From the NCBI RefSeq assembly GCF_007992835.1, contig NZ_BKBA01000008.1:124001-188000 (forward strand): DNA of 64,000 nt, in the 5' to 3' direction. How positions within the stretch are numbered: the first letter of the stretch is position 1; the number at the start of each line of letters is the position of its first letter. The notes under the pieces are model-generated. The model was given only the letters and a program-made list of their open reading frames with translations, was not told the origin of the DNA and did no database searches. Source of the DNA: Knoellia locipacati. GTDB lineage: Bacteria; Actinomycetota; Actinomycetes; Actinomycetales; Dermatophilaceae. Shown piece by piece: positions 1 to 64,000 of the stretch. A program made the translations under genes and the position numbers.

Positions 1-1
1 C

Positions 2-526
2 GAGGAGACCGCGCAGCAGCTCGACCGCGACTCGCTGACCGCGGCCGTCGACGCCGTGGCCAAGGCCACCCGCGTCGACGTCTACGGCATCGGGGCCAGC
101 GCGACCGTCGGGGCCGACCTCCAGCAGAAGCTCCACCGCATCGGTGTCGTCTCCTTCGCGTGGAACGACCCGCACATCGCCTTGACCAGCGCGACCCTGC
201 TCTCGAAGCAGGACGTCGCGATCGGCATCTCCCACTCCGGGTCCACGAGCGAGACCATCGAGTCGCTCGCGGTCGCCCGTCGACATGGCGCGCGCACCAT
301 CGCCGTGACGAACTTCCCGCTGTCGCCTCTGGCCAAGGGCGCCGACATCGTGCTCACCACGGCGGCCCGCGAGACCTCGTTGCGGTCGGGGGCGACGGCC
401 AGCCGGATCGCGGCCCTCACCGTCGTCGACTGCCTCTACATCGCCGTGGCCCAGCGCGACCTGCGCCGGGCGCGCAAGGCCGTGGCGGACAGCCGCAAGG
501 CCGTCGAGGGTCACCACATCGCGTGA
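2..526 (+). CDS. MurR/RpiR-family transcriptional regulator, SIS domain (5' end outside window)
   Basis: This reading frame is open from base 2 and belongs to a gene that starts upstream of the window. The visible 174 residues form a SIS sugar-isomerase fold: 'GIGASATVGADLQQKL', then 'ISHSGSTSETIE', the phosphosugar-binding loop, and 'IAVTNFPLSPLAKGADI'. This is the effector half of RpiR-type regulators; the N-terminal HTH is not in view. In the family, the SIS domain senses a sugar phosphate and the HTH controls neighbouring catabolic genes. Its position directly before murQ suggests that the ligand is N-acetylmuramic acid 6-phosphate, as for MurR, but that is inference. It ends 93 bases before murQ and has the same orientation. 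Confidence 0.88.
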   Translation, partial: EETAQQLDRDSLTAAVDAVAKATRVDVYGIGASATVGADLQQKLHRIGVVSFAWNDPHIALTSATLLSKQDVAIGISHSGSTSETIESLAVARRHGARTIAVTNFPLSPLAKGADIVLTTAARETSLRSGATASRIAALTVVDCLYIAVAQRDLRRARKAVADSRKAVEGHHIA

Positions 527-549
527 CGCGCAGGCGGGTGTGGCGTGGC

Positions 550-564
550 TTCCGGACGTCCGAA
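550..564. promoter_or_regulatory. Palindromic operator candidate upstream of murQ
   Basis: TTCCGGACGTCCGAA has a perfect 10-bp palindromic core (CGGACGTCCG). It lies 20 bases before the -35 box of the murQ promoter and just after the RpiR-type regulator gene. This is a plausible binding site for that regulator, but the known operators of the family vary and binding is inferred. Confidence 0.4.
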
Positions 565-584
565 ACCGCCAGTGATTCACATTG

Positions 585-613
585 TTGACGCTGAGCGTGT
601 AAGAAACTAACCT
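585..613 (+). promoter_or_regulatory. Predicted promoter of murQ (leaderless)
   Basis: TTGACG, a 17-base spacer, then TAACCT, followed by six bases and the murQ ATG at 620. With this geometry transcription would begin at the start codon. No ribosome binding site precedes the ATG, in keeping with a leaderless mRNA. Confidence 0.6.
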
Positions 614-619
614 TCGAGA

Positions 620-1672
620 ATGGTCAGCGACGTCCGGGTGAGTGCGCCCACGGAAGAACGCCATCCCGGCACCGTCGGGATCGACAGCGCGTCGACCCTC
701 GAGGTCCTCACCCTCATGAACGAGGCCGACCGCACGGTCGCCGACGCCGTGGCGGAGATGCTCCCCGAGCTGGCCGTGCTGGTCGACCACGCCGTGGCCG
801 CCATCCGGGCGGGCGGCCACGTCCACTACTTCGGGGCGGGCACGTCCGGGCGCCTCGCCGTCCTCGACGCCGCCGAGCTCCTGCCCACGTTCAACGCCCC
901 CGAGGGGCTCTTCGTCGCCCACCACGCGGGTGGGCCCACAGCGCTGCTCCGTGCCGTCGAGAACGTCGAGGACGACAGCGACCTGGGGAGTGCCGATGCC
1001 GGCGTCGTCTCGGAGGGGGACGTCGTCATCGGACTCACCGCGTCGGGCCGCACCCCCTACGTCAAGGGCGCCCTCATGTGCGCCCGCGAGATGGGGGCGC
1101 GCACCGCGCTGGTGACGGCCAACCCGGGATCGGAGCTCGCGGCATACGCCGACCACCTGCTCGTCGCGGACACCGGCCCGGAGGTCCTCACCGGCTCGAC
1201 CCGCCTCAAGGCGGGCACCGCCCAGAAGCTCGTCCTCAACGCCTTCTCGACCGCCGTGATGATCCGGCTGGGGCGGACCTGGTCCAACCTCATGGTCGAC
1301 GTCGTCGCCACCAACGCCAAGCTGCGGGGACGCGTCGTGCGCATCCTCCAGGAGGCCACCGGCGCCAGCGACGAGGACGCCCGGCTCGTCCTCGAGGCGG
1401 CCGGTGGCCGTCTCAAGCCGGCGCTGCTCTCGCTGCTGGCCGGCATCCGCGTCGACGACGCCCTCGACGCCCTCGCCGCGAACGGCGACTCCGTCGCCGC
1501 GGCGCTCGCCGCCCTCACCACCCCACCCGCGTCCCGGACCGCGCCCCACGGCGCGTCCGGCGGCGCGCCCCGCAGTGCATCCCCCAGCCCGGCCCCGGGC
1601 GCGCCCCACGGCACGCCCAGCACCCCACGCCCCACGTCAAGCCAGTCAGCGTCGACAGGAGAGTTGTCATGA
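620..1672 (+). CDS. murQ: N-acetylmuramic acid 6-phosphate etherase
   Basis: MurQ cleaves the lactyl ether of N-acetylmuramic acid 6-phosphate, giving GlcNAc-6-phosphate and D-lactate, a cytoplasmic step in reuse of peptidoglycan sugars. The 350-residue product shows the family signatures 'FGAGTSGRLAVLDAAELLPTF' in residues 73-93 and 'GSTRLKAGTAQKLVLNAFST' at about 193-212, plus a SIS fold throughout. Residues after about 300 form an Ala/Pro/Ser-rich tail that is absent from typical MurQ (about 300 residues); it is encoded by bases that also hold the ribosome binding site of the next gene. The stop overlaps the next ATG (ATGA). The start lacks a Shine-Dalgarno and is probably leaderless. Confidence 0.93.
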   Translation: MVSDVRVSAPTEERHPGTVGIDSASTLEVLTLMNEADRTVADAVAEMLPELAVLVDHAVAAIRAGGHVHYFGAGTSGRLAVLDAAELLPTFNAPEGLFVAHHAGGPTALLRAVENVEDDSDLGSADAGVVSEGDVVIGLTASGRTPYVKGALMCAREMGARTALVTANPGSELAAYADHLLVADTGPEVLTGSTRLKAGTAQKLVLNAFSTAVMIRLGRTWSNLMVDVVATNAKLRGRVVRILQEATGASDEDARLVLEAAGGRLKPALLSLLAGIRVDDALDALAANGDSVAAALAALTTPPASRTAPHGASGGAPRSASPSPAPGAPHGTPSTPRPTSSQSASTGELS

Positions 1673-2973
1673 CCCAGCGGACCCGCCGCTCCACCTTCAC
1701 CCTCATCGCCTTCACGGGGGTGCTCGCCGTCGCGGCCTGCGCACCGTCGAGCGACAACGACACGAAGGGGTCCGGCGACGGCGGTGACGCCAAGGCGACC
1801 ACGCTCACGGTCTGGTCCTGGCGCGTCGAGGACGAGGCGGCATACAACAAGATCTTCGACGCCTACGAGGCCAAGCACGAGGGCATCACCGTCGAGTTCA
1901 AGCCGTTCAAGGCGACCGAGTACAACAAGGTCCTCGCGACCGGGCTCGCCGGCTCCGACGGCCCCGACGTGCCCCAGGTGCGCTCCTACGGCCAGGTCGA
2001 GCCGACCATCGCCTCGAAGTCGCTCGTGCCCCTCGACGGCAAGGTCGACCTGTCCGGCTGGGACGAGAACGTCGTCAACTCGGCGAAGTCCAAGGCCGAC
2101 GGCAAGCTCTACTCGGTGCCGCTGGCCCGCCAGACGGTCCAGATGTTCTACAACAAGGGCCTGTTCGAGAAGAACGGCATCAGCGAGGCCCCCAAGACCT
2201 GGGCCGACTTCACCGCGGCGGGCGACAAGCTGCTCGCCGGTGGCGTGACGCCGATCGCCGTCGGCGCCAAGGACGACTGGACCCTGCCGATCGTCCACGA
2301 GGTGCTCGCGGCGCCCCGCTTCGGCGGTGCGGCCTTCCAGGAGGAGGTCCTCACCGGCAAGAAGTCGTTCACCGACCCGAACTTCGTCGCCTCGATCGAC
2401 GTCTTCAAGCAGCTCGCCAAGTACTTCCCCAAGAACGTCACGGGTGTCGCGGTCACCGACGCGCAGACGCTCTTCTCGGCCGAGAAGGCCGCGATGTTCC
2501 CCGGTGGCTCGTTCGACATGGCCGTCCTCAAGAAGGCCAACCCCAAGATCGACCTCGGTGTCTTCGAGGTCCCGGCCCCGACCGGATCGCCGGAGGACAA
2601 GGCGACCACGCCCGGCTGGGCCGACGGCAACTTCGCGGTCAACGCCAAGTCGCCCAACCAGGAGGCCGCCCTCGAGCTGGTCAAGTGGATGTCGACCAAG
2701 GAGTTCGGCCAGATGGTCGCCGACGAGGTCAAGCAGATCTCGGCCGTGCCCGGCGTCACCTACAACGACCCGCTGCTCAAGCAGATGGCCGACAACTACG
2801 AGAAGTCCCCGTCGCCCTACCTCCTGCTCACCGACTTCCGCTACGGCACGCCGTCGGGCACCGACCTCATGGGCAAGGGTGCGCAGCAGCTGCTCCTCGG
2901 CTCCAAGACGGCAGAGCAGGTCGCGGCCGACATCGACACCGGGGTGAAGGCCTGGTTCAAGCCCTCCTCGTGA
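1669..2973 (+). CDS. ABC sugar transporter, extracellular solute-binding lipoprotein
   Basis: A 434-residue solute-binding protein of family 1. An N-terminal signal with lipobox 'VAAC' (Cys at about residue 24) indicates lipid anchoring on the outer face of the membrane. 'TLTVWSWRVEDEAAYNKIFD' opens the mature domain, and 'GWADGNFAVNAKSPNQEAA' near the end is typical of CUT1 sugar-binding proteins. The ATG overlaps the murQ stop by 4 bases and has an AGGAG box at 1658-1662. Two matching permeases follow. No ATPase gene is present, so a shared MsiK-type ATPase elsewhere is likely. Context points to MurNAc, GlcNAc or a muropeptide sugar as cargo; substrate specificity cannot be read from the sequence. 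Confidence 0.88.
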   Translation: MTQRTRRSTFTLIAFTGVLAVAACAPSSDNDTKGSGDGGDAKATTLTVWSWRVEDEAAYNKIFDAYEAKHEGITVEFKPFKATEYNKVLATGLAGSDGPDVPQVRSYGQVEPTIASKSLVPLDGKVDLSGWDENVVNSAKSKADGKLYSVPLARQTVQMFYNKGLFEKNGISEAPKTWADFTAAGDKLLAGGVTPIAVGAKDDWTLPIVHEVLAAPRFGGAAFQEEVLTGKKSFTDPNFVASIDVFKQLAKYFPKNVTGVAVTDAQTLFSAEKAAMFPGGSFDMAVLKKANPKIDLGVFEVPAPTGSPEDKATTPGWADGNFAVNAKSPNQEAALELVKWMSTKEFGQMVADEVKQISAVPGVTYNDPLLKQMADNYEKSPSPYLLLTDFRYGTPSGTDLMGKGAQQLLLGSKTAEQVAADIDTGVKAWFKPSS

Positions 2974-3016
2974 CCGGGGTGGAACCCGGGCCGCTCACCG
3001 TGGTGGACTCGCTCTC

Positions 3017-3916
3017 GTGAAGACGCGCACCGGACTGGCCTTCCTCGCGCCGGCCCTGATCCTCTTCGGCGTGTTCGTCCTCTACCCGATGCTCACGGCG
3101 TTCTCGTACGCCTTCTTCGAGTGGCAGGGGACGAGCCGCCAGGGGTTCGCCGGGCTGTCGAACTTCTCGGCGCTCGTCAACCGGGCACCGTTCAAGACCG
3201 ACCTGCCCACGGCGCTGCTCCACAACGTCCTGTTCTTCGTCGGCACGATGCTCGTCCAGAACACCATCGGCCTCTCGGTCGCGACGCTGCTGCACCGCCG
3301 GGCCCGGACCCGGCGGATGCTGCAGACGCTCTACGCGATGCCCTACCTCGTGAGCCCGATCGTCATCGGCTACCTCTGGACGCTGCTGCTCTCGCCGACG
3401 TTCGGCCCGGTCAACCAGCTGCTCACCAAGATCGGCCTCGAGCAGTTCGCCCTGCCCTGGCTCGGCGACCCCAAGACCGCGCTCTGGGTCGTCATCCTCG
3501 TCTCGGTGTGGCAGTGGGTCGGCTTCCCGGTCCTCCTCTACGGCGCGGCCCTCGGCGGCGTCCCGGAGGAGCTCACCGAGGCGGCGCGCGTCGACGGGGC
3601 CTCGCACGGTCAGGTGTTCCGCAAGATCACCTTCCCGCTGCTCATCCCCGCGATCGGGACGGTCTCGGTGCTCACCTTCATCTTCGCCATGGAGGCGTTC
3701 GCCCTGCCGTTCGCGTTCGGTGGCTCGACCGGCAACCCGGCCGGCTCGACCGACTTCGTCTCGCTGCTCTTCTACCGCTCGGCGTTCGACTCCGGTGCGG
3801 TCGATGCGATCGGCACCTCCTCGGCCCTGGCCACGGTCCTCTTCCTCATCATCTTCGGTGGGGCGATGGCCGCGACCAAGGTGCTCCGCCGGCACGAACG
3901 ACGGATGGCCTCATGA
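3017..3916 (+). CDS. ABC sugar transporter permease, MalF/LacF type
   Basis: A 299-residue inner-membrane permease of the binding-protein-dependent family, with about six hydrophobic segments. The EAA loop that contacts the ATPase is visible as 'EELTEAARVDGASHGQVFRK' at about residues 191-210. It starts at GTG 3017 without an obvious Shine-Dalgarno, 43 bases after the binding-protein stop. The last codon overlaps the ATG of the second permease (ATGA), so the two are translationally coupled and probably form a heterodimer. Confidence 0.88.
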   Translation: MKTRTGLAFLAPALILFGVFVLYPMLTAFSYAFFEWQGTSRQGFAGLSNFSALVNRAPFKTDLPTALLHNVLFFVGTMLVQNTIGLSVATLLHRRARTRRMLQTLYAMPYLVSPIVIGYLWTLLLSPTFGPVNQLLTKIGLEQFALPWLGDPKTALWVVILVSVWQWVGFPVLLYGAALGGVPEELTEAARVDGASHGQVFRKITFPLLIPAIGTVSVLTFIFAMEAFALPFAFGGSTGNPAGSTDFVSLLFYRSAFDSGAVDAIGTSSALATVLFLIIFGGAMAATKVLRRHERRMAS

Positions 3917-4839
3917 CGACGACCCTCACCGCGGCCGACGCGGCCCCCACCGGCCTCGAGACCTCGGGTGCGTCCGGCGCCTCGGGCCGGCGTCCACGCC
4001 GCCGCCGGGGTTCGAGCGCCAGCGACCCGGTAGGTGGTGTCGGTGCGAGCATCCTGCTCTGGGGCTACGCCGTCCTCGCGCTCGCACCGCTCGTCATCAT
4101 GGTGCTCAACTCCTTCCGCACCAACGCCGACTTCATCACCAACCCCCTCGGGCTGCCCACGTCACCGACGGTCGCGGCATACAAGGAGGCGTGGACGGTC
4201 GGCAGCTTCGGGACGTACTTCGTCAACTCGCTCGCGGTGACCGCGGGCGCGGTGGCGATCTCGACCGCGGTCTCGACCATGGCGGCATACGGGCTGGCGC
4301 GCAGCCGCGCGCGGATCTTCCGCTGGATCGAGTCGCTCTTCCTGTCCGGCCTCATGCTGCCGATCCACCTGGCGATCCTGCCGGTGTTCTTCCTCTTCGA
4401 CGGCTTCGGCCTCATCGACAGCCGCCTCGGGCTCGCGCTCATGTATGCCGCCGCGGGTGTGCCGTTCTCGATCTTCGTCCTCACGACGTTCTTCCGGCAG
4501 CTGCCCGAGGAGCTCGAGGAGGCGGCGGTGCTCGACGGCGCCAGCCCGTGGCAGACGTTCTGGCGGATCATGGTGCCGATGGTGCGCCCGGCGCTGGCGA
4601 CGGTGGCGGTGTTCCGGTTCGTCCCGATCTGGAACGACTTCCTCTACCCGCTCGTGCTGCTCCGCTCGGAGTCCAAGTACACGCTTCCCGTCGGCCTCAC
4701 GAACTTCTTCGGCGAGAACGCGACGAACTACTCGGCGCTCTTCGCCGGGCTCGTCATCACGACGATCCCGCTCATCGTGCTCTTCCTCTTCGCCACCAAG
4801 CAGATCGTCGCGGGGTTGACCGCCGGCATGTCGAAGTGA
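3913..4839 (+). CDS. ABC sugar transporter permease, MalG type
   Basis: A 308-residue permease that partners the preceding gene. A basic, low-complexity N-terminal stretch of about 45 residues ('GRRPRRRRGSS') comes before the first membrane segment, longer than usual for the family. The EAA loop reads 'EELEEAAVLDGASPWQTFWR' at about residues 197-216. 'VFRFVPIWNDFLYPLVLL' is characteristic of the MalG side of CUT1 systems. It is coupled to the upstream permease by a 4-base overlap and followed after 13 bases by the sugar kinase gene. Confidence 0.88.
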   Translation: MTTTLTAADAAPTGLETSGASGASGRRPRRRRGSSASDPVGGVGASILLWGYAVLALAPLVIMVLNSFRTNADFITNPLGLPTSPTVAAYKEAWTVGSFGTYFVNSLAVTAGAVAISTAVSTMAAYGLARSRARIFRWIESLFLSGLMLPIHLAILPVFFLFDGFGLIDSRLGLALMYAAAGVPFSIFVLTTFFRQLPEELEEAAVLDGASPWQTFWRIMVPMVRPALATVAVFRFVPIWNDFLYPLVLLRSESKYTLPVGLTNFFGENATNYSALFAGLVITTIPLIVLFLFATKQIVAGLTAGMSK

Positions 4840-4852
4840 TCGGCTCGCGCCT

Positions 4853-5806
4853 GTGAGCGGAGACCGGTCGGCTACCGTCGTCGGCGTGGACGTGGGTGGT
4901 TCGGGCCTTCGTCTGCAGTGGTCGTATGCCGGTCAGCCCGGTCCCGTGCTCACCGCACCCGGGGTGCGGATCGGGTCCGGTGGTGTCGACGTCGAGGCCC
5001 TGGCCGCGGATGCCTCGCGCCTGCTCTCCGAGGGTGGCGTCACGGACGTCGCCGCGGTGTGCTGGTCGCAGCGCGGGCTGCTCTTCCTGTCGGACCCGGT
5101 GGAGGTCGTGCGGGTCGTGTCGGGTGCCCTCGGTGCCGCCCGGACCGCGGTCGTCAGCGACGCCGTCGCCTCCCTCGTCGGTGCCCTGGGTGGCGTGCGC
5201 CCGGGCGCGGTCGTCGCCGCGGGGACGGGTGCCGTGGCGTTCGGGTCGGACTTCGGGTCGGCCGACACATCGGTGTGGCGGCTCGTCGACGGCTGGGGCC
5301 ACGTGCTGGGCGACCGGGGCTCGGCGGCCGGTGTCGGGCTCGAGGGTCTGCGTGCCGGGCTGCGGTTCCACGACGGCCTGCCCGGCGGGTCCGAGCGGCT
5401 GCTCGCCGAGGGCGAGTCGGCGTTCGGAGCGACCTCGCACTGGCCGCGTCGCGTCATGACCGGGACCGACGCCCCAGCGCTGCTCGCCTCCTTCGCCCCG
5501 CGCGTGGCCGAGGTGGCGAGCCACGGGGACGTGGTGGCGGCGCGGATCTGCCGCGAGGCGGGGGAGTCGCTGGCCGAGTCGCTCCTGTCGGCGGCCCGGG
5601 GCATCGCGTCGCCGGTGCTCGTCGCCACCGGTGGGCTGCTCGCGGCCGAGCCGGTGCGGGTGGCTCTCGAGGCAGCGGTGGGTGAGGCCGGCGCCGCGCT
5701 CAGTCCCGCCGTGGGCGGTGCCCTCGACGGCGCCCTGCACCTGGCCACCGTCCTCGCCCGGACGGGCACGATCCCGCGCCACCCGGCATACGTGCACCTG
5801 TCCTGA
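4853..5806 (+). CDS. BadF/BadG-type sugar kinase (probable GlcNAc/MurNAc kinase)
   Basis: A 317-residue ASKHA-fold kinase. The phosphate-1 loop is 'VVGVDVGGSGLRLQW' near residue 10, the second phosphate loop is 'VVAAGTGAVAFGSD' near 120, 'GWGHVLGDRGSAAG' near 146 is typical of N-acetylglucosamine kinases of the BadF family, and the adenosine region is 'VLVATGGLLAAEP' near 258. It would phosphorylate the imported amino sugar at C6, which is the substrate form MurQ needs. It starts at GTG 4853, 13 bases after the permease, as the last gene of the cluster, and is followed by a hairpin repeat array. Whether it prefers GlcNAc or MurNAc is not decided by sequence. Confidence 0.82.
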   Translation: MSGDRSATVVGVDVGGSGLRLQWSYAGQPGPVLTAPGVRIGSGGVDVEALAADASRLLSEGGVTDVAAVCWSQRGLLFLSDPVEVVRVVSGALGAARTAVVSDAVASLVGALGGVRPGAVVAAGTGAVAFGSDFGSADTSVWRLVDGWGHVLGDRGSAAGVGLEGLRAGLRFHDGLPGGSERLLAEGESAFGATSHWPRRVMTGTDAPALLASFAPRVAEVASHGDVVAARICREAGESLAESLLSAARGIASPVLVATGGLLAAEPVRVALEAAVGEAGAALSPAVGGALDGALHLATVLARTGTIPRHPAYVHLS

Positions 5807-5863
5807 GCGCTGCTGGTGGGGCTCCCGGGACCGGGACGCTCCGACGGCACCCATGCTCACGAC

Positions 5864-6026
5864 CGTGTGCACTGCTGCGCCCCAGTGCAGCAGTGCACAG
5901 TCACGCAGTGCACTGCTGCGGCCGAGAGCAGCAGTGCACAGTCTCGCAGTGCACTGCTGCGGCCGAGAGCAGCACTGCACAGTCTCGCAGTGCACTGCTG
6001 CGCCCGAGTGCAGCAGTGCACAGCGC
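5864..6026. repeat. Four tandem 41-bp hairpin repeats
   Basis: Four copies start at about 5864, 5905, 5946 and 5987. Each can fold as a hairpin with arms based on TGCACTGCTGC and GCAGCAGTGCA and a 5-8 base loop (GGCCGAGA in the middle copies). The core GCAGTGCACTGC is itself a 12-bp palindrome. Two more copies of the same hairpin lie at 53678-53774. The array sits directly after the amino-sugar operon and before the SRP RNA gene, so it may stop transcription, but there is no T-run. The reading frames through it are Cys/Gln/Ser repeats on both strands and are not proteins. Confidence 0.9.
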
Positions 6027-6093
6027 TGAGCGAACAGGTGCGGCGCGGCGGCCGAGTTGGAGCAGGCCCGGCGCGCCGGGTTAGACTCGGAAC

Positions 6094-6183
6094 CGGCACC
6101 CCGCGTGGTGGTACCTCACTGAACTCCCCCAGGGCAGGAATGCAGCAAGGGCAGGTGAGCTCTTCCAGGTACGCGGGGTGTCT
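6094..6183 (+). ncRNA. ffs: 4.5S RNA, small bacterial signal recognition particle RNA
   Basis: The conserved apical domain reads CAGGGCAGGAATGCAGCAAG at about 6130-6149, which contains the Ffh-binding internal loops. The ends pair: CCCCGCGT near 6099 with ACGCGGGG near 6171. This is the roughly 90-base form of SRP RNA found in actinobacteria. A TAGACT -10 box at 6082-6087 puts transcription start near 6094, and TCTTT follows the closing stem. The RNA joins Ffh to target nascent membrane and secreted proteins. The ends are estimated from the pairing. Confidence 0.93.
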
Positions 6184-6213
6184 TTGCGTCTCCCCATCGG
6201 GAGACGAGGGGCG

Positions 6214-6933
6214 TCAGGCGCCGCAGGCGCAGCCACCCTCGCAGCCGCCACAGCCCCCGCCGCGGGCCTCGGGGGCGTTGCCCCGGTCCTCCCACACGAG
6301 TTCGAGCGCACGCAGCAGGCCGTCGACGGGCTGGGCGCCGGTGACGGCGAACTTCTGGTCGAGGACGTAGGTCGGGACGGCGGTGATGCCGATCTGGTTG
6401 GCCGTGGCCTCGTCGGCGCGCACGTCGTAGCCGAAGTCGTCGGAGCCGAGCATCTCGCGGACGTCCTTCTCGCCCAGGCCGCCCTCGACGGCGAGCCGGA
6501 CGAGGGTGTCGGTGTCGCCGAGCGAAGCACCCTCGGTGTACCACCCGCGCATGACGCGGTCGGTCACGGGCTTATCGAGCCCGCGGGCCCGGGCGAGGTG
6601 GAGCACGCGGTGCGCGTCGAACGAGTTGCCCGCGACGACCTTGTCCCACTGGAAGTCGAGCCCGACCTCGGCGGCGTCGGCGGCCATCGACTCGTGCTGG
6701 GCGACCATCTCCTCGCGCGACCGGCCGTACTTGGCGGCGATGCGGTCGACGTTGGACCCCTCGACGACGGCCGGCGCCGACCGGTCGAGCTGGTAGCTGT
6801 GCCACACGACGTCGACCTCACGCTCCTCGCCGTCCTCGGCACCGGCCACGAACTGGTCCACGGCGAGCTCGAGACGACGTCGCCCCACGTGGCAGAACGG
6901 GCAGACCAGGTCGAACCAGACATCGATGCGCAT
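6214..6933 (-). CDS. DsbA-family (FrnE-like) thiol oxidoreductase with Cys-rich tail
   Basis: A 239-residue thioredoxin-fold protein of the DsbA/FrnE group. It has 'VWFDLVCPFCHVG' with the CPFC active site at about residues 11-14, a helical insertion, and the cis-proline loop 'GITAVPTYVLDQKFAVTGAQ' near 185. No signal peptide is present, so it should be cytoplasmic, as for FrnE. The last 15 residues (GGGCGGCEGGCACGA) hold four cysteines in a glycine-rich tail, which could bind metal or take part in disulfide exchange. The start is the ATG at 6933, which begins 'MRIDVWFDLVCPFC'. Its 3' end lies 30 bases beyond the SRP RNA gene in the opposite orientation. Confidence 0.87.
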   Translation of the reverse strand: MRIDVWFDLVCPFCHVGRRRLELAVDQFVAGAEDGEEREVDVVWHSYQLDRSAPAVVEGSNVDRIAAKYGRSREEMVAQHESMAADAAEVGLDFQWDKVVAGNSFDAHRVLHLARARGLDKPVTDRVMRGWYTEGASLGDTDTLVRLAVEGGLGEKDVREMLGSDDFGYDVRADEATANQIGITAVPTYVLDQKFAVTGAQPVDGLLRALELVWEDRGNAPEARGGGCGGCEGGCACGA

Positions 6934-7002
6934 GCCCACGACGATACGTCGGAGGCCCGACGGCACCGGCCGTCGGGCCTCCTGCGCGGCGGTGGCTGCG
7001 GG

Positions 7003-7485
7003 TCAGGCAGACTCGGCCGTCCCCGCCTCCTCGTCGTTGCTCGACGAGCCGATGGCGCGCGACGACCCGCCGTGCGAGACGGAGATCCGGCGGGGCTTGG
7101 CCTCCTCGGCCACCGGGATCGTCAGGGTGAGGACTCCGTCGCGGTAGTCGGCCTCGATCCGGTCGAGCGCCAGACCGCGTCCGAGCGACAGCTGGCGGGC
7201 GAAGGTACCGCTGGGCCGCTCGCGCGAGAGCCACTGGGCGTTCTCGGCTTCGGGTGCGGGCCGCTCCGCGCGCAGGGTGAGGGTGCGGTCCTCGACGTCG
7301 ATGGCGATGCTCTCGGGGTCGACACCCGGCAGGTCGATGTGGGCGACGAACCTCTCGCCGGACCGGTAGAGGTCCATCGGCATGACCGCTCCGGACGTGC
7401 TCGCCGGGCTGCGCAGGCCCTCGTTGAACAGCCGGTCGAAGGTGCGGTCGAGGGCGCGGAAGGGGTCGTGCGGGGTGGTGCTCAT
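7003..7485 (-). CDS. Hsp20/alpha-crystallin small heat-shock protein
   Basis: A 160-residue small heat-shock protein. The alpha-crystallin domain runs from about residue 36 ('MDLYRSGERFVAHIDLPGVD') to 'YRDGVLTLTIPVAE' at about 130, with the A-x-x-x-n-G-v-L motif as 'DGVLTLTIP'. A short flexible C-terminal tail follows. Such proteins bind unfolding proteins as ATP-independent holdases. The start at ATG 7485 is set by AAGGAG seven bases upstream. An HspR-type inverted repeat lies 56-76 bases upstream, so heat-induced derepression is likely. Confidence 0.93.
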   Translation of the reverse strand: MSTTPHDPFRALDRTFDRLFNEGLRSPASTSGAVMPMDLYRSGERFVAHIDLPGVDPESIAIDVEDRTLTLRAERPAPEAENAQWLSRERPSGTFARQLSLGRGLALDRIEADYRDGVLTLTIPVAEEAKPRRISVSHGGSSRAIGSSSNDEEAGTAESA

Positions 7486-7540
7486 GACACTTCTCCTTGG
7501 TGAACGGGAGGCCGATCTGCTCGACCTCGGGGGAACCTTT

Positions 7541-7561
7541 CTTGAGTGGGAGCCGCTCAAC
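7541..7561. promoter_or_regulatory. HAIR-like HspR operator upstream of hsp20
   Basis: CTTGAGT, seven bases, then GCTCAAC matches the HspR-associated inverted repeat (CTTGAGT-N7-ACTCAAG) with two changes in the right arm. It lies upstream of the minus-strand Hsp20 gene and has the expected spacing. HspR itself is not in the window. Confidence 0.72.
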
Positions 7562-7699
7562 TTCGTGCTCATTTCCAGTTGTAGCCCCGTCACTGGGGAC
7601 TCGTCAAGCCACCCGCTGGTCAAGGGGGTCGCCGGGCACCTTCTAGTCCTCGCCCTCGAGCCGGGGTCGCCGTCCGGCCTGACGGCCTACGGTGTCGGC

Positions 7700-8158
7700 A
7701 TGGGCCTCATCACGCGCACGGCACCGGCGACGCTGCCGCAGAACCTCACCCGTCTGGCGCTCGGCGCGTTCATGACCGGAGCCGGGGTGCTGCACCTCAC
7801 GACCGCGCGCGAGGAGTTCCGGGCCCAGGTGCCCCACTGGGTACCGGTGGACGAGGACCTCGTCGTGCTGGCCTCGGGCGTCGCCGAGGTCGGGCTGGGC
7901 GTGGCCCTCCTGGCCCTGCCCGGACGCCGCCGGATCGCCGGTCTGGCGCTCGCGGCGTTCTACGTCGCGATCTTCCCGGGCAACATCGGGCAGTACGTCG
8001 AGGGGATCGACGCGTTCGGCCTCGACACCGACACCAAGCGGCTGGCACGCCTCGCGTTCCAGCCGGTGCTCGTCGCAGCTGCCCTGTATGCCGCGGGGCT
8101 GCCCGAGGGTGGTCTCAGACGTCGCGGTGCGACAGGGACTCGGACTGCACGCGGTTGA
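7700..8158 (+). CDS. DoxX-like integral membrane protein
   Basis: A 152-residue protein with four hydrophobic segments. 'ALGAFMTGAGVLHLTTAREEF' at the start and 'FPGNIGQYVEGIDAFGLDTD' near residue 100 resemble DoxX/DoxD-like actinobacterial membrane proteins of unknown reaction. The start is the ATG at 7700, with TACGGT 7 bases before it as a likely -10 box, so it may be leaderless. Its last 44 bases overlap the 3' end of the convergent permease gene, an unusually long convergent overlap. Confidence 0.7.
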   Translation: MGLITRTAPATLPQNLTRLALGAFMTGAGVLHLTTAREEFRAQVPHWVPVDEDLVVLASGVAEVGLGVALLALPGRRRIAGLALAAFYVAIFPGNIGQYVEGIDAFGLDTDTKRLARLAFQPVLVAAALYAAGLPEGGLRRRGATGTRTARG

Positions 8159-9590
8159 GCCCGGCGTAGAGCATGACGGCCGCGGCGACCCACGAGCCGA
8201 TGACGAGCAGTCCCGACGTCGGCCAGCGGGTGATGCCCCAGACCATCCCACCCACGATGAGCGTGTCGAGGATGAGCGGCATGGCGTACCAGAGCAGGAC
8301 GCCCTGGGCACTCGGCACCGCGTTGAACGGCCCCGTCGGCGGGCGGCCCCGGTAGGCCGCGAGCAGGTTGCCACCTGCGAGCACCACGGTCGTCATGACG
8401 AGCCACGGCAGGGCGGTGCCGACGTCCGCGCCGGCCACCACGGCAGCGACGCAGCCGATGACCGTCGTCACGGCGAGGTGGAGCACGCCGGGGACGAGGA
8501 GATGGGTCGCGGCGGCGCGCACCGGGGGTGAGCCGAACAGCGCCGGCGTGCCCATGGTGTCGGCCTCGAGCCGCAGGCCCTCGCTGAGCCCGCTGAACCC
8601 CATGTGGCTGACGAGCGCCGCGACGAACGCCACGAGCGGCGGGACCGCGGCGGTGGACAGCGTGGCGCCGAGGGCCCAGGCCGCGGCAGCGCTGAGCACG
8701 AGACCGACGACCGCCGCGCCGGGAGCCCGTCGGAGGCCGAGGAAATCACGCGCGACGAGGGTCATCACCGGGCCGCGGTGGCGCAGCCGCTTGGTACGGG
8801 CCCGGGTCACGGGGCGTGCGGCCTCGAGCCGGACCGCCCGCAGGTCGCCGGCCTGGACCCCGCCCACCATCCGGTTCGAGCGCGCGGACTGGGTGCGCAG
8901 GTCATGGATGCCCAGCCGCCGCACCTCGCCGACCCACGGCGCGCGACTTCTTGCCCCGCCGGGACGTCGCTGCTCGGGCCGAAGGCCCCTTTCCGACGTC
9001 CCAGCTGGGCAAGAAGTCGGAGGCGACAGGCGCGACTGGCCGAGCAGCCACGCCGCGCCGACGGCGAGACCGACGAGCAGCCCGGCCACGACCGCAGGCC
9101 CGACGACCCACGGAGCAGCCACCCGGGCGCCCCAGAGCGAGGCGCCGACGAGCAGCCCGGTCAGGGCCCCGGCGGCCAGCACCGCGAAGAGCGAGTAGCC
9201 GAACCACGGCCGCAGCGCCGCCCACCGGTCGAGCGAGGAGGCCACGACGTGGTCGACCCACGGCACCGGAGCCACGATCGGACCGCGGACCCGGCCCGCC
9301 TCCCGGGCGAGGGCAGCCGCGGCGGCGACGACGACGAGGCCGACGAGCACGACCCACGGCGAGCGCAGCGCGTCGGCCATGCCACCCCGGTCCCCGGCGA
9401 GCACGAGGGCGCGCAGGAGCGGGAAGCCGTAGAGGCCGACGACGATGAAGCCGACGTACGCGGCATACGCGACCTCCTTGCGCGCCGGGTTGCCCGACGG
9501 GCCGTGGAGGACGTGGACGATGTCGGCGAGGCGCTCGTGGTCACTCATCGCCGCAACGGCCGGGTCGCTGGCGGCACTCGCAGGGCTCAT
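8115..9590 (-). CDS. ABC-exporter membrane protein interrupted in frame by a palindrome
   Basis: A 491-residue protein, the likely permease for the ATPase encoded directly upstream: its ATG is five bases after that gene's stop. The N-terminal half (to about residue 190) and the C-terminal half (from about 275) are membrane-spanning, with a hydrophilic Arg-rich stretch between them. Bases 8944-9019, which encode part of that stretch, form a 26-bp-arm palindrome and read as low-complexity 'PPTSCPAGTSERGLRPEQRR'. The frame is kept across it. It could be one gene that tolerated an insertion, or two adjacent genes fused in frame; an ATG at 8767 ('MTLVARDFLGLRRAPG') would begin a second protein. 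The substrate is unknown. Confidence 0.66.
   Translation of the reverse strand: MSPASAASDPAVAAMSDHERLADIVHVLHGPSGNPARKEVAYAAYVGFIVVGLYGFPLLRALVLAGDRGGMADALRSPWVVLVGLVVVAAAAALAREAGRVRGPIVAPVPWVDHVVASSLDRWAALRPWFGYSLFAVLAAGALTGLLVGASLWGARVAAPWVVGPAVVAGLLVGLAVGAAWLLGQSRLSPPTSCPAGTSERGLRPEQRRPGGARSRAPWVGEVRRLGIHDLRTQSARSNRMVGGVQAGDLRAVRLEAARPVTRARTKRLRHRGPVMTLVARDFLGLRRAPGAAVVGLVLSAAAAWALGATLSTAAVPPLVAFVAALVSHMGFSGLSEGLRLEADTMGTPALFGSPPVRAAATHLLVPGVLHLAVTTVIGCVAAVVAGADVGTALPWLVMTTVVLAGGNLLAAYRGRPPTGPFNAVPSAQGVLLWYAMPLILDTLIVGGMVWGITRWPTSGLLVIGSWVAAAVMLYAGLNRVQSESLSHRDV
8944..9019. repeat. Palindromic element (26-bp arms) inside a coding sequence
   Basis: The left arm is 8944-8969 and the right arm 8994-9019. 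They are complementary except for a central four-base mismatch (CGCC against AGCT), with a 24-base loop. It begins CGACTTCTTGCCC and ends GGGCAAGAAGTCG. It is read through in frame by the permease gene. Palindromes of this size in the window otherwise lie between genes. Confidence 0.85.
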
Positions 9591-9595
9591 GCGGC

Positions 9596-10231
9596 TCAGC
9601 CCTCGGCGGCGACGAGGTCGACGACCTGGTCGGCCACCCGCTCGGTGATCGCCGGGTCGTGGCAGGCGAGGACGACGGTCGTGCCGGCGTCGCGGCGGGC
9701 GGCTACGAGCTCGGCGACGAGGGCGCGCTTCTCGGTGTCGAGGCGCTGCTCGGGCTCGTCGAGGACGAGCACGTCGGCCGGGCGGAAGAGCGTGAGCGCC
9801 AGCCGGAAGAGCTGGGTCTGGCCCGAGGAGAGCTCGTGGGGGAAGCGTCCGTCGAGCTCGCCGATCCCGACCTCCTCCAAGGCGGCCGCAACCCGGTCGT
9901 CGCAGGTGTCCGCGTCGCCGCCCCACGTCGCGTCGAGCAGCACGAGGTGGTCGCGCAGGGTGAGGTCGCGGTAGGTCGCAGGCGCCCCGACCAGCGCGGC
10001 GACGGCCGCTCGGACCGCCGGGTCGCGCTCGTCGGCGACGTGCTCGCCGACGTGTACGGTGCCGGTCGTCGCGGGCAGCGCCCCGATGAGGATGCGGAGC
10101 AGGGTCGTCTTGCCCGACCCGTTGGGCCCGCGCAGCACGAGGCACGACCCGCTCGGCGCGGTGACCGACACCGGCGCCAGCAGCGCCGCGGGACCGATGA
10201 CCTTCGAGACGTCCTCGGCTCGGATCTCCAC
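9596..10231 (-). CDS. ABC transporter ATP-binding protein
   Basis: A 211-residue nucleotide-binding protein. Walker A is 'GPNGSGKTT' at about residue 36, the signature is 'LSSGQTQ' in place of LSGGQ at about 135, Walker B is 'VLVLDEPEQRLD' near 157, and the switch histidine is in 'ACHDPAIT'. It starts at GTG 10231 with GAGGGAGGAACAC before it, a strong Shine-Dalgarno. It forms an operon with the downstream membrane protein and presumably powers it. The substrate is not apparent; such pairs often act in drug, peptide or lipid export. Confidence 0.86.
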   Translation of the reverse strand: MEIRAEDVSKVIGPAALLAPVSVTAPSGSCLVLRGPNGSGKTTLLRILIGALPATTGTVHVGEHVADERDPAVRAAVAALVGAPATYRDLTLRDHLVLLDATWGGDADTCDDRVAAALEEVGIGELDGRFPHELSSGQTQLFRLALTLFRPADVLVLDEPEQRLDTEKRALVAELVAARRDAGTTVVLACHDPAITERVADQVVDLVAAEG

Positions 10232-10347
10232 GTGTTCCTCCCTCTGCGTCCGCAACCCTGGTCGGCGTCGTCGCCACTTCCGCGGACGCAGGCGAGCGTA
10301 TGCCGGGTGGCCGCGCACGCGGCATACCGGCTGTCCCTCGCGCCGAC

Positions 10348-10353
10348 TAGGTT
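10348..10353 (+). promoter_or_regulatory. -10 box of dnaX (leaderless)
   Basis: TAGGTT followed by seven bases and the GTG at 10361. No Shine-Dalgarno is present. The gap also has an inverted pair of the octamer, GTATGCCG at 10298 and CGGCATAC at about 10319. Confidence 0.6.
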
Positions 10354-10360
10354 GGTCGCC

Positions 10361-12874
10361 GTGAGCACCGCCCTCTATCGCCGCTACCGCCCCGAGACGT
10401 TCGCCGACGTCATCGGGCAGGAGCACGTGACCGAGCCGCTCATGCAGGCGTTGCGCACGGGGCGGGTCAACCACGCCTACCTGTTCAGCGGCCCGCGTGG
10501 CTGCGGCAAGACGACGAGCGCGCGGATCCTCGCCCGCTGCCTCAACTGCGAGCAGGGCCCGACGGCGACGCCCTGCGGCGAGTGCGACTCGTGCGTGGCC
10601 CTGGCCCGCGGTGGCGCCGGCACGGTCGACGTCATCGAGATCGACGCGGCCAGCCACGGTGGTGTCGACGACGCCCGTGACCTGCGCGAACGCGCGTCCT
10701 ACGGCCCGGCGCAGAGCCGCTACAAGATCTACATCATCGACGAGGCGCACATGGTGACGCCGCAGGGCTTCAACGCGCTGCTCAAGATCGTCGAGGAGCC
10801 GCCCGAGCACGTGAAGTTCATCTTCGCGACGACCGAGCCCGAGAAGGTCATCGGCACGATCCGCTCGCGCACCCACCACTACCCGTTCCGCCTCGTCCCG
10901 CCGGGCCAGCTCTCCGACTACATGGAGCGGCTCTGCGTCGCCGAGGAGGTCGCGGTCGCGCCGGGCGTGCTGTCGTTCGTCGTGCGCGCGGGTGGTGGCT
11001 CGGTGCGTGACTCGCTGTCCGTCCTCGACCAGCTCATCGCCGGCTCCGGCGCCGACGGGCTGACCTACGAGTCGGCGGCCTCGCTGCTCGGGTTCACCGA
11101 CGGAGAGCTGCTCGACGCGGCGATCGACGCCTTCGGTGCGGGTGACGGCGCGGGTGCGTTCTCGGCGATCGAGCGGGTCATCGAGACCGGTCTCGACCCG
11201 AGGCGCTTCATCGAGGACCTCCTCGAGCGCCTGCGCGACCTCATCGTCGTCGCCGCCGTCCCCGAGGGCGCCTCCGCGGTCCTGCGGGCCCTGCCGCCCG
11301 ACCAACTCGAGCGGATGCGCCAGCAGGCCGCCAGCTTCGGGCACGGCGCCCTGTCCCGCGCCGCCGACATCGTCAACGCCGGGCTCTCCGAGATGACCGG
11401 CGCCACGGCGCCGCGCCTCCAGCTCGAGCTCATCGCCGCGCGGATCCTGCTGCCGGCTGCCGCCGGCGAGAGCGGGTATGCCGCACGCCTCGACCGCCTC
11501 GAACGTCGCCTCGACGTGGGCGGCGTCCCGAGCGGGGCCGCCGCTCCGGCCGCGGCGCCCCAGCCCGCCCCAGCCCGCACTCCCGCACCGTCGCCGACGC
11601 CTGCGCCGACCCTCGCGCCGTCGCCTCAGCCGGCGCCACAGCCCACCCAGGCGCCCGCGCCCCCGGTCATCGCCGCTCCGGTCTCCACGGCTCCGGTCTC
11701 GCCTGAGACAGGCCCTGCGGCGCCGGGCTCCGCGACGCCGGCTTCCGCGGCTCCGGCCGCGCCGGTCGTCGCACCCGCCGTCCAGCCCTCCCACGAGCGC
11801 GACCTCCAGCCTCCGCGCACGACGATCGCGCCGGCTGAGCCGGCTGAGCCGGTTGCGCCGGTCGCCCCCGAGCGGCCCGCCTCGCAGTACACGGACGAGG
11901 AGCCCCCGGACGACGACGAGCCCGAGGCGCCCGAGTTCCTCGAGCCCAGGCCCCCGTCGGCACACGGCTCGCCCGATCCTCGCCAGCCGCACCCGGGTCA
12001 CCAGCCCCAGGGAGGCCCCGAGCCGCAACCGGGCGACCAGTTCCAGCCGGGCCACCAGCCGCAGCCCGGGCACCAGCCCCAGCCGGACCACCAGCCGCTG
12101 GCGACGCCCGAGCCGCAGCCCGCTCCCCGGGCCCCGGCCGGGCTCGACACCGCGGCGATCCGCCGCTCCTGGCCGGACGTCCTCGCCAAGGTCTTCGAGC
12201 TGCGCCGCACGACGTGGACCTTCGTGTCCGAGCACGCCCAGGTCCTCGACTACGACGGCGAGCGGCTCCTGCTCGGCATCTCGACGACCGGTCTGGCGAA
12301 CACCTTCCGGCGGGGTCCGCACGCGACCTACGTCCAGCAGGCCCTCATCGACGTCCTCGGCGTCGACACCCGCGTCGAGGGCGTCCCGGCCGACGGCTCC
12401 GCGATCGGCGGCACCGTCGGTGTGCCGACGATCGACCCCAACCGCCCGGACCCCGTGCCGCAGTCGCAGCCCGAGCGTCCCGCCCCGCAGCAGCAGCAGT
12501 CGGCGCAGGCCCGGGCCGAGGCCAACGGTGCCGCCGCGCACGACGCGCCAGGACGGGGAGGCGAGCCGACGGCATACGTGCCGAGCCAGCCGGCCACGAC
12601 GCAACCCGACTGGGGCAGCGGAGGCAACGACGGCGGTGCCGCCCCTGCGTGGGCGACCCAAGCCGCACCCGGCGCAGGTGGCGACGAGGTCGTCAGCCCG
12701 TTCGCGCGGGCCAAGCAGACGGTCGCCTCCGAGCCCGACCCGGATGAGACGCCGGTCGCAGATGACTCCGCGATCAGCGACGATGACGAGGACATCGAAG
12801 GCCTCGGAGAGGTCGGTGTCCCCGTCGTGGAGCGAGTCCTGGGTGGGAAGGTCATCTCCGAAGAGGACGCATGA
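10361..12874 (+). CDS. dnaX: DNA polymerase III subunits gamma and tau
   Basis: DnaX is the clamp-loader motor of the replisome. The 837-residue product has Walker A 'GPRGCGKTTSA' at about 44-54, a zinc site of four cysteines ('CLNCEQGPTATPCGECDSC'), Walker B 'IYIIDEAHM' near 125 and sensor 1 'FIFATTEPEK' near 157. Domain III follows to about residue 380. A long Pro/Ala-rich linker with His-Gln-Pro repeats ('GHQPQPGHQPQPDHQP') occupies about 385-590. The tau-type domain 'IRRSWPDVLAKVFELRRTTW' follows near 595-700, then a disordered acidic tail. It starts at GTG 10361 (leaderless) and overlaps plsC by 4 bases. Confidence 0.95.
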   Translation: MSTALYRRYRPETFADVIGQEHVTEPLMQALRTGRVNHAYLFSGPRGCGKTTSARILARCLNCEQGPTATPCGECDSCVALARGGAGTVDVIEIDAASHGGVDDARDLRERASYGPAQSRYKIYIIDEAHMVTPQGFNALLKIVEEPPEHVKFIFATTEPEKVIGTIRSRTHHYPFRLVPPGQLSDYMERLCVAEEVAVAPGVLSFVVRAGGGSVRDSLSVLDQLIAGSGADGLTYESAASLLGFTDGELLDAAIDAFGAGDGAGAFSAIERVIETGLDPRRFIEDLLERLRDLIVVAAVPEGASAVLRALPPDQLERMRQQAASFGHGALSRAADIVNAGLSEMTGATAPRLQLELIAARILLPAAAGESGYAARLDRLERRLDVGGVPSGAAAPAAAPQPAPARTPAPSPTPAPTLAPSPQPAPQPTQAPAPPVIAAPVSTAPVSPETGPAAPGSATPASAAPAAPVVAPAVQPSHERDLQPPRTTIAPAEPAEPVAPVAPERPASQYTDEEPPDDDEPEAPEFLEPRPPSAHGSPDPRQPHPGHQPQGGPEPQPGDQFQPGHQPQPGHQPQPDHQPLATPEPQPAPRAPAGLDTAAIRRSWPDVLAKVFELRRTTWTFVSEHAQVLDYDGERLLLGISTTGLANTFRRGPHATYVQQALIDVLGVDTRVEGVPADGSAIGGTVGVPTIDPNRPDPVPQSQPERPAPQQQQSAQARAEANGAAAHDAPGRGGEPTAYVPSQPATTQPDWGSGGNDGGAAPAWATQAAPGAGGDEVVSPFARAKQTVASEPDPDETPVADDSAISDDDEDIEGLGEVGVPVVERVLGGKVISEEDA

Positions 12875-13554
12875 GCACCTACTACTGGGTCAGCCGCACC
12901 GCGGTGATGTCGCTGGCCCACGCGATCTGGCGCCCCACCATCCTCGGCAAGGACAACGTCCCCAAGGACGGTGGTGTGCTCCTGGCGAGCAACCACCTCT
13001 CGTTCATCGACTCGTTCGCGATCCCGGTCGCGGCGCCACGCAAGGTCTCGTTCCTCGCGAAGTCCGAATACTTCACCGGCACCGGCGTGCGGGGCCGCTT
13101 CGTGCGCGGGTTCATGGAGGCCGGTGACGCCATCCCGGTCGACCGTGACAGCTCGCGAGGTGCGCAGGACTCGCTCGACCTCGCGCTCGAGGTGCTGCGG
13201 GCCGGCAAGGCGTTCGGCATCTATCCCGAGGGCACGCGCTCTCGTGACGGCCGCCTCTACCGGGGCCGGACCGGCGTCGCCTTCCTCTCGCTCACGGCTG
13301 GCGTCCCCGTCGTGCCGGTCGGTCTCGTCGGCACCGACAAGGTGCAGCCCGTGGGCACCCGCGGCCTCAAGATGGCCGACGTCACCGTCGCGTTCGGGCA
13401 GCCGATCCACCCCTCCGCGTATGCCGGCCTGCCCGCCGGGCGTGCCCGTCGCCAGCTCACCGACGACGTCATGGACGCGATCGCCGCGCTCACCGGGCAG
13501 GAGCGGGCCGACACCTACAACGAGCGCCCGGCCACCGAGACCCCCGACGACTGA
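12871..13554 (+). CDS. 1-acyl-sn-glycerol-3-phosphate acyltransferase
   Basis: A 227-residue PlsC-family acyltransferase that adds an acyl chain to lysophosphatidate at the membrane during phospholipid synthesis. Block I, the catalytic H-x4-D, is 'NHLSFIDS' near residue 42. Block II is 'FLAKSEYF', and block III, which binds glycerophosphate, is 'FGIYPEGTRSRDG' near 114. 'VPVVPVGLVGTDKVQPVG' is block IV. The ATG overlaps the dnaX stop (ATGA), so the two are coupled. A near-perfect 23-bp-arm palindrome follows 23 bases after the stop. Confidence 0.9.
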   Translation: MSTYYWVSRTAVMSLAHAIWRPTILGKDNVPKDGGVLLASNHLSFIDSFAIPVAAPRKVSFLAKSEYFTGTGVRGRFVRGFMEAGDAIPVDRDSSRGAQDSLDLALEVLRAGKAFGIYPEGTRSRDGRLYRGRTGVAFLSLTAGVPVVPVGLVGTDKVQPVGTRGLKMADVTVAFGQPIHPSAYAGLPAGRARRQLTDDVMDAIAALTGQERADTYNERPATETPDD

Positions 13555-13577
13555 CCCGCCTCAACTTTTGCTCCCCA

Positions 13578-13636
13578 GGAGGGAAGGTTGAGGGTCCGGA
13601 GAGAAAGGTTGCGTCCGGACCCACAACCTTCCCTCC
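13578..13636. terminator. Long hairpin between plsC and recR
   Basis: The arms 13578-13600 and 13614-13636 are complementary at 22 of 23 positions, with a 13-base loop. The left arm begins GGAGGGAAGGTTG. It lacks a T-run, so intrinsic termination is likely but not certain. It resembles in size the hairpins at 38955-39019 and 48617-48666. Confidence 0.7.
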
Positions 13637-13696
13637 GGTGAGCGGAGCCGAGCGCGGCAGGCGACCAGTGGTGGCGCAGTGGCCTAGGCTCAAGGT

Positions 13697-14296
13697 GTGT
13701 ACGAAGGCGCAGTGCAGGACCTCATCGACGAACTCGGCCGACTTCCGGGCGTGGGACCCAAGAGCGCCCAGCGCATCGCCTTCCACCTGCTCCAGTCCGA
13801 CGCCGTGGACGTGCAGCGCCTCACCGACGCGCTCACCCAGGTCAAGGCCAAGGTGCGCTTCTGCGTCATCTGCCACAACATCGCCGAGTCCGAGCAGTGC
13901 CGCATCTGCGCCGACCCCCGCCGTGACCTCACGAGCATCTGCGTCGTCGAGGAGCCCAAGGACGTCGTCGCCATCGAGCGCACCCGCGAGTTCCGGGGCC
14001 GCTACCACGTGCTCGGCGGTGCGATCAGCCCCATCGACGGCATCGGCCCGGACGACCTGACCTTCCGCGAGCTCATGACCCGGCTCGCCAGCGGTGAGGT
14101 CACCGAGATCATCATCGCCACCGACCCCAACCTCGAGGGTGAGGCGACCGCGAGCTATCTCGCGCGCTTCCTCAAGGGCATGGGCATCAAGATCACCCGG
14201 CTCGCCTCCGGCCTGCCCGTGGGCGGCGACCTCGAGTACGCCGACGAGGTCACCCTCGGCCGCGCCTTCGAGGGACGGAGGCTTCTCGATGCCTGA
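13697..14296 (+). CDS. recR: Recombination mediator protein RecR
   Basis: RecR works with RecF/RecO to load RecA at gapped DNA. The 199-residue length is typical. The helix-hairpin-helix is '[19 protein letters not shown]', the C4 zinc finger is '[16 protein letters not shown]' at about 56-71, and a TOPRIM domain follows ('[15 protein letters not shown]', '[15 protein letters not shown]'). It starts at GTG 13697, with TAGGCT at 13685-13690 six bases before it, which predicts a leaderless transcript. It overlaps the DUF5063 gene by 8 bases. Confidence 0.96.
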
Positions 14297-14888
14297 CGCC
14301 CGGACCGGTGCGACCTCGACCGAGCAGTCCGACAGCCTCTCGGACCTGCGCGCCCTCGCCGCCGACTCCGCCGAGGAGGCGCGCACCTACCTCGCGACCG
14401 TCTCCGACATCGCCTCCGGCGCCAACCCCGCCGCGGCGCTCCCGCTCGGGCTCCTCGCCCTGTCGCAGGTGCTCCTCATGGGTGCCCGGCTGGGCGCGAT
14501 CGAGGACATCGTCCCCGAGGACCGCTTCGAGGTCGACCCGGGCCCGGACGTCGAGCTCGACCCGTTGCGCGAGAACCTCTCCAACCTCTTGGAGGGGCTC
14601 GACGACTACGCCGACGTCGTCGACCCGGTCACCGCGCCCGAGCTCACCACCGGCTCGCTCTCCAACGACCTCACCGTCGTCGCGTCGGCGCTCGCGCACG
14701 GTCTGCGTCACCACGACGAGGGCCGGGTGCTCGAGGCGCTGTGGTGGTGGCAGTTCAGCTATCTCTCCGACTGGGGGGAGCGTGCGGCCAGCGCGCTCCG
14801 GGTCCTCCAGGCCCTGCTCGCGCACGTCCGTCTCGACGCCGACGCGGACGCCGTCGCCGAGGCCGAGTTCGACGCCCTCCACCCCTGA
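14289..14888 (+). CDS. DUF5063 family protein
   Basis: A 199-residue acidic, mostly helical cytoplasmic protein of the DUF5063 group, which is found next to recR in many actinobacteria. '[20 protein letters not shown]' near residue 155 is the most conserved-looking segment. The ATG lies within the recR coding region (8-base overlap), so it should be co-translated with recR. No catalytic residues are evident and the function is unknown. Confidence 0.82.
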
Positions 14889-15022
14889 CCTGCACCGACG
14901 CGTGAGGTGGGGGAGCAGGGCGACGTGACGGACCGGCATACGGGCGTCCGTCCGGCCTCCCGGACACGTCGTTAGACTCGCAGCCGTCCGGAACCACGCG
15001 ATCCAACCGACTGGGAGTCCTC

Positions 15023-16306
15023 GTGCCCATCGTCGTCCAGAAGTACGGCGGCTCCTCGCTCGCCGATGCCGAGAGCATCAAGCGGGTCGCCCGCCGCATC
15101 GCGGAGACGCGCAAGGCCGGCAACGACGTCGTCGTGGCCGTGTCCGCCATGGGCGACTCCACGGACGAGCTGGTCGACCTCGCCCAGGACGTGAGCCCGC
15201 TGCCGCCGCCGCGCGAGCTCGACATGCTCATGACCGCCGGCGAGCGGATCAGCATGGCCCTCGTCGCCATGGCGATCCACGACCTCGGCCTCAGCGCCCG
15301 CTCCTTCACCGGCAGCCAGGCCGGCGTCATCACCGACGAGGCGCACGGCAAGGCCAAGATCATCGACGTCACCCCGGGCCGGATCACCGAGGCGCTCGAC
15401 AAGGGCCACGTCGTCATCGTCGCGGGCTTCCAGGGCGTGAGCCAGACGACCAAGGAGATCACCACCCTGGGTCGTGGCGGCACCGACACGACAGCCGTTG
15501 CGCTCGCTGCGGCGCTCAAGGCCGATGTGTGCGAGATCTACACCGATGTCGACGGCGTCTTCACCGCCGACCCGCGCATCGTCCCGAGGGCCCGCAAGAT
15601 CGACCGCATCTCGGCCGAGGAGATGCTCGAGCTCGCCGCGTGCGGCTCCAAGGTCCTGCACCTGCGCAGCGTCGAGTACGCCCGCCGCTACGACATCCCC
15701 ATCCACGTCCGTTCCTCCTTCACGCCGAAGGAGGGCACGATCGTCACCGACCAGCCCGGCCCCGAGGGCCTCGAAGGAGAAGCCGTGGAAGCCCCGATCA
15801 TCGCCGGTGTCGCGCACGACCGCAGCGAGGCCAAGATCACCGTCGTCGGTGTCCCCGACCAGAAGGGCAACGCGGCCGAGATCTTCCAGGCCGTCGCCGC
15901 GGCCGAGGCCAACATCGACATGATCGTCCAGAACGTCTCGGCGGCCGACACGGGCCTCACCGACATCTCCTTCACGCTGCCCAAGACCGACGGCCAGGGC
16001 GCGATGGAGGCGCTGCAGGCGATCCAGGCCGCGGTGGGCTTCAGCGGCCTCCAGTACGACGACCAGATCGGCAAGCTCTCGCTCGTCGGCGCGGGGATGC
16101 GGTCCAACCCCGGTGTCTCGGCGACGTTCTTCCGCGCGCTCGCGGACGCGGGGGTCAACATCGAGATGATCTCGACGTCCGAGATCCGCATCTCGGTCGT
16201 GACCCGCAGCGAGCTGCTCGACGAGGCCGTCCGGGCGGTGCACACCGCGTTCGGGCTCGACTCCGAGGAGGGCGAGGCGGTCGTCTACGCCGGGACCGGA
16301 CGCTGA
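15023..16306 (+). CDS. Aspartate kinase (alpha subunit, with internal beta start)
   Basis: Aspartokinase phosphorylates L-aspartate, the first step toward lysine, threonine, methionine and diaminopimelate. The 427-residue product begins with '[13 protein letters not shown]', the conserved KYGG motif, and has '[18 protein letters not shown]' near residue 151 and '[15 protein letters not shown]' near 172. Two ACT domains ('[18 protein letters not shown]' and '[19 protein letters not shown]') provide feedback control. A GTG at 15785 (residue 255), preceded by AAGGAG at 15774-15779, would give the separate 173-residue beta subunit known for this enzyme class. The asd-like gene starts 17 bases downstream. 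Confidence 0.95.
15774..15787 (+). promoter_or_regulatory. Internal ribosome binding site and start of aspartokinase beta subunit
   Basis: AAGGAG, five bases, then GTG in frame with the aspartokinase gene. Separate translation of the ACT-domain half is established for Corynebacterium and Bacillus aspartokinases, and the signal here has the same position. Confidence 0.65.
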
Positions 16307-16323
16307 GCGTCGGAACGGATCGG

Positions 16324-17409
16324 ATGAGCACCGTGTCACCTCCACCCACCCTTGCCATCGTCGGCGCCACCGGGGCCGTGGGCACCGTCGTGCGCGACGT
16401 CCTGCCCATGCGTCGCCACGCCTGGGGAGACGTGCGCCTCGCCGCGGGGGCCGAGGACGTCGGTTCCGTATGCCGTGTGGCCGGCGAGGACCTCACCGTC
16501 CAGGCCCTGACCCCTGAGTTCTTCAACGGCGTCGACGTCGCCGTGGTCGACATCCCCCCGGAGATCTCCGCCGAGTGGGCCGGCGTGGCCGTGGAGCGCG
16601 GTGCCGTCGTCATCGACAACAGCCCGACGTTCCGCCGCGACCCGCAGGTGCCGCTCGTCGTTCCCGAGATCAACCCCGAGGCCGTCAACGAGCGCCCTCG
16701 CGGCATCATCGCCAACCCGGGCGCGACCGTGATGACGATGATCGACGTCCTCGCCGTGCTGCACTCCCACTGGGAGCTCACGGAGCTCGTCGTCACGAGC
16801 TTCCAGGCGGCGTCGGGCCTGGGCCGGGCCGGCATGTCACGCCTCCACGACGAGATGGCCGTCGTCGGCGGCAGGCGCGAGCTCGGCATGGCGCCCGGTG
16901 ACGTGCGGCGGATCATCGAGCACGAGCTCGGCCCGAGCATGTTCGGTGGGCCGCTCGCCCTCAACGTCCTGCCCTTCGCGGGCTCGCACGTCGGTGACGG
17001 CTGGAGCTCGGAGGAGTCCAAGATCCGCCAGGAGACGCGCAAGATCCTCGGCATGCCCGACCTGCGGGTCTCGGCGACGTGCGTGCGCGTGCCGGTCGTG
17101 TCGACGCACTCGGTCTCGGTCCACGCGACCTTCGCCAAGCCGATCCAGGTCGACAAGGCGAGGCAGGCCCTCGTCGAGGCGCCGGCCGTCGTCGTCATGG
17201 ACGACCCCGAGCACGGCGACTTCCCGACGCCGGTCGACATCGTCGGCGCCGACCCGCGGTTCGTGGGGCGGATGCGCCAGGCGATCGACTTCCCACGCAC
17301 GCTCGACCTCTTCGTCTGCGGCGACAACCTGCGCAAGGGCGCGGCCCTCAACATGCTCCAGACCGCCGAGCTCGTCGCCGCGACGCTCTCACCGGTCCAG
17401 CCGGTCTAG
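16324..17409 (+). CDS. Aspartate-semialdehyde dehydrogenase homologue lacking the catalytic cysteine
   Basis: A 361-residue protein of the Asd family, which reduces aspartyl phosphate to the semialdehyde. The Rossmann loop is 'IVGATGAVGTVVRDVL', the phosphate region is 'VVIDNSPTFRRDPQVPLVVP', and the active-site histidine is in 'RVPVVSTHSVSVHATF'. The catalytic motif, normally NPNC(T/S)T, reads 'IIANPGATVMTM' at about residues 130-141, so Ala occupies the position of the nucleophilic Cys. The loop usually written FSAGG is 'VDIPPEIS'. Either this paralogue is non-catalytic or it does another job, and a second asd gene would be needed. It is tightly linked to aspartokinase, the usual place of the active enzyme. 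Confidence 0.8.
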   Translation: MSTVSPPPTLAIVGATGAVGTVVRDVLPMRRHAWGDVRLAAGAEDVGSVCRVAGEDLTVQALTPEFFNGVDVAVVDIPPEISAEWAGVAVERGAVVIDNSPTFRRDPQVPLVVPEINPEAVNERPRGIIANPGATVMTMIDVLAVLHSHWELTELVVTSFQAASGLGRAGMSRLHDEMAVVGGRRELGMAPGDVRRIIEHELGPSMFGGPLALNVLPFAGSHVGDGWSSEESKIRQETRKILGMPDLRVSATCVRVPVVSTHSVSVHATFAKPIQVDKARQALVEAPAVVVMDDPEHGDFPTPVDIVGADPRFVGRMRQAIDFPRTLDLFVCGDNLRKGAALNMLQTAELVAATLSPVQPV

Positions 17410-17444
17410 AGGTCCAGCCGGTCCAGAGGTCCAGCCGGTCCTGC
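17394..17444. repeat. Three tandem 17-bp repeats across the asd-like stop codon
   Basis: The unit GGTCCAGCCGGTCYAGA occurs at 17394, 17411 and 17428, the last copy ending CTGC. The first copy contains the TAG stop of the preceding gene; the second has CAG at the equivalent place. The repeat therefore adds no coding sequence unless the stop is lost. Confidence 0.85.
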
Positions 17445-17727
17445 CGTCGTCGTTACCGGCGCGCGGCCTCGCCGCCACGGCAGGCGCCCGGGTCTCGCGC
17501 GCGGGCGCCCCTTGACCCCGGCGTGACCTCCTGTCCTCGTGCCGGACACCTTGGTCTGCGACCCTGCGCGGACCGCGGGGGGTTGCGGTCGCCGGGGTCG
17601 TGCTCCAGATCGAGTCTCGTTTGGGTGACGACCTTGGCGTGTTACTCGTGTGACTGGTGTGACTCATGGTGAAATTCATCCACGCGGTTGTGGGACCGCC
17701 GTCGGTCGTGAGGTGTGAGGAGTGGTC
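17445..17727. other. Non-coding gap before the LytR_C gene
   Basis: No gene is visible. The only structure noted is the direct repeat GTGTGACT at 17648-17655 and 17657-17664, about 65 bases before the next start, which may be an activator site. The ribosome binding site GAGGAG lies at 17717-17722. Confidence 0.5.
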
Positions 17728-18720
17728 GTGTTCAGGAATCGGACGTCATCGCCCGGCCGCGAGTCGCTGCCCCGGCGCACGGGTCGCGCCGCCCGCGACC
17801 TCGGTCGACGGAGCCTGGGGATGACGCGTGACACCGTCCACAAGGAGCTGCTCGAGCGCGCCCGTGCGCAGGAGGAGCTCACCGACGACCAGATCTGGCG
17901 TCGCTACCAGTTCCGCCACCTCGCCGCCTTCATCACCATCCCGGCCGTCCTCCTCGGCACCGCGAGCATCGCCACGGCATACGGCACCGGGCTCATGTCC
18001 AACGAGCCCGCCAAGGTCGCGTGCCAGCCGGTCGTCGTCCCCGCGCCCGACCCGGCGTCGTTCCACATCAAGGTCCTCAACACCTCCGGGGTCAACGGCG
18101 CCGCCCACGCGGTCGGCAAGGACCTCACCCGCCGCGGGTTCACCGTCGTCGAGGCCTCCACCGCCCCGCGCACCCTCTACGTCAAGGCGCCCGTCCGGAT
18201 CTACTACGGCAAGGCCGGTCTCGACCAGGCCCTGCTCGCCGCCCAGACCGTCGCCGGGGCCGAGCTCGAGTTCGACGGTCGCTCCGGCACCTCCATCTCG
18301 TTCGTCCTCGGTGCCGAGTTCACGACGATGCTGCCCGCGCCGCCGCCCAAGCCGCCGGCCCAGAAGTCCTACAAGGTCAACGTCTACAACGCCACGTGGA
18401 AGCCCGGCCTGGCCAAGGCCGCCATGGCCGAGCTCGTGGCTCGCGGGTTCACCCCCGGCAAGCAGGGCAACGACCCCGACCACTCGTTCCTGCCCGACGA
18501 CGTCGCCGTCATCCGCCACGGGCCCGACGCCGACCTCGCCGCCGCACAGGTCGCCCGCCACATCAAGGGCGCGGTCCTGAGCGAGGTCCCCCGCAACAAC
18601 ATGGTCATCGACGTCGTCCTCGGCAACAAGTTCGAGCAGGTCACGCCCTCGGCCGAGCTGCCCCCGCGCGAGGCCGTGCGCAAGGACCCACCCCCGACCG
18701 TCTCGCGGCCCTGCGACTGA
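17728..18720 (+). CDS. Membrane-anchored protein with two LytR C-terminal (LytR_C) domains
   Basis: A 330-residue protein if GTG 17728 is used, which GAGGAG five bases upstream supports; GTG 17722 and ATG 17821 are alternatives. A basic cytoplasmic segment, a single membrane helix 'FITIPAVLLGTASIATAY' near residue 73-90, and an extracytoplasmic part follow. Two LytR_C modules are visible: 'FHIKVLNTSGVNGAAHAVGK' near 112 and 'YKVNVYNATWKPGLAKAAMA' near 213. These accompany wall-polymer ligases in many actinobacteria, but no LCP catalytic domain is present. A role at the cell envelope is inferred. Confidence 0.78.
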   Translation: MFRNRTSSPGRESLPRRTGRAARDLGRRSLGMTRDTVHKELLERARAQEELTDDQIWRRYQFRHLAAFITIPAVLLGTASIATAYGTGLMSNEPAKVACQPVVVPAPDPASFHIKVLNTSGVNGAAHAVGKDLTRRGFTVVEASTAPRTLYVKAPVRIYYGKAGLDQALLAAQTVAGAELEFDGRSGTSISFVLGAEFTTMLPAPPPKPPAQKSYKVNVYNATWKPGLAKAAMAELVARGFTPGKQGNDPDHSFLPDDVAVIRHGPDADLAAAQVARHIKGAVLSEVPRNNMVIDVVLGNKFEQVTPSAELPPREAVRKDPPPTVSRPCD

Positions 18721-18805
18721 CCCGCAAACGATCCGCAGTCGGCCGGGCGTCCACGAGTCGGGCACGCCCTGACTGTGCCGCCGGTCACACTGAGAGACTG
18801 TGCGC

Positions 18806-20005
18806 ATGGCTGTCCAGACCGTTGCCCTGCTCACCGCCGGTGGCCTCGCGCCCTGCCTGTCGTCCGCCGTGGGCGGGTTGATCGAGCGCTACACCGCGAT
18901 CGCTCCCGACGTGCGGATCATTGCGTACCAGAACGGGTATGCCGGCCTGCTCACCGGCCGTTCGGTGGAGGTCACCCCGGAGGTCCGTGAGGGTGCGGCA
19001 CTCCTCCACCGGTTCGGTGGCTCGCCCATCGGCAACAGCCGGGTCAAGCTCACCAACGTCGAGGACTGCGTGAGGCGCGGACTCGTCACGGAGGGTCAGG
19101 ACCCGTTGCACGTCGCGGCCGAGCAGCTGACGGCCGACGGCGTCGACGTGCTGCACACCATCGGCGGGGACGACACGAACACCACGGCAGCCGACCTCGC
19201 GGCATACCTCGCCTCGAACGACTACCCGCTCACCGTGGTGGGCCTGCCCAAGACGATCGACAACGACGTCATCCCGATCCGGCAGTCGCTCGGCGCGTGG
19301 ACCGCGGCCGAGCAGGGCGCGCTGTTCGCGCGCAACGTGCTCGCCGAGCACTCCTCCAACCCGCGGATGCTCATCATCCACGAGGTCATGGGGCGGCACT
19401 GCGGCTGGCTCACGGCCGAGACGGCCCGGCGGCACCACGCGTGGGTGGGGGAGCAGGAGTGGCTGCCCGGCATCGGCCTGGACTCGCGTCGCTGGGACGT
19501 GCACGCCGTCTTCGTCCCCGAGGCGCACATCGACCTCGCGGCCGAGAGCGCGCGGCTCAAGGCGGTCATGGACGAGATCGGCTGCGTCAACATCTTCCTG
19601 TCCGAGGGGGCCGGGGTGAGCGAGGTCGTCGCCGAGCTCGAGGCCAGCGGCCAGGAGGTGCCCGTCGACCCGTTCGGCCATGTCCAGCTCGACAAGGTCA
19701 ACCCCGGCGCGTGGTTCGGCAAGCAGTTCGCGCAGCGACTCGGCGCAGAGAAGGTCATGGTCCAGAAGTCCGGCTACTTCTCGCGCTCGGCCGCCGCCAA
19801 CGAGGAGGACCTCGCCCTCATCCGGCGCTGCACCGACTACGCCGTGGACGCCGCCCTGCGCGGCGAGTCCGGGGTCGTGGGCGAGGACGAGGAGCGCGGT
19901 GACGAGCTGCGTGCGGTCGAGTTCCCGCGGATCGCCGGCGGCAAGGCGTTCGACGCCTCCGTGCCGTGGTTCGTCGAGCTCAAGGAGTCGATCGACCAGA
20001 CCTGA
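18806..20005 (+). CDS. 6-phosphofructokinase, pyrophosphate-dependent type
   Basis: A 399-residue PFK of the long actinobacterial group. The donor-site motif is 'IGGDDTNTTAADLA' near residue 113, with Asp where ATP-dependent enzymes carry Gly (GGDG), and the catalytic loop is 'GLPKTIDNDVIP' near 147, with Lys replacing Gly of PGTIDND. Both features mark PPi use. 'HEVMGRHCGWLTAETA' near 192 binds fructose 6-phosphate. The enzyme would run reversibly between glycolysis and gluconeogenesis. It starts at ATG 18806, six bases after GAGACT, without a Shine-Dalgarno. Confidence 0.9.
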   Translation: MAVQTVALLTAGGLAPCLSSAVGGLIERYTAIAPDVRIIAYQNGYAGLLTGRSVEVTPEVREGAALLHRFGGSPIGNSRVKLTNVEDCVRRGLVTEGQDPLHVAAEQLTADGVDVLHTIGGDDTNTTAADLAAYLASNDYPLTVVGLPKTIDNDVIPIRQSLGAWTAAEQGALFARNVLAEHSSNPRMLIIHEVMGRHCGWLTAETARRHHAWVGEQEWLPGIGLDSRRWDVHAVFVPEAHIDLAAESARLKAVMDEIGCVNIFLSEGAGVSEVVAELEASGQEVPVDPFGHVQLDKVNPGAWFGKQFAQRLGAEKVMVQKSGYFSRSAAANEEDLALIRRCTDYAVDAALRGESGVVGEDEERGDELRAVEFPRIAGGKAFDASVPWFVELKESIDQT

Positions 20006-20034
20006 CGCGGGCCGGGTGGTGACGCGTCGTGCCC

Positions 20035-21246
20035 TCACCCACCGGTGCGGGCGGGGTGCGGCGCGCCCGTCGAGGGGGAGTCGTCCACCATCTCGTGCGT
20101 CACGCCGTAGGTCGTGCGCAGGCGCACCTCCTGCCGGTCGGTGTAGGCCTCGCCGCGCCGGCGCCGCCACTCCACGAGTGCGGGTACGCGGTCCATCGCC
20201 CGGTTGACCACGCCGAACGGTCGACCGAGCCCGGCGACGACGGGTCCGACCCGGGACGGGGGCACGCCGAGGTCGTCGGCGATGTCGTCGCCCAGGAAGA
20301 GGCGCTCGAGGCCGTGGACGGTGGTCGGCGACCACCGCCGGAACGGCCCGAGGAGGAGGTCGAGCTCGGGCACGAGGAACTCGGTGTTGATCCCGCGCAC
20401 GAGGGCCCGGCAGAAGTCCTCCACCGGCGGGCGCGTCATGAGGTGCAGCTCCTCGAGCGCCTCCTGGTCGGCCTGCGTCGCGGGCAGCAGGTCCGGGACG
20501 ACACCGAGCAGGTGGCCGAGGTAGCGCCAGCGGGCGTAGTGGCCGTCGGCGACCTCGTGGGGACGGAAGTGCACGCCGACGCGTGCCAGGGCCCGGATGA
20601 CGATGAGGCAGAACTCGTCGACCGTGTAGGCGAGGTGGGCCTGCGAGATCGGCTCGCCCCAGGCCTCGAGGTCCCAGGCCGGGTCGTCGCGCAGGTGGCG
20701 GCGCACGAAGGCGTGGATCATCCGCACACGCACGGTGCGCTCGAAGCCGGGGGAGAACCTCCCCAGGCCCCCGGGTCTCGTCACCGCGCGCAGCCACGTC
20801 GCCACCTCGATGGTGCGCATGCCGGCGCTCTCGACGTAGCGGCCGGTCATCGCCAGCGGGCGCGAGGCGGTCGGGTTGGCATACCCGACGAGGAGCGAGG
20901 CCGCACCCAGGACGATGCCCGTCTCGCGGCTGTGGCGCGCGAGGTCGCGGACGCCCGCATCGATCGCCGGGAGGTCGACCCACTCGGGCACGTCGTCGAG
21001 CTGGGCGAAGAGTGCCACGAGGCTCGCGGGCGCGTCGGGGACCGTGTCGATGCCGTCGGCGAGCGCCTGTCGCAGCAGTCGCATGAAGCGTCCGCGACCG
21101 ATCCGGGCGGCCTCGTCGGCGCAGGCGTCCGCGAGCGGGTCGCCGACCCACATGCCCGCGAGGTAGGCCGACCCGAGCGTGCTGTGGCGGGCGACCGCCT
21201 CGGTCGCGTTGCGCACGCTCGTCGGTGGGGCGGGTGCCTCGGCCAC
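20035..21246 (-). CDS. MpaB/DUF2236-family oxygenase-like protein
   Basis: A 403-residue helical protein related to the DUF2236 family, which includes latex-clearing and MpaB-type haem proteins. Typical segments are 'FSPGFERTVRVRMIHAFVRR' near residue 173 and 'HLAYTVDEFCLIVIRALARV' near 215. The family binds b-type haem through conserved His/Arg residues; the candidate ligands here are not provable by eye. The start is GTG 21246, preceded by TACGCT and six bases, so probably leaderless. It is convergent with the phosphofructokinase gene (29-base gap). Confidence 0.75.
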   Translation of the reverse strand: MAEAPAPPTSVRNATEAVARHSTLGSAYLAGMWVGDPLADACADEAARIGRGRFMRLLRQALADGIDTVPDAPASLVALFAQLDDVPEWVDLPAIDAGVRDLARHSRETGIVLGAASLLVGYANPTASRPLAMTGRYVESAGMRTIEVATWLRAVTRPGGLGRFSPGFERTVRVRMIHAFVRRHLRDDPAWDLEAWGEPISQAHLAYTVDEFCLIVIRALARVGVHFRPHEVADGHYARWRYLGHLLGVVPDLLPATQADQEALEELHLMTRPPVEDFCRALVRGINTEFLVPELDLLLGPFRRWSPTTVHGLERLFLGDDIADDLGVPPSRVGPVVAGLGRPFGVVNRAMDRVPALVEWRRRRGEAYTDRQEVRLRTTYGVTHEMVDDSPSTGAPHPARTGG

Positions 21247-21371
21247 CCTCCGAGCGTACGAGCGAAGGGCTACGGGCGGAAGAGCCCGGGAGTCAGCGAG
21301 CGACGAGTATCTGGAGCCCTTCTCGCGGCTCCTCTCTGACGCCACACTGGGAACGAGGAGAGGAGCAGGTC

Positions 21372-22340
21372 ATGGTCAACGTGCCAGCCGAGGTGCCTGA
21401 GATGCCGGAGGTGCCAGCCGTCCCGGGCGTGGCCCAGATCATCACACCGCCGACCGTGCGGGCCAGCGCGTCCGTGCGCACCTACCGCTACCTGCGGCTC
21501 AGCCTCGTGGGGCTCGTCGTGCTCCTGCTGTTCTGCGTGTGGCTCGAGCGGCTCGGGGGTCTGGAGGCCAACCGACACCTCGGGTCGATCAGTGCCTACT
21601 ACTACACGCCGGCCCGCAGCGTCTTCGTCGGAGCACTCGTGGCCATCGGCATCAGCCTCGTCGCCATCGTCGGCCGTCGCGGGTTCGAGGACACGGCGCT
21701 CAACATCGCCGGGATGCTCGCACCCGTCGTGGCCATGGTGCCGACGCCACGGGGCGCCGGGGGTGCGCCGTGCGACCCGGACGGTCGCTGCTCGGTGCCG
21801 CCGGAGTTCGTGCCGTCGGTCGTCAACAACATCTGGGGTCTCGTCGCGCTGGGCGTCCTCGGACTCGCTCTCGGTGGGTGGGTCGTCGTGGCCCGGCGGC
21901 AGTCCTCGCGGGCGACCCGGATCGGCTTCTTCCTCGCCGCCGGGGTGTTCGTCGCGTTCTTCCTCTGGTTCCGGTTCGGGCGGGACTCCTTCCTCGACAC
22001 CGCCCACTTCGGCGCCGCGGTGCCCCTGTTCGGCCTCATCACCGCCGTGGCGTTCGTCAACGCCCGCAAGGCCCGTGGCCGCCGCGACCGGGCCGGCGAC
22101 GCGAAGGCCGCGCGGGCCTATGCGTCGGTCTACGGCGGGGTCGCCCTCGTCATGGCCGTGACCTTCGGCGCCGCCATCGTGCTCGCGCTCATGGACCAGC
22201 TGGGTGGCGGCGGGACACCGGACGAGTGGGTGCTGTGGGTCGAGGTCGTCCTGCTCGTGTCGTTCGCCGTCTTCTGGGTGACCCAGACGTTCGACTTCTG
22301 GACCGACGGCCTGCCGGAGGAGGCGGCTGTCCGGACCTGA
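21372..22340 (+). CDS. Multi-pass membrane protein of unknown function
   Basis: A 322-residue protein with about seven hydrophobic segments. A hydrophilic N-terminus with 'VPAEVPEMPEVPAVPGV' comes before the first helix. 'GSISAYYYTPARSVFVGALV' near residue 75 is the most distinctive motif. An extracytoplasmic loop carries two cysteines in 'GAPCDPDGRCSVP', which may form a disulfide. The start at ATG 21372 has GAGGAGAGGAGCAGGTC before it. It is divergent from the MpaB-like gene. I do not recognise a function. Confidence 0.72.
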   Translation: MVNVPAEVPEMPEVPAVPGVAQIITPPTVRASASVRTYRYLRLSLVGLVVLLLFCVWLERLGGLEANRHLGSISAYYYTPARSVFVGALVAIGISLVAIVGRRGFEDTALNIAGMLAPVVAMVPTPRGAGGAPCDPDGRCSVPPEFVPSVVNNIWGLVALGVLGLALGGWVVVARRQSSRATRIGFFLAAGVFVAFFLWFRFGRDSFLDTAHFGAAVPLFGLITAVAFVNARKARGRRDRAGDAKAARAYASVYGGVALVMAVTFGAAIVLALMDQLGGGGTPDEWVLWVEVVLLVSFAVFWVTQTFDFWTDGLPEEAAVRT

Positions 22341-22425
22341 CACCTTCGAGGGTTCCTGCTCGCTCCACGGCCCGACGAAGGACAATGGGACGGCGCCGGA
22401 CGGCACGGGAACCTGGAGGAGTGGG

Positions 22426-23694
22426 ATGCACGAGCAGCACGACGGGTCGACCCGTGTGGCAGGGGCCTGGCTGGGGTCCGCCTGGCACGAACGGTGGCTC
22501 GAGGCCGAGACCGACCGGCTGCTCGAGTTCGGTCGCGGGTCGCGACTCGCAGACGGCGGCTTCGCACGCCAGGGGGACGACGGGACGGCCCAGGACGGCC
22601 CGCTCGAGCTCTGGCTCACGTGCCGGATGACGCACGTCCACTCCCTCGGGCACCTCATGGGCCGGCCCGGGTGCGGTGCGCTCGCCGACCACGGCGTCGC
22701 TGCCATCACCACGCTCTTCGCCGACGCCGAGCACGGCGGCTGGTTCTCGCAGGTCGGCCGTGACGGGGTGCCCCGGTCGACGGCCAAGGAGGCCTACCCG
22801 CATGCCTTCGTCATCCTCGCCTCCTCGAGCGCCACCGCTGCCGGGCGGCCCGGGGCCGATGCGCTCCTCGCCTCCGCGCTCGACGTGAGCGAGCGCTTCT
22901 TCTGGGACGAGGAGCAGGGGATGGCGGTGGAGGAGTGGGACCGCGCGTTCAACGCCCTCGACGGCTACCGCGGCGTCAACGCCAACATGCACACCGTCGA
23001 GGCCTACCTCGCCGCCGCTGACGTGACGGGTCAGCGGGTCTGGCTCGACCGCGCGGTCCGCATCCTCGAGCGGGTCGTCCACGGCTGGGCCCGCGAGTGG
23101 TCGTGGCGCCTGCCGGAGCACTTCGACGCCACGTGGACCGCGGTGCCCGACTACAACCGCGACCGGCCCGCCGACCCGTTCCGTCCCTTCGGCGCCACGA
23201 TCGGCCACTGGTTCGAGTGGGCCCGCCTCACGCTCCACGCCCGCGCCGCCCTCACCGCCCTCGGCGACGAGCCCGCCGCGTGGATGCTCGACGACCCGCA
23301 GGGCCTCTTCGACGCCGGGGTGCGCGAGGGCTGGGCCGTCGACGGCTCGCCGGGCTTCGTCTACACCGTCGACTTCGAGGGGCAGCCCGTCGTGCGCGAG
23401 CGCATGCACTGGGTGGCCGCCGAGGCGATCGGAGCGGCGGCCACGCTGCACCACGCGACGGGCGACCCGGCATACGAGCACTGGTACCGCACGTGGTGGG
23501 ACTACGTCGACACCGAGGTCATCGACCGGGTGGGCGGCTCCTGGTGGCACGAGCTCAGCCCCGCGGGCGAGGTCTCGCGCACGACGTGGGACACCAAGGC
23601 CGACCTCTACCACGCGGTGCAGGCGACGCTCATCCCACGGCTGCCGCTCACCCCGTCGCTCGCCACCGCCCTGCGGGACCTGCCCCGCGACTGA
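22426..23694 (+). CDS. AGE-family sugar epimerase/isomerase (YihS or mannose-isomerase-like)
   Basis: A 422-residue alpha/alpha-barrel protein of the N-acylglucosamine 2-epimerase superfamily. Likely catalytic histidines lie in 'NANMHTVEAYLAA' near residue 190, 'RERMHWVAAEAIG' near 327 and 'WDTKADLYHAVQATLIPR' near 390, which match the aldose-ketose isomerases YihS and mannose isomerase. The reaction would interconvert an aldose and ketose such as mannose and fructose. The start at ATG 22426 has GGAGTGGG before it. It ends just before a strong terminator and tRNA-Pro. Confidence 0.82.
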   Translation: MHEQHDGSTRVAGAWLGSAWHERWLEAETDRLLEFGRGSRLADGGFARQGDDGTAQDGPLELWLTCRMTHVHSLGHLMGRPGCGALADHGVAAITTLFADAEHGGWFSQVGRDGVPRSTAKEAYPHAFVILASSSATAAGRPGADALLASALDVSERFFWDEEQGMAVEEWDRAFNALDGYRGVNANMHTVEAYLAAADVTGQRVWLDRAVRILERVVHGWAREWSWRLPEHFDATWTAVPDYNRDRPADPFRPFGATIGHWFEWARLTLHARAALTALGDEPAAWMLDDPQGLFDAGVREGWAVDGSPGFVYTVDFEGQPVVRERMHWVAAEAIGAAATLHHATGDPAYEHWYRTWWDYVDTEVIDRVGGSWWHELSPAGEVSRTTWDTKADLYHAVQATLIPRLPLTPSLATALRDLPRD

Positions 23695-23718
23695 GCCGCC
23701 GACCGACCCCGAGCAGCA

Positions 23719-23753
23719 CGAAGGCCCTCCGCTCGCTAAGCGGAGGGCCTTCG
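23719..23753. terminator. Strong hairpin terminator
   Basis: A perfect 15-bp stem (23719-23733 with 23739-23753) and a five-base loop CGCTA. It lies between the isomerase gene and the convergent tRNA gene and can serve both strands. Confidence 0.88.
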
Positions 23754-23758
23754 TGTCA

Positions 23759-23836
<78 letters not shown>

Positions 23837-23915
23837 TGGCTCGTCACTGCCCTTGCAGACGGCGACACCAGAGGATAGCCGACGGTCGCCCACCTCCCGA
23901 AATCGGTTCCCGGCG

Positions 23916-24857
23916 TCAGCGCGCGACGAGGGTGAGCAGCGTCGCCTCGGGGCGACAGGCGAACCGGACGGGAGCGTACGGCGAGGTCCCGAGTCCTGCC
24001 GAGACGTGCAGGTATGCCGCCCGCTCGGGTTCCGTGGGCACCTGGCCTCCCGCTCCCGGCCACCACCGCGACAGGCCCTTGGCCCGACCCCGGTCGAGGT
24101 CGCAGTTGGTCACCAGGGCGCCGTAGAACGGCACCGCCAGCTGTCCGCCGTGGGTGTGGCCTGCGAGGACGAGCCCGGCGCCGTCGGCGGTCATGGCGTC
24201 GAGCACCCGCTGGTAGGGCGCGTGCACGAGACCCACCGTCAGCGCGACGTCGGGGGCAGCGGGTCCGGACACCGCGGCATACCGGTCGTACTCGATGTGC
24301 GGGTCGTCGACGCCGACGAGCTCGACGCGGTGCGGACCCATCGTCACCGTCGTGCGCGCGTTGTCGAGGTCGGACCAGCCGCCCGCCCGCAGCCCGGCGA
24401 CGAGCTCGTCCACGGGCAGGTCGGTGCGCGGGGCCTTGGGTGCCTTGGCATAGCTCGGGGTGAGGTAGCGGGCAGGGTTCTTGGGGACCGGACCGAAGCG
24501 GTCGTTGGAGCCGAGCACGAAGGCCCCGGGGAACTCCATGAGCGGCTCCATGGCCCGCAGCAGCGGACCCACGGCGTCGACGTGCGCGAGGTTGTCGCCG
24601 GAGTTGACGACGAAGTCCGGTGCGAGCGCGGCGAGGTCACGCACCCACGCGATCTTGCGGCGCTGGTCGGGCATGAGGTGCAGGTCGCTCACCTGGAGAA
24701 GGCGCACCGGCTGCGATCCCGCGGGCAGCACCGGCACGGTCTCCTCGCGCAGCGCGAACCAGTTCCGCTCGACGAGCGCTGCGTAGGCCACCCCCGCGAC
24801 CCCGGTCGCCGCCACTCCGGCCACGGCGGTCAAGGTGGTCCGGATCGGGGAGGTCAT
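23916..24857 (-). CDS. Membrane-anchored metallophosphoesterase
   Basis: A 313-residue calcineurin-like phosphoesterase. Metal-binding motifs are 'VSDLHLMP' near residue 56, 'NSGDNLAH' near 85, 'VLGSNDRFGP' (GNHD-type) near 115, and 'LAGHTHGGQL' near 235. An N-terminal hydrophobic stretch suggests a membrane anchor. It corresponds by position to Rv3683 of M. tuberculosis, which also neighbours ponA2. GATACT lies six bases before the ATG at 24857, so it is probably leaderless and shares a 43-base divergent control region with the yqeY gene. The substrate is unknown. Confidence 0.87.
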   Translation of the reverse strand: MTSPIRTTLTAVAGVAATGVAGVAYAALVERNWFALREETVPVLPAGSQPVRLLQVSDLHLMPDQRRKIAWVRDLAALAPDFVVNSGDNLAHVDAVGPLLRAMEPLMEFPGAFVLGSNDRFGPVPKNPARYLTPSYAKAPKAPRTDLPVDELVAGLRAGGWSDLDNARTTVTMGPHRVELVGVDDPHIEYDRYAAVSGPAAPDVALTVGLVHAPYQRVLDAMTADGAGLVLAGHTHGGQLAVPFYGALVTNCDLDRGRAKGLSRWWPGAGGQVPTEPERAAYLHVSAGLGTSPYAPVRFACRPEATLLTLVAR

Positions 24858-24900
24858 CACCCCAGTATCCCGGTTGACGGCGGGTGCGAGACTTGGGGGC

Positions 24901-25362
24901 ATGACCGACACGACTCTCAAGGGGACGCTCCGCAGCGACCTCCACGACGCGATCCGCAGCCAGGACAAGGTCCGCTCCGGCACGCTGCGCATGACGCTCA
25001 CCGCCATCACCAACGCCGAGGTGGCCGGTGACGAGGCCAAGGAGCTCAGCGACGACGAGGTCCTCAAGGTCATCGCCAAGGAGGCCAAGAAGCGCAAGGA
25101 GGCGTCCACGGCATACACCGAGGCGTCCCGCCCCGAGCTCGCCGCGACCGAGGACGCCGAGCTGGCCGTCCTCGAGACCTACCTGCCCAAGCAGCTCGAC
25201 GACGCCGAGCTCGAGCGCATCGTGCGCGCCGCCGTCGAGAGCTCCGGCGCCACCGGCATGGCGCAGATGGGGCAGGTCATGAAGGCCGCACAGGGCGAGA
25301 TCGCCGGTCGCGCCGACGGTGGCCGGGTGGCCGCCATCGTCAAGCGGGTCCTCGCCGGCTGA
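24901..25362 (+). CDS. GatB/YqeY domain protein
   Basis: A 153-residue YqeY-type protein. It has a helical N-terminal region ('VRSGTLRMTLTAITNAEV'), the linker 'EAKKRKEASTAY', and the tRNA-binding-like C-terminal part 'LAVLETYLPKQLDDAELERI'. Such stand-alone relatives of the GatB tail are widespread; a role in tRNA-dependent amidation is suspected but unproven. It starts at ATG 24901 seven bases after GAGACT, with no Shine-Dalgarno. It is convergent with ponA2 and separated from it by a hairpin. Confidence 0.88.
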   Translation: MTDTTLKGTLRSDLHDAIRSQDKVRSGTLRMTLTAITNAEVAGDEAKELSDDEVLKVIAKEAKKRKEASTAYTEASRPELAATEDAELAVLETYLPKQLDDAELERIVRAAVESSGATGMAQMGQVMKAAQGEIAGRADGGRVAAIVKRVLAG

Positions 25363-25380
25363 GCCCGCGCCCACGAACGC

Positions 25381-25412
25381 GATGACCCCCACCGGATCCG
25401 GTGGGGGTCATC
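25381..25412. terminator. Bidirectional hairpin terminator
   Basis: GATGACCCCCACCGG pairs with CCGGTGGGGGTCATC around a two- to six-base loop centred on GGATCC. It lies between the convergent yqeY and PBP genes. Confidence 0.85.
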
Positions 25413-25419
25413 GCATCGT

Positions 25420-27870
25420 TCACGGTCGCTTGGGCGGTTTGGTGGGCTTGGCCTTCGGCCCCGGGCCCTGCCCCGGACCGGGCCCGGCCGTCGGTGTCGT
25501 CGGCGGGGGCACGACGACCGTGTTCTGAGGCTGCGGGGTGAAGCGCTGCGCGGTCTGCGTCGAGTAGCCGCGCGAGATGAGCAGGGTCACGGTGCCGCCC
25601 TTGGGCGCCTTGGCGCTCGGCGTCGTGCTCGCCACCCGACCCTCGCGGACCGAGCTGTCGACCCGGCCCCCGACCTTGACCTTGAAGCCCGCGGCCTCGA
25701 GCTTGCCGGTGGCGGTCTCGATGCTGTCGCCGGCGACGGCCGGGAGCACGACGTAGTTGCCGTTGCGCACGGCGGCCGAGGGGGCGGTGAACGGGACGAT
25801 CGGGAGCCCGTCGGTCGCGGCCTTCATGATCTTGCCCCAGACCGGGCCGGCGACCGTGCCACCGAAGACGCTCTTCTTGTAGCCGTAGCTGCCGAAGGTC
25901 TTGCGGTTGAGCGTGAGCAGCTCACCGTTGGCCTTGGCCGGCTTGACGTTGCCGATCCAGACCGAGGCCGCGCGCTGCGGGGTGTAGCCGACGAACCACG
26001 ACTGGTTGTGGTTGTTCGTCGTGCCCGTCTTGCCCGCCGCCGGACGCTCCTTGACCGTCCACGACCCCTCGGCGGTGCCGCGGCTGTCGTAGAGCGGGCC
26101 CTGGAGCAGGGCGTTGACACCGTCGGCGACGTCGGCCCGAATGACCTGCTTGCACGACGTCGGGGGCACCTTGACGACCTTGCCGTTGGACGTCGTGATC
26201 GACTCGATCGGGGTGGGCTCGCAGTACTTGCCGCGGGCGGCCAGCGTGGCGTAGGAGGAGGCGATGGTCATCGGCGTGACGACACCGGCGCCGAGGGCCA
26301 CGGCCGGGATCGCGGTGTCGATCGGCTTGCCGTCACCCTGGTGCAGGCCCATGCGGTTCATCGTCTCGTGCACCTTGCAGGCGCCGAGGTCGATGGTGAG
26401 CTGCGCGAACGAGGTATTGATCGACTCGGCGGTCATCTTGGCCAGCGAGAGCGTGCCGCCGCTCTTGTAGTCGTTCTTGACCTCCCACCCCTTGGGGTCG
26501 GTGCGGCACTTGTCGTGCATGTCCTTGTTGGTGAAGACGTGCGAGTCCTCGGGGGAAGCCATCGGTGCGGTCACGGTGGCGTCGAGCGGCATCCCGGACT
26601 CGAGTGCGGTGACGAGCGCGTACATCTTTGCGGTCGACCCGAACTGGTAGCCGTACTGGCTGCCGCCGTAGCGCTGGTCGACGTTGAGGTTGAGCTGGCT
26701 GTCGCCGAAGTCGGTGGCCTGGGCCATGGCGAGGACCTTGCCCGTGCCCGGCTCGAGGACGGTCGACGCGGCACCGAGGTTGCTCTTGTTGCCGATCGGC
26801 ACGGCGGCGGTGAGCTCACGCATCGTGGCCGTCTGGAGCTTGGTGTCGAGCGTGGTCTTGATCGTCAGGCCGCCCTGGTTGATGTTCTTGAGGCGCTCGG
26901 CGGGGGTCTTGCCGAGGACGGCCATCTGCGGCGACTTCTGGAGGTACTCCATCATGTAGGCGCAGAAGAACGGCTGGCTCGAGCGCTGGCAGACGCCCTT
27001 GGGGGGCTTGCGGTTGCCGAGCATGTCGGCCACCGGCTGCTTCTTGGCCGCGGTCACGGCGGCGACGGGCGCGAGGTTCAGGGCCTGCATGCGGTCGAGG
27101 ACGGCGTTGCGCCGGGCCTGCGACTGCTTGGGGTTGATCACCGGGTTGAACTTGGTCGGCTGCTGGACGATGCCGGCGAGGAGCGCGGCCTGGCCCAGGG
27201 TGAGCTTGGCGGCGTTGACGCCGAAGTAGTTCTGGGCCGCGGCCTCGACGCCGTAGGCCTGGTCGCCGTAGTAGACGAGGTTGAGGTAGCCCGCGAGGAT
27301 CTGCTCCTTGGTGTAGTTGCGCTCCACGTCGAGGGCGTACTTGAGCTCCTGCAGCTTGCGCGTGTAGGTCTTGGCGACGGCGGCCTGCGCGGCGTCCTTG
27401 TCGTCACGACGCAGGGCGTTCTCCTGGAGCGTGATCTTGACGTACTGCTGGGTGATGGTCGAGGCACCCTGCACGTCACCACTGGAGAAGTTCGACACCA
27501 TGGCGCGGGTGAAGCCGCGCACGTCGAGGCCGCCGTGCTCGTAGAAGCGGGAGTCCTCGATCGCGATCTGGGCCTTCTGCATCCACGGCGAGATCTTGTC
27601 GAGGCTGACGATGATGCGGTTCTCGTCGTAGGGGTTGGCGATAAGCTTGTTGTCGGCGCTGAGGATCTTGGACTGCTGCGCCAGCGGCGACACCGAGAAC
27701 TCGCTCGGGAGGTCGTTGAACGCCTTGACGCCGCTCGTCGTGGCGCTCCCTCCGGCCCCGATGGCGGGGATGGCGATGCCCGCCATGAGCAGTCCCATGA
27801 GGGTGCTCAGGACGACGAGCCCCAGCAGCAGACGGAGCACGTGGGGCAGGTTTTGGGCACGACCTTCCAT
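25420..27870 (-). CDS. Bifunctional class A penicillin-binding protein with PASTA domain (PonA2 type)
   Basis: An 816-residue glycan polymerase and transpeptidase. A short cytoplasmic head and a membrane helix (about 10-36) come first. The GT51 domain follows with 'IAIEDSRFYEHGGLDVRG' near 105 and 'QGASTITQQYVK' near 132. The transpeptidase motifs are SxxK 'GSTAKMYALV' near 415, SxN 'AESINTSFA' near 485, and KTG 'AAGKTGTTNN' near 615. A PASTA domain ('VVLPAVAGDSIETATGKLEA') and a Pro/Gly-rich tail end the protein. TACCCT lies six bases before the ATG at 27870, so the mRNA is probably leaderless. The neighbours match those of M. tuberculosis ponA2 (Rv3682). Confidence 0.94.
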   Translation of the reverse strand: MEGRAQNLPHVLRLLLGLVVLSTLMGLLMAGIAIPAIGAGGSATTSGVKAFNDLPSEFSVSPLAQQSKILSADNKLIANPYDENRIIVSLDKISPWMQKAQIAIEDSRFYEHGGLDVRGFTRAMVSNFSSGDVQGASTITQQYVKITLQENALRRDDKDAAQAAVAKTYTRKLQELKYALDVERNYTKEQILAGYLNLVYYGDQAYGVEAAAQNYFGVNAAKLTLGQAALLAGIVQQPTKFNPVINPKQSQARRNAVLDRMQALNLAPVAAVTAAKKQPVADMLGNRKPPKGVCQRSSQPFFCAYMMEYLQKSPQMAVLGKTPAERLKNINQGGLTIKTTLDTKLQTATMRELTAAVPIGNKSNLGAASTVLEPGTGKVLAMAQATDFGDSQLNLNVDQRYGGSQYGYQFGSTAKMYALVTALESGMPLDATVTAPMASPEDSHVFTNKDMHDKCRTDPKGWEVKNDYKSGGTLSLAKMTAESINTSFAQLTIDLGACKVHETMNRMGLHQGDGKPIDTAIPAVALGAGVVTPMTIASSYATLAARGKYCEPTPIESITTSNGKVVKVPPTSCKQVIRADVADGVNALLQGPLYDSRGTAEGSWTVKERPAAGKTGTTNNHNQSWFVGYTPQRAASVWIGNVKPAKANGELLTLNRKTFGSYGYKKSVFGGTVAGPVWGKIMKAATDGLPIVPFTAPSAAVRNGNYVVLPAVAGDSIETATGKLEAAGFKVKVGGRVDSSVREGRVASTTPSAKAPKGGTVTLLISRGYSTQTAQRFTPQPQNTVVVPPPTTPTAGPGPGQGPGPKAKPTKPPKRP

Positions 27871-27959
27871 ACCCGCAGGGTAACGCGGCAACATGTGACC
27901 CCCTGTTGCGCAGCGCCGGAATCCATCGCTGCACGTCAGACGAGAAAATGGCTAGCAAC

Positions 27960-27990
27960 TAACTAGTTACAAGGAACTATGTGACTAGTC
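27960..27990. promoter_or_regulatory. Paired CTAGT palindromes between ponA2-like and whiB genes
   Basis: TAACTAGTTA at 27960-27969 and GACTAGTC at 27983-27990 are perfect palindromes sharing the core ACTAGT, 22 bases apart centre to centre. The surrounding 120 bases are AT-rich for this genome. They may be binding sites for a regulator of the divergent wall and WhiB genes. Confidence 0.45.
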
Positions 27991-28079
27991 CCCAGAATCG
28001 TCATAGCGCAGGTTCCACCTACTGCCTAGTTTTCGGGTAGCGCCATTCGGGAGGGAATGGCCCAGCCAAGGGAAATCGC

Positions 28080-28388
28080 ATGACGATCACTTCAGCTCCT
28101 GCCAATGCTTCAGCCAGTACTTCTGACTGGTCCACCCGCGGCACCTGCGTGGGCACCGACCCCGATGCACTCTTCGTCCAGGGGAAGGAGCAGCGCGTCG
28201 CCAAGATCGTGTGTCGTGGCTGCCCCGTCGCCCTCGACTGCCTCGCCGATGCCCTCGACAACCGCACCGAGTTCGGCGTCTGGGGAGGGATGACGGAGCG
28301 CGAGCGCCGTGCCCTCCTCCGCCGCCACCCCGAGGTCCGTTCCTGGCGGGACGTCCTCAACAAGACGCTGGGTCGCACGCAGAACTGA
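28080..28388 (+). CDS. WhiB-family iron-sulfur regulator (WhiB4-like by position)
   Basis: A 102-residue WhiB-like protein. Four cysteines are arranged as C23...C-x2-C...C in 'GTCVGTD', 'IVCRGCPVALDCLADALDN', ligands of a 4Fe-4S cluster that senses redox or NO. The turn 'FGVWGGMTERERRALLRRHP' is the family's G-V-W-G-G element followed by a basic helix for DNA contact. AAGGGA precedes the ATG at 28080. It is divergent from the ponA2-like gene and upstream of the ArsA-like pair, the same arrangement as whiB4 (Rv3681c). Assignment to WhiB4 rests on synteny. Confidence 0.92.
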   Translation: MTITSAPANASASTSDWSTRGTCVGTDPDALFVQGKEQRVAKIVCRGCPVALDCLADALDNRTEFGVWGGMTERERRALLRRHPEVRSWRDVLNKTLGRTQN

Positions 28389-28401
28389 GACCCACCCGTA
28401 T

Positions 28402-28437
28402 GCCGGGTCGGTGCCTTCGCGGCACCGGCCCGGCCTT
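28402..28437. terminator. Hairpin terminator after whiB
   Basis: The stem GCCGGGTCGGTGCC / GGCACCGGCCCGGC (with bulge) has a TTCGC loop and is followed by TTCTTGTG. It separates the whiB gene from the convergent ArsA-like gene. The octamer GTATGCCG overlaps its left edge. Confidence 0.8.
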
Positions 28438-28468
28438 CTTGTGTCCGGGGGTGTGGGGTGGTGCGGCG

Positions 28469-29629
28469 TCAGCCGGCGAGCAGCCGGCCGACCTCACGGA
28501 GCCCGTCGAGGTCGTGGACGTCGGTGGCCGACGCCGCCACGGTGGACAGCCGCACGTGGGGGTGCGAGGCGGCGAAGCGCGAGACGAACCCGTGCTGGCG
28601 GGCCGCCGTCGAGGCGAGGTCGACGTGGAGCGAGAGCAGCCCCGCGGTGAGCGAGTCCTCGTCGCCGGCCTCGGTGAGCTGGCCGAGGCCGTCCTCGGCG
28701 CGTGAGGCCGAGAGGGCGCTCGCGCCGAGCGACTGGAGACGGTTGACGACGACGCCGGCGAGCGGCATGCGTTCCTGTCCGAGCCGGTCGACGAAGAAGG
28801 CAGCCTCGCGCAGCGCGTCCCGGTCCGGTGAGGCGATGACGACGAACGCCGTCGTGTCCTCCTTGAGCAGGGCGTAGGTGACGTCGGCGCGCTCGCGGAA
28901 CCCGCCGAACATCGTGTCGAGCGCGGCGACGAACGTCTGGACGTCCTGGAGCATCTGCCCGCCGAGGACCCGGCTCAGGGTGCGCTGGGCCAGGTCGACC
29001 CCGACGCTGAACACCTTGAGGTAGGCGCGGCCCCCTGCCTTGGCGGGCGCCATGAGCAGGCGGACGAACCGCCCGTCGAGGAACGAGCCGAGGCGCTTGG
29101 GAGCGTCGAGGAAGTCGAGCGCGGAGCGCGACGGGGGAGTGTCGACGACGATGAGGTCCCAGGTGCCGTCGCGCTCGGCCTGCGTGCGCAGCTGACCGAG
29201 CTTCTCCATCGCCATGTACTCCTGCGTCCCGGCGAACGAGCTGGAGACGGCCTGGTAGAAGGGGTTCTCGAGGATCTGGGCGGCCTTGTCGGGGGTGGCG
29301 TGGGCCTCGACGACCTCGTCGAAGGTCCGCTTCATGTCGAGCATCATCGCGTCGAGGGAGCCACCGTTGCCCAGGTCGACGCCAGCGACCGGTCGCGGGG
29401 TGTTGTCGAGCTCGGTGAGTCCGAGGGACTGGGCGAGCCGGCGGGCGGGGTCGATGGTGAGCACGACGACCTTGCGCCCCGACTCGGCGGCGCGGATGCC
29501 GAGCGCCGCCGCGGTCGTGGTCTTGCCGACGCCACCGCTACCGCAGCAGACGATGATGCCGACGCCGGGGTCGGCGAGCAGCCCGTCGACATCGAGGCTG
29601 GTCGGGGTCGTGGGGGTGCGGGTGGCCAT
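28469..29629 (-). CDS. ArsA/GET3-like anion-transporting ATPase (Rv3680 type)
   Basis: A 386-residue deviant-Walker ATPase: 'CCGSGGVGKTTTAAALG' near residue 28 has the extra lysine-type P-loop of the SIMIBI class, switch II is 'DLIVVDTPPSRSALDFLD' near 160, and 'VVVNRLQSLGASALS' lies near 280. It is the second gene of a pair; its ATG shares one base with the upstream stop (TGATG), so the two subunits are made together and probably act as a heterodimer. The mycobacterial pair Rv3679-Rv3680 has the same order and lies next to whiB4. The cargo is unknown here; arsenic transport is unlikely since no arsB is near. Confidence 0.86.
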   Translation of the reverse strand: MATRTPTTPTSLDVDGLLADPGVGIIVCCGSGGVGKTTTAAALGIRAAESGRKVVVLTIDPARRLAQSLGLTELDNTPRPVAGVDLGNGGSLDAMMLDMKRTFDEVVEAHATPDKAAQILENPFYQAVSSSFAGTQEYMAMEKLGQLRTQAERDGTWDLIVVDTPPSRSALDFLDAPKRLGSFLDGRFVRLLMAPAKAGGRAYLKVFSVGVDLAQRTLSRVLGGQMLQDVQTFVAALDTMFGGFRERADVTYALLKEDTTAFVVIASPDRDALREAAFFVDRLGQERMPLAGVVVNRLQSLGASALSASRAEDGLGQLTEAGDEDSLTAGLLSLHVDLASTAARQHGFVSRFAASHPHVRLSTVAASATDVHDLDGLREVGRLLAG

Positions 29630-30648
29630 CAGGCGACTCCCTGCGCGAGGAGCTCGTCGGTGAGGACGGCGACGCCGCCCTCCTCGATCCCGTCGGCGAG
29701 CGCGGGGAGCTCGATGACGGGCGGTCCGGCGGCGGCGATCTCCTTGGCCATCTCGTCCTGGAGCTCGAGCCGCAGGGCGTGGTCACGACCCTCCTGGACG
29801 AGGCCCTTGACCATGGGGCCGGTCGGGCGCAGCCCCGCGGCGGTGAGCTCGGTGCGCAGGAGCTCGTCGAGGTCGTCGTCGGCGCCGTCGAGGGCCGCGA
29901 GGTTGGCGGCGGTGAGGCGTGGCTCGCGGATCTGGTTGACGACGAGGGCGCCGATGTGGAGGCCGACGGCCTCGAGGTCGCGCAGGCCGTCGAGGCTCTC
30001 CTGCACCGGCATCTCCTCGAGGAGGGTCACCATGTGCACGAGGGTGCGGGGGTCGTGCAGCATCCGGGTGATCGAGTCGGCCTGCGACTTGATCGGGCCC
30101 ATCCGGGCGACGTCGGCGACGCCGGCGTTGACGTTGAGGAAGCGCACGGCGCGACCGGTCGGGGGCGCGTCGAGGACGACGGCATCGTAGTGGAGCGCGC
30201 CGCCCTTGGAGCCTCCGCCGCGTCCACCCCGGGGTCGACCGGCGGCCTCGTAGATCTTGCCGATGAGGAGCACGTCGCGCACGCCCGGTGCGATCGTCGT
30301 CGCGAAGTCGATGGCGCCGACCTTCTCGAGCGCCGTGCCCGCCCGGCCGAGCTTGTAGAAGAGCTGGAGGTACTCGAGCAGCGCGGCCTTGGCGTCGACC
30401 GACAGGCCCCACAGCTCGCCGCCGCTCGGGTGCGAGACGAGGCGGACCTCGTCGGTGCCGAGCGGGGGGACGTCGAACGTCTGGGAGAGGCCTTGGCGGC
30501 CCTCGACCTCGGCGAGGAGGACCCGTTTGCCGGTGCTGGCCAGCGCCAGGGCGAGAGCGGCGGCGACCGTCGTCTTGCCGACCCCGCCCTTGCCGGTGAC
30601 GACGTGCAGGCGGGCTGCCGAGAGCTCCGCGAGGGTGGATGAGGGCAC
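29629..30648 (-). CDS. ArsA/GET3-like anion-transporting ATPase (Rv3679 type)
   Basis: A 339-residue partner of the downstream ATPase. The P-loop is 'VVTGKGGVGKTTVAAALAL' at residues 16-34, switch II is 'YDAVVLDAPPTGRAVRFLN' near 154, and a Gly-rich insert 'GRPRGGRGGGSKGGA' near 138-152 lies in a loop. Overlap of stop and start (TGATG) couples translation with the second ATPase. It is divergent from the small DUF4177 gene; only 38 bases separate them. Confidence 0.86.
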   Translation of the reverse strand: MPSSTLAELSAARLHVVTGKGGVGKTTVAAALALALASTGKRVLLAEVEGRQGLSQTFDVPPLGTDEVRLVSHPSGGELWGLSVDAKAALLEYLQLFYKLGRAGTALEKVGAIDFATTIAPGVRDVLLIGKIYEAAGRPRGGRGGGSKGGALHYDAVVLDAPPTGRAVRFLNVNAGVADVARMGPIKSQADSITRMLHDPRTLVHMVTLLEEMPVQESLDGLRDLEAVGLHIGALVVNQIREPRLTAANLAALDGADDDLDELLRTELTAAGLRPTGPMVKGLVQEGRDHALRLELQDEMAKEIAAAGPPVIELPALADGIEEGGVAVLTDELLAQGVA

Positions 30649-30673
30649 GGTGCCAGCCTACGTGGGGCGGCAC

Positions 30674-30679
30674 TAGGGT
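30674..30679 (+). promoter_or_regulatory. -10 box of the DUF4177-RidA operon (leaderless)
   Basis: TAGGGT followed by seven bases and the ATG at 30687. No Shine-Dalgarno is present. Confidence 0.55.
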
Positions 30680-30686
30680 GGGCGTC

Positions 30687-30845
30687 ATGCAGAAGTGGGA
30701 GTACGCAACGGTGCCGCTGATGATCCACGCGACGAAGCAGATCCTCGACCAGTGGGGCGAGGACGGCTGGGAGCTCGTGCAGGTCGTGTCCGGCCCTGAT
30801 GGCAACGGCCTCGTGGCCTACCTCAAGCGTCCGAAGGGAGCCTGA
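30687..30845 (+). CDS. DUF4177-type small protein (Rv3678A position)
   Basis: A 52-residue protein, 'MQKWEYATVPLMIHATKQIL' at the start and 'GEDGWELVQVVSG' in the middle. The W-E-Y start and D-G-W-E-L-V core are the marks of DUF4177 small proteins. It is two bases from the RidA gene and shares its promoter. A small uncharacterised gene also occupies this place in mycobacteria. Confidence 0.82.
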   Translation: MQKWEYATVPLMIHATKQILDQWGEDGWELVQVVSGPDGNGLVAYLKRPKGA

Positions 30846-30847
30846 CC

Positions 30848-31321
30848 ATGAGTGCAGTCGAGGACCGTCTCGCCGAGCTCGGCCTGACCGTGCCCGAGGT
30901 GGCCGCCCCCGTGGCCGCCTACGTCCCCGCCGTCCAGGACGGCTCGCGGATCTTCACGTCCGGCCAGCTGCCGATGGTGTCCGGGCAGCTCGCCGACACC
31001 GGCAAGGTCGGCGACGGCGAGGGCCACGTCTCCCCGGAGCGTGCCAAGGAGCTCGCGCAGATCTGCGCGCTCAACGCCATCGCCGCCGTGAAGTCGGTCG
31101 TCGGTGACCTCGACAAGGTCGAGCGCGTCGTCAAGGTCGTCGGCTTCGTCGCGTCCGACCCCGCCTTCACCGGCCAGCCCGGCGTCATCAACGGCGCGAG
31201 CGAGCTGTTCGGCAAGGCCTTCGGCGACCGCGGCGTCCACGCCCGTTCGGCCGTCGGTGTCTCGGTGCTCCCCCTCGACGCCCCCGTCGAGGTCGAGATC
31301 ATCGTCCACGTCGCCGACTGA
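30848..31321 (+). CDS. RidA-family (YjgF-like) protein
   Basis: A 157-residue RidA-like protein. 'IFTSGQLPMVSGQLADTGKV' near residue 36 and the end 'HARSAVGVSVLPLDAPVEVE' match the family; the arginine that holds the substrate carboxylate is in 'VHARSAVG'. RidA deaminates reactive enamine/imine products of PLP enzymes; this longer 'YjgF-like' subgroup has not been shown to do so. It is the second gene of a leaderless operon and lies just before a NUDIX gene, 15 bases downstream. Confidence 0.88.
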   Translation: MSAVEDRLAELGLTVPEVAAPVAAYVPAVQDGSRIFTSGQLPMVSGQLADTGKVGDGEGHVSPERAKELAQICALNAIAAVKSVVGDLDKVERVVKVVGFVASDPAFTGQPGVINGASELFGKAFGDRGVHARSAVGVSVLPLDAPVEVEIIVHVAD

Positions 31322-31336
31322 GGCGTTCTTCCTCGT

Positions 31337-32035
31337 ATGCCGTTGCGCGAGTTCGCTGCCCCGCGTTCCGACGCGTGGGTGGCGAACGCGCGCGCCTGGC
31401 TCGCGTCCCCGGGTGAGCCGCTGGTGCCCCGGGGCGCCGCGACGGTGCTCGTCGTGCGTGACACGAGCGACGGGCCAGCGGTGTTCGTCCAGCGACGGGT
31501 GTCGACGATGGCGTTCGCGCCGTCGATGTACGTCTTTCCCGGCGGCGGTGTCGACCCCGAGGATGCTCGGGCGGTGCTCGACCCGGGTGCGGTGAGCGAG
31601 CTGGCTGCCACCATGGGTATCGCCCCCGACGAGGCGGCGCCGCTGCTGTCGGCGGCCGTGCGCGAGGTCGAGGAGGAGTGCGGGCTGCGCCTGTCGGTCC
31701 CCGACCTCGTCCCGCGGGCCCACTGGATCACCCCGCCGTTCGAGAAGCGGCGCTACGACACGTGGATCTTCGCGGCAGCACTTCCCGAGGGCCAGCTGGC
31801 CGAGGGCGCCTCGACCGAGACCGACCACGACGCGTGGGTGCTTCCGCGAAGCCTGCTCACGGCATACGCCGAAGGGCACGCAGTGATGCTGCCGCCCACC
31901 GTGGTCATGCTGGAGCAGCTGGCGGAGTTCGCCTCCGTGGCGGAGTTCCTCGCCGACCGTCCGGTGCTCACCGCCGTCTCGCCCGAGCTCGTCGACCTCG
32001 GCGACCGCCTCGTCATGCGTTCCGACATCCCCTGA
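31337..32035 (+). CDS. NUDIX hydrolase with split Nudix box
   Basis: A 232-residue NUDIX protein. The box is divided: 'YVFPGGGVDPEDARAVL' near residues 66-82 and, about 25 residues later, 'AAVREVEEECGLRLS' near 113. An insert of that kind is known in NUDT19-type acyl-CoA/nucleotide hydrolases, so CoA derivatives are a possible substrate. The start is ATG 31337, which falls within the octamer GTATGCCG. No clear ribosome binding site is present, so it may be read from the upstream RidA message. Confidence 0.8.
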   Translation: MPLREFAAPRSDAWVANARAWLASPGEPLVPRGAATVLVVRDTSDGPAVFVQRRVSTMAFAPSMYVFPGGGVDPEDARAVLDPGAVSELAATMGIAPDEAAPLLSAAVREVEEECGLRLSVPDLVPRAHWITPPFEKRRYDTWIFAAALPEGQLAEGASTETDHDAWVLPRSLLTAYAEGHAVMLPPTVVMLEQLAEFASVAEFLADRPVLTAVSPELVDLGDRLVMRSDIP

Positions 32036-32064
32036 CGGGAGTCGTAGGGGTGTGCCGCGGGGTC

Positions 32065-32105
32065 GGACACCCATAAGTGTCCAGGGTGGACACCTATAGG
32101 TGACC
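32065..32105. promoter_or_regulatory. Two tandem 18-bp palindromic operator-like sites
   Basis: GGACACCCATAAGTGTCC (32065-32082) and GGACACCTATAGGTGACC (32088-32105) share the consensus GGACACCtATAgGTGtCC and lie 23 bases apart centre to centre, about two helix turns. They lie between the NUDIX stop and the MBL-fold start, 70 bases before the latter. This spacing is typical of cooperative dimer binding; the regulator is unknown. Confidence 0.65.
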
Positions 32106-32174
32106 GACCCGATCGAGCACCCCGTGCTAGGCCTGTCTCGTCGGGTCGTCTCTCTCAGGTGGCAGGGTGGGGGA

Positions 32175-32969
32175 ATGAGCGAGCAGGCGTGGACCGGCGG
32201 GCAGGTCACCGAACGGGCGCACTGCGTCCTCGCGCCCAACCCGGGGCCGATGACGCTCGACGGCACCAACACCTGGGTCCTGCTCGAGCCTGGTGGCACC
32301 GAGGCGGTCGTCATCGATCCCGGGCCGCTCGACGAGGCCCACCTCGCACGGGTCGTCGACACCGTCACCGCTGCCGGCGCCCGCGTCACCGAGACGATCC
32401 TCACCCACGGCCACCACGACCACGCCGAGGCGGCACCGCGCTTCGCCGAGCTCACGGGGACGCGTGTCAGGGCCGTCGGGCGCGGCCACGACGACCTCTC
32501 CGACGGCTCGGTCATCACCGCCGGGGCGCTCGAGATCCGCGTCGTCGCCACCCCCGGTCACACGAGTGACTCGGTGTCGTTCGCACTCGCAGCCGACCAC
32601 GCGCTCCTCACCGGTGACACCGTCCTGGGGCGGGGCACCACGGTGGTGGCGCACCCGGATGGCGAGCTCGCGGCATACCTCGCGTCGTTGGACCGGATCG
32701 CCGACCTCACCGGCAACGGCCAGGTGACCCGGATCCTGCCCGGCCACGGTCCCGCCGTGCCCGACGCCAGCGCCATGGTCGCGTTCTACCGCACGCACCG
32801 TCAGGAGCGGCTCGAGCAGGTGCGGCAGGCGCTCACCGACGGGGCGGCCGGCGAGCCGGACCCGGTCGAGGGCGTGCTGACGCGGGTCTACGCAGACGTA
32901 CCGCAGGAGGTCTGGCCGGCGGCGCGGATGAGCATCCGGGCGCAGCTGGACTACCTCGGCGTGCGCTGA
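32175..32969 (+). CDS. MBL-fold metallohydrolase (Rv3677c type)
   Basis: A 264-residue metallo-beta-lactamase-fold enzyme. The metal motif is 'ILTHGHHDHAEAAPRF' near residue 75, followed by 'VVATPGHTSDSVSF' near 125, 'LLTGDTVLGRGTT' near 145 and 'ILPGHGPAVPDASA' near 190. The C-terminal part with 'VYADVPQEVWPAARMSI' resembles the LACTB2-like RNase/hydrolase group. In M. tuberculosis the same family sits next to crp. The chosen start is ATG 32175; a GTG at 32100 would add 25 unlikely residues and overlaps the operator. Confidence 0.87.
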   Translation: MSEQAWTGGQVTERAHCVLAPNPGPMTLDGTNTWVLLEPGGTEAVVIDPGPLDEAHLARVVDTVTAAGARVTETILTHGHHDHAEAAPRFAELTGTRVRAVGRGHDDLSDGSVITAGALEIRVVATPGHTSDSVSFALAADHALLTGDTVLGRGTTVVAHPDGELAAYLASLDRIADLTGNGQVTRILPGHGPAVPDASAMVAFYRTHRQERLEQVRQALTDGAAGEPDPVEGVLTRVYADVPQEVWPAARMSIRAQLDYLGVR

Positions 32970-32988
32970 GGCGGGTCGATCGAGGGCG

Positions 32989-33666
32989 TCAGCGCGCGCG
33001 GCGCTGGAGGCGCTCCATGTCCTGGACGAGCACGGCGCGGGCCTCGAGCTTGAGCCACCCCCGGGTCGCGAAGTCGGCGAGGGCCTTGTTGACCGTCTCG
33101 CGGGAGGCGCCGACGAGCTGGGCGAGCTCCTCCTGGGTGAGGTCGTGGCTCACCATGACGCCGCCCTCGACCGGACGGCCGAAGCGGTCGGACAGGTCGA
33201 TGAGCGCCTTGGCGACGCGGCCGGGGACGTCGGTGAAGACGAGGTCGGCGAGCGACTCGTTGGTGCGGCGCAGGCGACGGGCGAGCGCGGCGAGGAGCGT
33301 GGTGGCGACACCGGGGCGCTCTCCGAGGAACGCCTTGAGCTGGTCGTGCGTGAGACCGACGATCTGGGTCTCGGCGACGGCGGTCGCTGTGGCCGTGCGG
33401 GGCCCGGGGTCGAACAGGCTGAGCTCGCCGAACATCTCGCCCGGGCCGAGGATCGCGAGGAGGTTCTCGCGACCGTCCGCGGAGGAGCGGCCGAGCTTGA
33501 TCTTGCCCTCGCCGATGACGTAGAGCCGGTCACCCGGGTCGCCCTCGTGGAAGAGCACGTCGCCGCGCTCCATGTGCTGGGCCGTCATGGACGTGATGAG
33601 GCTGTCGGCCGCCTCGTCGTCGAGGGCCGCGAACAAGGGGGCTTTGCGCACGATGTCGTGATCCAC
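32989..33666 (-). CDS. crp: CRP/FNR-family cAMP-responsive regulator
   Basis: A 225-residue CRP homologue, the typical length. The cNMP-binding beta roll contains 'GDRLYVIGEGKIKLGR' near residue 46 and the phosphate-binding cassette 'GEMFGELSLFDPGPRTATAT' near 78-97. The winged helix-turn-helix is 'TQEELAQLVGASRETVNKAL' near 178. It corresponds to Rv3676. It starts at GTG 33666, without a Shine-Dalgarno and with CACACT seven bases ahead. It is divergent from nth; 86 bases separate the two starts. Confidence 0.93.
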   Translation of the reverse strand: MDHDIVRKAPLFAALDDEAADSLITSMTAQHMERGDVLFHEGDPGDRLYVIGEGKIKLGRSSADGRENLLAILGPGEMFGELSLFDPGPRTATATAVAETQIVGLTHDQLKAFLGERPGVATTLLAALARRLRRTNESLADLVFTDVPGRVAKALIDLSDRFGRPVEGGVMVSHDLTQEELAQLVGASRETVNKALADFATRGWLKLEARAVLVQDMERLQRRAR

Positions 33667-33739
33667 GGGCCACAGTGTGCCACGTCGCTCCGCGCCCCGG
33701 CGGGCGACGGCGCGGCCCGTCGCCGTCGGTGCTCGGCCG

Positions 33740-33745
33740 TAGTCT
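33740..33745 (+). promoter_or_regulatory. -10 box of nth (leaderless)
   Basis: TAGTCT, seven bases, then GTG 33753. The region is shared with the divergent crp promoter. Confidence 0.55.
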
Positions 33746-33752
33746 GGCGTGC

Positions 33753-34538
33753 GTGCCTGCCTCTCCCGCTGCGTATGCCGCAGAGTCACCCGTCGCTCGG
33801 ACGCGTCGGGCCCGCAAGATCTATCGCGCGCTCGTCGACCGCTATCCCTACGCGCACGCGGAGCTCGACTTCGAGACGCCGCTCCAGCTGCTCGTCGCGA
33901 CCGTGCTCTCGGCCCAGACCACCGACGTCACGGTCAACAAGGTGACGCCGATCCTGTTCTCCCGCTGGCCGACCGCGCAGGCGCTCGCCGCCGCCGACCG
34001 GGTGTCGATGGAGGAGGTGCTCAAGCCGACCGGGTTCTTCCGCGCCAAGACCAACTCCGTCATCACCCTGGGCCAGGCGCTCGTCGAGCGCTTCGATGGT
34101 GAGGTGCCGCGCCGGCTCAAGGACCTCGTGACGCTGCCCGGCGTCGGTCGCAAGACCGCCAACGTCGTCCTCGGCAACGCCTTCGACGTGCCCGGCATCA
34201 CCGTCGACACCCACTTCGGGCGGCTCGCGCGACGGTTCGGCTGGACCGAGGAGACCGACCCGGTCAAGGTCGAGCACGAGATCGGGGCACTCTTCCCGCG
34301 CAAGGACTGGGTCATGCTCAGCCACGTCCTGATCTTCCACGGCCGTCGCACCTGCCACGCCCGCAAGCCCGCCTGCGGCGCCTGCCCGGTGGCGCGGTGG
34401 TGCCCCTCCTACGGCGAGGGCGAGACCGACCCGGTCAAGGCGCTCACGCTGCTCAAGTACGAGCTGGCCCCCAGCGCCGTGCTGCCGGACCCGCCGCCGG
34501 GACCGCTGCCCGGTGAGCGGGCCGAGGAGCCGGCGTGA
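33753..34538 (+). CDS. nth: Endonuclease III
   Basis: A base-excision-repair glycosylase and AP lyase for oxidised pyrimidines. The 261-residue product has 'LVATVLSAQTTDVTVNKVTP' near residue 50, the helix-hairpin-helix 'LPGVGRKTANVVLG' near 128 with the catalytic lysine, and the catalytic aspartate in 'GITVDTHFGRLARRFG' near 148. Four cysteines at the end ('CHARKPACGACPVARWC') bind a 4Fe-4S cluster. A 35-residue Pro-rich tail follows. It starts at GTG 33753 and its stop overlaps the start of the NUDIX gene. Confidence 0.95.
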   Translation: MPASPAAYAAESPVARTRRARKIYRALVDRYPYAHAELDFETPLQLLVATVLSAQTTDVTVNKVTPILFSRWPTAQALAAADRVSMEEVLKPTGFFRAKTNSVITLGQALVERFDGEVPRRLKDLVTLPGVGRKTANVVLGNAFDVPGITVDTHFGRLARRFGWTEETDPVKVEHEIGALFPRKDWVMLSHVLIFHGRRTCHARKPACGACPVARWCPSYGEGETDPVKALTLLKYELAPSAVLPDPPPGPLPGERAEEPA

Positions 34539-35200
34539 CCGCTCCTCGCCCCGACTGGATGGCGCGGGTCCTCGAGGCCCTCGACGAGGACCAGCCCGCC
34601 GCCTTCACGACGTTCGCTCCGCCGGACGACGTCGACCGGCGCTCGGCCGTGCTCATGCTCTTCGGGCCGAGCGCGGACGGCGGCACCGATGTCGTCCTCA
34701 CCGCTCGGTCGAGGTCGCTGCGGGCGCATCCAGGGCAGGTCTCGTTCCCCGGCGGCCGGGTCGACCCGACCGACTCGGGGCCGGTCGACGCCGCCCTGCG
34801 TGAGGCGCAGGAGGAGGTCGGTGTCCTGCCGGCCAGCGTCGACGTCGTCGGGGCCATGCCCGAGCTCTTCCTCACCCCGAGCGGCAACGCCGTGACCCCG
34901 GTGCTCGGCTGGTGGCCGGTGCCGGGGCAGGTGAGCGTCGTCGACCCGGGAGAGGTCGAGCGCGTCGAGCGGGTGGCGCTGGACGAGCTGCTCGACCCGG
35001 CCCGACGCTTCACGGTGGCCCACCCGTCGGGCTACCGCGGCCCGGGCTTCGAGGCTGGCGGACTGTTCGTCTGGGGTTTCACCGCGCTGCTGCTCGGTGC
35101 GGTGTTCGACCTCGCGGGACTCACCCAGCCGTGGGACCCCAAGGTCGAGCGGCCCATTCCCGAGCACGTGCTCTCGGACTGGATGCGCAACCGCACCTGA
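34535..35200 (+). CDS. NUDIX hydrolase, CoA pyrophosphatase type (Rv3672c type)
   Basis: A 221-residue NUDIX enzyme with the UPF0035 signature 'LRAHPGQVSFPGGRVDPTDS' before the Nudix box, which ends 'AALREAQEEVGVLP' near residue 90. This combination marks enzymes that split CoA and its derivatives into phosphopantetheine and 3',5'-ADP. It starts with GTG at 34535, overlapping the nth stop by 4 bases (GTGA). Gene order nth then CoA-NUDIX is the mycobacterial one, but the serine protease gene (marP) that follows there is absent here. Confidence 0.88.
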   Translation: MTAPRPDWMARVLEALDEDQPAAFTTFAPPDDVDRRSAVLMLFGPSADGGTDVVLTARSRSLRAHPGQVSFPGGRVDPTDSGPVDAALREAQEEVGVLPASVDVVGAMPELFLTPSGNAVTPVLGWWPVPGQVSVVDPGEVERVERVALDELLDPARRFTVAHPSGYRGPGFEAGGLFVWGFTALLLGAVFDLAGLTQPWDPKVERPIPEHVLSDWMRNRT

Positions 35201-35238
35201 CCCGAACCGGCGCCCGACACCCGCGGCGAGTGCCGGGA

Positions 35239-35625
35239 TCAGGACTTGAGGGTGGCGATCGTCTGCTGGGCCTCGGCGATGGCGCGGCTCGGTGCGGGCT
35301 TGGCCTTCTCGAGGGACTTCTTGCCCATGAGGCCGAGGACGCCGGCGACGATGAGCAGGAGGAGGGTCGTGATGCCGTAGCCCGCCCACACCGGCAGCCA
35401 CACGGCGATGACGCGGGCGATGGTGTGGAACAGGAAGATCAGCCCGAGGAGCCCGACGAAGGCCGCGGCGCCGAGGAGTGCGGCGCCCTTGCCCATGACC
35501 TTCGCGCCGGCGGACACCTCGGCCTTGGCCAGGGCGATCTCGCTGCGGACAATGCCCTGCACGTCGTGGGTGGCGTCGGCGACGAGCTGGCCGATGGTCC
35601 GCTCGGGTCCGGTTCCGGTTGTCAT
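35239..35625 (-). CDS. Holin-like membrane protein (Phage_holin_3_6 family)
   Basis: A 128-residue protein. An amphipathic N-terminal region 'LVADATHDVQGIVRSEIALAKAEV' (residues 14-37) is followed by two membrane helices ('GAALLGAAAFVGLLGLIFLF' and 'YGITTLLLLIVAGVLGLMG') and a basic tail. This is the chromosomal actinobacterial family once named for phage holins; no other phage genes are near, so a lysis role is unlikely. It has the same place as Rv3669. GAAGGTGAG precedes the ATG at 35625. Confidence 0.83.
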   Translation of the reverse strand: MTTGTGPERTIGQLVADATHDVQGIVRSEIALAKAEVSAGAKVMGKGAALLGAAAFVGLLGLIFLFHTIARVIAVWLPVWAGYGITTLLLLIVAGVLGLMGKKSLEKAKPAPSRAIAEAQQTIATLKS

Positions 35626-35693
35626 GCTGCTCACCTTCGCAGGTCGGGAGGCTTTCTGGGCGACTGGAACGACCTTACCCACCGCGGGCCGCC

Positions 35694-37031
35694 TCACTTC
35701 GGTGCGTCCCCGCTCGAACGGCGTTGGAACGCATCCGGGATCCCGTCACCGTCGTCGTCGACCGCGTCCTCGAGGGCGATGCGGCGGTGGACCGCGTTGC
35801 GCCGCCGCAGGACGACCGCGGCCAGGAGGGCCGCCAGCAGCGAGCCGACCATGACCGCGAGCTTGGCGTGGTCGTCGCGCTCGCTGCCCGCCCCGAACGC
35901 CAGCTCCCCGACGAGGAGCGAGACGGTGAAGCCGACACCGGTGAGCAGCGACAGTCCGACGATGTCGCTCCACGCGAGGTCCTCGTCGAGCTGCGCCCGC
36001 GTGAACCTCGCCAGCAGCCATGTGCTGCCGAGGACGCCGACGAGCTTGCCGACGACGAGACCCGCGACGATCCCGACGGCGACCGGGTCGCGCAGCGCGG
36101 CGCCCACGCCCCCACCGACGACCGTCACTCCCGAGGCGAAGAACGCGAAGACCGGCACGGCGAACCCTGCCGACAGCGGCCGCAGCCGGTGCTCGAGGCG
36201 CTGCGCCACGTCGGTCTCGGCCGGCAGGGTCGACACGGACGGCACGCTGGCCCTCGCCCTCACCGGGACCACGAGTCCGAGCAGCACACCGGCGACGGTC
36301 GCGTGGATGCCCGAGGCGTGGACCAGCGCCCACGTCGCGAACGCGAGCGGGACGAGCAGCCACCACACGACGATCCGGCGCTGGACGAGGGCGGCGAACA
36401 CCCCCAGGGGCAGCAGCGCCAGCAGCAGCGGCACCACCTCGAGCCCCTGCGTGTAGAAGATCGCGATGATGGTGATGGCGATGAGGTCGTCGACGACGGC
36501 GAGCGTGAGCAAGAACGACCGCAGCCCCGACGGCAGGTGCGAGCCGATGACCGCGAGCACGGCCAGCGCGAACGCGATGTCGGTCGCCGTCGGGATCGCC
36601 CACCCCCGCAGCGCCGCGGAGTCGCCACCGGCAACCATCACGGTGACGGCGAACAGCACCGCGGGGACCGCCACCCCGGCAGCCGCGGCCAGGACCGGCA
36701 CCGCGGCCTTCGCCGGGGAGCGCAGGTCGCCGACGAGGAACTCGCGCTTGAGCTCGAGCCCGGCCACGAAGAAGAAGACCGCCAGCAGCCCGTCCGCAGC
36801 CCAGGCGCCGATCGACAGCTCGAGGTGCCACGGCTCCCAGCCGACGCGCAGGTCTCGCAGGCCGGCATACGCCTCCCGCCAGGGCGAGTTCGCCCAGACG
36901 AGAGCGGCGAGCGCGGCCACGAGGAGGATCGCGCCACCGACGGTCTCGGTACGCAACGCACGCGTGACGGTCTGGTTCTCGGCCCAGGACGGCCTGCGGA
37001 AGAGCCGGTCGCGGGAGGCGGGGGAGGTCAT
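35694..37031 (-). CDS. nhaA: Na+/H+ antiporter NhaA
   Basis: A 445-residue antiporter with about 12 membrane segments. The unwound helix region has '[19 protein letters not shown]' near residue 145 and the ion-binding pair of aspartates is in '[17 protein letters not shown]' near 177. '[20 protein letters not shown]' near 87 is also conserved. A hydrophilic tail ends in '[11 protein letters not shown]', a calcium-loop-like acidic motif not usual for NhaA. It exports Na+ in exchange for protons for pH and sodium homeostasis. GAAAGGGCACC precedes the ATG at 37031. Confidence 0.95.
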
Positions 37032-37115
37032 GGTGCCCTTTCGGGGTCGGCGGCATTGTTGCCGACCAGACTTCCCGGCGCACCTGACGTCGACTCTATC
37101 GGTGCTCGACCCGGC

Positions 37116-38363
37116 TCACGACCCCACGCGCTCGGCGACGAGCAGCGTCACGAGGGCAGCGGCGGCCATCGCGGCGCCGGCCCAGATCGTCGAGACGTAG
37201 CCCAGTCCCGCGGCGATCGTCACGCCCCCCAGCCAGGCGCCGAGCGCGTTGCCGACGTTGAAGGCGGCGATGTTGGCGCCGCTCGCCAGGGTTGGGGCGG
37301 ACCCGGCGTACGTCATGATCCGCAGCTGGAGCGCGGGCACGGTCGCGAACCCGAAGGCGCCCATGAGCACGAGCGAGACCATGGTGAGGACCTGCGACTG
37401 CGCCGTGAGCGCGAACCCGACCATGGCGACCGTGAGGATCGCGAGCACCCAGGTGAGGGTGCGCGGGACGGAGCGGTTGGCGGCCCGGCCACCGAGGAGG
37501 TTGCCGACGAAGAGGCCGAGGCCGAACAGGATGAGCAGCCACGGCACCGAGCTGCTCGCGAAGCCGGAGACCTCGGTGAGCGTGAACGCGATGTAGGTGA
37601 AGGCGCCGAACATCCCGCCGAAGCCGAGGACGGTGATGAGCAGCGAGAGCCAGACCTGGCGGTTCGCGAAGGCGGACAGCTCCTGTCGTATGCCGTGGGG
37701 CCGGCTCGCGTCGCCGCCGCCGGGGGCGGCGTCGGTCGCGGTGGGCCGGGCGTTGACCGAGGCGGGGACGAGGAGGGCCATGGCGACGAGGGCGAGGACG
37801 CCGATCGCCGTGATGGCCCAGAAGGTCGAGCGCCAGCCGTACTCCTGGCCGAGCAGGGTGCCGAGCGGGACGCCGAGCACGTTGGCGGTGGTCAGGCCGG
37901 CGAACATCAGCGCGATGGCGCTGGCGGCGCGGTCCTTGCTCACCAGACCTGCGGCGACGACGGAGCCGATGCCGAAGAAGGCGCCATGGCAGAGGGCCGC
38001 GACGACGCGGCCGGTCATCATCACGGCATACGACGTGCCGATGGCCGAAAGGAGGTTCCCGACGACGAACAGCACCATGAGCGCCAGGAGGACGTGCTTG
38101 CGGGGGAGCCGGGAGGCCGCGAGCGTGAGCGCGACGCCACCGACGGCGACGCTCAGGGCGTAGCCGGAGATGAGCCAGCCGGCAGCGGTCTCGGTGACGT
38201 CGAAGTCGCGGGCCACCTCGGGCAGCAGGCCGGCGATGACGAACTCGGTGAGCCCGATCCCGAATCCGCCGACGGCGAGCGCGAGGAGGCCGAGGGGCAT
38301 CCGCCGCTGGGTGGTCGTGTCGACGGGCAGTGCGAGCGTGGATGCCACTGCGGTTCCTTCCAT
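37116..38363 (-). CDS. MFS transporter, DHA1 drug-efflux type
   Basis: A 415-residue 12-helix transporter. 'GFGIGLTEFVIAGLLPEVAR' near residue 33 and 'GRVVAALCHGAFFGIGSVVA' near 118 are typical of the AraJ/Cmx (chloramphenicol-type) efflux group. Two starts are possible: ATG 38363, right after a CTATAT box (leaderless), and GTG 38348, which has GAAGGA eight bases before it. It is divergent from a MarR-family gene across an 83-base gap that contains a long inverted repeat, so substrate-induced derepression is likely. The exported compound is unknown. Confidence 0.88.
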   Translation of the reverse strand: MEGTAVASTLALPVDTTTQRRMPLGLLALAVGGFGIGLTEFVIAGLLPEVARDFDVTETAAGWLISGYALSVAVGGVALTLAASRLPRKHVLLALMVLFVVGNLLSAIGTSYAVMMTGRVVAALCHGAFFGIGSVVAAGLVSKDRAASAIALMFAGLTTANVLGVPLGTLLGQEYGWRSTFWAITAIGVLALVAMALLVPASVNARPTATDAAPGGGDASRPHGIRQELSAFANRQVWLSLLITVLGFGGMFGAFTYIAFTLTEVSGFASSSVPWLLILFGLGLFVGNLLGGRAANRSVPRTLTWVLAILTVAMVGFALTAQSQVLTMVSLVLMGAFGFATVPALQLRIMTYAGSAPTLASGANIAAFNVGNALGAWLGGVTIAAGLGYVSTIWAGAAMAAAALVTLLVAERVGS

Positions 38364-38369
38364 GCGAAG

Positions 38370-38421
38370 ATATAGCGCGTGTGCAACTACCTGTGGAACA
38401 TTAGTTGCACACGCGCGATAT
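38370..38421. promoter_or_regulatory. MarR-type operator between divergent exporter and regulator
   Basis: The arms 38370-38389 and 38402-38421 match at 19 of 20 positions around a 12-base spacer; each contains GTGTGCAACTA or its complement. The right arm ends 13 bases before the marR -10 box, and the left arm covers the -10 region of the exporter gene, so one bound dimer pair could silence both genes. Confidence 0.82.
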
Positions 38422-38434
38422 TGCAAAACGCCGC

Positions 38435-38440
38435 TAGAAT
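38435..38440 (+). promoter_or_regulatory. -10 box of the marR-type gene (leaderless)
   Basis: TAGAAT followed by six bases and ATG 38447. Confidence 0.6.
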
Positions 38441-38446
38441 GGACGC

Positions 38447-38926
38447 ATGGGTATCTCCGACGACGCGGTGCAGGTCCGATCGCAGGGGTGGCGGCGGCTC
38501 GCCGCCCTGCACCAGATGATCGAGTCCGAGCTCGAGCGGGCGCTCCAGGGCGACCACGGGCTCTCGGTCGTCGAGTTCAGCGTCCTCGACTCGCTCTCGC
38601 GCCAGGACGGGTGGCACATGCGCATGTCGCAGCTCGCCCGGGCCGCGGCGCTGTCACCGAGCGCGTCGACGCGGTTGGTCAACCGCCTCGAGGACCGGGG
38701 CCTGCTCACCCGCATCCTCTGCGCCGACGACCGCCGAGGGATCTACACCGAGCTCACGCCGGCCGGTCGTGCCCTGCTGACGAAGGCGCGTCCGGTGCAC
38801 GACCGGGCTCTGCGTGACGCCGTCGCGCAGGCCGAGGCGACCCCTGAGCTCGCCGACCTCGTCGCCGCCCTGCCCGAGCTCGCCGGTGTCGGTGCGCGCG
38901 AGGTCGAGGCGGCCGCCGCGCGCTGA
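38447..38926 (+). CDS. MarR-family transcriptional regulator
   Basis: A 159-residue winged-helix regulator. 'LSVVEFSVLDSLSRQDGWHM' leads into the HTH 'MSQLARAAALSPSASTRLVN' near residue 63, and the wing is 'LLTRILCADDRRGIYTELTP' near 90. The family binds DNA as a dimer and is released by small aromatic ligands. It should repress the divergent MFS exporter and itself through the dyad at 38370-38421. The transcript is predicted to be leaderless. Confidence 0.92.
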   Translation: MGISDDAVQVRSQGWRRLAALHQMIESELERALQGDHGLSVVEFSVLDSLSRQDGWHMRMSQLARAAALSPSASTRLVNRLEDRGLLTRILCADDRRGIYTELTPAGRALLTKARPVHDRALRDAVAQAEATPELADLVAALPELAGVGAREVEAAAAR

Positions 38927-38954
38927 CAGCGGCACCCAGCAGGACGGCATACCT

Positions 38955-39019
38955 GCGACTGATGGCCCTTCCCGGCGGTCGTCGCTGCGCTCCTCGCGCC
39001 GGAAAGGGCCATCAGTCGC
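38955..39019. terminator. Long hairpin between marR-type gene and acs
   Basis: The arms 38955-38977 and 38997-39019 are complementary at 22 of 23 positions with a 19-base loop. The left arm begins GCGACTGATGGCCC. It lies between convergent genes and probably terminates both. The octamer CGGCATAC lies 7 bases before it. Confidence 0.75.
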
Positions 39020-39028
39020 GCAGGGGTC

Positions 39029-40993
39029 TCAGTCGGAGGAGTCCTTCGACAGGCCCTGCTGGATGAGGTTCATCACCGAGCTGTCGGCGAGCGTCGTGAC
39101 GTCGCCGACCTCGCGGTTCTCGGCGACGTCCTTGAGCAGGCGGCGCATGATCTTGCCGGAGCGGGTCTTGGGCAGCTCCGGGACGACCATGATCTGGCGC
39201 GGCTTGGCGATCGGGCCGATCTCCTTGGCCACGTGGTTGCGCAGCTCCTGGACCGTCTGGTCGCCGTGGTCCTCGGCGCCGCCACGCAGGATGACGAACG
39301 CGACGACCGCCTGGCCGGTCGTCTCGTCGGTGGCACCGACGACCGCGGCCTCGGCCACCGACGGGTGCGAGACGAGCGCCGACTCGATCTCGGCGGTCGA
39401 CAGGCGGTGGCCCGAGACGTTCATGACGTCATCGACGCGGCCGAGCAGCCAGATGTTGCCCTTCTCGTCGTACTTGGCGCCGTCACCGGCGAAGTAGTAC
39501 TTCTCGCCGAACCGGCTCCAGTAGGTCTCCTTGTAGCGCTCCGGGTCTCCCCAGATGCCGCGGAGCATCGAGGGCCACGGCTGCGTGAGCACGAGGTAGC
39601 CGACCTTGTCGGGCTCGGTGAACGGCTTGCCCTCGTCGTCGAGGATCTCGGCGCTGATGCCGGGGATCGGGCGCTGCGCCGACCCGGGCTCGAGCGTCGT
39701 GACACCCGGGAGCGGGCTGATCATGATCGCGCCGGTCTCGGTCTGCCACCACGTGTCGACGATCGGCGCCTTGTCGCCTCCGATGTTCTTGCGGTACCAG
39801 AGCCACGCCTCGGGGTTGATCGGCTCGCCGACCGAGCCGAGGACGCGGATGCTCGACAGGTCGAACTTCGCGGGGATGTCCGAGCCCCACTTCATGAACG
39901 TGCGGATCGCCGTCGGTGCGGTGTAGAGGATGGACACCTTGTACTTCTCGACGATCTCCCACCAGCGGCCCTGGTGCGGGGTGTCGGGCGTGCCCTCGTA
40001 GAGGACCTGCGTCGCGCCGTTCGCGAGCGGCCCGTAGACGATGTAGGAGTGGCCGGTCACCCAGCCGATGTCGGCGGTGCACCAGTAGACGTCGGTCTCG
40101 GGGTGGACGTCGTGGACCACGGCATTCGTGTATGCCGTCTGCGTGAGGTATCCGCCCGTCGTGTGGAAGATGCCCTTGGGTTTCCCCGTGGTGCCCGACG
40201 TGTAGAGGATGAAGAGCGGGTGCTCGGCGTCCATCGGCTCTGCGGTGTGCTCGGTGCTCTGGCCGTCGACGAGGTCGTGCCACCAGACGTCGCGGCCGTC
40301 GGTCCACTCGACCTCGGACTCGGTGCGCTTGACGACGAGCACCTTCTCGACGGGGGTGTCGCCCCCGGCCAGCGCCTCGTCGACCGCGGGCTTGAGGGGT
40401 GCGGCCTTGCCGCGACGCCACTGCCCGTCGGCGGTGACGACGACGCGGGCCTCGGCGTCGTTGATGCGGGTGCGCAGGGCCTCGGCCGAGAAGCCGCCGA
40501 AGATCACCGAGTGCGGGGCGCCGAGTCGGGCGCAGGCGAGCATCGTCGCGATGGCCTCGGGGATCATCGGCAGGTAGATCGCGACCCGGTCGCCCTTGCT
40601 GACACCGAGCTCGACGAGCGCGTTGGCCGCACGGCACACGTCGTCCTTGAGCTGGGCGTAGGTGACGGTGCGCGTGTCTCCGCCCTCGCCCTCGAAGTGC
40701 AGCGCGACACGGTCGCCGTTGCCGGCCTCGACGTGGCGGTCGACGCAGTTGTGGGCGACGTTGAGCTCGCCTCCGACGAACCACTTGGCGAAGGGGGCCT
40801 CGCTCCAGTCGAGGGTCTGGTCGAAGTCCTTGCTCCACGTGAGGCGCTCGCGCGCCTGTCGCGCCCAGAAGGCCTCGGGGTCGGACTCGGCCTCGGCGAA
40901 CAGGTCCTCGGTGCCGACGGCCTGCGCCTTCAGCTCCTCGCTGGGGGAGAGGTCGAGCTCGGCCAGGTGGCTGGAGAGGTTCTCGTCGGGCAC
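39029..40993 (-). CDS. acs: Acetyl-CoA synthetase
   Basis: The enzyme activates acetate to acetyl-CoA through acetyl-AMP. It has 654 residues with '[20 protein letters not shown]' (A3) near residue 265, '[19 protein letters not shown]' near 305, '[18 protein letters not shown]' (A5) near 410, '[20 protein letters not shown]' (A8) near 515, and '[14 protein letters not shown]' (A10) with the catalytic, acetylation-prone lysine near 610. The start is GTG 40993 with GAGGAG nine bases upstream; a GTG at 41041 would add 16 residues. With ActP at 48.7 kb it gives a complete acetate-uptake route. It matches Rv3667. Confidence 0.95.
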
Positions 40994-41209
40994 TTCGGGC
41001 TCCTCGTCGTTGGGGGCGAGCGTGATGTGACAACACGACACTGGTGCCCACCCAACCGTGTCCGGGGTTCGGCATCAACAAGGGGTCCACGATCGTCGCC
41101 GGGAGGCAGGTGTGCTGCGGTCAGCGGTGCCGTGGCGGGGATGGTACGACCAGCGGTGCGTCGTGCGGCACTTTTTCGCCATTCCTCCACCGGGCAAATC
41201 GGCGCGAAG

Positions 41210-41215
41210 TAGCGT
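41210..41215 (+). promoter_or_regulatory. -10 box of first tandem membrane-protein gene (leaderless)
   Basis: TAGCGT followed by six bases and the ATG at 41222. The second paralogue has TAACCT at 42055-42060 at the same distance from its ATG. Confidence 0.55.
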
Positions 41216-41221
41216 CCAAAC

Positions 41222-42022
41222 ATGGACAACTGGGGAGTACGGGCGCGACGCGCGTGGCCGTTCGTCGCGATGGGTCTGGCTGTCGCTCTCTGGTGGCCGG
41301 CGGGCTTCGCGGGGCGTGCCTCGTGGATGCACCTGTCGCTGATGCAGACCGAGAACGGGATCGTGCCGCTCAGCGGTGGCGAGCTCTTCCTCGGGTCGCT
41401 CGTCGGGGCTGCCGTCGTCTCGGCTCTCGTGGCCGCACCGTTGGCCAGGCTCGTCATCGCGGGCGTGCTCACGGGGGCCGCGTGGCTGCTCACCGAGGCC
41501 GACGTGGTCTTCGCCCAGGGGGAGCGGGGTGTGCTCGCAGCCCTCGTGGGCCTCGGGCTCCTGCTCGGCCTCGTCGTGGGATCGCAGTCGATGCGGGGCG
41601 TGCTGCCGGCCGCCACGCTTCTCGCCATGCTCGCCGGTCTCACACCGGCCACCTGGCCGCGCGCCCTCCTGCTGGCCGCCGCGGTCGCGCTGCCGTTCTG
41701 GTCGGCGACCGCGGAGCGCGCCGCCCCGACCGCCATCGCGGTGGCACGGGTCGTCGCCACGTGGCTGGTGTCCGTGGTCTTCTCGATGAGCCTCTGGGCG
41801 GGGTTCGCCTCGCTCGAGGTCGGGGGCCTCGCCGACCCGAGGTCGGCAGCACCCGACATCGCCCGCGGGTTCGTGACCTTCCTCTGGGAGCGTGGCCTCG
41901 AGATCGTCAGGACGGCACCACAGGTCGACTCCCCATGGTTCTGGGGCGCGATCGTCGTGGCCGTGGGGCTCGTCATGGTGGCCAACACGCTCCGACGCCG
42001 CACGGCGCAGACCCCGGCCTGA
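41222..42022 (+). CDS. Membrane protein of unknown function, tandem copy 1
   Basis: A 266-residue protein with about seven hydrophobic segments and no recognised domain. It aligns along its whole length with the next gene: 'RRAWPFVAMGLAVALWWPAG' against 'RRVWPFVAMVVAALLWWPVG', 'PLSGGELFLGSLVGAAVVSA' against 'PLSGGELFLGSLVAAAVVSA', and 'GLEIVRTAPQV' against 'GLEIARTAPQV'. The two are clearly a tandem duplication, each with its own leaderless promoter. The function is unknown; an envelope role is only a guess. Confidence 0.78.
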   Translation: MDNWGVRARRAWPFVAMGLAVALWWPAGFAGRASWMHLSLMQTENGIVPLSGGELFLGSLVGAAVVSALVAAPLARLVIAGVLTGAAWLLTEADVVFAQGERGVLAALVGLGLLLGLVVGSQSMRGVLPAATLLAMLAGLTPATWPRALLLAAAVALPFWSATAERAAPTAIAVARVVATWLVSVVFSMSLWAGFASLEVGGLADPRSAAPDIARGFVTFLWERGLEIVRTAPQVDSPWFWGAIVVAVGLVMVANTLRRRTAQTPA

Positions 42023-42066
42023 CCGGCACGCCCGAGCTCCACGCAACCCCGCAGTAACCTGCCCGC

Positions 42067-42963
42067 ATGAGCGATCCACGCACGCGCGCCGAGGCGAAGG
42101 CCGCCACCACGGCGCGAGAGGGCCAGGTGGCGGACGCGTCTGAGGGCGAGGGTCGCACGGCACCGCGTGACCGGGGCGCGCTGGTGCGTCGGGTCTGGCC
42201 GTTCGTGGCGATGGTGGTCGCGGCGCTGCTCTGGTGGCCCGTCGGCTTCCTCGGGCGCGCGGAGTGGATGCACCTGCCGCTCACGCAGGCCGCGGGCGGT
42301 GTCGCACCGCTCAGCGGCGGTGAGCTGTTCCTCGGCTCGCTCGTCGCCGCGGCCGTCGTGTCGGCCCTGGTCTCGTCGCCGTGGCCGAGGTTCGGGATCG
42401 CCGCGGGGCTCACCGTGGTCGCCTGGGTGCTCAGCGACGGAGACGTCGTCGTCGCCGCGGGCGAGCGCGTCGTGCTCGCCGCCCTCGCGGGACTCGGCCT
42501 GCTGCTGGGCCTCGCCGTCGGCGCCCGGGCCACTCGCGGCGCCGTGCCGGTGGCGACCTTCCTGGCACTCGTGTCGGGGCTGTCACCGGCGACGTGGTCC
42601 CGAGGGGTCGTGCTCGCGGTCGCCGTCGCGCTTCCCTTCTGGGTGGCGACCTCCGACCGGGTGGCCCCCACGATCCTCGCAGTGGTGCGGGTCGTCCTCA
42701 CGTGGCTGCTTGCCGTCGTCGTGTCCATCAGCCTGTATGCCGGGTTCGGCGCGCTCAAGGTCGGCGCGCTCGCGGACCCGGCCGGTGCCGCTCCCGTCGT
42801 CGGGCGGGCGTTCGTCGACAACGTCCGCGACAACGGGCTCGAGATCGCGCGGACCGCGCCGCAGGTCTACACGGGCTGGATCTGGCTCGCGGTCGTTCTC
42901 GCCATCGCCTTTGTCGTGGTGGCGACCGCGCTCAAGCGCCGTCGCGCGCCGGCGGCTGCCTGA
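42067..42963 (+). CDS. Membrane protein of unknown function, tandem copy 2
   Basis: A 298-residue paralogue of the preceding gene. An extra hydrophilic N-terminus of about 40 residues ('RTRAEAKAATTAREGQ') precedes the shared membrane core. The copies have the same order of helices and an invariant 'PLSGGELFLGSLV' segment after the first, which is probably functionally important. TAACCT stands six bases before the ATG at 42067. It ends 90 bases before a convergent small secreted-peptide gene, with a hairpin between. Confidence 0.78.
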   Translation: MSDPRTRAEAKAATTAREGQVADASEGEGRTAPRDRGALVRRVWPFVAMVVAALLWWPVGFLGRAEWMHLPLTQAAGGVAPLSGGELFLGSLVAAAVVSALVSSPWPRFGIAAGLTVVAWVLSDGDVVVAAGERVVLAALAGLGLLLGLAVGARATRGAVPVATFLALVSGLSPATWSRGVVLAVAVALPFWVATSDRVAPTILAVVRVVLTWLLAVVVSISLYAGFGALKVGALADPAGAAPVVGRAFVDNVRDNGLEIARTAPQVYTGWIWLAVVLAIAFVVVATALKRRRAPAAA

Positions 42964-43006
42964 ACTCCTGCGGTTGCGACCCTGCGGTCGCGACGGACAC
43001 GAAGAA

Positions 43007-43033
43007 GGGCGTCGCACCCCTGCCGCGACGCCC
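43007..43033. terminator. Hairpin terminator between convergent genes
   Basis: GGGCGTCGC pairs with GCGACGCCC around a nine-base loop. A second weaker hairpin (GTTGCGACC/GGTCGCGAC) lies just upstream at about 42973-42994. Confidence 0.75.
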
Positions 43034-43053
43034 CACCCCCTCGTGCTGGTCAT

Positions 43054-43194
43054 TCAGCAGTTCGGGCAGCCCCCCGGCCAGATGATCGTTCCGGCGGTGA
43101 CCTCACCGGCGGTGTCGGCCGCCAGCTGATGGGCCCCCACGGGGACGAGGAAGGTCGCGAGGCTGAGGAGCAGGACACTGATGAGTCGGCGCAT
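43054..43194 (-). CDS. Small secreted cysteine peptide (46 residues), candidate signal
   Basis: A short gene with an AAAGG ribosome binding site eight bases before the ATG at 43194. The product starts with 'MRRLISVLLLSLATFLVPVG', a classical signal sequence with two arginines and a hydrophobic core, followed by AHQLAAD, a plausible signal peptidase site. The mature part of about 20-25 residues is acidic and ends 'AGTIIWPGGCPNC', with two cysteines in C-x2-C at the very C terminus. It stands alone and divergent from a TrmB/LuxR-type regulator, with a 104-base shared control region. This layout suggests a secreted signal peptide or a small redox or metal peptide. I know no family it clearly belongs to. 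Confidence 0.75.
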   Translation of the reverse strand: MRRLISVLLLSLATFLVPVGAHQLAADTAGEVTAGTIIWPGGCPNC

Positions 43195-43232
43195 CGGTGG
43201 AACCTTTCGTCGGACCCGATCGGCGTTCGGGT

Positions 43233-43244
43233 GTCAGCGCTGAC
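43233..43244. promoter_or_regulatory. Perfect 12-bp palindrome in the peptide/regulator control region
   Basis: GTCAGCGCTGAC is fully palindromic and lies 38 bases upstream of the peptide start and 54 upstream of the regulator start. CCCCT/AGGGG repeats flank it on the regulator side (43250-43277). It is the best candidate operator for the adjacent regulator. Confidence 0.55.
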
Positions 43245-43298
43245 TCTCGCCCCTCGCGGTCAGGGGTGCCTAGGGGTCGGCTGTGGCAGATTTGTGCC

Positions 43299-44366
43299 GT
43301 GACCGAGTTGAGCCACGACACCTCAGCACAGGGAATGTTCGGCGAGTTCGGGGTCTCGTCGGGGGCAGAGGAGGTCTATCGCGTCCTCGTGCGACTTCGC
43401 CATGCCACGCGGGCGGAGCTCGGGAGCCTCGGTGTGGTGCCCGAGGATGAGCTCGATGCCGCCATCAGCGAGCTCGGGGCGCTGGGGCTGACGGCGGAGT
43501 CGGCCTCCGGCTGGAGTGCCGTGCCCCCGGAGCGTGCGGTCGAGCTGCTCATCCACCGCGAGGAGCAGGTGCTCGCCGCCCGACGGGCCCGGCTCGACCA
43601 AGCGCGCGACAGCATCCCGCTGCTCGTCGCGGACTACGTGGACGGCAGCCGGACCTTCGTCAGCGACCGTGTCGAGCTCCTCGACGACCCCGACGTCGTG
43701 CGCTCGCGCCTCTTCCAGCTCACCCAGCAGGCCAAGCGGTCCGCGTGGTCGATGAGCCCCGGTGGCGCCCTCTCCCCGGATGCGGTGGACAGCTCGATCC
43801 CGCTCGACACGGACCTGGCCTCGCGGGGAGTGAGCTCGCGGATGATCGTCTCGACGTCGTCACTCGGCCCCACCCACTGGAACGAGTACCTCACCTCGAT
43901 CCAGGCCCTCGGCCACGAGGTCCGGGCGTCGGACACCGTGACGCTGCGCGCGATCATCATCGACGAGGAGATCGGCGTCATCCCCGACACGGAGTCGGTC
44001 CGTCCGGGCGCCTACGTCCTCCACGGCAAGGCGCTCGTCGCACCGCTCGTCGCGCTCTTCGAGGAGGTCTGGGACGCGTCGACGCCGTGGGCCGAGGACG
44101 AGGACCGGGTGGCGGGGCAGTTCAGCGAGGCCAAGCTCCGGCAGGTGGCCGTCCTCCTCTTCAAGGGGCACAAGGACGAGGCCATCGCTCGTCGGCTCGG
44201 CGTGTCGATCCGGACCATGCGCCGGCTCATCTCCGCGACGTTCGACGAGCTCCAGGCGAACGGCAGGTTCCAGGCGGGGGCGCGTGCGGTCGAGCGTGGA
44301 TGGGTCGGGTCGGACTCCGAGGTCGAGCCTCCGGGCAGTGGTTCGGTGACGGCACCGACGAGCTGA
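43299..44366 (+). CDS. TrmB-like N-terminal, LuxR-type C-terminal transcriptional regulator
   Basis: A 355-residue regulator with DNA-binding segments at both ends. The N-terminal winged helix ('EEVYRVLVRLRHATRAELGS' near residue 20) resembles TrmB. A coiled stretch 'AVELLIHREEQVLAARRARLDQARD' (residues 83-107) follows, then a middle sensor region with a PLD-like look ('LASRGVSSRMIVSTSS', 'LRAIIIDEEIGVIPD'). The C-terminal LuxR-type HTH is 'HKDEAIARRLGVSIRTMRR' near 297. CAGATT lies six bases before GTG 43299, so it is probably leaderless. It is divergent from a secreted-peptide gene and followed by a secreted-protein gene, both possible targets. Confidence 0.85.
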   Translation: MTELSHDTSAQGMFGEFGVSSGAEEVYRVLVRLRHATRAELGSLGVVPEDELDAAISELGALGLTAESASGWSAVPPERAVELLIHREEQVLAARRARLDQARDSIPLLVADYVDGSRTFVSDRVELLDDPDVVRSRLFQLTQQAKRSAWSMSPGGALSPDAVDSSIPLDTDLASRGVSSRMIVSTSSLGPTHWNEYLTSIQALGHEVRASDTVTLRAIIIDEEIGVIPDTESVRPGAYVLHGKALVAPLVALFEEVWDASTPWAEDEDRVAGQFSEAKLRQVAVLLFKGHKDEAIARRLGVSIRTMRRLISATFDELQANGRFQAGARAVERGWVGSDSEVEPPGSGSVTAPTS

Positions 44367-44493
44367 CGATCGGGGCACATCGCGGCCATGGCATGTCCGC
44401 GCCCCACGAATCCCTTCCACCGCAACGGTTTCCGAGTCGACAGTTGCGTCAGGCCACACACCGTGGATCTGACCGCAACGGAGGAGACCCCCA

Positions 44494-45099
44494 ATGAGCA
44501 CTGCACAGACGAAGTCCCGCAGGAACATCCGCACGGCCCTCGGCTCGGCCGCCGCCGTGGCCGCCCTCGCCGCCGGCGTCGTCCTGTCGGCGGGTGGCGC
44601 GCAGGCGCACGTCATCAACGAGCTCGCCCCGTCGGGCGCCTCGCCCTGGCTCTACAGCGAGTCGTGGAAGCTCACCGGCTACGGCTACAACACCGCCCCC
44701 ACCCACGTCGACGTCTACCAGGGCAACCACATCTCCGACCAGTACGCCCTCGACATGACGCCGTACGGCCTCAGCGCGGAGGGGCGCAACGTCTACCCGA
44801 TGTGGGACGGCATGACCGTCTACGCGATCTCCTCGGGCACCGGCGGCATGTACCTGCGCAAGACGATCAACGGCGCCGTCTACGAGCAGAAGGTCCTGCA
44901 CATGAAGAACCTGCGCTACGGCGTCGGTGCCACGGTCGGGACCATGAACGTCATCGGCTCGACGTCCAGCACCGGCACGAGCTCACCGCACCTGCACTTG
45001 GCGATCCACAAGATCGTCAACGGCACCCGGTATGCCGTGCGGCCGGTGGTCTGCGGGAAGGAGATCACCTCCCGCACCCTGACCTACAAGGGCTGCTGA
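44494..45099 (+). CDS. Secreted protein, M23 peptidase-like
   Basis: A 201-residue exported protein. The N-terminus has 'KSRRNIRTALGSAAAVAALA' and ends with 'AGGAQAHV', a likely cleavage site; the paired arginines leave Tat export possible. 'YQGNHISDQYALDM' and 'SSPHLHLAIHKIVNG' contain H-x3-D and H-x-H, the zinc-ligand pattern of M23 endopeptidases, but the rest is divergent, so peptidoglycan hydrolysis is only a reasonable guess. Two cysteines near the end may pair. GGAGGAG lies eight bases before ATG 44494. Confidence 0.68.
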   Translation: MSTAQTKSRRNIRTALGSAAAVAALAAGVVLSAGGAQAHVINELAPSGASPWLYSESWKLTGYGYNTAPTHVDVYQGNHISDQYALDMTPYGLSAEGRNVYPMWDGMTVYAISSGTGGMYLRKTINGAVYEQKVLHMKNLRYGVGATVGTMNVIGSTSSTGTSSPHLHLAIHKIVNGTRYAVRPVVCGKEITSRTLTYKGC

Positions 45100-45134
45100 C
45101 GCGGTCGGCGCCGCGTCGCCACCTTGTGGAGGGG

Positions 45135-45176
45135 CGTGCCGGGTCACTCGTCCGACAGGACAGGTGGCCCGGCACG
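45135..45176. terminator. Hairpin terminator between convergent genes
   Basis: CGTGCCGGGTCAC (45135-45147) pairs with GTGGCCCGGCACG (45164-45176) with one mismatch around a 16-base loop. It can serve both the secreted-protein gene and the convergent operon. Confidence 0.8.
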
Positions 45177-45211
45177 TCCGTGTGCTCGCGGGGTCGGGCC
45201 AAGCCGGGCGT

Positions 45212-46075
45212 TCACTCGTAGAGACGGGCCTTGGCCTCGCGGACGGTGAGGGTGACGGGCGTGCCCTGGACGGTCACCGTGTCGGGGATCGTCATCCACG
45301 CACCTCCCTGGAGGCGGAACCTCGCGCCGTAGGTCGTGTCGAGGCGGGTCGCCATGGCGCCGGCCCGGGTGTAGGTCCAGCGGATGGCGCCGTCGGGATG
45401 GGGGCCGCCGAGCGACTCGGTGGGTCCACTGCTGTTGCCGTCGCCGTAGACGTAGGTGAGGGAACGCACGATCGGCTGGATCTCGAGCCGGTAGCCGAGC
45501 AGCGCGCTCGCATCGATCTCGTCCGGCCCCACCCCGGCCTCGGGCCAGCTGGCCTGGAAGAAGGTCGGGAGGTTGACCAGGGTGACGTTGCCGACCGGCT
45601 GGATGCTCAGCCCGCCCTTGGCGAAGTCGATCTCGCGGAAGGCCTGCTGGACCATGGCCAGCGTCGGCAGGTTGCTGCCGGGCAGCTCGTTCGGGAAGCA
45701 GGTCACGCCCCATGTGGTCCAGATGCCCTGCGGGCCCGCGACGACCGAGCCGTCCGCGTTGACGAGCCGGCGCAGGACGACGGCCTGGAACTGACCGTTG
45801 GTGCAGGCCGCGGCTGCGGTCGCGCAGCCCGAGCCGGTCGTGTCGCCGGCGGAGCAGTTGAGGCGGGTCCGGTACTGCCAGCGCGGCCCGGGCTTGCCCA
45901 CAGCCGCGGCCGCGTCCGCCTTGGCCTTCCGGATGTCGTCCAGCGTGAGGATGACGCGTGTTCCACCGCCCGAGTTCTGTCCCAACACCCCCGGTTTTGG
46001 ATCGGCATGGGCCTGCGGGACATTCGCTAGCGCTAAGACGAGCAGTACGACCGCAGCTTTCGCCATGGAGGTCAC
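45212..46075 (-). CDS. Secreted protein of unknown function
   Basis: A 287-residue protein with a signal sequence ('MAKAAVVLLVLALANVPQAHA', residues 4-24). The mature part has four or more cysteines ('RLNCSAGDTTGSGCATAAAACT', residues about 72-93) and 'FPNELPGSNLPTLAMVQQAF' near 130. It resembles the actinobacterial exported ATP/GTP-binding-type hypothetical proteins, but I cannot name a family with confidence. It starts at GTG 46075, with GGAGG upstream, overlapping the stop of the lipoprotein gene by 4 bases (GTGA), so the two are co-translated. Confidence 0.72.
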   Translation of the reverse strand: MTSMAKAAVVLLVLALANVPQAHADPKPGVLGQNSGGGTRVILTLDDIRKAKADAAAAVGKPGPRWQYRTRLNCSAGDTTGSGCATAAAACTNGQFQAVVLRRLVNADGSVVAGPQGIWTTWGVTCFPNELPGSNLPTLAMVQQAFREIDFAKGGLSIQPVGNVTLVNLPTFFQASWPEAGVGPDEIDASALLGYRLEIQPIVRSLTYVYGDGNSSGPTESLGGPHPDGAIRWTYTRAGAMATRLDTTYGARFRLQGGAWMTIPDTVTVQGTPVTLTVREAKARLYE

Positions 46076-46683
46076 AGTTCCTCCAAGTCATACATCTGCC
46101 ACCCACCGCTAATCCAACGCAGCGCTGCAGCGTTCTTGGTCGTACCGGCTTGGAGCTTTCCTTGCGACGCCCCACTCTTGTAGTAGTCCACCGGTCGCTG
46201 CACGAAGGTGAAGTTGATGATGACGCGTTCTTCGGTGGCAGCGTTGGCCAGGGCGGCGCCACTGATCTCGACGGGGCCTTGCTTCACGGACCACCCATTG
46301 TCGACGAACTCCTGAAGGCTGGTTTGCAGCTTCTTGCACGCAATGCAGTCCTTGTCGCTCAGCGTGAAGAGATCGACGCTGCCAGGCGCCGTTTGGCCAC
46401 GGTTCACCTCGTCATAGAAGAAGGTCAGGAAGGCGATCGCGCCAACTTCGGTGCGGGCTCGTGCGGCGGCGGGGACGTCAGCCGCCGCCGTCGACGACGG
46501 CGTGGCCGTCGCACTCGGGCTCGTCGAGCCCGAACCCGAGCTCGACGGCGACGCAGGTGCCGAGGACGAAGCCGAACCCGACGGTGTCGGAGTCGCGGTG
46601 GGCTCGTCGTCGCCACCACAGCCGGACAGCATCAACGCGCCGACGGTGAGCACGGCCGCAGCGCGGCCCCAGGTCTTGTTCAC
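46072..46683 (-). CDS. DUF6318-type lipoprotein
   Basis: A 203-residue lipoprotein with lipobox 'LSGC' (Cys near residue 19), then a Ser/Pro/Thr-rich linker of about 50 residues and a small folded domain ('GAIAFLTFFYDEVNRGQTAP', 'LFTLSDKDCIACKKLQTSLQ', 'DCIAC' with C-x2-C near 103). The domain resembles DUF6318, found on actinobacterial lipoproteins. It starts at GTG 46683. The next gene is a secreted protein made from the same message, so the two may work together at the cell surface. Confidence 0.78.
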   Translation of the reverse strand: MNKTWGRAAAVLTVGALMLSGCGGDDEPTATPTPSGSASSSAPASPSSSGSGSTSPSATATPSSTAAADVPAAARARTEVGAIAFLTFFYDEVNRGQTAPGSVDLFTLSDKDCIACKKLQTSLQEFVDNGWSVKQGPVEISGAALANAATEERVIINFTFVQRPVDYYKSGASQGKLQAGTTKNAAALRWISGGWQMYDLEEL

Positions 46684-46939
46684 GGAAGTTCCCCACCCCG
46701 TTCGTGTGTCAAGGACTGGATTCGAGTCTAGGGACATTGGCCGGAAGCGCGACTCGAGTTGTCCACAGGGGTGGGCGGACGGCATACCCCGACGCCCAGC
46801 GAACTGGGCAAAGTGTCAGGTATCCCGGTCCGCACACTGGTCGGAACGTGCACTCTGTGCCCAGCGTCTTCGACAACGGTTCCGCTCTGCCCAGCAGTCT
46901 GCTTCCCTGTGGTCAACACGAACCACAAGGAGGTGGGCC

Positions 46940-47857
46940 ATGTTCGAGGAGGGCCAGCTGTACTCGCCGGTCACCCAGCACGACGACGGAACCGTCGAGG
47001 TGCACCTGAGCGACAACCACCCCGGGCGCAACGACCCGGCCTACGTCGCACGCCGCAGCGAGATTGCCGGCGCCGCCATGGCCTGGACCCGTGGCGAGCC
47101 GATCCCGCACATCGACTACACCGACGCCGAGCACGAGATCTGGCGCACCGTGAGCCACGAGCTCACGCCGAAGCACGAGAAGTACGCGCACAGCGAGTAC
47201 CTCGCCGCCAAGCACGCGCTGCGCCTGCCGACCGAGCACGTGCCGCAGCTGCACGAGGTGAGCGAGCTGCTCGAGCCGATCACCGGCTGGACCTACGTCG
47301 CCGCACCCGGTCTCGTGCCGTTGCGCGACTTCTACGGCGACCTCGGTGCGCGGACGTTCAACTCGACCCAGTACCTCCGGCACGGCAGCCAGCCGCTCTA
47401 CACGCCCGAGCCGGACATCATCCACGAGGTCATCGGCCACGGGAACCAGCTCGCCTCACCGCGGTTCGCCCGGATCACCGAGGCCGCGGGCCAGGCATCG
47501 CTGCGTCTCGAGACCGAGGAGGCGATGAAGTTCGTCGCCGACGTGTTCTGGTTCTCGATGGAGTTCGGCATCATGCGCGAGCACGGTGAGGTCAAGGCCT
47601 ACGGCGCCGGCATCCTAAGCAGCTACGGCGAGATGGACGAGTACGCGCACATGGAGCACCGCGACCTCGACCTCGTCGACATGGGCACGCTCAACTACGA
47701 CATCACGGCCTACCAGCCCGTGCTGTTCTGTGCCGACAGCCTCGACCAGCTCGAGGGCGTCGTCGGCGAGTTCTTCGAGACGGTCGACGACGACCTGGCG
47801 GCACGGCTGCGCGCCGAGGCCGTCGAGCGTGGTCTCGTGAGCGCACCCGACGCCTGA
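46940..47857 (+). CDS. Phenylalanine 4-monooxygenase (aromatic amino acid hydroxylase)
   Basis: A 305-residue iron enzyme that hydroxylates phenylalanine to tyrosine with a pterin cofactor. The iron motif is 'PDIIHEVIGHGNQLASPRFA' at about residues 156-175, with the two histidines H-E-x3-H, and the third ligand glutamate is in 'VFWFSMEFGIMREHG' near 205. 'LRDFYGDLGARTFNSTQYLR' before it corresponds to the pterin-contact region. AAGGAGGTGGGCC before ATG 46940 is an excellent ribosome binding site. It stands alone; no pterin-recycling gene is near. Two stacked hairpins follow the stop. Confidence 0.92.
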   Translation: MFEEGQLYSPVTQHDDGTVEVHLSDNHPGRNDPAYVARRSEIAGAAMAWTRGEPIPHIDYTDAEHEIWRTVSHELTPKHEKYAHSEYLAAKHALRLPTEHVPQLHEVSELLEPITGWTYVAAPGLVPLRDFYGDLGARTFNSTQYLRHGSQPLYTPEPDIIHEVIGHGNQLASPRFARITEAAGQASLRLETEEAMKFVADVFWFSMEFGIMREHGEVKAYGAGILSSYGEMDEYAHMEHRDLDLVDMGTLNYDITAYQPVLFCADSLDQLEGVVGEFFETVDDDLAARLRAEAVERGLVSAPDA

Positions 47858-47880
47858 GACCAGCTTCACCCGACAACGTC

Positions 47881-47942
47881 GCGCTCGACCCGAGGTGCCA
47901 ACTCGGGTCGAGCGCAGCATTATCGGGTCACCCGATAATGCT
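47881..47942. terminator. Two consecutive hairpins after the phenylalanine hydroxylase gene
   Basis: The first has arms GCGCTCGACCCGA (47881-47893) and TCGGGTCGAGCGC (47903-47915). The second pairs GCATTATCGG (47918-47927) with CCGATAATGC (47933-47942). Both are perfect. They separate convergent genes. Confidence 0.88.
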
Positions 47943-47956
47943 GGCCGCGCTGGGCG

Positions 47957-48493
47957 TCACCACCGGTGGGCGACGTCGATGACGAGCCGGTTCGTGCCGG
48001 TCGCGGTGTCGTTGATCGTGAAGACGCGGAACGGCAGTCGTGCCCGCACGCCCAGCCCGATCTGGCTCTGACCCTCGAACGAGCCGGCCCACTTGACCTG
48101 GCGGAACGTCGTGAAGCCGGTGACGTTCGGCATGGCCGGGGGAGCGGTGTCACGCCGTCCGAGGGTGATGATCTGGAGCTTCGCGCCGCCGGCCAGCGGG
48201 ATGAGGTAGCCCACCGGGTCGTGGTAGATCTGCGGGACGTAGCGCACGTAGTAGCCGGAGGCGCGACCCCGCTGGTCGATGACGAGGCGGTCATAGCAGG
48301 CGTGGCGACCGGCGCGCACTCCCGTGACGGAGGGGTCGGTGCTCACCGTCGACGACTTGGCGAGCGATCCCCAGGTGATGCCGCAGTAGGGAGCGGCGGT
48401 GGCACTCGAGGCGCCGACGGCGGCGGGTGCGGTGGCGGCGACGAGGCCCAGGGTGAGGGCGGCGGCGCTGCGGCGGAACAGTCTGCGGTGCAT
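47957..48493 (-). CDS. Secreted AMIN-like domain protein
   Basis: A 178-residue exported protein. 'MHRRLFRRSAAALTLGLVAA' and 'GASSATAAPYCG' give the signal sequence and cleavage site. The mature domain contains 'CYDRLVIDQRGRASGYYVRY' near residue 72 and ends 'FTINDTATGTNRLVIDVAHR', which fits the AMIN-like beta fold of actinobacterial exported proteins. Cys residues at about 44 and 72 may be paired. GAGGAGGACACC lies before the ATG at 48493. The role is probably cell-wall association, unproven. Confidence 0.8.
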   Translation of the reverse strand: MHRRLFRRSAAALTLGLVAATAPAAVGASSATAAPYCGITWGSLAKSSTVSTDPSVTGVRAGRHACYDRLVIDQRGRASGYYVRYVPQIYHDPVGYLIPLAGGAKLQIITLGRRDTAPPAMPNVTGFTTFRQVKWAGSFEGQSQIGLGVRARLPFRVFTINDTATGTNRLVIDVAHRW

Positions 48494-48616
48494 GGTGTCC
48501 TCCTCGATGTGTGGTGCTACCGGGAAGACGCGTATGCCGTCCTGTCCGGTTGACCTGTCAGGAGGGCGACCTGCCCCGGCAGATACACGTGGAGGCGCTC
48601 GGACGGCATACACGCG

Positions 48617-48666
48617 GCTGCGTCCGCAACCCTGGCCGGGAAGCCGACCGGGGTTGCGGACGCAGC
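48617..48666. repeat. Long near-perfect hairpin sharing a 17-mer with the 10.24 kb gap
   Basis: The arms 48617-48639 and 48644-48666 are complementary at 21 of 23 positions with a four-base loop. The left-arm word TGCGTCCGCAACCCTGG also occurs at 10245-10261, where a shorter hairpin (CTGCGTCCGC/GCGGACGCAG) can form. It is downstream of actP and upstream of the AMIN-like gene. Confidence 0.8.
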
Positions 48667-48694
48667 GGGGACCGCGGGGTGGGGTGTCAGGTGC

Positions 48695-50356
48695 TCAGTG
48701 GTCGAGCGCCTTCGCGACCCCGTGGCCGGTGAGGGAGCGGACCTCCATCTCGGCGTACTTCTGCGCGTTGTGCTCCGCACTCGTCACCGTGCCCAGCCAG
48801 CCGAGGAAGAACGCCAGCGGGATGGTGACCAGGCCCGGGTTGTCGAGCGGGAACCACGAGAAGTCGATGTCCGGGTTGGTGATCATCGACGGGCTCACCG
48901 TCGTGCCGGGCAGCGGCGCCTTGCCGGAGACGACCGGGCTGAAGATGATCAGGACGATCGTCGAGACGAGACCGCCGTAGATCGACCACAGCGCACCGCG
49001 GGTGTTGAACCGCTTCCAGAACAGCGAGTAGAGGATCGTCGGCAGGTTCGCCGAGGCCGCCACCGCGAAGGCCAGGGCCACGAGGAACGCGATGTTCTGG
49101 CTCTTGGCGAACATGCCACCGAGGATGGCGATGACGCCGATCGCGACCGCCGACATGCGGGCGACGCGCACCTCGTTGTCGGAGGTGGTCTGGCCCTTCT
49201 TGATGACCTCCTTGTAGATGTCGTGCGCGAACGTCGCGCTCGCCGTGATCGTCAGTCCGGCGACGACCGCGAGGATCGTCGCGAAGGCGATGCCCGAGAC
49301 GATGCCGAGGAACGGGCTGCCACCGAGGTGGAACGCGAGCAGCGGTGCGGCCGAGTTGGCCTTGCCCGGTGCGGCGTTGATCTCGGCGGGGCCGACGAGG
49401 GCGCCCGCGCCGTAGCCGACGACGAGGGTGAGCAGGTAGAAGCCGCCGATGAGCCAGATGGCCCACTCGACCGACTTGCGCGCCTGCTTGCTCGTCGGGA
49501 CGGTGTAGAAGCGCTGGAGGACGTGCGGCAGACCGGCGGTGCCGAGGACGAGCGCGAGCGACAGCGAGATGAAGTCGATCTTGGTCGTCGTGTTGACGCC
49601 GTACTTCACGCCCGGCTCGAGCAGCTTCTCGCCGACCTTGGGGTTGTTGTCGACCGCGGCCTGGAACAGCCCCGAGAGGTTGAAGCCGTACTTGCCGAGG
49701 ACCCAGACGGTCATGATCGCCGTGGCCGCGATGAGGAGGACGGCCTTGATGATCTGGACCCAGGTCGTGCCACGCATGCCCCCGATGAGGACGTAGGCGA
49801 TCATGACGATCCCGACGACGGCGATGACGATGTTCTGCGCGCCCTCACCCTTGACGCCGAGCAGCAGCGACACGAGGCCACCGGCGCCGGCCATCTGGGC
49901 GAGCAGGTAGAAGAACGACACGGCGAGCACCGAGGTCGCCGTCGCGATGCGGACCGGCCGCTGCTTGAGGCGGTAGGACAGCACGTCGGCCATGGTCATC
50001 CGGCCGGTGTTGCGCATGAGCTCGGCGACGAGCAGCAGCGCGACGAGCCAGGCGACGAGGAACCCGATCGAGTAGAGGAAGCCGTCGTAGCCCTGGAGCG
50101 CGATGGCTCCGGCGATGCCGAGGAAGCTCGCGGCGGAGAGGTAGTCGCCGGCGATGGCGACGCCGTTCTGCCGACCGGAGAAGCCGCCGCTGGCGGTGTA
50201 GAACTCGCCGGCGCTCTTCTTGCCGCTCGCGAGCTTGACGATGACGACGAGCGTGACGATGACGAAGCCCGCGAAGATCGCGATGTTGAGCGTCGGGGAG
50301 CCGACACTGGTCGCGGCCTCGGTGGGCAGGGCCGGGAGTGAGGTCAGGTGGGCCAT
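48695..50356 (-). CDS. actP: Cation/acetate symporter
   Basis: A 553-residue sodium:solute symporter with about 13 helices. 'GKKSAGEFYTASGGFSGRQNG' near residue 46, 'GDYLSAASFLGIAGAIALQGYDG' near 70, and 'LGTAGLPHVLQRFYTVPTSK' near 275 are the ActP subgroup marks. It imports acetate and short acids. The ATG at 50356 lies three bases after the DUF485 stop, the classic yjcH-actP order. With acs it would supply acetyl-CoA from external acetate. Confidence 0.94.
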   Translation of the reverse strand: MAHLTSLPALPTEAATSVGSPTLNIAIFAGFVIVTLVVIVKLASGKKSAGEFYTASGGFSGRQNGVAIAGDYLSAASFLGIAGAIALQGYDGFLYSIGFLVAWLVALLLVAELMRNTGRMTMADVLSYRLKQRPVRIATATSVLAVSFFYLLAQMAGAGGLVSLLLGVKGEGAQNIVIAVVGIVMIAYVLIGGMRGTTWVQIIKAVLLIAATAIMTVWVLGKYGFNLSGLFQAAVDNNPKVGEKLLEPGVKYGVNTTTKIDFISLSLALVLGTAGLPHVLQRFYTVPTSKQARKSVEWAIWLIGGFYLLTLVVGYGAGALVGPAEINAAPGKANSAAPLLAFHLGGSPFLGIVSGIAFATILAVVAGLTITASATFAHDIYKEVIKKGQTTSDNEVRVARMSAVAIGVIAILGGMFAKSQNIAFLVALAFAVAASANLPTILYSLFWKRFNTRGALWSIYGGLVSTIVLIIFSPVVSGKAPLPGTTVSPSMITNPDIDFSWFPLDNPGLVTIPLAFFLGWLGTVTSAEHNAQKYAEMEVRSLTGHGVAKALDH

Positions 50357-50359
50357 CGG

Positions 50360-50701
50360 TCAGTGCTCCTTCACGCCGTCGAGCCGCGCGCCGATGGCGT
50401 CCGCCAGCGGGTCGAGCTCACGGTTGGCCCAGCGGGCATAGATGAACGTGATCGCGAACGTCGTGACGAACTGGCCCAGTCCGAACAGGAGGCCGATGTT
50501 GATGTTGCCGAAGACCTTGGTCCCCATGAAGCCGGGGGCGAAGGTCGACAGCAGGACGTAGACGAAGTACCAGACGAGGAAGAAGGCCGTCATCGGGAAG
50601 ACGAAGCCGCGGAACTTCTTGCGCAGCGCCTGGAACTCGTCGGTGGTCTGCATGGCGACGTAGGGGTCCTCGTCACCACGGATGCGAGCGTCGTTGCTCA
50701 C
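50360..50701 (-). CDS. DUF485 membrane protein (YjcH type)
   Basis: A 113-residue protein with two helices ('FPMTAFFLVWYFVYVLLSTF' and 'LLFGLGQFVTTFAITFIYARW'). The tail 'YARWANRELDPLADAI' is the DUF485 signature. It is always found with ActP-like symporters and presumably helps them. GGAGG sits five bases before GTG 50701; an in-frame GTG at 50707 is a weaker choice. Confidence 0.9.
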   Translation of the reverse strand: MSNDARIRGDEDPYVAMQTTDEFQALRKKFRGFVFPMTAFFLVWYFVYVLLSTFAPGFMGTKVFGNINIGLLFGLGQFVTTFAITFIYARWANRELDPLADAIGARLDGVKEH

Positions 50702-50998
50702 GTGCACCTCCAGTGGTCGGTCCCGGGCAGCTCAAGGATCCGCCGGGTTCGCCTCACACTGTCGGGGAGCCGGTATGCCGTCCGCGAGCCTGCCGCGCCC
50801 GCCTCTCGGCAGGCGGGTGCCGGGCCTCGTTCGGTGGCGCAGGTCACGTTGCGCGGCTGCGCCGAGCGGCAGGTGAGGTGCGGCGAACGGTCAGGGTGCG
50901 GGTCCGACCACGTCGGCGGGACGGCATACGTGCAGGTCGTCCCGCGGGTGGGGTTGGATGTGCGGGTGGAGACGCAGGGGCCGGGGCCGGAGCAGGAG
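50702..50998. other. Gap with inverted GTATGCCGTCC pair
   Basis: No gene is certain in the first 250 bases. GTATGCCGTCC at about 50772 and GGACGGCATAC at about 50929 form an 11-bp inverted pair. The same 11-mer pair flanks 48532-48610. Confidence 0.5.
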
Positions 50999-51532
50999 AT
51001 GGTGCACGAGCACGAGCACGGGCCGGAGCTGGTGCTCGTCGAGGTGCCCTTCGCGGACGAGCGGGTGCAGCGGCTCGTCGACGAGGTCCAGGCGCACTAC
51101 GTCGCGATCTACGGCGGGCCGGACGAGTCGCCGGTGGACCCGCTGCAGTTCAGCGCGCCGCGGGGGCTGTTCGTCCTCGGGCTGGCCGGGGACGCGCCCG
51201 TGGCCATGGGCGGCTGGCGCTGGCGGCCCGAGCTCGACGACCGTTTCGACGGGGACCGGGTCGCCGAGGTGAAGCGGATGTACGTGTCGACGACCGTGCG
51301 CGGGCGCGGCTTCGCACGTCGGCTCCTGGCCCACCTCGAGTCGACGGGCGCCGCGGCGGGGGTGCAGCGGCTGGTCCTCGAGACGGGGACCATGCAGCCG
51401 GACGCGATCGCGCTCTACGAGTCGTCCGGCTACGAGCCGGTGGAGCCGTTCGGGCACTACGCGAGCTCCCCCTACGTGAAGTGCTTCGGCAAGCACCTCG
51501 GGAGCGTCGGCGACCTCAGCCGAAGTGGGTGA
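50999..51532 (+). CDS. GNAT-family N-acetyltransferase
   Basis: A 177-residue acetyltransferase if ATG 50999 is the start; GGAGCAGGAG lies just before it, and GTG codons upstream leave room for about 13 more residues. The acetyl-CoA site is 'AEVKRMYVSTTVRGRGFARR' near residue 88-107, motif A with R-G-x-G-F/A. 'GVQRLVLETGTMQPDAIALY' and 'ESSGYEPVEPFGHYASSPY' follow motif B. The acceptor substrate is unknown. Its 3' end overlaps the convergent TetR gene by 17 bases. Confidence 0.83.
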   Translation: MVHEHEHGPELVLVEVPFADERVQRLVDEVQAHYVAIYGGPDESPVDPLQFSAPRGLFVLGLAGDAPVAMGGWRWRPELDDRFDGDRVAEVKRMYVSTTVRGRGFARRLLAHLESTGAAAGVQRLVLETGTMQPDAIALYESSGYEPVEPFGHYASSPYVKCFGKHLGSVGDLSRSG

Positions 51533-52040
51533 CGAGCTCGTCCCACGTCGCCTCGGGTGCGCTCCCGGTCGGGAAGCGACCGTCGAGCTCGAGGATGACC
51601 ATGCCGTGGGCGGCGGCCCAGAGCGCCTGGGCCCGGTGGGGGTCGCCCGTCGCCTCGAGGAACGGGCTGCCCGACCAGTCCTCGAGCCCCGGCGGCAGGG
51701 CATCGCGGTCCAGCGAGCCGCTCGTCGCGAGCCGGTAGAGCTGCGGGTGGGCGGCGGCGACGTCGCGGTAGGCCCGGACGAGCGCGGCGACGCCTGACAC
51801 CGGGCGAACTCCCTCGCCGAACTCCTTGAGGGCGAGGGCGATGAGTTGGGTCCGCAGCGCGTCCTTGCTCGCGAAGTGCTTGTAGAGCGAGGGGGCCGCG
51901 ATGCCGAGCTCGTCGGCGAGGCTGCGCATCGTCAGCGTGTCCCACCCGTCGCGCTCGAGGACGACGCGGGCGGCGGCGAGGACCTCGCGGGCCCGCGGGG
52001 TGAGGAGGCGCACAGGGTCGAGCTCCTCGGGGCAGGTCAT
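51516..52040 (-). CDS. TetR-family transcriptional regulator
   Basis: A 174-residue regulator. The HTH is 'TLTMRSLADELGIAAPSLYKHFASKDALRT' (residues 35-64), and the helical ligand domain follows with a WHG-like end ('ALWAAAHGMVILELDGRF'). Its ATG overlaps the stop of the SRPBCC gene by 4 bases, so the two form an operon. Its likely operator is the double palindrome at 52530-52569, upstream of the operon and of the divergent threonine dehydrogenase gene. Confidence 0.9.
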   Translation of the reverse strand: MTCPEELDPVRLLTPRAREVLAAARVVLERDGWDTLTMRSLADELGIAAPSLYKHFASKDALRTQLIALALKEFGEGVRPVSGVAALVRAYRDVAAAHPQLYRLATSGSLDRDALPPGLEDWSGSPFLEATGDPHRAQALWAAAHGMVILELDGRFPTGSAPEATWDELVTHFG

Positions 52041-52483
52041 CGGGTGATGCTATCCGCGGCCTCGGCCCGCGCCCCGAGGGCGTCGTTCATCGCGGCGAAG
52101 TCGTCGCCGACGTCGAGTGCCCGGCCCACGAACGGCACGAGCACGCCGGTGAAGCGCTCGGCCTGGGTGAGGCGGGTGCCGCCGGCGAAAGGCTCGAGGG
52201 TGAACGAGTGCTCGCCGTCGAGCAGCCCCGGCACGAGCACCCGCCCGAGCCAGCGCAGCTCGCGCCCGGGCTCGGCGACGAGCACCCGCGGCCGGAAGGA
52301 CATCGGCTTGCCTGCGGCCGGCGAGATCGTCACGGCGAGCCGCCGTCCGGTCTCGAGCGTCCCGCTCGCCTCGCGGATGAAGGGGTTCCAGTCGCCGTAT
52401 GCCGTGAGGTCGGCGAGGACGGCCCAGACCTGGTCGGGGGTGGCGGCGATGTCGAGCGATCGGCGGATCTCGTGGGTGAACAC
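52037..52483 (-). CDS. SRPBCC-family ligand-binding protein
   Basis: A 148-residue START/Bet v1-fold protein. 'IAATPDQVWAVLADLTAYGDWNPF' (residues 13-36) is the classic beginning of this polyketide-cyclase-like family, and 'EPFAGGTRLTQAERFTG' near 102 is the paired strand. Such proteins bind hydrophobic ligands. AAGGAGACCGCAC precedes GTG 52483. It is co-translated with the TetR regulator, and may bind or process the regulator's inducer. Confidence 0.87.
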   Translation of the reverse strand: MFTHEIRRSLDIAATPDQVWAVLADLTAYGDWNPFIREASGTLETGRRLAVTISPAAGKPMSFRPRVLVAEPGRELRWLGRVLVPGLLDGEHSFTLEPFAGGTRLTQAERFTGVLVPFVGRALDVGDDFAAMNDALGARAEAADSITR

Positions 52484-52529
52484 GTGCGGTCTCCTTCGGT
52501 GGTGGTGCCGCTGTGTGGCGGCTCCCGGG

Positions 52530-52569
52530 GGCTAATGTTGTTAGCCACCGTAGGCTAACAACGTTAGCC
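52530..52569. promoter_or_regulatory. TetR-type double operator
   Basis: GGCTAATGTTGTTAGCC (52530-52546) and GGCTAACAACGTTAGCC (52553-52569) are each palindromic, and together make a larger inverted repeat with 16 of 17 matching bases. The pair lies between the SRPBCC-TetR operon and the divergent threonine dehydrogenase gene, 15 bases before the latter's start. Confidence 0.85.
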
Positions 52570-52583
52570 GCGCAAGGGGCGGC

Positions 52584-53636
52584 ATGATGGGCGCCGTGCG
52601 CGCACTCGTGAAGACCACCGCCGGTCCCGGACTCGAGCTCATCGACGTCCCCGAGCCCGAGTGCGGTGACGCCGACGTCAAGATCCGCGTCCTGCGGGCC
52701 GGGCTGTGCGGGACCGACCTCCACCTCGAGCAGTGGGACGACTGGGCGGCGTCGGTCGTCAACGCGCCGATGACCATCGGGCACGAGTTCTACGGCGAGG
52801 TCGTCGAGGTCGGTTCGCTCGTCGACCACGTCTCGGTCGGTGACCGGGTGTCCGGCGAGGGCCACCTCATCTGTGGCAACTGCCGCAACTGCCGGGCCGG
52901 TCGCCGCCACCTCTGCATCAAGACCGTCGGAGTCGGCGTCAACCGCGACGGGGCCTTCGCGGACTACGTCGTCATCCCCGCGATGAACGCGTGGGTCCAG
53001 CCCGCCGACCTCGACCCCGACCTCGGTGCGATCTTCGACCCGCTCGGCAACGCGACCCACACGACCCTGCAGTGGCCGGTCGTGGGCGAGGACGTCGTCG
53101 TCACGGGCGCCGGGCCGATCGGTGTCATGGCGGTGGCCATCGCCCGCCATGCAGGGGCGCGCCGGATCGCCGTGACCGACATGAGCTCCTCCCGCCTCGA
53201 CCTCGCGCGCGGTGCGGGCGCGGACCTCTGCGTCAACGTGTCCGAGGGGCAGGACCTCGCGTGGGCGCAGCAGCAGCTCGGGATGCTCGAGGGCTTCGAC
53301 ATCGGGCTCGAGATGTCCGGTGCGCCGCGCGCCGTCGAGGACATGCTCGCCAACCTCAACCACGGCGCCCGCGTCGCGATGCTCGGCCTGCCCAAGGACC
53401 CGTACCCGATCGACTGGGGCCGGGTCATCACGCACATGATCACGATCCGCGGCATCTACGGCCGCGAGATGTTCGAGACCTGGTACCTCATGGGCTCGAT
53501 GCTCGCCACGAGCCCGGAGCTGCGACAGGCCGTGCAGTCCGTCATCACCCACCGGTTCCCAGCCGAGGAGTGGGCGAAGGGGTTCGAGATCGCGCGCTCG
53601 GGCGAGTGCGGCAAGGTCGTCCTCGACTGGAGCTGA
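52584..53636 (+). CDS. tdh: L-threonine 3-dehydrogenase
   Basis: A 350-residue zinc alcohol dehydrogenase family enzyme that oxidises threonine to 2-amino-3-ketobutyrate with NAD+. The catalytic zinc site includes 'GLCGTDLHLEQWDDWA' near residue 40 and 'GHEFYGEVVEVG' near 65; the structural zinc is held by 'CGNCRNCRAGRRHLC' near 97. The Tdh marks 'VGVGVNRDGAFADYVVIPA', 'AIFDPLGNATHTT' and 'IRGIYGREMFETWYLMGSML' set it apart from other dehydrogenases. The coenzyme loop is 'VVTGAGPIGVMA' near 173. ATG 52584 and 52587 are both possible. kbl, its usual partner, lies 3.4 kb downstream. Confidence 0.93.
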   Translation: MMGAVRALVKTTAGPGLELIDVPEPECGDADVKIRVLRAGLCGTDLHLEQWDDWAASVVNAPMTIGHEFYGEVVEVGSLVDHVSVGDRVSGEGHLICGNCRNCRAGRRHLCIKTVGVGVNRDGAFADYVVIPAMNAWVQPADLDPDLGAIFDPLGNATHTTLQWPVVGEDVVVTGAGPIGVMAVAIARHAGARRIAVTDMSSSRLDLARGAGADLCVNVSEGQDLAWAQQQLGMLEGFDIGLEMSGAPRAVEDMLANLNHGARVAMLGLPKDPYPIDWGRVITHMITIRGIYGREMFETWYLMGSMLATSPELRQAVQSVITHRFPAEEWAKGFEIARSGECGKVVLDWS

Positions 53637-53677
53637 ACCAGCGCTGTCTGCCGCTGGGCAGGAGGTGCTCATCCGGC

Positions 53678-53774
53678 GCTGTGCACTGCTGCGCTGGTCC
53701 GCAGCAATGCACAGCACCGGACGGCCCGGTTGTGGGCACTGTGCACTGCTGCGCCAGGGAGCAGCAGTGCACAG
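53678..53774. repeat. Two copies of the 5.9 kb hairpin repeat
   Basis: Copy A pairs 53678-53693 with 53700-53715 (one mismatch); copy B pairs 53739-53753 with 53761-53774. Both contain TGTGCACTGCTGCG and its complement, the same core as the tandem array at 5864-6026. They follow tdh and probably end its transcript. The rest of the 307-base gap to 53943 has no visible gene. Confidence 0.88.
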
Positions 53775-53943
53775 CGGTCGCCGGCACGTCAGCCGCGCCG
53801 CAGTCCTGACACCTCAGGTGCCGCGCCGTCCTGCGTCCAGGGCAGTAGTCCAGTGCCGAACGCGATGTATCTGGGAGCCGCCGGTGGGACTCTTGAGATG
53901 CGGAGACCTCCAGCCGTGGAGGTCGGCGACGCAGGAGGCTCGC

Positions 53944-54786
53944 ATGAACACCAAGCCCTGGAGAACGGCCGCGTCGGGCGCGGCATCGCCGGCCGTGAAG
54001 GGGATCCAGCTCCTCCTTCGCGCCCACGGCCGCACGGTCACCCCGGACGGCTCGTTCGGTCCCGCGACGAGGGCCGCCGTCATGGCCTTCCAGTCCGGCT
54101 CCGGCCTCACCGCCGACGGCGTCGTCGGACCCGCCACGTGGGCGCGGCTCGTCATCACGACCCGGTCCGGGTCCTCGGGCGACGCGGTCCGGGCCGTGCA
54201 ACAGTTCGGGCTCGTGTCCTCACCCGGGCTGGACCCGCTCGTCGTCGACGGGACCTACGGGCCTGCGACGACGGAGCGGGTCACCGAGTTCCAGCGCCAG
54301 TGGGGACTCGACACGGACGGCATCGCCGGCCCGGAGACGTGGTCGTTCCTCAGCACGATGAGTCCCGGTGCCAGCCCGTGGCCGCTCGTCAAGCGCGGCG
54401 CGACCCAGGACTCGAACTGGCGGGTGCTCGCCGCCCAGCACCTGCTGCGCGCCCGCGGTGCCACCATCGCCGCGGACGGCAGCTTCGGACCGGCCAGTGG
54501 CGCGGCGGTGCGCACCTTCGAGGAGACCCTGCGCAGCACCGACCTCGGCACGACGCTCGGACAGCTCGACTGGCCCTCGCTCGTCGCCACGGTGCGTCGT
54601 GGCGACAGCGGTGAGGCGGTCAAGGCCGCGCAGACGCTCGTGCCCGGTGGCCTCACCGTCGACGGGTCGTTCGGTGCGCTGACCGAGGCCGCGGTGCGTG
54701 ACTTCCAAGCGATGTTCGCCCCGCCGTCCGACGGTGTGGTCGGCCCGGCGACGTGGCACGCCCTCACCCAGCCGCTCTTCGACTGA
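53944..54786 (+). CDS. Peptidoglycan-binding protein with four PG_binding_1 repeats
   Basis: A 280-residue protein built almost entirely of four PGRP-type binding modules: 'VKGIQLLLRAHGRTVTPDGS' near residue 18, 'VRAVQQFGLVSSPGLDP' near 82, 'VLAAQHLLRARGATIAADGS' near 161, and 'VKAAQTLVPGGLTVDGS' near 226; each ends with 'GPATW'-like sequence. No catalytic domain is present. No signal sequence is visible after the ATG at 53944 (GGAGG before it), which is strange for a wall-binding protein. Its 3' end overlaps the convergent ABC-F gene by 23 bases. Confidence 0.85.
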   Translation: MNTKPWRTAASGAASPAVKGIQLLLRAHGRTVTPDGSFGPATRAAVMAFQSGSGLTADGVVGPATWARLVITTRSGSSGDAVRAVQQFGLVSSPGLDPLVVDGTYGPATTERVTEFQRQWGLDTDGIAGPETWSFLSTMSPGASPWPLVKRGATQDSNWRVLAAQHLLRARGATIAADGSFGPASGAAVRTFEETLRSTDLGTTLGQLDWPSLVATVRRGDSGEAVKAAQTLVPGGLTVDGSFGALTEAAVRDFQAMFAPPSDGVVGPATWHALTQPLFD

Positions 54787-56359
54787 GGTCGACCGTCCGG
54801 GTGATGCCGATCCGATCCAGGAACGCCTCGTCGTGACTGGCGACGACGAGCGCGCCGCGGTGGTTCTCGAGCGCGCTCACGAGCTGGTCGACGCTCGCGA
54901 CGTCGAGGTTGTTCGTCGGCTCGTCGAGCAGGAGGAGCTGCGGCGCGGGCTCGGCGAGCAGCAGTGCGGCCAGCGCTGCCCGGAACCTCTCCCCGCCCGA
55001 CAGCGTCGCCACCGGCTGGTCGGCAGCGCGCCCGCGGAACAAGAAGCGGGCCAGACGCGCCCGTCGCGCGTTGTTGTCGGCGTCCGGAGAGAACCGGGCG
55101 ACGTTGTCCACCACTGAGAGGTCGTCGTCGAGGACGTCGATCCGCTGGGGGAGGAGCCGGGCGGGTACCCGCAGGTCCGCTCGGCCCGACGCCGGCTCGA
55201 CCTGTCCGGTGATCGTCCGGAGCAGCGTCGTCTTGCCCGCTCCGTTGCGACCGACGAGGGCGATGCGCTCGGGTCCGCGCACCTCGAGGTCGAGAGGCTC
55301 GTTCTCGCCGTGCCGCAGGACGAGGTCGACGAGGGAGAGGACGACCCGGCCGCTCGGCACCTCGGTGCCGGGCAGGTCGACGTGGATCACGGCGTCGTCC
55401 CGGACCAGCTCCTCGGCTGCGGCGAGCTCACCCTGCGCGGTGGCCAGCCGGTCCTCGTGCAGACCGCGGTGCTTGCCCGCGGCCACCTGGGCCTTGCGCT
55501 TCCACGCGCCCATGACGATCCTCGGTTGGCTGCCGGAGGCCGACACCTTGTTGCCGACGCGCTCGCGGCGGGCCAGTCTGGTCTGGGCCTCGGCGAGCTC
55601 GCGCCGCTGCCGTCGCACGTCGGCCTCGGCGTTGCGCACGCTCCTCTCGGCGCGCTCCTGCTCACCTGCCAGAGCCTCCTCGTATGCCGTGAACGTGCCT
55701 CCGTACCAACGGATCCCGCCGTCGTGGAGGTCGCCGATCCGGTCGACGTGCTCGAGGAGCTCGCGGTCGTGGCTGACGACGAGCAGGACGCCCGAGAACG
55801 CCTCCACCGCCTCGTGGAGCCGGGTGTGGGCGGTCTGGTCGAGGTTGTTGGTCGGCTCGTCGAGCAGCAGCACGTCCGGCTCGCGGAGCAGCTCGGCGGC
55901 GAGCCCGAGGAGCACGGCCTCACCACCGGACATCTCGCCGACCGGCTGGTCGAGCCCGAGACGCAGACCGAGCCGGTCGAGCAGCGCGGTGGCCCGCTCC
56001 TCGACGTCCCAGTCGTCGCCGACCGTCTCGAAGACGGCCTTGCTGACGTCGCCCGACTCGACGGCCCGCAACGCGGCGCGGGTCGCACCGATGCCGAGGA
56101 CGTCGTCGACACGTGAGCCGACGCGCAGCGTGAGGTCCTGGGGCAGGTAGCCGAGCGAGCCGGCATACCGGATCGTCCCGGACCGGGGGGTGAGGTGACC
56201 CGCGAGCAGGCGCAGGAGGGTGGACTTGCCGGAGCCGTTGCGGCCGACGAGGCCGGCACGGCCGGGACCGAGGGCGAGGCTCAGCCCGTCAAGGACGGGG
56301 GTGCCGTCGGGCCAGGAGAAGGTGAGGTCCGTGACGGACAGGGACGAGCGCGAAGACAT
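54764..56359 (-). CDS. ABC-F family ATPase (translation/antibiotic-resistance type)
   Basis: A 531-residue protein with two ATP-binding domains and no membrane part. Domain 1: Walker A 'GRNGSGKSTLLRLL' near residue 41, signature 'MSGGEAVLLG' near 147, Walker B 'VLLLDEPTNNLD' near 167. Domain 2: 'GRNGAGKTTLLRTI' near 360, 'LSGGERFRAAL' near 448, 'LLLLDEPTNNLD' near 470. The charged inter-domain linker (about 230-310) is the ribosome-contacting arm. Such proteins act on stalled ribosomes; some protect against antibiotics. The start is ATG 56359 with CTGGAG upstream. A 147-base leader lies ahead of it. Confidence 0.9.
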   Translation of the reverse strand: MSSRSSLSVTDLTFSWPDGTPVLDGLSLALGPGRAGLVGRNGSGKSTLLRLLAGHLTPRSGTIRYAGSLGYLPQDLTLRVGSRVDDVLGIGATRAALRAVESGDVSKAVFETVGDDWDVEERATALLDRLGLRLGLDQPVGEMSGGEAVLLGLAAELLREPDVLLLDEPTNNLDQTAHTRLHEAVEAFSGVLLVVSHDRELLEHVDRIGDLHDGGIRWYGGTFTAYEEALAGEQERAERSVRNAEADVRRQRRELAEAQTRLARRERVGNKVSASGSQPRIVMGAWKRKAQVAAGKHRGLHEDRLATAQGELAAAEELVRDDAVIHVDLPGTEVPSGRVVLSLVDLVLRHGENEPLDLEVRGPERIALVGRNGAGKTTLLRTITGQVEPASGRADLRVPARLLPQRIDVLDDDLSVVDNVARFSPDADNNARRARLARFLFRGRAADQPVATLSGGERFRAALAALLLAEPAPQLLLLDEPTNNLDVASVDQLVSALENHRGALVVASHDEAFLDRIGITRTVDLSRRAAG

Positions 56360-56506
56360 GGGGGCTCCAGGGGGAGGGTTGCGGGAGTCACCGAGGTGAC
56401 GGGTCGGCAAGCCTCAGAGGAGCAACGTCGTTCCGTTCGTGGGGGACAGGGCCGCGTCGACGTTCTCACGTCGGGCGCGAGGGGGACAACGGGTTTTTGT
56501 GCGGGG

Positions 56507-56944
56507 TCAGCCCAGCGACGCCTTGGTCCACTCGTCGGTCTGGCCGGTGCAGAAGTGGGTGACCGCACCGGAGGCGAAGATCTGCTGCTGCGTGGCGTCG
56601 AGCGCCAGGGTGGTGCCGAGGTCGGCGAGGATCGCCTTGGCCGTCGTCTTGTCGGGGGTGGCCTCGAAGGTCGTGCACACGTTCTTGGCGGCGGTGGCGA
56701 CCTCCTCGTCGCTCTTGTCGGCGAGCGGCGGGAGCGCCTTCTTGAAGACCGAGGCCCACGTGTTCTCGGGGACGATCCCGCTGTTGCTCGGCGCGGGTGA
56801 GGCACTGGGTGCGGTGGTGTCGCTGCCCGACGTGCCCGAGCCGGGTGCGCTGCCGCCGTCGGAGGACTCGGAGCCGCAGGCGGTGAGGGTGAGCGCGAGC
56901 AGGCCCCCGAGGAGCAGGGTCGCGGGCGTGCGGAGTGTGAGCAT
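56507..56944 (-). CDS. Small lipoprotein, DUF732-like
   Basis: A 145-residue lipoprotein. The lipobox is 'LTAC' with Cys near residue 23, followed by a Ser/Gly/Pro-rich linker to about residue 58. The small helical domain has two cysteines, in 'AKNVCTTFEATPDKT' and 'GAVTHFCTGQTDEW', a spacing seen in DUF732 proteins of actinobacteria, probably disulfide-linked. The ATG is at 56944, divergent from kbl. Its function is unknown. Confidence 0.78.
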   Translation of the reverse strand: MLTLRTPATLLLGGLLALTLTACGSESSDGGSAPGSGTSGSDTTAPSASPAPSNSGIVPENTWASVFKKALPPLADKSDEEVATAAKNVCTTFEATPDKTTAKAILADLGTTLALDATQQQIFASGAVTHFCTGQTDEWTKASLG

Positions 56945-56994
56945 GCGACGACGCTAGCCACAGCGCACCCGGCGCGCGACTCGGGTGTGGGCCG

Positions 56995-57047
56995 ACGGCA
57001 TACCCTCGGGGTTGACCGCCACAAGCGCTGAAGAAGAGGTATGCCGT
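56995..57047. promoter_or_regulatory. Inverted ACGGCATACC/GGTATGCCGT pair around the kbl start
   Basis: ACGGCATACC at 56995-57004 and GGTATGCCGT at 57038-57047 are perfect inverse complements, 33 bases apart; the right copy overlaps the GTG start of kbl. It is one of several octamer pairs in the window; a regulatory role is only inferred. Confidence 0.5.
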
Positions 57048-58239
57048 GTACGGATCCGTCAAGGACGAGCTCGCCGCCACGCTGGTCGAGATCAAGGACG
57101 CAGGGCTGTGGAAGCGCGAGCGCGAGCTCACCACGCCGCAGTCCTCGCACGTCGGCACGAGCAGCGGTGAGGCGCTGAACTTCTGCGCCAACAACTACCT
57201 CGGGTTCGCCGACCACCCGGACGTCGTGGCGGCGTCGAAGGACGCGCTCGACGAGTGGGGCTTCGGGATGGCGTCGGTGCGGTTCATCTGCGGGACGCAG
57301 ACGCAGCACTCGCGGCTCGAGGGCGCGTTGTCGGAGTTCCTCGGGACGGAGGCGACGATCCTCTACTCCTCGTGCTTCGACGCCAACGGTGGGGTGTTCG
57401 AGGTGCTGTTCGGCGCCGAGGACGCGATCATCAGCGACGAGCTCAACCACGCGTCGATCATCGACGGGATCCGGCTGTCGAAGGCGGCTCGGTACCGCTA
57501 CAAGAACGCCGACATGGCGGACCTGAGGACCCAGCTCGAGGCGGCCGTGGCGGCCGGGGTACGTCGGAAGGTCATCGTCACGGACGGCGTGTTCTCGATG
57601 GACGGGTTCTTCGCGCCGCTCGACGAGATCTGCGACCTGGCGGACGAGTTCGAGGCGATGGTGCTGGTGGACGACTCGCACGCGGTGGGGTTCGTCGGTG
57701 AGGGTGGTCGCGGGACGCCGGAGAAGTTCGGGGTCATGGACCGGGTCGACATCATCACGGGGACGCTGGGCAAGGCCCTGGGTGGGGCGTCGGGAGGCTA
57801 CGTCGCCGCGCACCAGGAGATCGTCGACCTGCTGCGTCAGCGCTCGCGGCCCTATCTCTTCTCGAACTCGGTGGCTCCCGGTGTGGTGGCCGGCTCCTTG
57901 AAGGCTCTGGAGCTCGTCGAGTCGTCGGCGTCGGCGCGGGATGCGCTGTCGGAGAACACGGTGCTGTTCCGTGGGCTGATGGAGGAGGCCGGGTTCGAGC
58001 TGCTGCCCGGGACGCACCCGATCATTCCGGTGATGTTCCCCGGTGACGACGGGGCGCGGTTGGCGGGCGAGATCGCCGACCGGATGCTCGCGGACGGGGT
58101 CTATGTCATCCCGTTCTCGTTCCCGGTGGTGCCGCGGGGCAAGGCGCGGATCCGGGTGCAGCTGTCGGCAGCCCACTCGGAGGAGGACGTGCGGCGCTGT
58201 GTCGACGCGTTCAAGGCGGCGCGCGACGCGGTGGGCTGA
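57046..58239 (+). CDS. kbl: Glycine C-acetyltransferase (2-amino-3-ketobutyrate CoA ligase)
   Basis: A 397-residue PLP enzyme that splits the threonine dehydrogenase product with CoA into glycine and acetyl-CoA. '[18 protein letters not shown]' near residue 45, '[21 protein letters not shown]' near 72, the PLP aspartate in '[20 protein letters not shown]' near 205, and the lysine that binds PLP in '[19 protein letters not shown]' near 240 all match. It starts at GTG 57046 after AAGAGG. In many bacteria it is next to tdh; here four genes separate them, though both point the same way. Confidence 0.94.
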
Positions 58240-58413
58240 CCCCGGGACCAGCCGGGCATGCCAGGCAGTCCCTGCTTCCGCGAGGCAAAGCCGGGATGAT
58301 GCCCCGATTTCTCTCCGGTGGATCGGCGATCTCGGCATACTCGGCTCGGTGGCTACCGGCGTGACCCGCTGTGTCGCCCTCATCTGATCTCGCGACGTGA
58401 GTCTGGGGCGAAT

Positions 58414-59040
58414 ATGGCGGATTGGCGGACGGCGTTCCGCGGTGAGCTAGACCGAAAGTTCTGGGCTGACGTCATCTCGGGGACGCTCTCGAGCCTTGTG
58501 GCCGCATGGGTCGTATTCCTCATCGGATCGACCGTCGCCATTGCAGCGCTGGGTTCCGCCGGATGTGAACTTCGGTGGGGGCCAGCGCTGGCCGGTGTCG
58601 TTCTGAATGTTCTCTTGGGTCTCAACGTGGTGCTCGCGGCGGCCGCAGCCATCAGGCTGCTGGGTGGCTCCAGAACGTTGGCGCGGCCTCAACGGTGGGC
58701 GGCCGCCACCACTGTGCTCGGAGTCTCCGGTGCGTTCGGCTACTTGGCTGTCTTGCGCGTATTCGGCGCCGTGCTGGTCGCGATTGCACTCACCCTGACG
58801 ATTGTGTCCTCTGCGTCCTTCTGGACGGTCAAGCCAGCTGTTCCCAGTCGCTGGGTGACGTTTGCGCTGTCGACCTGCCTCGTCCTCAACATCTCTGCCG
58901 CCCTGTTCTCCGGTGTCTCTGTGGGCGCTACCGTCGCTCGATCTCTGGCATCTGCGGCACCTGTTCCGGGATCAACCGATTCTCCGAGAGGAACACAGTG
59001 CTCGCCCGGTTCGGAGGTGAGTGGTGCGCAAGGCAAGTGA
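58414..59040 (+). CDS. Membrane protein of unknown function
   Basis: A 208-residue protein with about five hydrophobic segments after a charged head ('MADWRTAFRGELDRKFWADV'). The end is hydrophilic ('VPGSTDSPRGTQCSPG'). Codon use is visibly less GC-rich than in the genes upstream, which suggests a different history. The start at ATG 58414 has no clear Shine-Dalgarno. I do not recognise a family. Confidence 0.55.
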   Translation: MADWRTAFRGELDRKFWADVISGTLSSLVAAWVVFLIGSTVAIAALGSAGCELRWGPALAGVVLNVLLGLNVVLAAAAAIRLLGGSRTLARPQRWAAATTVLGVSGAFGYLAVLRVFGAVLVAIALTLTIVSSASFWTVKPAVPSRWVTFALSTCLVLNISAALFSGVSVGATVARSLASAAPVPGSTDSPRGTQCSPGSEVSGAQGK

Positions 59041-59052
59041 CCAAGAGAAGGG

Positions 59053-59409
59053 TCAGCTGGGCTTGGCGTACGCTGCGACGCCGGTGTCGATGAGGACGCA
59101 CGGCTCGTCGCCGACGGTCCACGCGTCGTGACCGGGGTCGATGTCGAGGACGTCGCCGGGTTCGATGCTGAACTCCTCGCCATCGTCGGGCTTGACCGTC
59201 ATCCGCCCGGACAGGCAGAAGCCCGTGTGGTGGACCTGGCACGAATCGGTGCCGGCGATCGGCTTGACGTCATTCGACCAGCGCCAGCCGGCCTCGAAGA
59301 CGCCTCGGCCCATGGTGAAGCCGCCGTCGAGCGTGATGACGTCCATGTGGCCGTTGGCCTGGAACGGCCGGCGTTCGTGCGGGGCGTCGATGTTCTGCTT
59401 GTCCGACAT
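59053..59409 (-). CDS. Cupin-domain protein
   Basis: A 118-residue single-domain cupin. Motif 1 is 'SCQVHHTGFCLSGRMTVKPD' near residue 57 with two histidines and a Cys in place of the usual third His, and motif 2 is 'IEPGDVLDIDPGHDAWTVGDEP' at about 82-103. AGGAGAGTGCC before ATG 59409 fixes the start. Cupins of this compact kind act as isomerases, dioxygenases or sensors; no specific activity can be told. It is convergent with the preceding membrane-protein gene. Confidence 0.8.
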   Translation of the reverse strand: MSDKQNIDAPHERRPFQANGHMDVITLDGGFTMGRGVFEAGWRWSNDVKPIAGTDSCQVHHTGFCLSGRMTVKPDDGEEFSIEPGDVLDIDPGHDAWTVGDEPCVLIDTGVAAYAKPS

Positions 59410-59585
59410 GGCACTCTCCTGCCTGTTGAGCTGCCCCCACGACTCGCATCCTCCTCCGCTCACGGAGCGTCGTCAGTGGCTCGGTCGGGGCATGGCAGCG
59501 CACCCGGAAGGCGTGGCCTCGGCTGATGCGCCACCAGTTGTGGCACGGGCGGCCTCGCAGCATCGTGGCTCTCTGGCCGAAGTGC

Positions 59586-59783
59586 CTATCTCGGTCGCGT
59601 TGTCGGGCTGCGGCGCGCCACTCGCGCACGCACATATCCCAAGACCATTGCTCCGATGATCAGCAGCAAGGAAGCAATGACGCGTAGGTCGCCGGTGGTG
59701 AGTGCCCACACGAGCCCCGCCGCCGCGATCGCGGTCGGGATGAGGAGGATCAACCAGGCGCTCTTGTCCACTCGTGTGGCCAT
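59586..59783 (-). CDS. Small two-helix membrane protein
   Basis: A 65-residue protein with two helices ('SAWLILLIPTAIAAAGLVWAL' in residues 8-28 and 'VIASLLLIIGAMVLGYV') and a basic C-terminus ('RARVARRSPTTRPR'). Its ATG shares one base with the stop of the gene before it (TGATG), so the two are co-translated. Nothing else is recognised. The 176 bases between it and the cupin gene hold no gene I can support. Confidence 0.6.
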   Translation of the reverse strand: MATRVDKSAWLILLIPTAIAAAGLVWALTTGDLRVIASLLLIIGAMVLGYVRARVARRSPTTRPR

Positions 59784-59938
59784 CACGTTCCCTGCTTCGG
59801 CCTCGTGCGCAGGACCACGCCAGTCGCCAGGGCGATGACGCCGACGACCACCAAGGGGTAGCCGGGACCGGGCAGCGGTATCAGCACCGCGCCGACAAGC
59901 GCCATCACGGCGCCGCCGACCACCAGCAGTCTGATCAC
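59783..59938 (-). CDS. Small membrane protein with PGPG motif (51 residues)
   Basis: A 51-residue gene below the usual size cutoff. Helix 1 'LLVVGGAVMALVGAVLIPL', then PGPGYPLVV and a second helix. The short 'LPLPGPGW'-like turn is the mark of the PGPGW membrane family, with Tyr here for Trp. TAGACT (59945-59950 on this strand) and six bases precede GTG 59938, so it is a leaderless first gene of a two-gene operon with the next membrane protein. Confidence 0.65.
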   Translation of the reverse strand: MIRLLVVGGAVMALVGAVLIPLPGPGYPLVVVGVIALATGVVLRTRPKQGT

Positions 59939-60049
59939 AGGTGGAGTCTAGGTTCGGGCGTGCGCCGGGGCAGGGTCGTCGTGCTCATCTCGTGGTTGTG
60001 GCGCAGCGTGGTCCTGCCCAGGTGGTTCGTGACGTCTGGCAGAGGCCCC

Positions 60050-60180
60050 GGTTGCGGGCGGGTGTTCGGCGACACAGAGGAGGTTGCCCTCCGGACAGCC
60101 AAGGTCGTCCACCGGACGTGGGGGTGCTCGTCGAGGACGTCCCACTTCTTCGTCGCGCCGAGCGCGACCAACCGGCGGGC
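60050..60180 (-). pseudogene. Remnant of a VOC/glyoxalase-like gene, frameshifted
   Basis: One minus-strand frame reads 'LVALGATKKWDVLDEHPHVRWTTLA', split here as LVALGATKKWDVLDE and HPHVRWTTLA, and the frame one base over continues 'CPEGNLLCVAEHPPAT'. Joined, these give the end of a glyoxalase-6-type VOC protein (W-T-x-x-A-D-P-E-G-N-x-x-C-V). A one-base loss near 60095 explains the break. The upstream part of the gene is missing; the cold-shock gene ends 21 bases away. This is read from pattern alone. Confidence 0.55.
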
Positions 60181-60201
60181 TGCGCGTGGCCGAGGTCCGG
60201 G

Positions 60202-61146
60202 TCACACACGTTCGACACGGTTGGCCTGCGGTCCGCGGTCGCTCTGTCGCACCTGGAACCTCACGCGATCGCCCTCGTGCAGCGCGTCGGTGCCCATGAG
60301 GACCGACACGTGCACGAAGAGGTCCGCGCCTCCGGCGTCCGGAACGATGAAGCCGAACCCGCGCTCCGCGTCATAGCGGGCGACCACTCCCTCGCCGCCG
60401 CGCGCCGGGACGCGGGATGCCTCGTGGTGACTGGACCGGGTGCGGGTCGATGAGGTCGACGCACCCCGCGGTGTCGCGCTGCGTGCCAGGCGCACGTTGC
60501 GAGCCTGCGGGCCCTTCTCGCTCTCGACGATCTCGTACGTCACCCGGTCCCCGTCGCCGAGCTCGGCGAGCCCATCGGCCAGCTCCCGCACGTGGACGAA
60601 GACGTCGGGGCCGCCCGAGTCGGGGGCGATGAATCCGAAGCCCTTGCCCCCGTCGTACCAGGAGACGGTGCCGTCCGCCCCGTCATGCGCCACGGCCTGC
60701 TGCGCGGCTTGGCCTCCCAGGGGGAGCAGATGGTCTGCCTGCGGCCCCTTCTCCCCGTCGACGACGAGGAACGCCACCCGCTGCCCCTCCGAGACCACGC
60801 CACCTCCCACGATGGCTGAGCTGTGCAAGAAGATCTGGGTCTCACCCTCGTCGGGGGTGATGAAGCCGTACCCCTTGGCGGGCTCGTACCAGGCGACGGT
60901 GCCCAGCACGCCCAGTGGTGTATCGGCGGCATGGTCGGCCGTGACCCGGACGCGGCGTGCCTGCGGACCGCGGTCGCCCTCGCCGATCTCGAACTCGACC
61001 ACCTGGCCCTCGCGGAGCAGCTTCACCGCGTCATCGCTGACGATCTCGGACGCATGCACGTACAGGTCCTTTGCGTCATCCGGCCCGAGGGCGATGAAGC
61101 CGAACCCTCGCTCGGTATCGAACCAACGGACGGTTCCCTCGGTCAT
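60202..61146 (-). CDS. Protein with four tandem cold-shock domains
   Basis: A 314-residue protein with four CSDs: about residues 1-70 ('GTVRWFDTERGFGFIA', 'DLYVHASEI'), 80-145 ('GTVAWYEPAKGYGFIT', 'QIFLHSSAI'), 158-224 ('GTVSWYDGGKGFGFIA', 'DVFVHVREL') and 250-314 ('GVVARYDAERGFGFIV', 'DLFVHVSVL'). Each keeps both RNA-binding motifs; each ends in '(K/R)GPQA'. Ordinary bacterial cold-shock proteins have one such domain of about 67 residues. The linker before domain 4 is Ser/Arg-rich. It should bind single-stranded RNA or DNA at several points. The start is ATG 61146, beginning 'MTEGTVRWFD'. Confidence 0.92.
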   Translation of the reverse strand: MTEGTVRWFDTERGFGFIALGPDDAKDLYVHASEIVSDDAVKLLREGQVVEFEIGEGDRGPQARRVRVTADHAADTPLGVLGTVAWYEPAKGYGFITPDEGETQIFLHSSAIVGGGVVSEGQRVAFLVVDGEKGPQADHLLPLGGQAAQQAVAHDGADGTVSWYDGGKGFGFIAPDSGGPDVFVHVRELADGLAELGDGDRVTYEIVESEKGPQARNVRLARSATPRGASTSSTRTRSSHHEASRVPARGGEGVVARYDAERGFGFIVPDAGGADLFVHVSVLMGTDALHEGDRVRFQVRQSDRGPQANRVERV

Positions 61147-61351
61147 GGGTGACTCCTTGTCGGAACTACGGTCGGTGTACCCCCAGTGTCCCCGACGGGC
61201 GCCCGCGACTGCAGCCACCAAGGCGCTCCGACCGTGTGGCCTGTACGGGACGGCGCGAGGCTGGGCATCCGCAACCAAACCGACAGCGGCGCGTCCGGAC
61301 GTATCCGGGCTCAGGCCAGCCACAAGGTGGCATTGCTGCGATCATCGCGTC

Positions 61352-61765
61352 ATGCCGTCACAGATCGTGAGGACCGCGGCGATGAGCCTGTTCGGGTGCG
61401 CCTTCATCGCAGGATGCACGTCAGGTCAGCGCGTTGAGGCGGATGGCCTTATCGTTCTGATCGCCGAGCCGGCAAACAGCGGCGACGCCGCGCTGTTGTC
61501 GGGGAAGCTGACCGATGTTGGCGGTTGCGTCGGAATCGAGAACTACGCAGTGGTGTGGCCCCATGGAACTCGCGTGAGTGGCGAGGGCGCCCTTTCGCTC
61601 ACGGTTCCCGGCCAACCGAAAGTGGCGCTGGGTGACCAGGTGCACGTCGGCGGAGGCGTCCTGTTCGAAGCCGAAGAACGCAGGGCGGTCTACTCAATCG
61701 CTGGCGTCAGTATCCCAGCGTCGTGCGTTTCGGCCGGGGTCTGGATGTCCAGTCCGTCCGATTGA
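61352..61765 (+). CDS. Small lipoprotein of unknown function
   Basis: A 137-residue protein with a signal sequence ending in lipobox 'IAGC' (Cys near residue 21). The mature part is beta-rich with two further cysteines ('DVGGCVGIENYAVVWPHG' near 60 and 'SIPASCVSAGVW' near the end). The base composition is lower in GC than the core genes. The start at ATG 61352 has no clear ribosome binding site. I do not recognise a family. Confidence 0.6.
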   Translation: MPSQIVRTAAMSLFGCAFIAGCTSGQRVEADGLIVLIAEPANSGDAALLSGKLTDVGGCVGIENYAVVWPHGTRVSGEGALSLTVPGQPKVALGDQVHVGGGVLFEAEERRAVYSIAGVSIPASCVSAGVWMSSPSD

Positions 61766-61846
61766 GAGGGTCGCGCGAATCGCGGCATGTGCGCGCGTTG
61801 CGTGATCGCCTCTGGAGACGACCTAGATAGGGTCAAACCGTGACGG

Positions 61847-62134
61847 GTGACCCGCGCGAGTCACGCGCCCATAGGCAAGCGGAGATCCGCCAGTTGCCGT
61901 CGGTGCGGCGCCCTCGACGGTCGCTTCGCGAAGTTGGTAGGGCCTGACTGGCGCATCCTGCTCTTGTCGCTCATCTTCGCTCCGCTGAAGATCGCCCAGC
62001 TCGCATCGTTGCTATGGGGTGGTTCAAGTGCCTTATCAGTCGATTGGCTTGTCCTGATCCTCACCTTTGTTCCATGGGTGGTTCTCGCCGCATGGCTATG
62101 CCGACCGACGTCCTACGAAAGTCGAGACATCTGA
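61847..62134 (+). CDS. Possible small membrane protein, start uncertain
   Basis: A 95-residue frame with two helices ('ILLLSLIFAPLKIAQLASLL' and 'WLVLILTFVPWVVLAAWLC'). The N-terminal 35 residues are basic and odd. A good promoter (TAGGGT at 61828-61833, six bases, GTG 61840) points to a start in a different frame, which stops after 35 codons, so the gene may be frameshifted. Possibly a decayed gene. Confidence 0.4.
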   Translation: MTRASHAPIGKRRSASCRRCGALDGRFAKLVGPDWRILLLSLIFAPLKIAQLASLLWGGSSALSVDWLVLILTFVPWVVLAAWLCRPTSYESRDI

Positions 62135-62401
62135 GCTTCAGAGGGACCGCGTGGCCCCGAGCCGACGCAAGGCCTGACTGATTCCGCACGGCGGCATGAG
62201 GGGACCTTGGGGATGCGCGGAAGGGACGTGGCCACTGCGGCAGATCCGGTCGAGCCGCGGCAGAACTCAGTTGGCACGCGACGCGGCGGTGAGCCACGCC
62301 CCCATTCATCCTCGGCTCGCGAGCCCGATCAGCACGTCGCATCGGTGGATGTGAGGCGTGGGCACCCTGTGCTGTGGTCGGCTGGGGGAGAGCGGCCGGG
62401 C
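62135..62401. other. Gap without a visible gene
   Basis: No frame here has a plausible start, ribosome binding site or protein-like composition. Nothing else is noted. Confidence 0.5.
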
Positions 62402-63184
62402 TCAACCAGTTCTATCCAGGATCAGCCGGGTCGCTTCGTGCGGTGTGTCCCATTGTGGGAAGTGGCCGCACCGCTCGAACCAGTGCAGCACCGCGTCGGG
62501 GAACAGCTCCGCCGCACGTGCGGCCTGTCTCGGCACGGTCACCAGGTCACGACGCCCCCACCCGATCGTGACCCGGCCAGGCGCTGTGCCTGCCGGGGCG
62601 CCCTGTTGCTTGGGGCCTTTGGTCAGGGCATCCAAGGCGGCGCCGGTCGATGGGGAGTCGGCCAGCCCGGTTACGTCCGGCAGCACGGTCTCGGACGAGA
62701 GCGCCCAAGGTCGCGCTGACAGCTGCGCGAGAAGCAGCGTCCGGCCCACCGGGGTGGCGAGCAGTGACGGCAGCCTGCTTCGGACGGCGCGGACCAGAGC
62801 AATCGACGGCCGCAGTGTGGCGCCGAAGACGGCGAGTTCGCGGTCGCTCCAAAAGCCGCCTGGATCCAGAGCCACGGTGTCGCCGCCGACTCCTCGTCGT
62901 GCGAGCTCGAGCACCATTCGGCCGCCCATCGACTGGCCAGCGGTGGCGACCCCGTCCAGCCCCTCTTCGCGGATGAAGTTCGCGACGGAGTCGGTCAGGG
63001 TGGCGATCGAGACCTCGCCGGTCAAGGGTGGCGTTTCTCCAAACCCAGGCAGGTCGACGGCGATGACCTCACGGTGCTCGGCCAGTTCGTTGATGATCGG
63101 GGTCCAAGATCGCCACCCTCCACCTAGACCGTGCACGAGCAACAGCGGACTGCCACTTCCGCGTCTCACGTGGTTCAACGTCAT
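62402..63184 (-). CDS. Alpha/beta-fold hydrolase
   Basis: A 260-residue hydrolase. The oxyanion loop is 'LLVHGLGGGWRSW' near residue 15, the nucleophile elbow 'ATAGQSMGGRMVLEL' near 82 with Ser in G-Q-S-M-G, the acid is in 'IGWGRRDLVTVP' near 210 and the base in 'RCGHFPQWDTP' near 240. All triad elements are present, so it should be active, but the substrate is unknown. No signal sequence is present. It is alone on the minus strand. Confidence 0.88.
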   Translation of the reverse strand: MTLNHVRRGSGSPLLLVHGLGGGWRSWTPIINELAEHREVIAVDLPGFGETPPLTGEVSIATLTDSVANFIREEGLDGVATAGQSMGGRMVLELARRGVGGDTVALDPGGFWSDRELAVFGATLRPSIALVRAVRSRLPSLLATPVGRTLLLAQLSARPWALSSETVLPDVTGLADSPSTGAALDALTKGPKQQGAPAGTAPGRVTIGWGRRDLVTVPRQAARAAELFPDAVLHWFERCGHFPQWDTPHEATRLILDRTG

Positions 63185-63452
63185 GCCGCGACGCTAGTTC
63201 ACGCGCCCGCGCGTCGGCGCCTTGACGAGGCCCCGTTCCACGCTGAGCCCGCCGCGAACAGCATCACCGACGGCTGACCTCACGATCACCGACACCCAGT
63301 CACGATCGGGGCTTCCCTGACATCGGCACGAATCCACGGACCGGGGCGCCGTGGCCAGCGCGTCCATGCGGGCGGTGTGACGCCGCCTCGAGGACCAGCG
63401 CTCATCGCAATGAGCGGATGTCCGGCATACCCGATCAGACGTGTTTCTGGAC
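63185..63452. other. Gap without a visible gene
   Basis: Only one notable word is present, the octamer-like CCGGCATAC at about 63422. No gene is supported. Confidence 0.5.
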
Positions 63453-64000
63453 TCAGTCGGGGACGCGGCTGCGGGCGAGATGGACCTGCTCGGGCGTGTG
63501 GAGCCGGACCATGACCCGGGCCGTGTCGCGGGGTACCGAAGCCGGGGTCGCCAACGACACGACGACCGCCGTCGCGAACGCCAACGGCGTGCACCACGCC
63601 GCCGGGTTCGCCAGCAGTGCGCCCGGCCACCCGTCCAGCGGCCCGGCGACGAAGGTCGTCAGCGCAGCGGAGGTCGCCGCCACCGCACCGACCACTAGCC
63701 CGGCCACCGCCCCGACGCGCGACAGCCGGCGCCACCACACCCCGAGCATCAGCAGGGGAGCGAACGTCGCCGCCGCCAACGAGAACGCGAACCCGACCGT
63801 CGTCGCGATCCCGATCTGTTCCACATAGCGCGCCACGACGAAGGGCACGACCACCGCCCCCACCGCCGCCAGCCGGAACCCGCCGAACCCGAACGCGTCC
63901 CCACCGGTCAGTCGCGACAGCTGCGGCCGCAGCAGCTCCTGGTGCAGCACCCCCGTCACCGACATGGCCAGCCCCGATGCCGTCGACAGCAACGCAGCGA
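63453..64000 (-). CDS. Sodium:solute symporter, C-terminal part (5' end outside window)
   Basis: The last 182 residues of a transporter that continues past the window edge. 'ALLSTASGLAMSVTGVLHQE' matches the helix where ActP has 'LTITASATFAHDIYKEVI'. 'VARYVEQIGIATTVGFAFSLAA', 'GVWWRRLSRVGAVAGLVVGA' and the end 'RDTARVMVRLHTPEQVHL' are usual for the ActP-like symporters of actinobacteria. It is therefore probably a second acid or proline-type symporter gene. The N-terminal two thirds are not in view. Confidence 0.82.
   Translation of the reverse strand, partial: AALLSTASGLAMSVTGVLHQELLRPQLSRLTGGDAFGFGGFRLAAVGAVVVPFVVARYVEQIGIATTVGFAFSLAAATFAPLLMLGVWWRRLSRVGAVAGLVVGAVAATSAALTTFVAGPLDGWPGALLANPAAWCTPLAFATAVVVSLATPASVPRDTARVMVRLHTPEQVHLARSRVPD

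Follow-up and report, generated by a model that had tools for sequence, protein, structure and literature searches.

The window, by which we mean the whole 64,000-nucleotide stretch of Knoellia locipacati DNA analysed here, contains a small peptide gene that lies divergent to a TrmBL2-like/LuxR regulator gene, and these two genes probably constitute a new pheromone/receptor-like pair that works by re-uptake and belongs to a widespread, unrecognised family in the Actinomycetota. In the mechanism that we favor, a small precursor, usually equipped with a Sec-type signal, would be exported and processed to release a short Trp-containing C-terminal peptide, the most likely cytoplasmic receptor of which is the regulator. 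The peptide would reach the regulator after re-uptake, or directly in the case of leaderless forms, and its binding would lead the regulator to alter how strongly the peptide gene and neighboring cargo are transcribed. In the window, this cargo may be a secreted M23 peptidoglycan hydrolase encoded in the same cassette. The broader proposal of a widespread Actinomycetota pheromone system, comprising Trp-core peptides (some encoded by 7-codon genes), TrmBL2-LuxR receptors, clade pherotypes and a varied cargo of lytic enzymes and antibiotic clusters, has in our judgment an even chance of being correct. The features of the window that bear on these proposals are collected in Table 1.

Table 1. Features of the peptide-regulator locus (positions in the window).
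Feature	Position	Strand	Basis
Accessory cassette with peptide, regulator and M23 genes	42964..45211	.	Empty sites in three congeners
Stem-loop directly 3' of the peptide stop, possible terminator, short U-rich tail	42997..43046	-	Fold
Peptide precursor ORF, 46 aa, predicted to be exported	43054..43194	-	ORF, SD, GC3 0.89, clade position
Shine-Dalgarno (SD)-like GAAAGG of the peptide gene, ahead of its ATG	43203..43208	-	Sequence
Perfect palindrome GTCAGCGCTGAC between peptide and regulator genes	43233..43244	.	Sequence; operator role unsupported
Regulator, 343 aa: TrmB-type winged helix, TrmBL2/PLD-like domain, LuxR/GerE-type C-terminal HTH	43335..44366	+	Profile, homologues
LuxR/GerE-type HTH of the regulator	about 44139-44276	+	Profile match
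Candidate secreted M23-type peptidoglycan endopeptidase, possible target gene	44494..45099	+	Pfam M23 3.5e-7

The peptide ORF translates as MRRLISVLLLSLATFLVPVGAHQLAADTAGEVTAGTIIWPGGCPNC, with a hydrophobic, signal-like N-terminus that is likely cleaved after VGA and a C-terminus, GTIIWPGGCPNC, that contains the core IIWPGGCPNC. The ORF exhibits a GC content of 0.67/0.54/0.89 at codon positions 1/2/3, the pattern that a coding frame would have here, and a string near-identical to its SD precedes the peptide of a relative (L017). The 46-residue frame, for which the preliminary description of this DNA gave a good ribosome binding site and a clear signal sequence, is present as claimed. The stem-loop that follows the stop has a folding energy of -37.8 kcal/mol (z -2.6), with 1 of 200 shuffled sequences folding equally well. 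Scans of the peptide locus with a consensus terminator and for promoters returned no site, and no Pfam or NCBIfam model scored above cut-off for the window peptide or for the core peptides of six relatives.

The divergent gene does encode a regulator: a profile built from 54 of its homologues matched archaeal TrmBL2 (PDB 5bpd) over positions 6-257 (E 7e-21) and NarL/GerE-type helix-turn-helix (HTH) domains over positions of about 261-330. When the window regulator is searched alone, Pfam gives only HTH and sigma-type families, all below cut-off, with GerE at 14.6 of 23.5 bits. GerE is above cut-off in three homologues (L128, L051 and L062), PF01978 is above cut-off in L051, and PF11495 is below cut-off in L128. 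The Pfam list of the window regulator holds no autoinducer-binding domain, and TPR families appear neither in that list nor in those of the three homologues. The nearest homologues start with M-[LF]xxFG, an N-terminus that favors the ATG at 43335 over the GTG at 43299 that had been proposed as the start. With this reassignment, the control region shared by the two genes is about 140 bp and not 104 bases as described previously.

This control region contains the palindrome GTCAGCGCTGAC. It is perfect, as had been noted, and by base-composition arithmetic about 0.07 perfect 12-bp palindromes would be expected in such a region. Nevertheless, its candidacy as a conserved operator is unsupported, as the 7 loci (of 242) that contain the exact string all belong to the genome of the window, with no exact match among the loci of other genomes, and the best-fitting string upstream of the six clade relatives differs from it at 3-5 positions. 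The genome holds one further copy of the palindrome, and the reversed-pattern control gave one site.

The peptide, regulator and M23 genes form one accessory cassette for which three congeners have kept the empty site. The cassette-flanking genes abut in these three Knoellia genomes (L203, L205 and L208) with gaps of 72, 22 and 79 bp, and are separated by 2,248 bp (2.25 kb) in the window. The left flanking gene was found in 6 of 8 congeners, and none of these six stretches contains the M23 gene or the regulator, with the right-hand flanking gene also absent from the stretch in three of the six. To the left of the cassette, the window has two tandem related membrane proteins (41222-42022 and 42067-42963; 60% identical), where each of the six congeners with a match has one.

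The 8 other Knoellia genomes have no orthologue of the window regulator, with the best match among them (5.4e-28) being to a regulator of a separate clade, termed CxxCW below. This absence, together with the fact that the exact window peptide sequence rests on a single locus, might suggest that this ORF arose by chance and that the association seen elsewhere does not extend to the window. We consider this very improbable, given that the ORF has an SD, a signal-like N-terminus, a GC3 of 0.89 and a hairpin, and that it shares its position and a WP core with the clade of its regulator, where a WP core stands at the equivalent divergent position in 6 of 7 members, the window counted.

The product of the third cassette gene exhibits a weak match to the lysostaphin catalytic domain (E 0.006), with an uncertain assignment of the first zinc ligand, and relatives at E<=1e-15 are found in none of 98 other genomes of the family. 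The gene may be controlled by the regulator. The cargo appears to vary among relatives, as a CHAP hydrolase adjoins the regulator in the Phycicoccus counterpart while an apparent acyltransferase, identified by eye, occupies that place in Humibacillus strains.

Linkage of small Trp-containing peptides with regulators of this type extends well beyond the window. We scored a regulator locus as positive when an ORF 30-100 codons long, divergent and no more than 650 bp away, exhibited an SD, a hydrophobic N-terminus, K/R, and a Trp in its last 14 residues; this rule was composed after examples were seen and was then left unchanged on controls. It was positive at 35 of 147 unique regulator loci versus 5 of 441 control genes (Fisher p 6e-18), where the controls were drawn from the other genes of loci L037-L115 and L177-L193; among the five positive controls, that of L101 turned out to be a DTSWGG peptide. 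The 147 loci are what remained of 166 after removal of 19 duplicates, and L040 and L049, which lie on separate contigs of a single Catellatospora assembly and are identical over 9 kb, were counted once. The rule misses peptides with a weak signal (L009, L010), one that is too far from the regulator (L013), two with the Trp outside the last 14 residues (L062, L068), same-strand peptides (L018, L020, L029) and the leaderless forms described below.

We scanned 50 whole genomes, those of 50 of the 79 loci and chosen for holding a regulator relative, for DNA encoding D[ST][ST]WGG followed by a stop. This yielded 15 sites, spread over 13 genomes, versus no site for the reversed pattern. Twelve of the 15 sites are peptides already found at regulator loci, and the other three have a family regulator within a 3-kb stretch (E 1e-10, 7e-8 and 4e-25, each value referring to one such stretch). 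Seven of the 15 sites were examined for regulators, and at one of these (L221) the regulator lies outside the 3-kb stretch. Additionally, differences across 25 peptide pairs, which are not independent of one another, number 122/66/215 at codon positions 1/2/3, as in coding frames. Among the differing codons, 153 are synonymous and 166 are not, and it is for a subset of the pairs that purifying selection is clear. The proposal that the peptide is conserved beside its regulator thus survives comparison with relatives, in that small Trp-core peptides occur beside regulator relatives in several actinobacterial families, but what is conserved is the position, size and core and not the whole peptide.

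The identity of the core follows the phylogeny of the regulator. Core classes require 8 changes on the regulator tree versus 58.2 when shuffled, with none of 200 shuffles as low, a result to which near-copies contribute. By the filters used here, 84 of the 147 rows of the tree have no peptide, 52 of these in one clade, and peptides are also missing from some loci inside peptide clades (L012, L120, L081, L100, L022 and L044, among others). Relatives of the regulator also occur in 89 plasmid records, 84 of them from Streptomyces, and on no viral contigs; among the 25 plasmid rows listed they are named simply as HTH or LuxR regulators or are unnamed. At one locus (L015), it is the peptide gene next to the regulator that is cut short, apparently, as judged by eye, where a mobile element has inserted. 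A different arrangement is found at L190, where two distant regulator paralogues (G000:C3:604893-605837 and 609667-610413) lie about 4 kb apart and adjoin what by eye appear to be purD and purA; similar facing pairs are present in several genomes of the family.

Several core classes can be distinguished. Within the window clade, the cores are, besides that of the window, IGWPGDDV in Phycicoccus, LVLWWP in two Humibacillus strains, LLWWPP in L011 and WIWPDD in Catellatospora, with L012 having none and the peptides of L009 and L010 having no convincing signal. A CxxCW class is present in Georgenia, Nocardioides, Phycicoccus and others. In three other Knoellia loci, each from a congener (L018, L020 and L029), a peptide of 35-36 aa that ends in C[VM]VCW and has no obvious signal is encoded just upstream of, and on the same strand as, a CxxCW-clade regulator. 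An SWGG class from Streptomyces and Kitasatospora was found in 16 of 79 loci, each searched over its full length (at most 9 kb); in 5 of the 16 the peptide is divergent, and in 11 it lies past the regulator 3' end on the opposite strand. Among 19 loci of further families, 8 contribute the types VIGWD, GDMGWQ, DSMGWQ, DPGWQ, NDMIWG, GDNIWM and VTWG; these 8 were picked by eye from 13 listed rows, with 5 set aside as not peptide-like. Trp is a feature common to the core classes, with the qualification that Trp was part of several of the filters. Some loci (L062:5488-5685, L068, L071 and L078) also encode small secreted-looking peptides that end in CGACYPDVI or CGGCPLDVI downstream of SWGG-type regulators, with two copies in L062 and L068 and, in L062, a JmjC-domain protein beyond them; these look like a separate peptide product.

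Linkage was also observed in a related family of the same order (f6), in which 39 of 197 genomes have a regulator relative and the peptides have a W[DE]W core. An SD-preceded W[DE]W ORF occurs on the divergent strand in all 30 loci fetched, which are the best 30 of the 39, versus 0 of 107 control regions; one additional locus (L120) has no such peptide, giving 30 of the 31 examined. The core is repeated 2-6 times in 10 of the 30 loci, and tandem cores are found in 15 loci overall, with the other five (L077, L209, L229, L230 and L241) each having the core twice. In 9 of the 30, the ORF reads as leaderless, with 7-17 codons from the start nearest to the SD, with longer alternative starts existing in L162 and L175. 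The extreme case is MKSWDWF, a conserved 7-codon ORF with a strong SD and a stop that lies about 370 bp upstream of the regulator in L162, L171 and L172 and is, to our knowledge, among the shortest candidate genes known.

Other short strings, possible operators, recur upstream in other groups. TGCCATGGCA occurs with no more than one mismatch in 5 of 12 CxxCW, 5 of 29 W[DE]W, 0 of 6 WP and 0 of 16 SWGG loci, but also in 9 of 52 loci of the "none" class. GGACATGGC is present upstream in 17 of 29 W[DE]W loci and TTGGTGAGG in 13 of 16 SWGG loci.

A stand-alone Lant_dehydr_C (PF14028) protein follows the f6 peptide in all 9 loci inspected, identified by Pfam at L177:7094-8050 and L180:7081-8028 and by eye in seven other f6 regions; no record of this protein on plasmids was found. 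Its presence is what recommends the main alternative, namely that the small ORFs encode precursor peptides from which ribosomally made natural products, RiPP-like or antimicrobial, are derived and that the regulator is a pathway switch that senses something else. Tandem cores also occur in RiPP precursors, and some Streptomyces pairs are near JmjC or MbtH-like genes (JmjC by Pfam in L062, the rest by eye). We nonetheless regard this alternative as unlikely, at perhaps one chance in a handful, as no modification enzyme is recognised beside the window pair and none is seen by eye among the listed neighbors of the pairs in Georgenia and Nocardioides. Sec-like signals are present on many precursors, core and regulator co-vary, and the 7-codon leaderless genes would leave an enzyme no leader to act upon.

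The C-x2-C motif raises a different prospect, that the regulator simply controls an exported peptide that serves in redox or metal chemistry or in the envelope, with no feedback. The preliminary description had allowed for a redox or metal role, and in its favor the motif recurs in the CxxCW class and a peptidoglycan hydrolase candidate adjoins the window pair. However, C-x2-C is missing from the listed cores of the W[DE]W and SWGG classes and from the other WP cores, which makes such a role unlikely as a general function; it is Trp, subject to the filters mentioned above, that the classes have in common, and a leaderless product of 7-17 residues cannot be an envelope protein exported by Sec. 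We therefore hold this explanation to be improbable, more so than the natural-product precursors. Repeats of the core behind a signal, the change of core with clade and the shrinkage of precursors to near-core size argue that the core itself is the thing recognised. With the regulator as the constant partner of that core, a pheromone/receptor pair is the explanation we favor.

Peptide signalling via cytoplasmic receptors is well known in the Firmicutes, while signalling via this type of regulator in actinobacteria is undescribed in the literature searched, and no description of the regulator-peptide pair or of its cores was found in those papers. A separate, phylum-wide signalling family is one option for what these loci represent. 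If signalling of this kind is real, a ligand would be provided for many regulators now named only helix-turn-helix or LuxR, and that ligand could be read from the neighboring DNA and synthesised as a short peptide. Direct tests of signals would then become possible for lytic enzymes and for antibiotic clusters that are silent, and 7-codon candidate genes, of a kind commonly passed over by gene finders, would be added.

Among known systems, the regulator resembles archaeal TrmB/TrmBL2 proteins in its winged helix and following domain (the 5bpd match above), but differs in its additional C-terminal LuxR/GerE-type HTH and in its linked small peptide. It shares a LuxR-type C-terminal HTH with the actinobacterial LuxR regulators covered in PMC3466318, the main text of which has no occurrence of TrmB, small peptide or signal peptide. 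LuxR-AHL quorum sensing differs in relying on an autoinducer-binding domain, which is not in the Pfam list of the window regulator. The f6 peptides resemble precursors of class I lanthipeptides and thiopeptides in adjoining a stand-alone Lant_dehydr_C, whereas the window pair has no recognised PF14028-type gene beside it. There is also a likeness to the RRNPP/Rgg-SHP systems of the Firmicutes, in which a short precursor also adjoins a one-component regulator and supplies a short linear C-terminal core, as the precursors here are predicted to do. These systems employ a TPR receptor, whereas the regulator here is TrmBL2-like with a LuxR HTH; they are found in Firmicutes, whereas the present putative signalling pair is found in Actinomycetota and has a Trp core. 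The pair would work like RRNPP systems yet lacks the TPR receptor by which those systems are defined.
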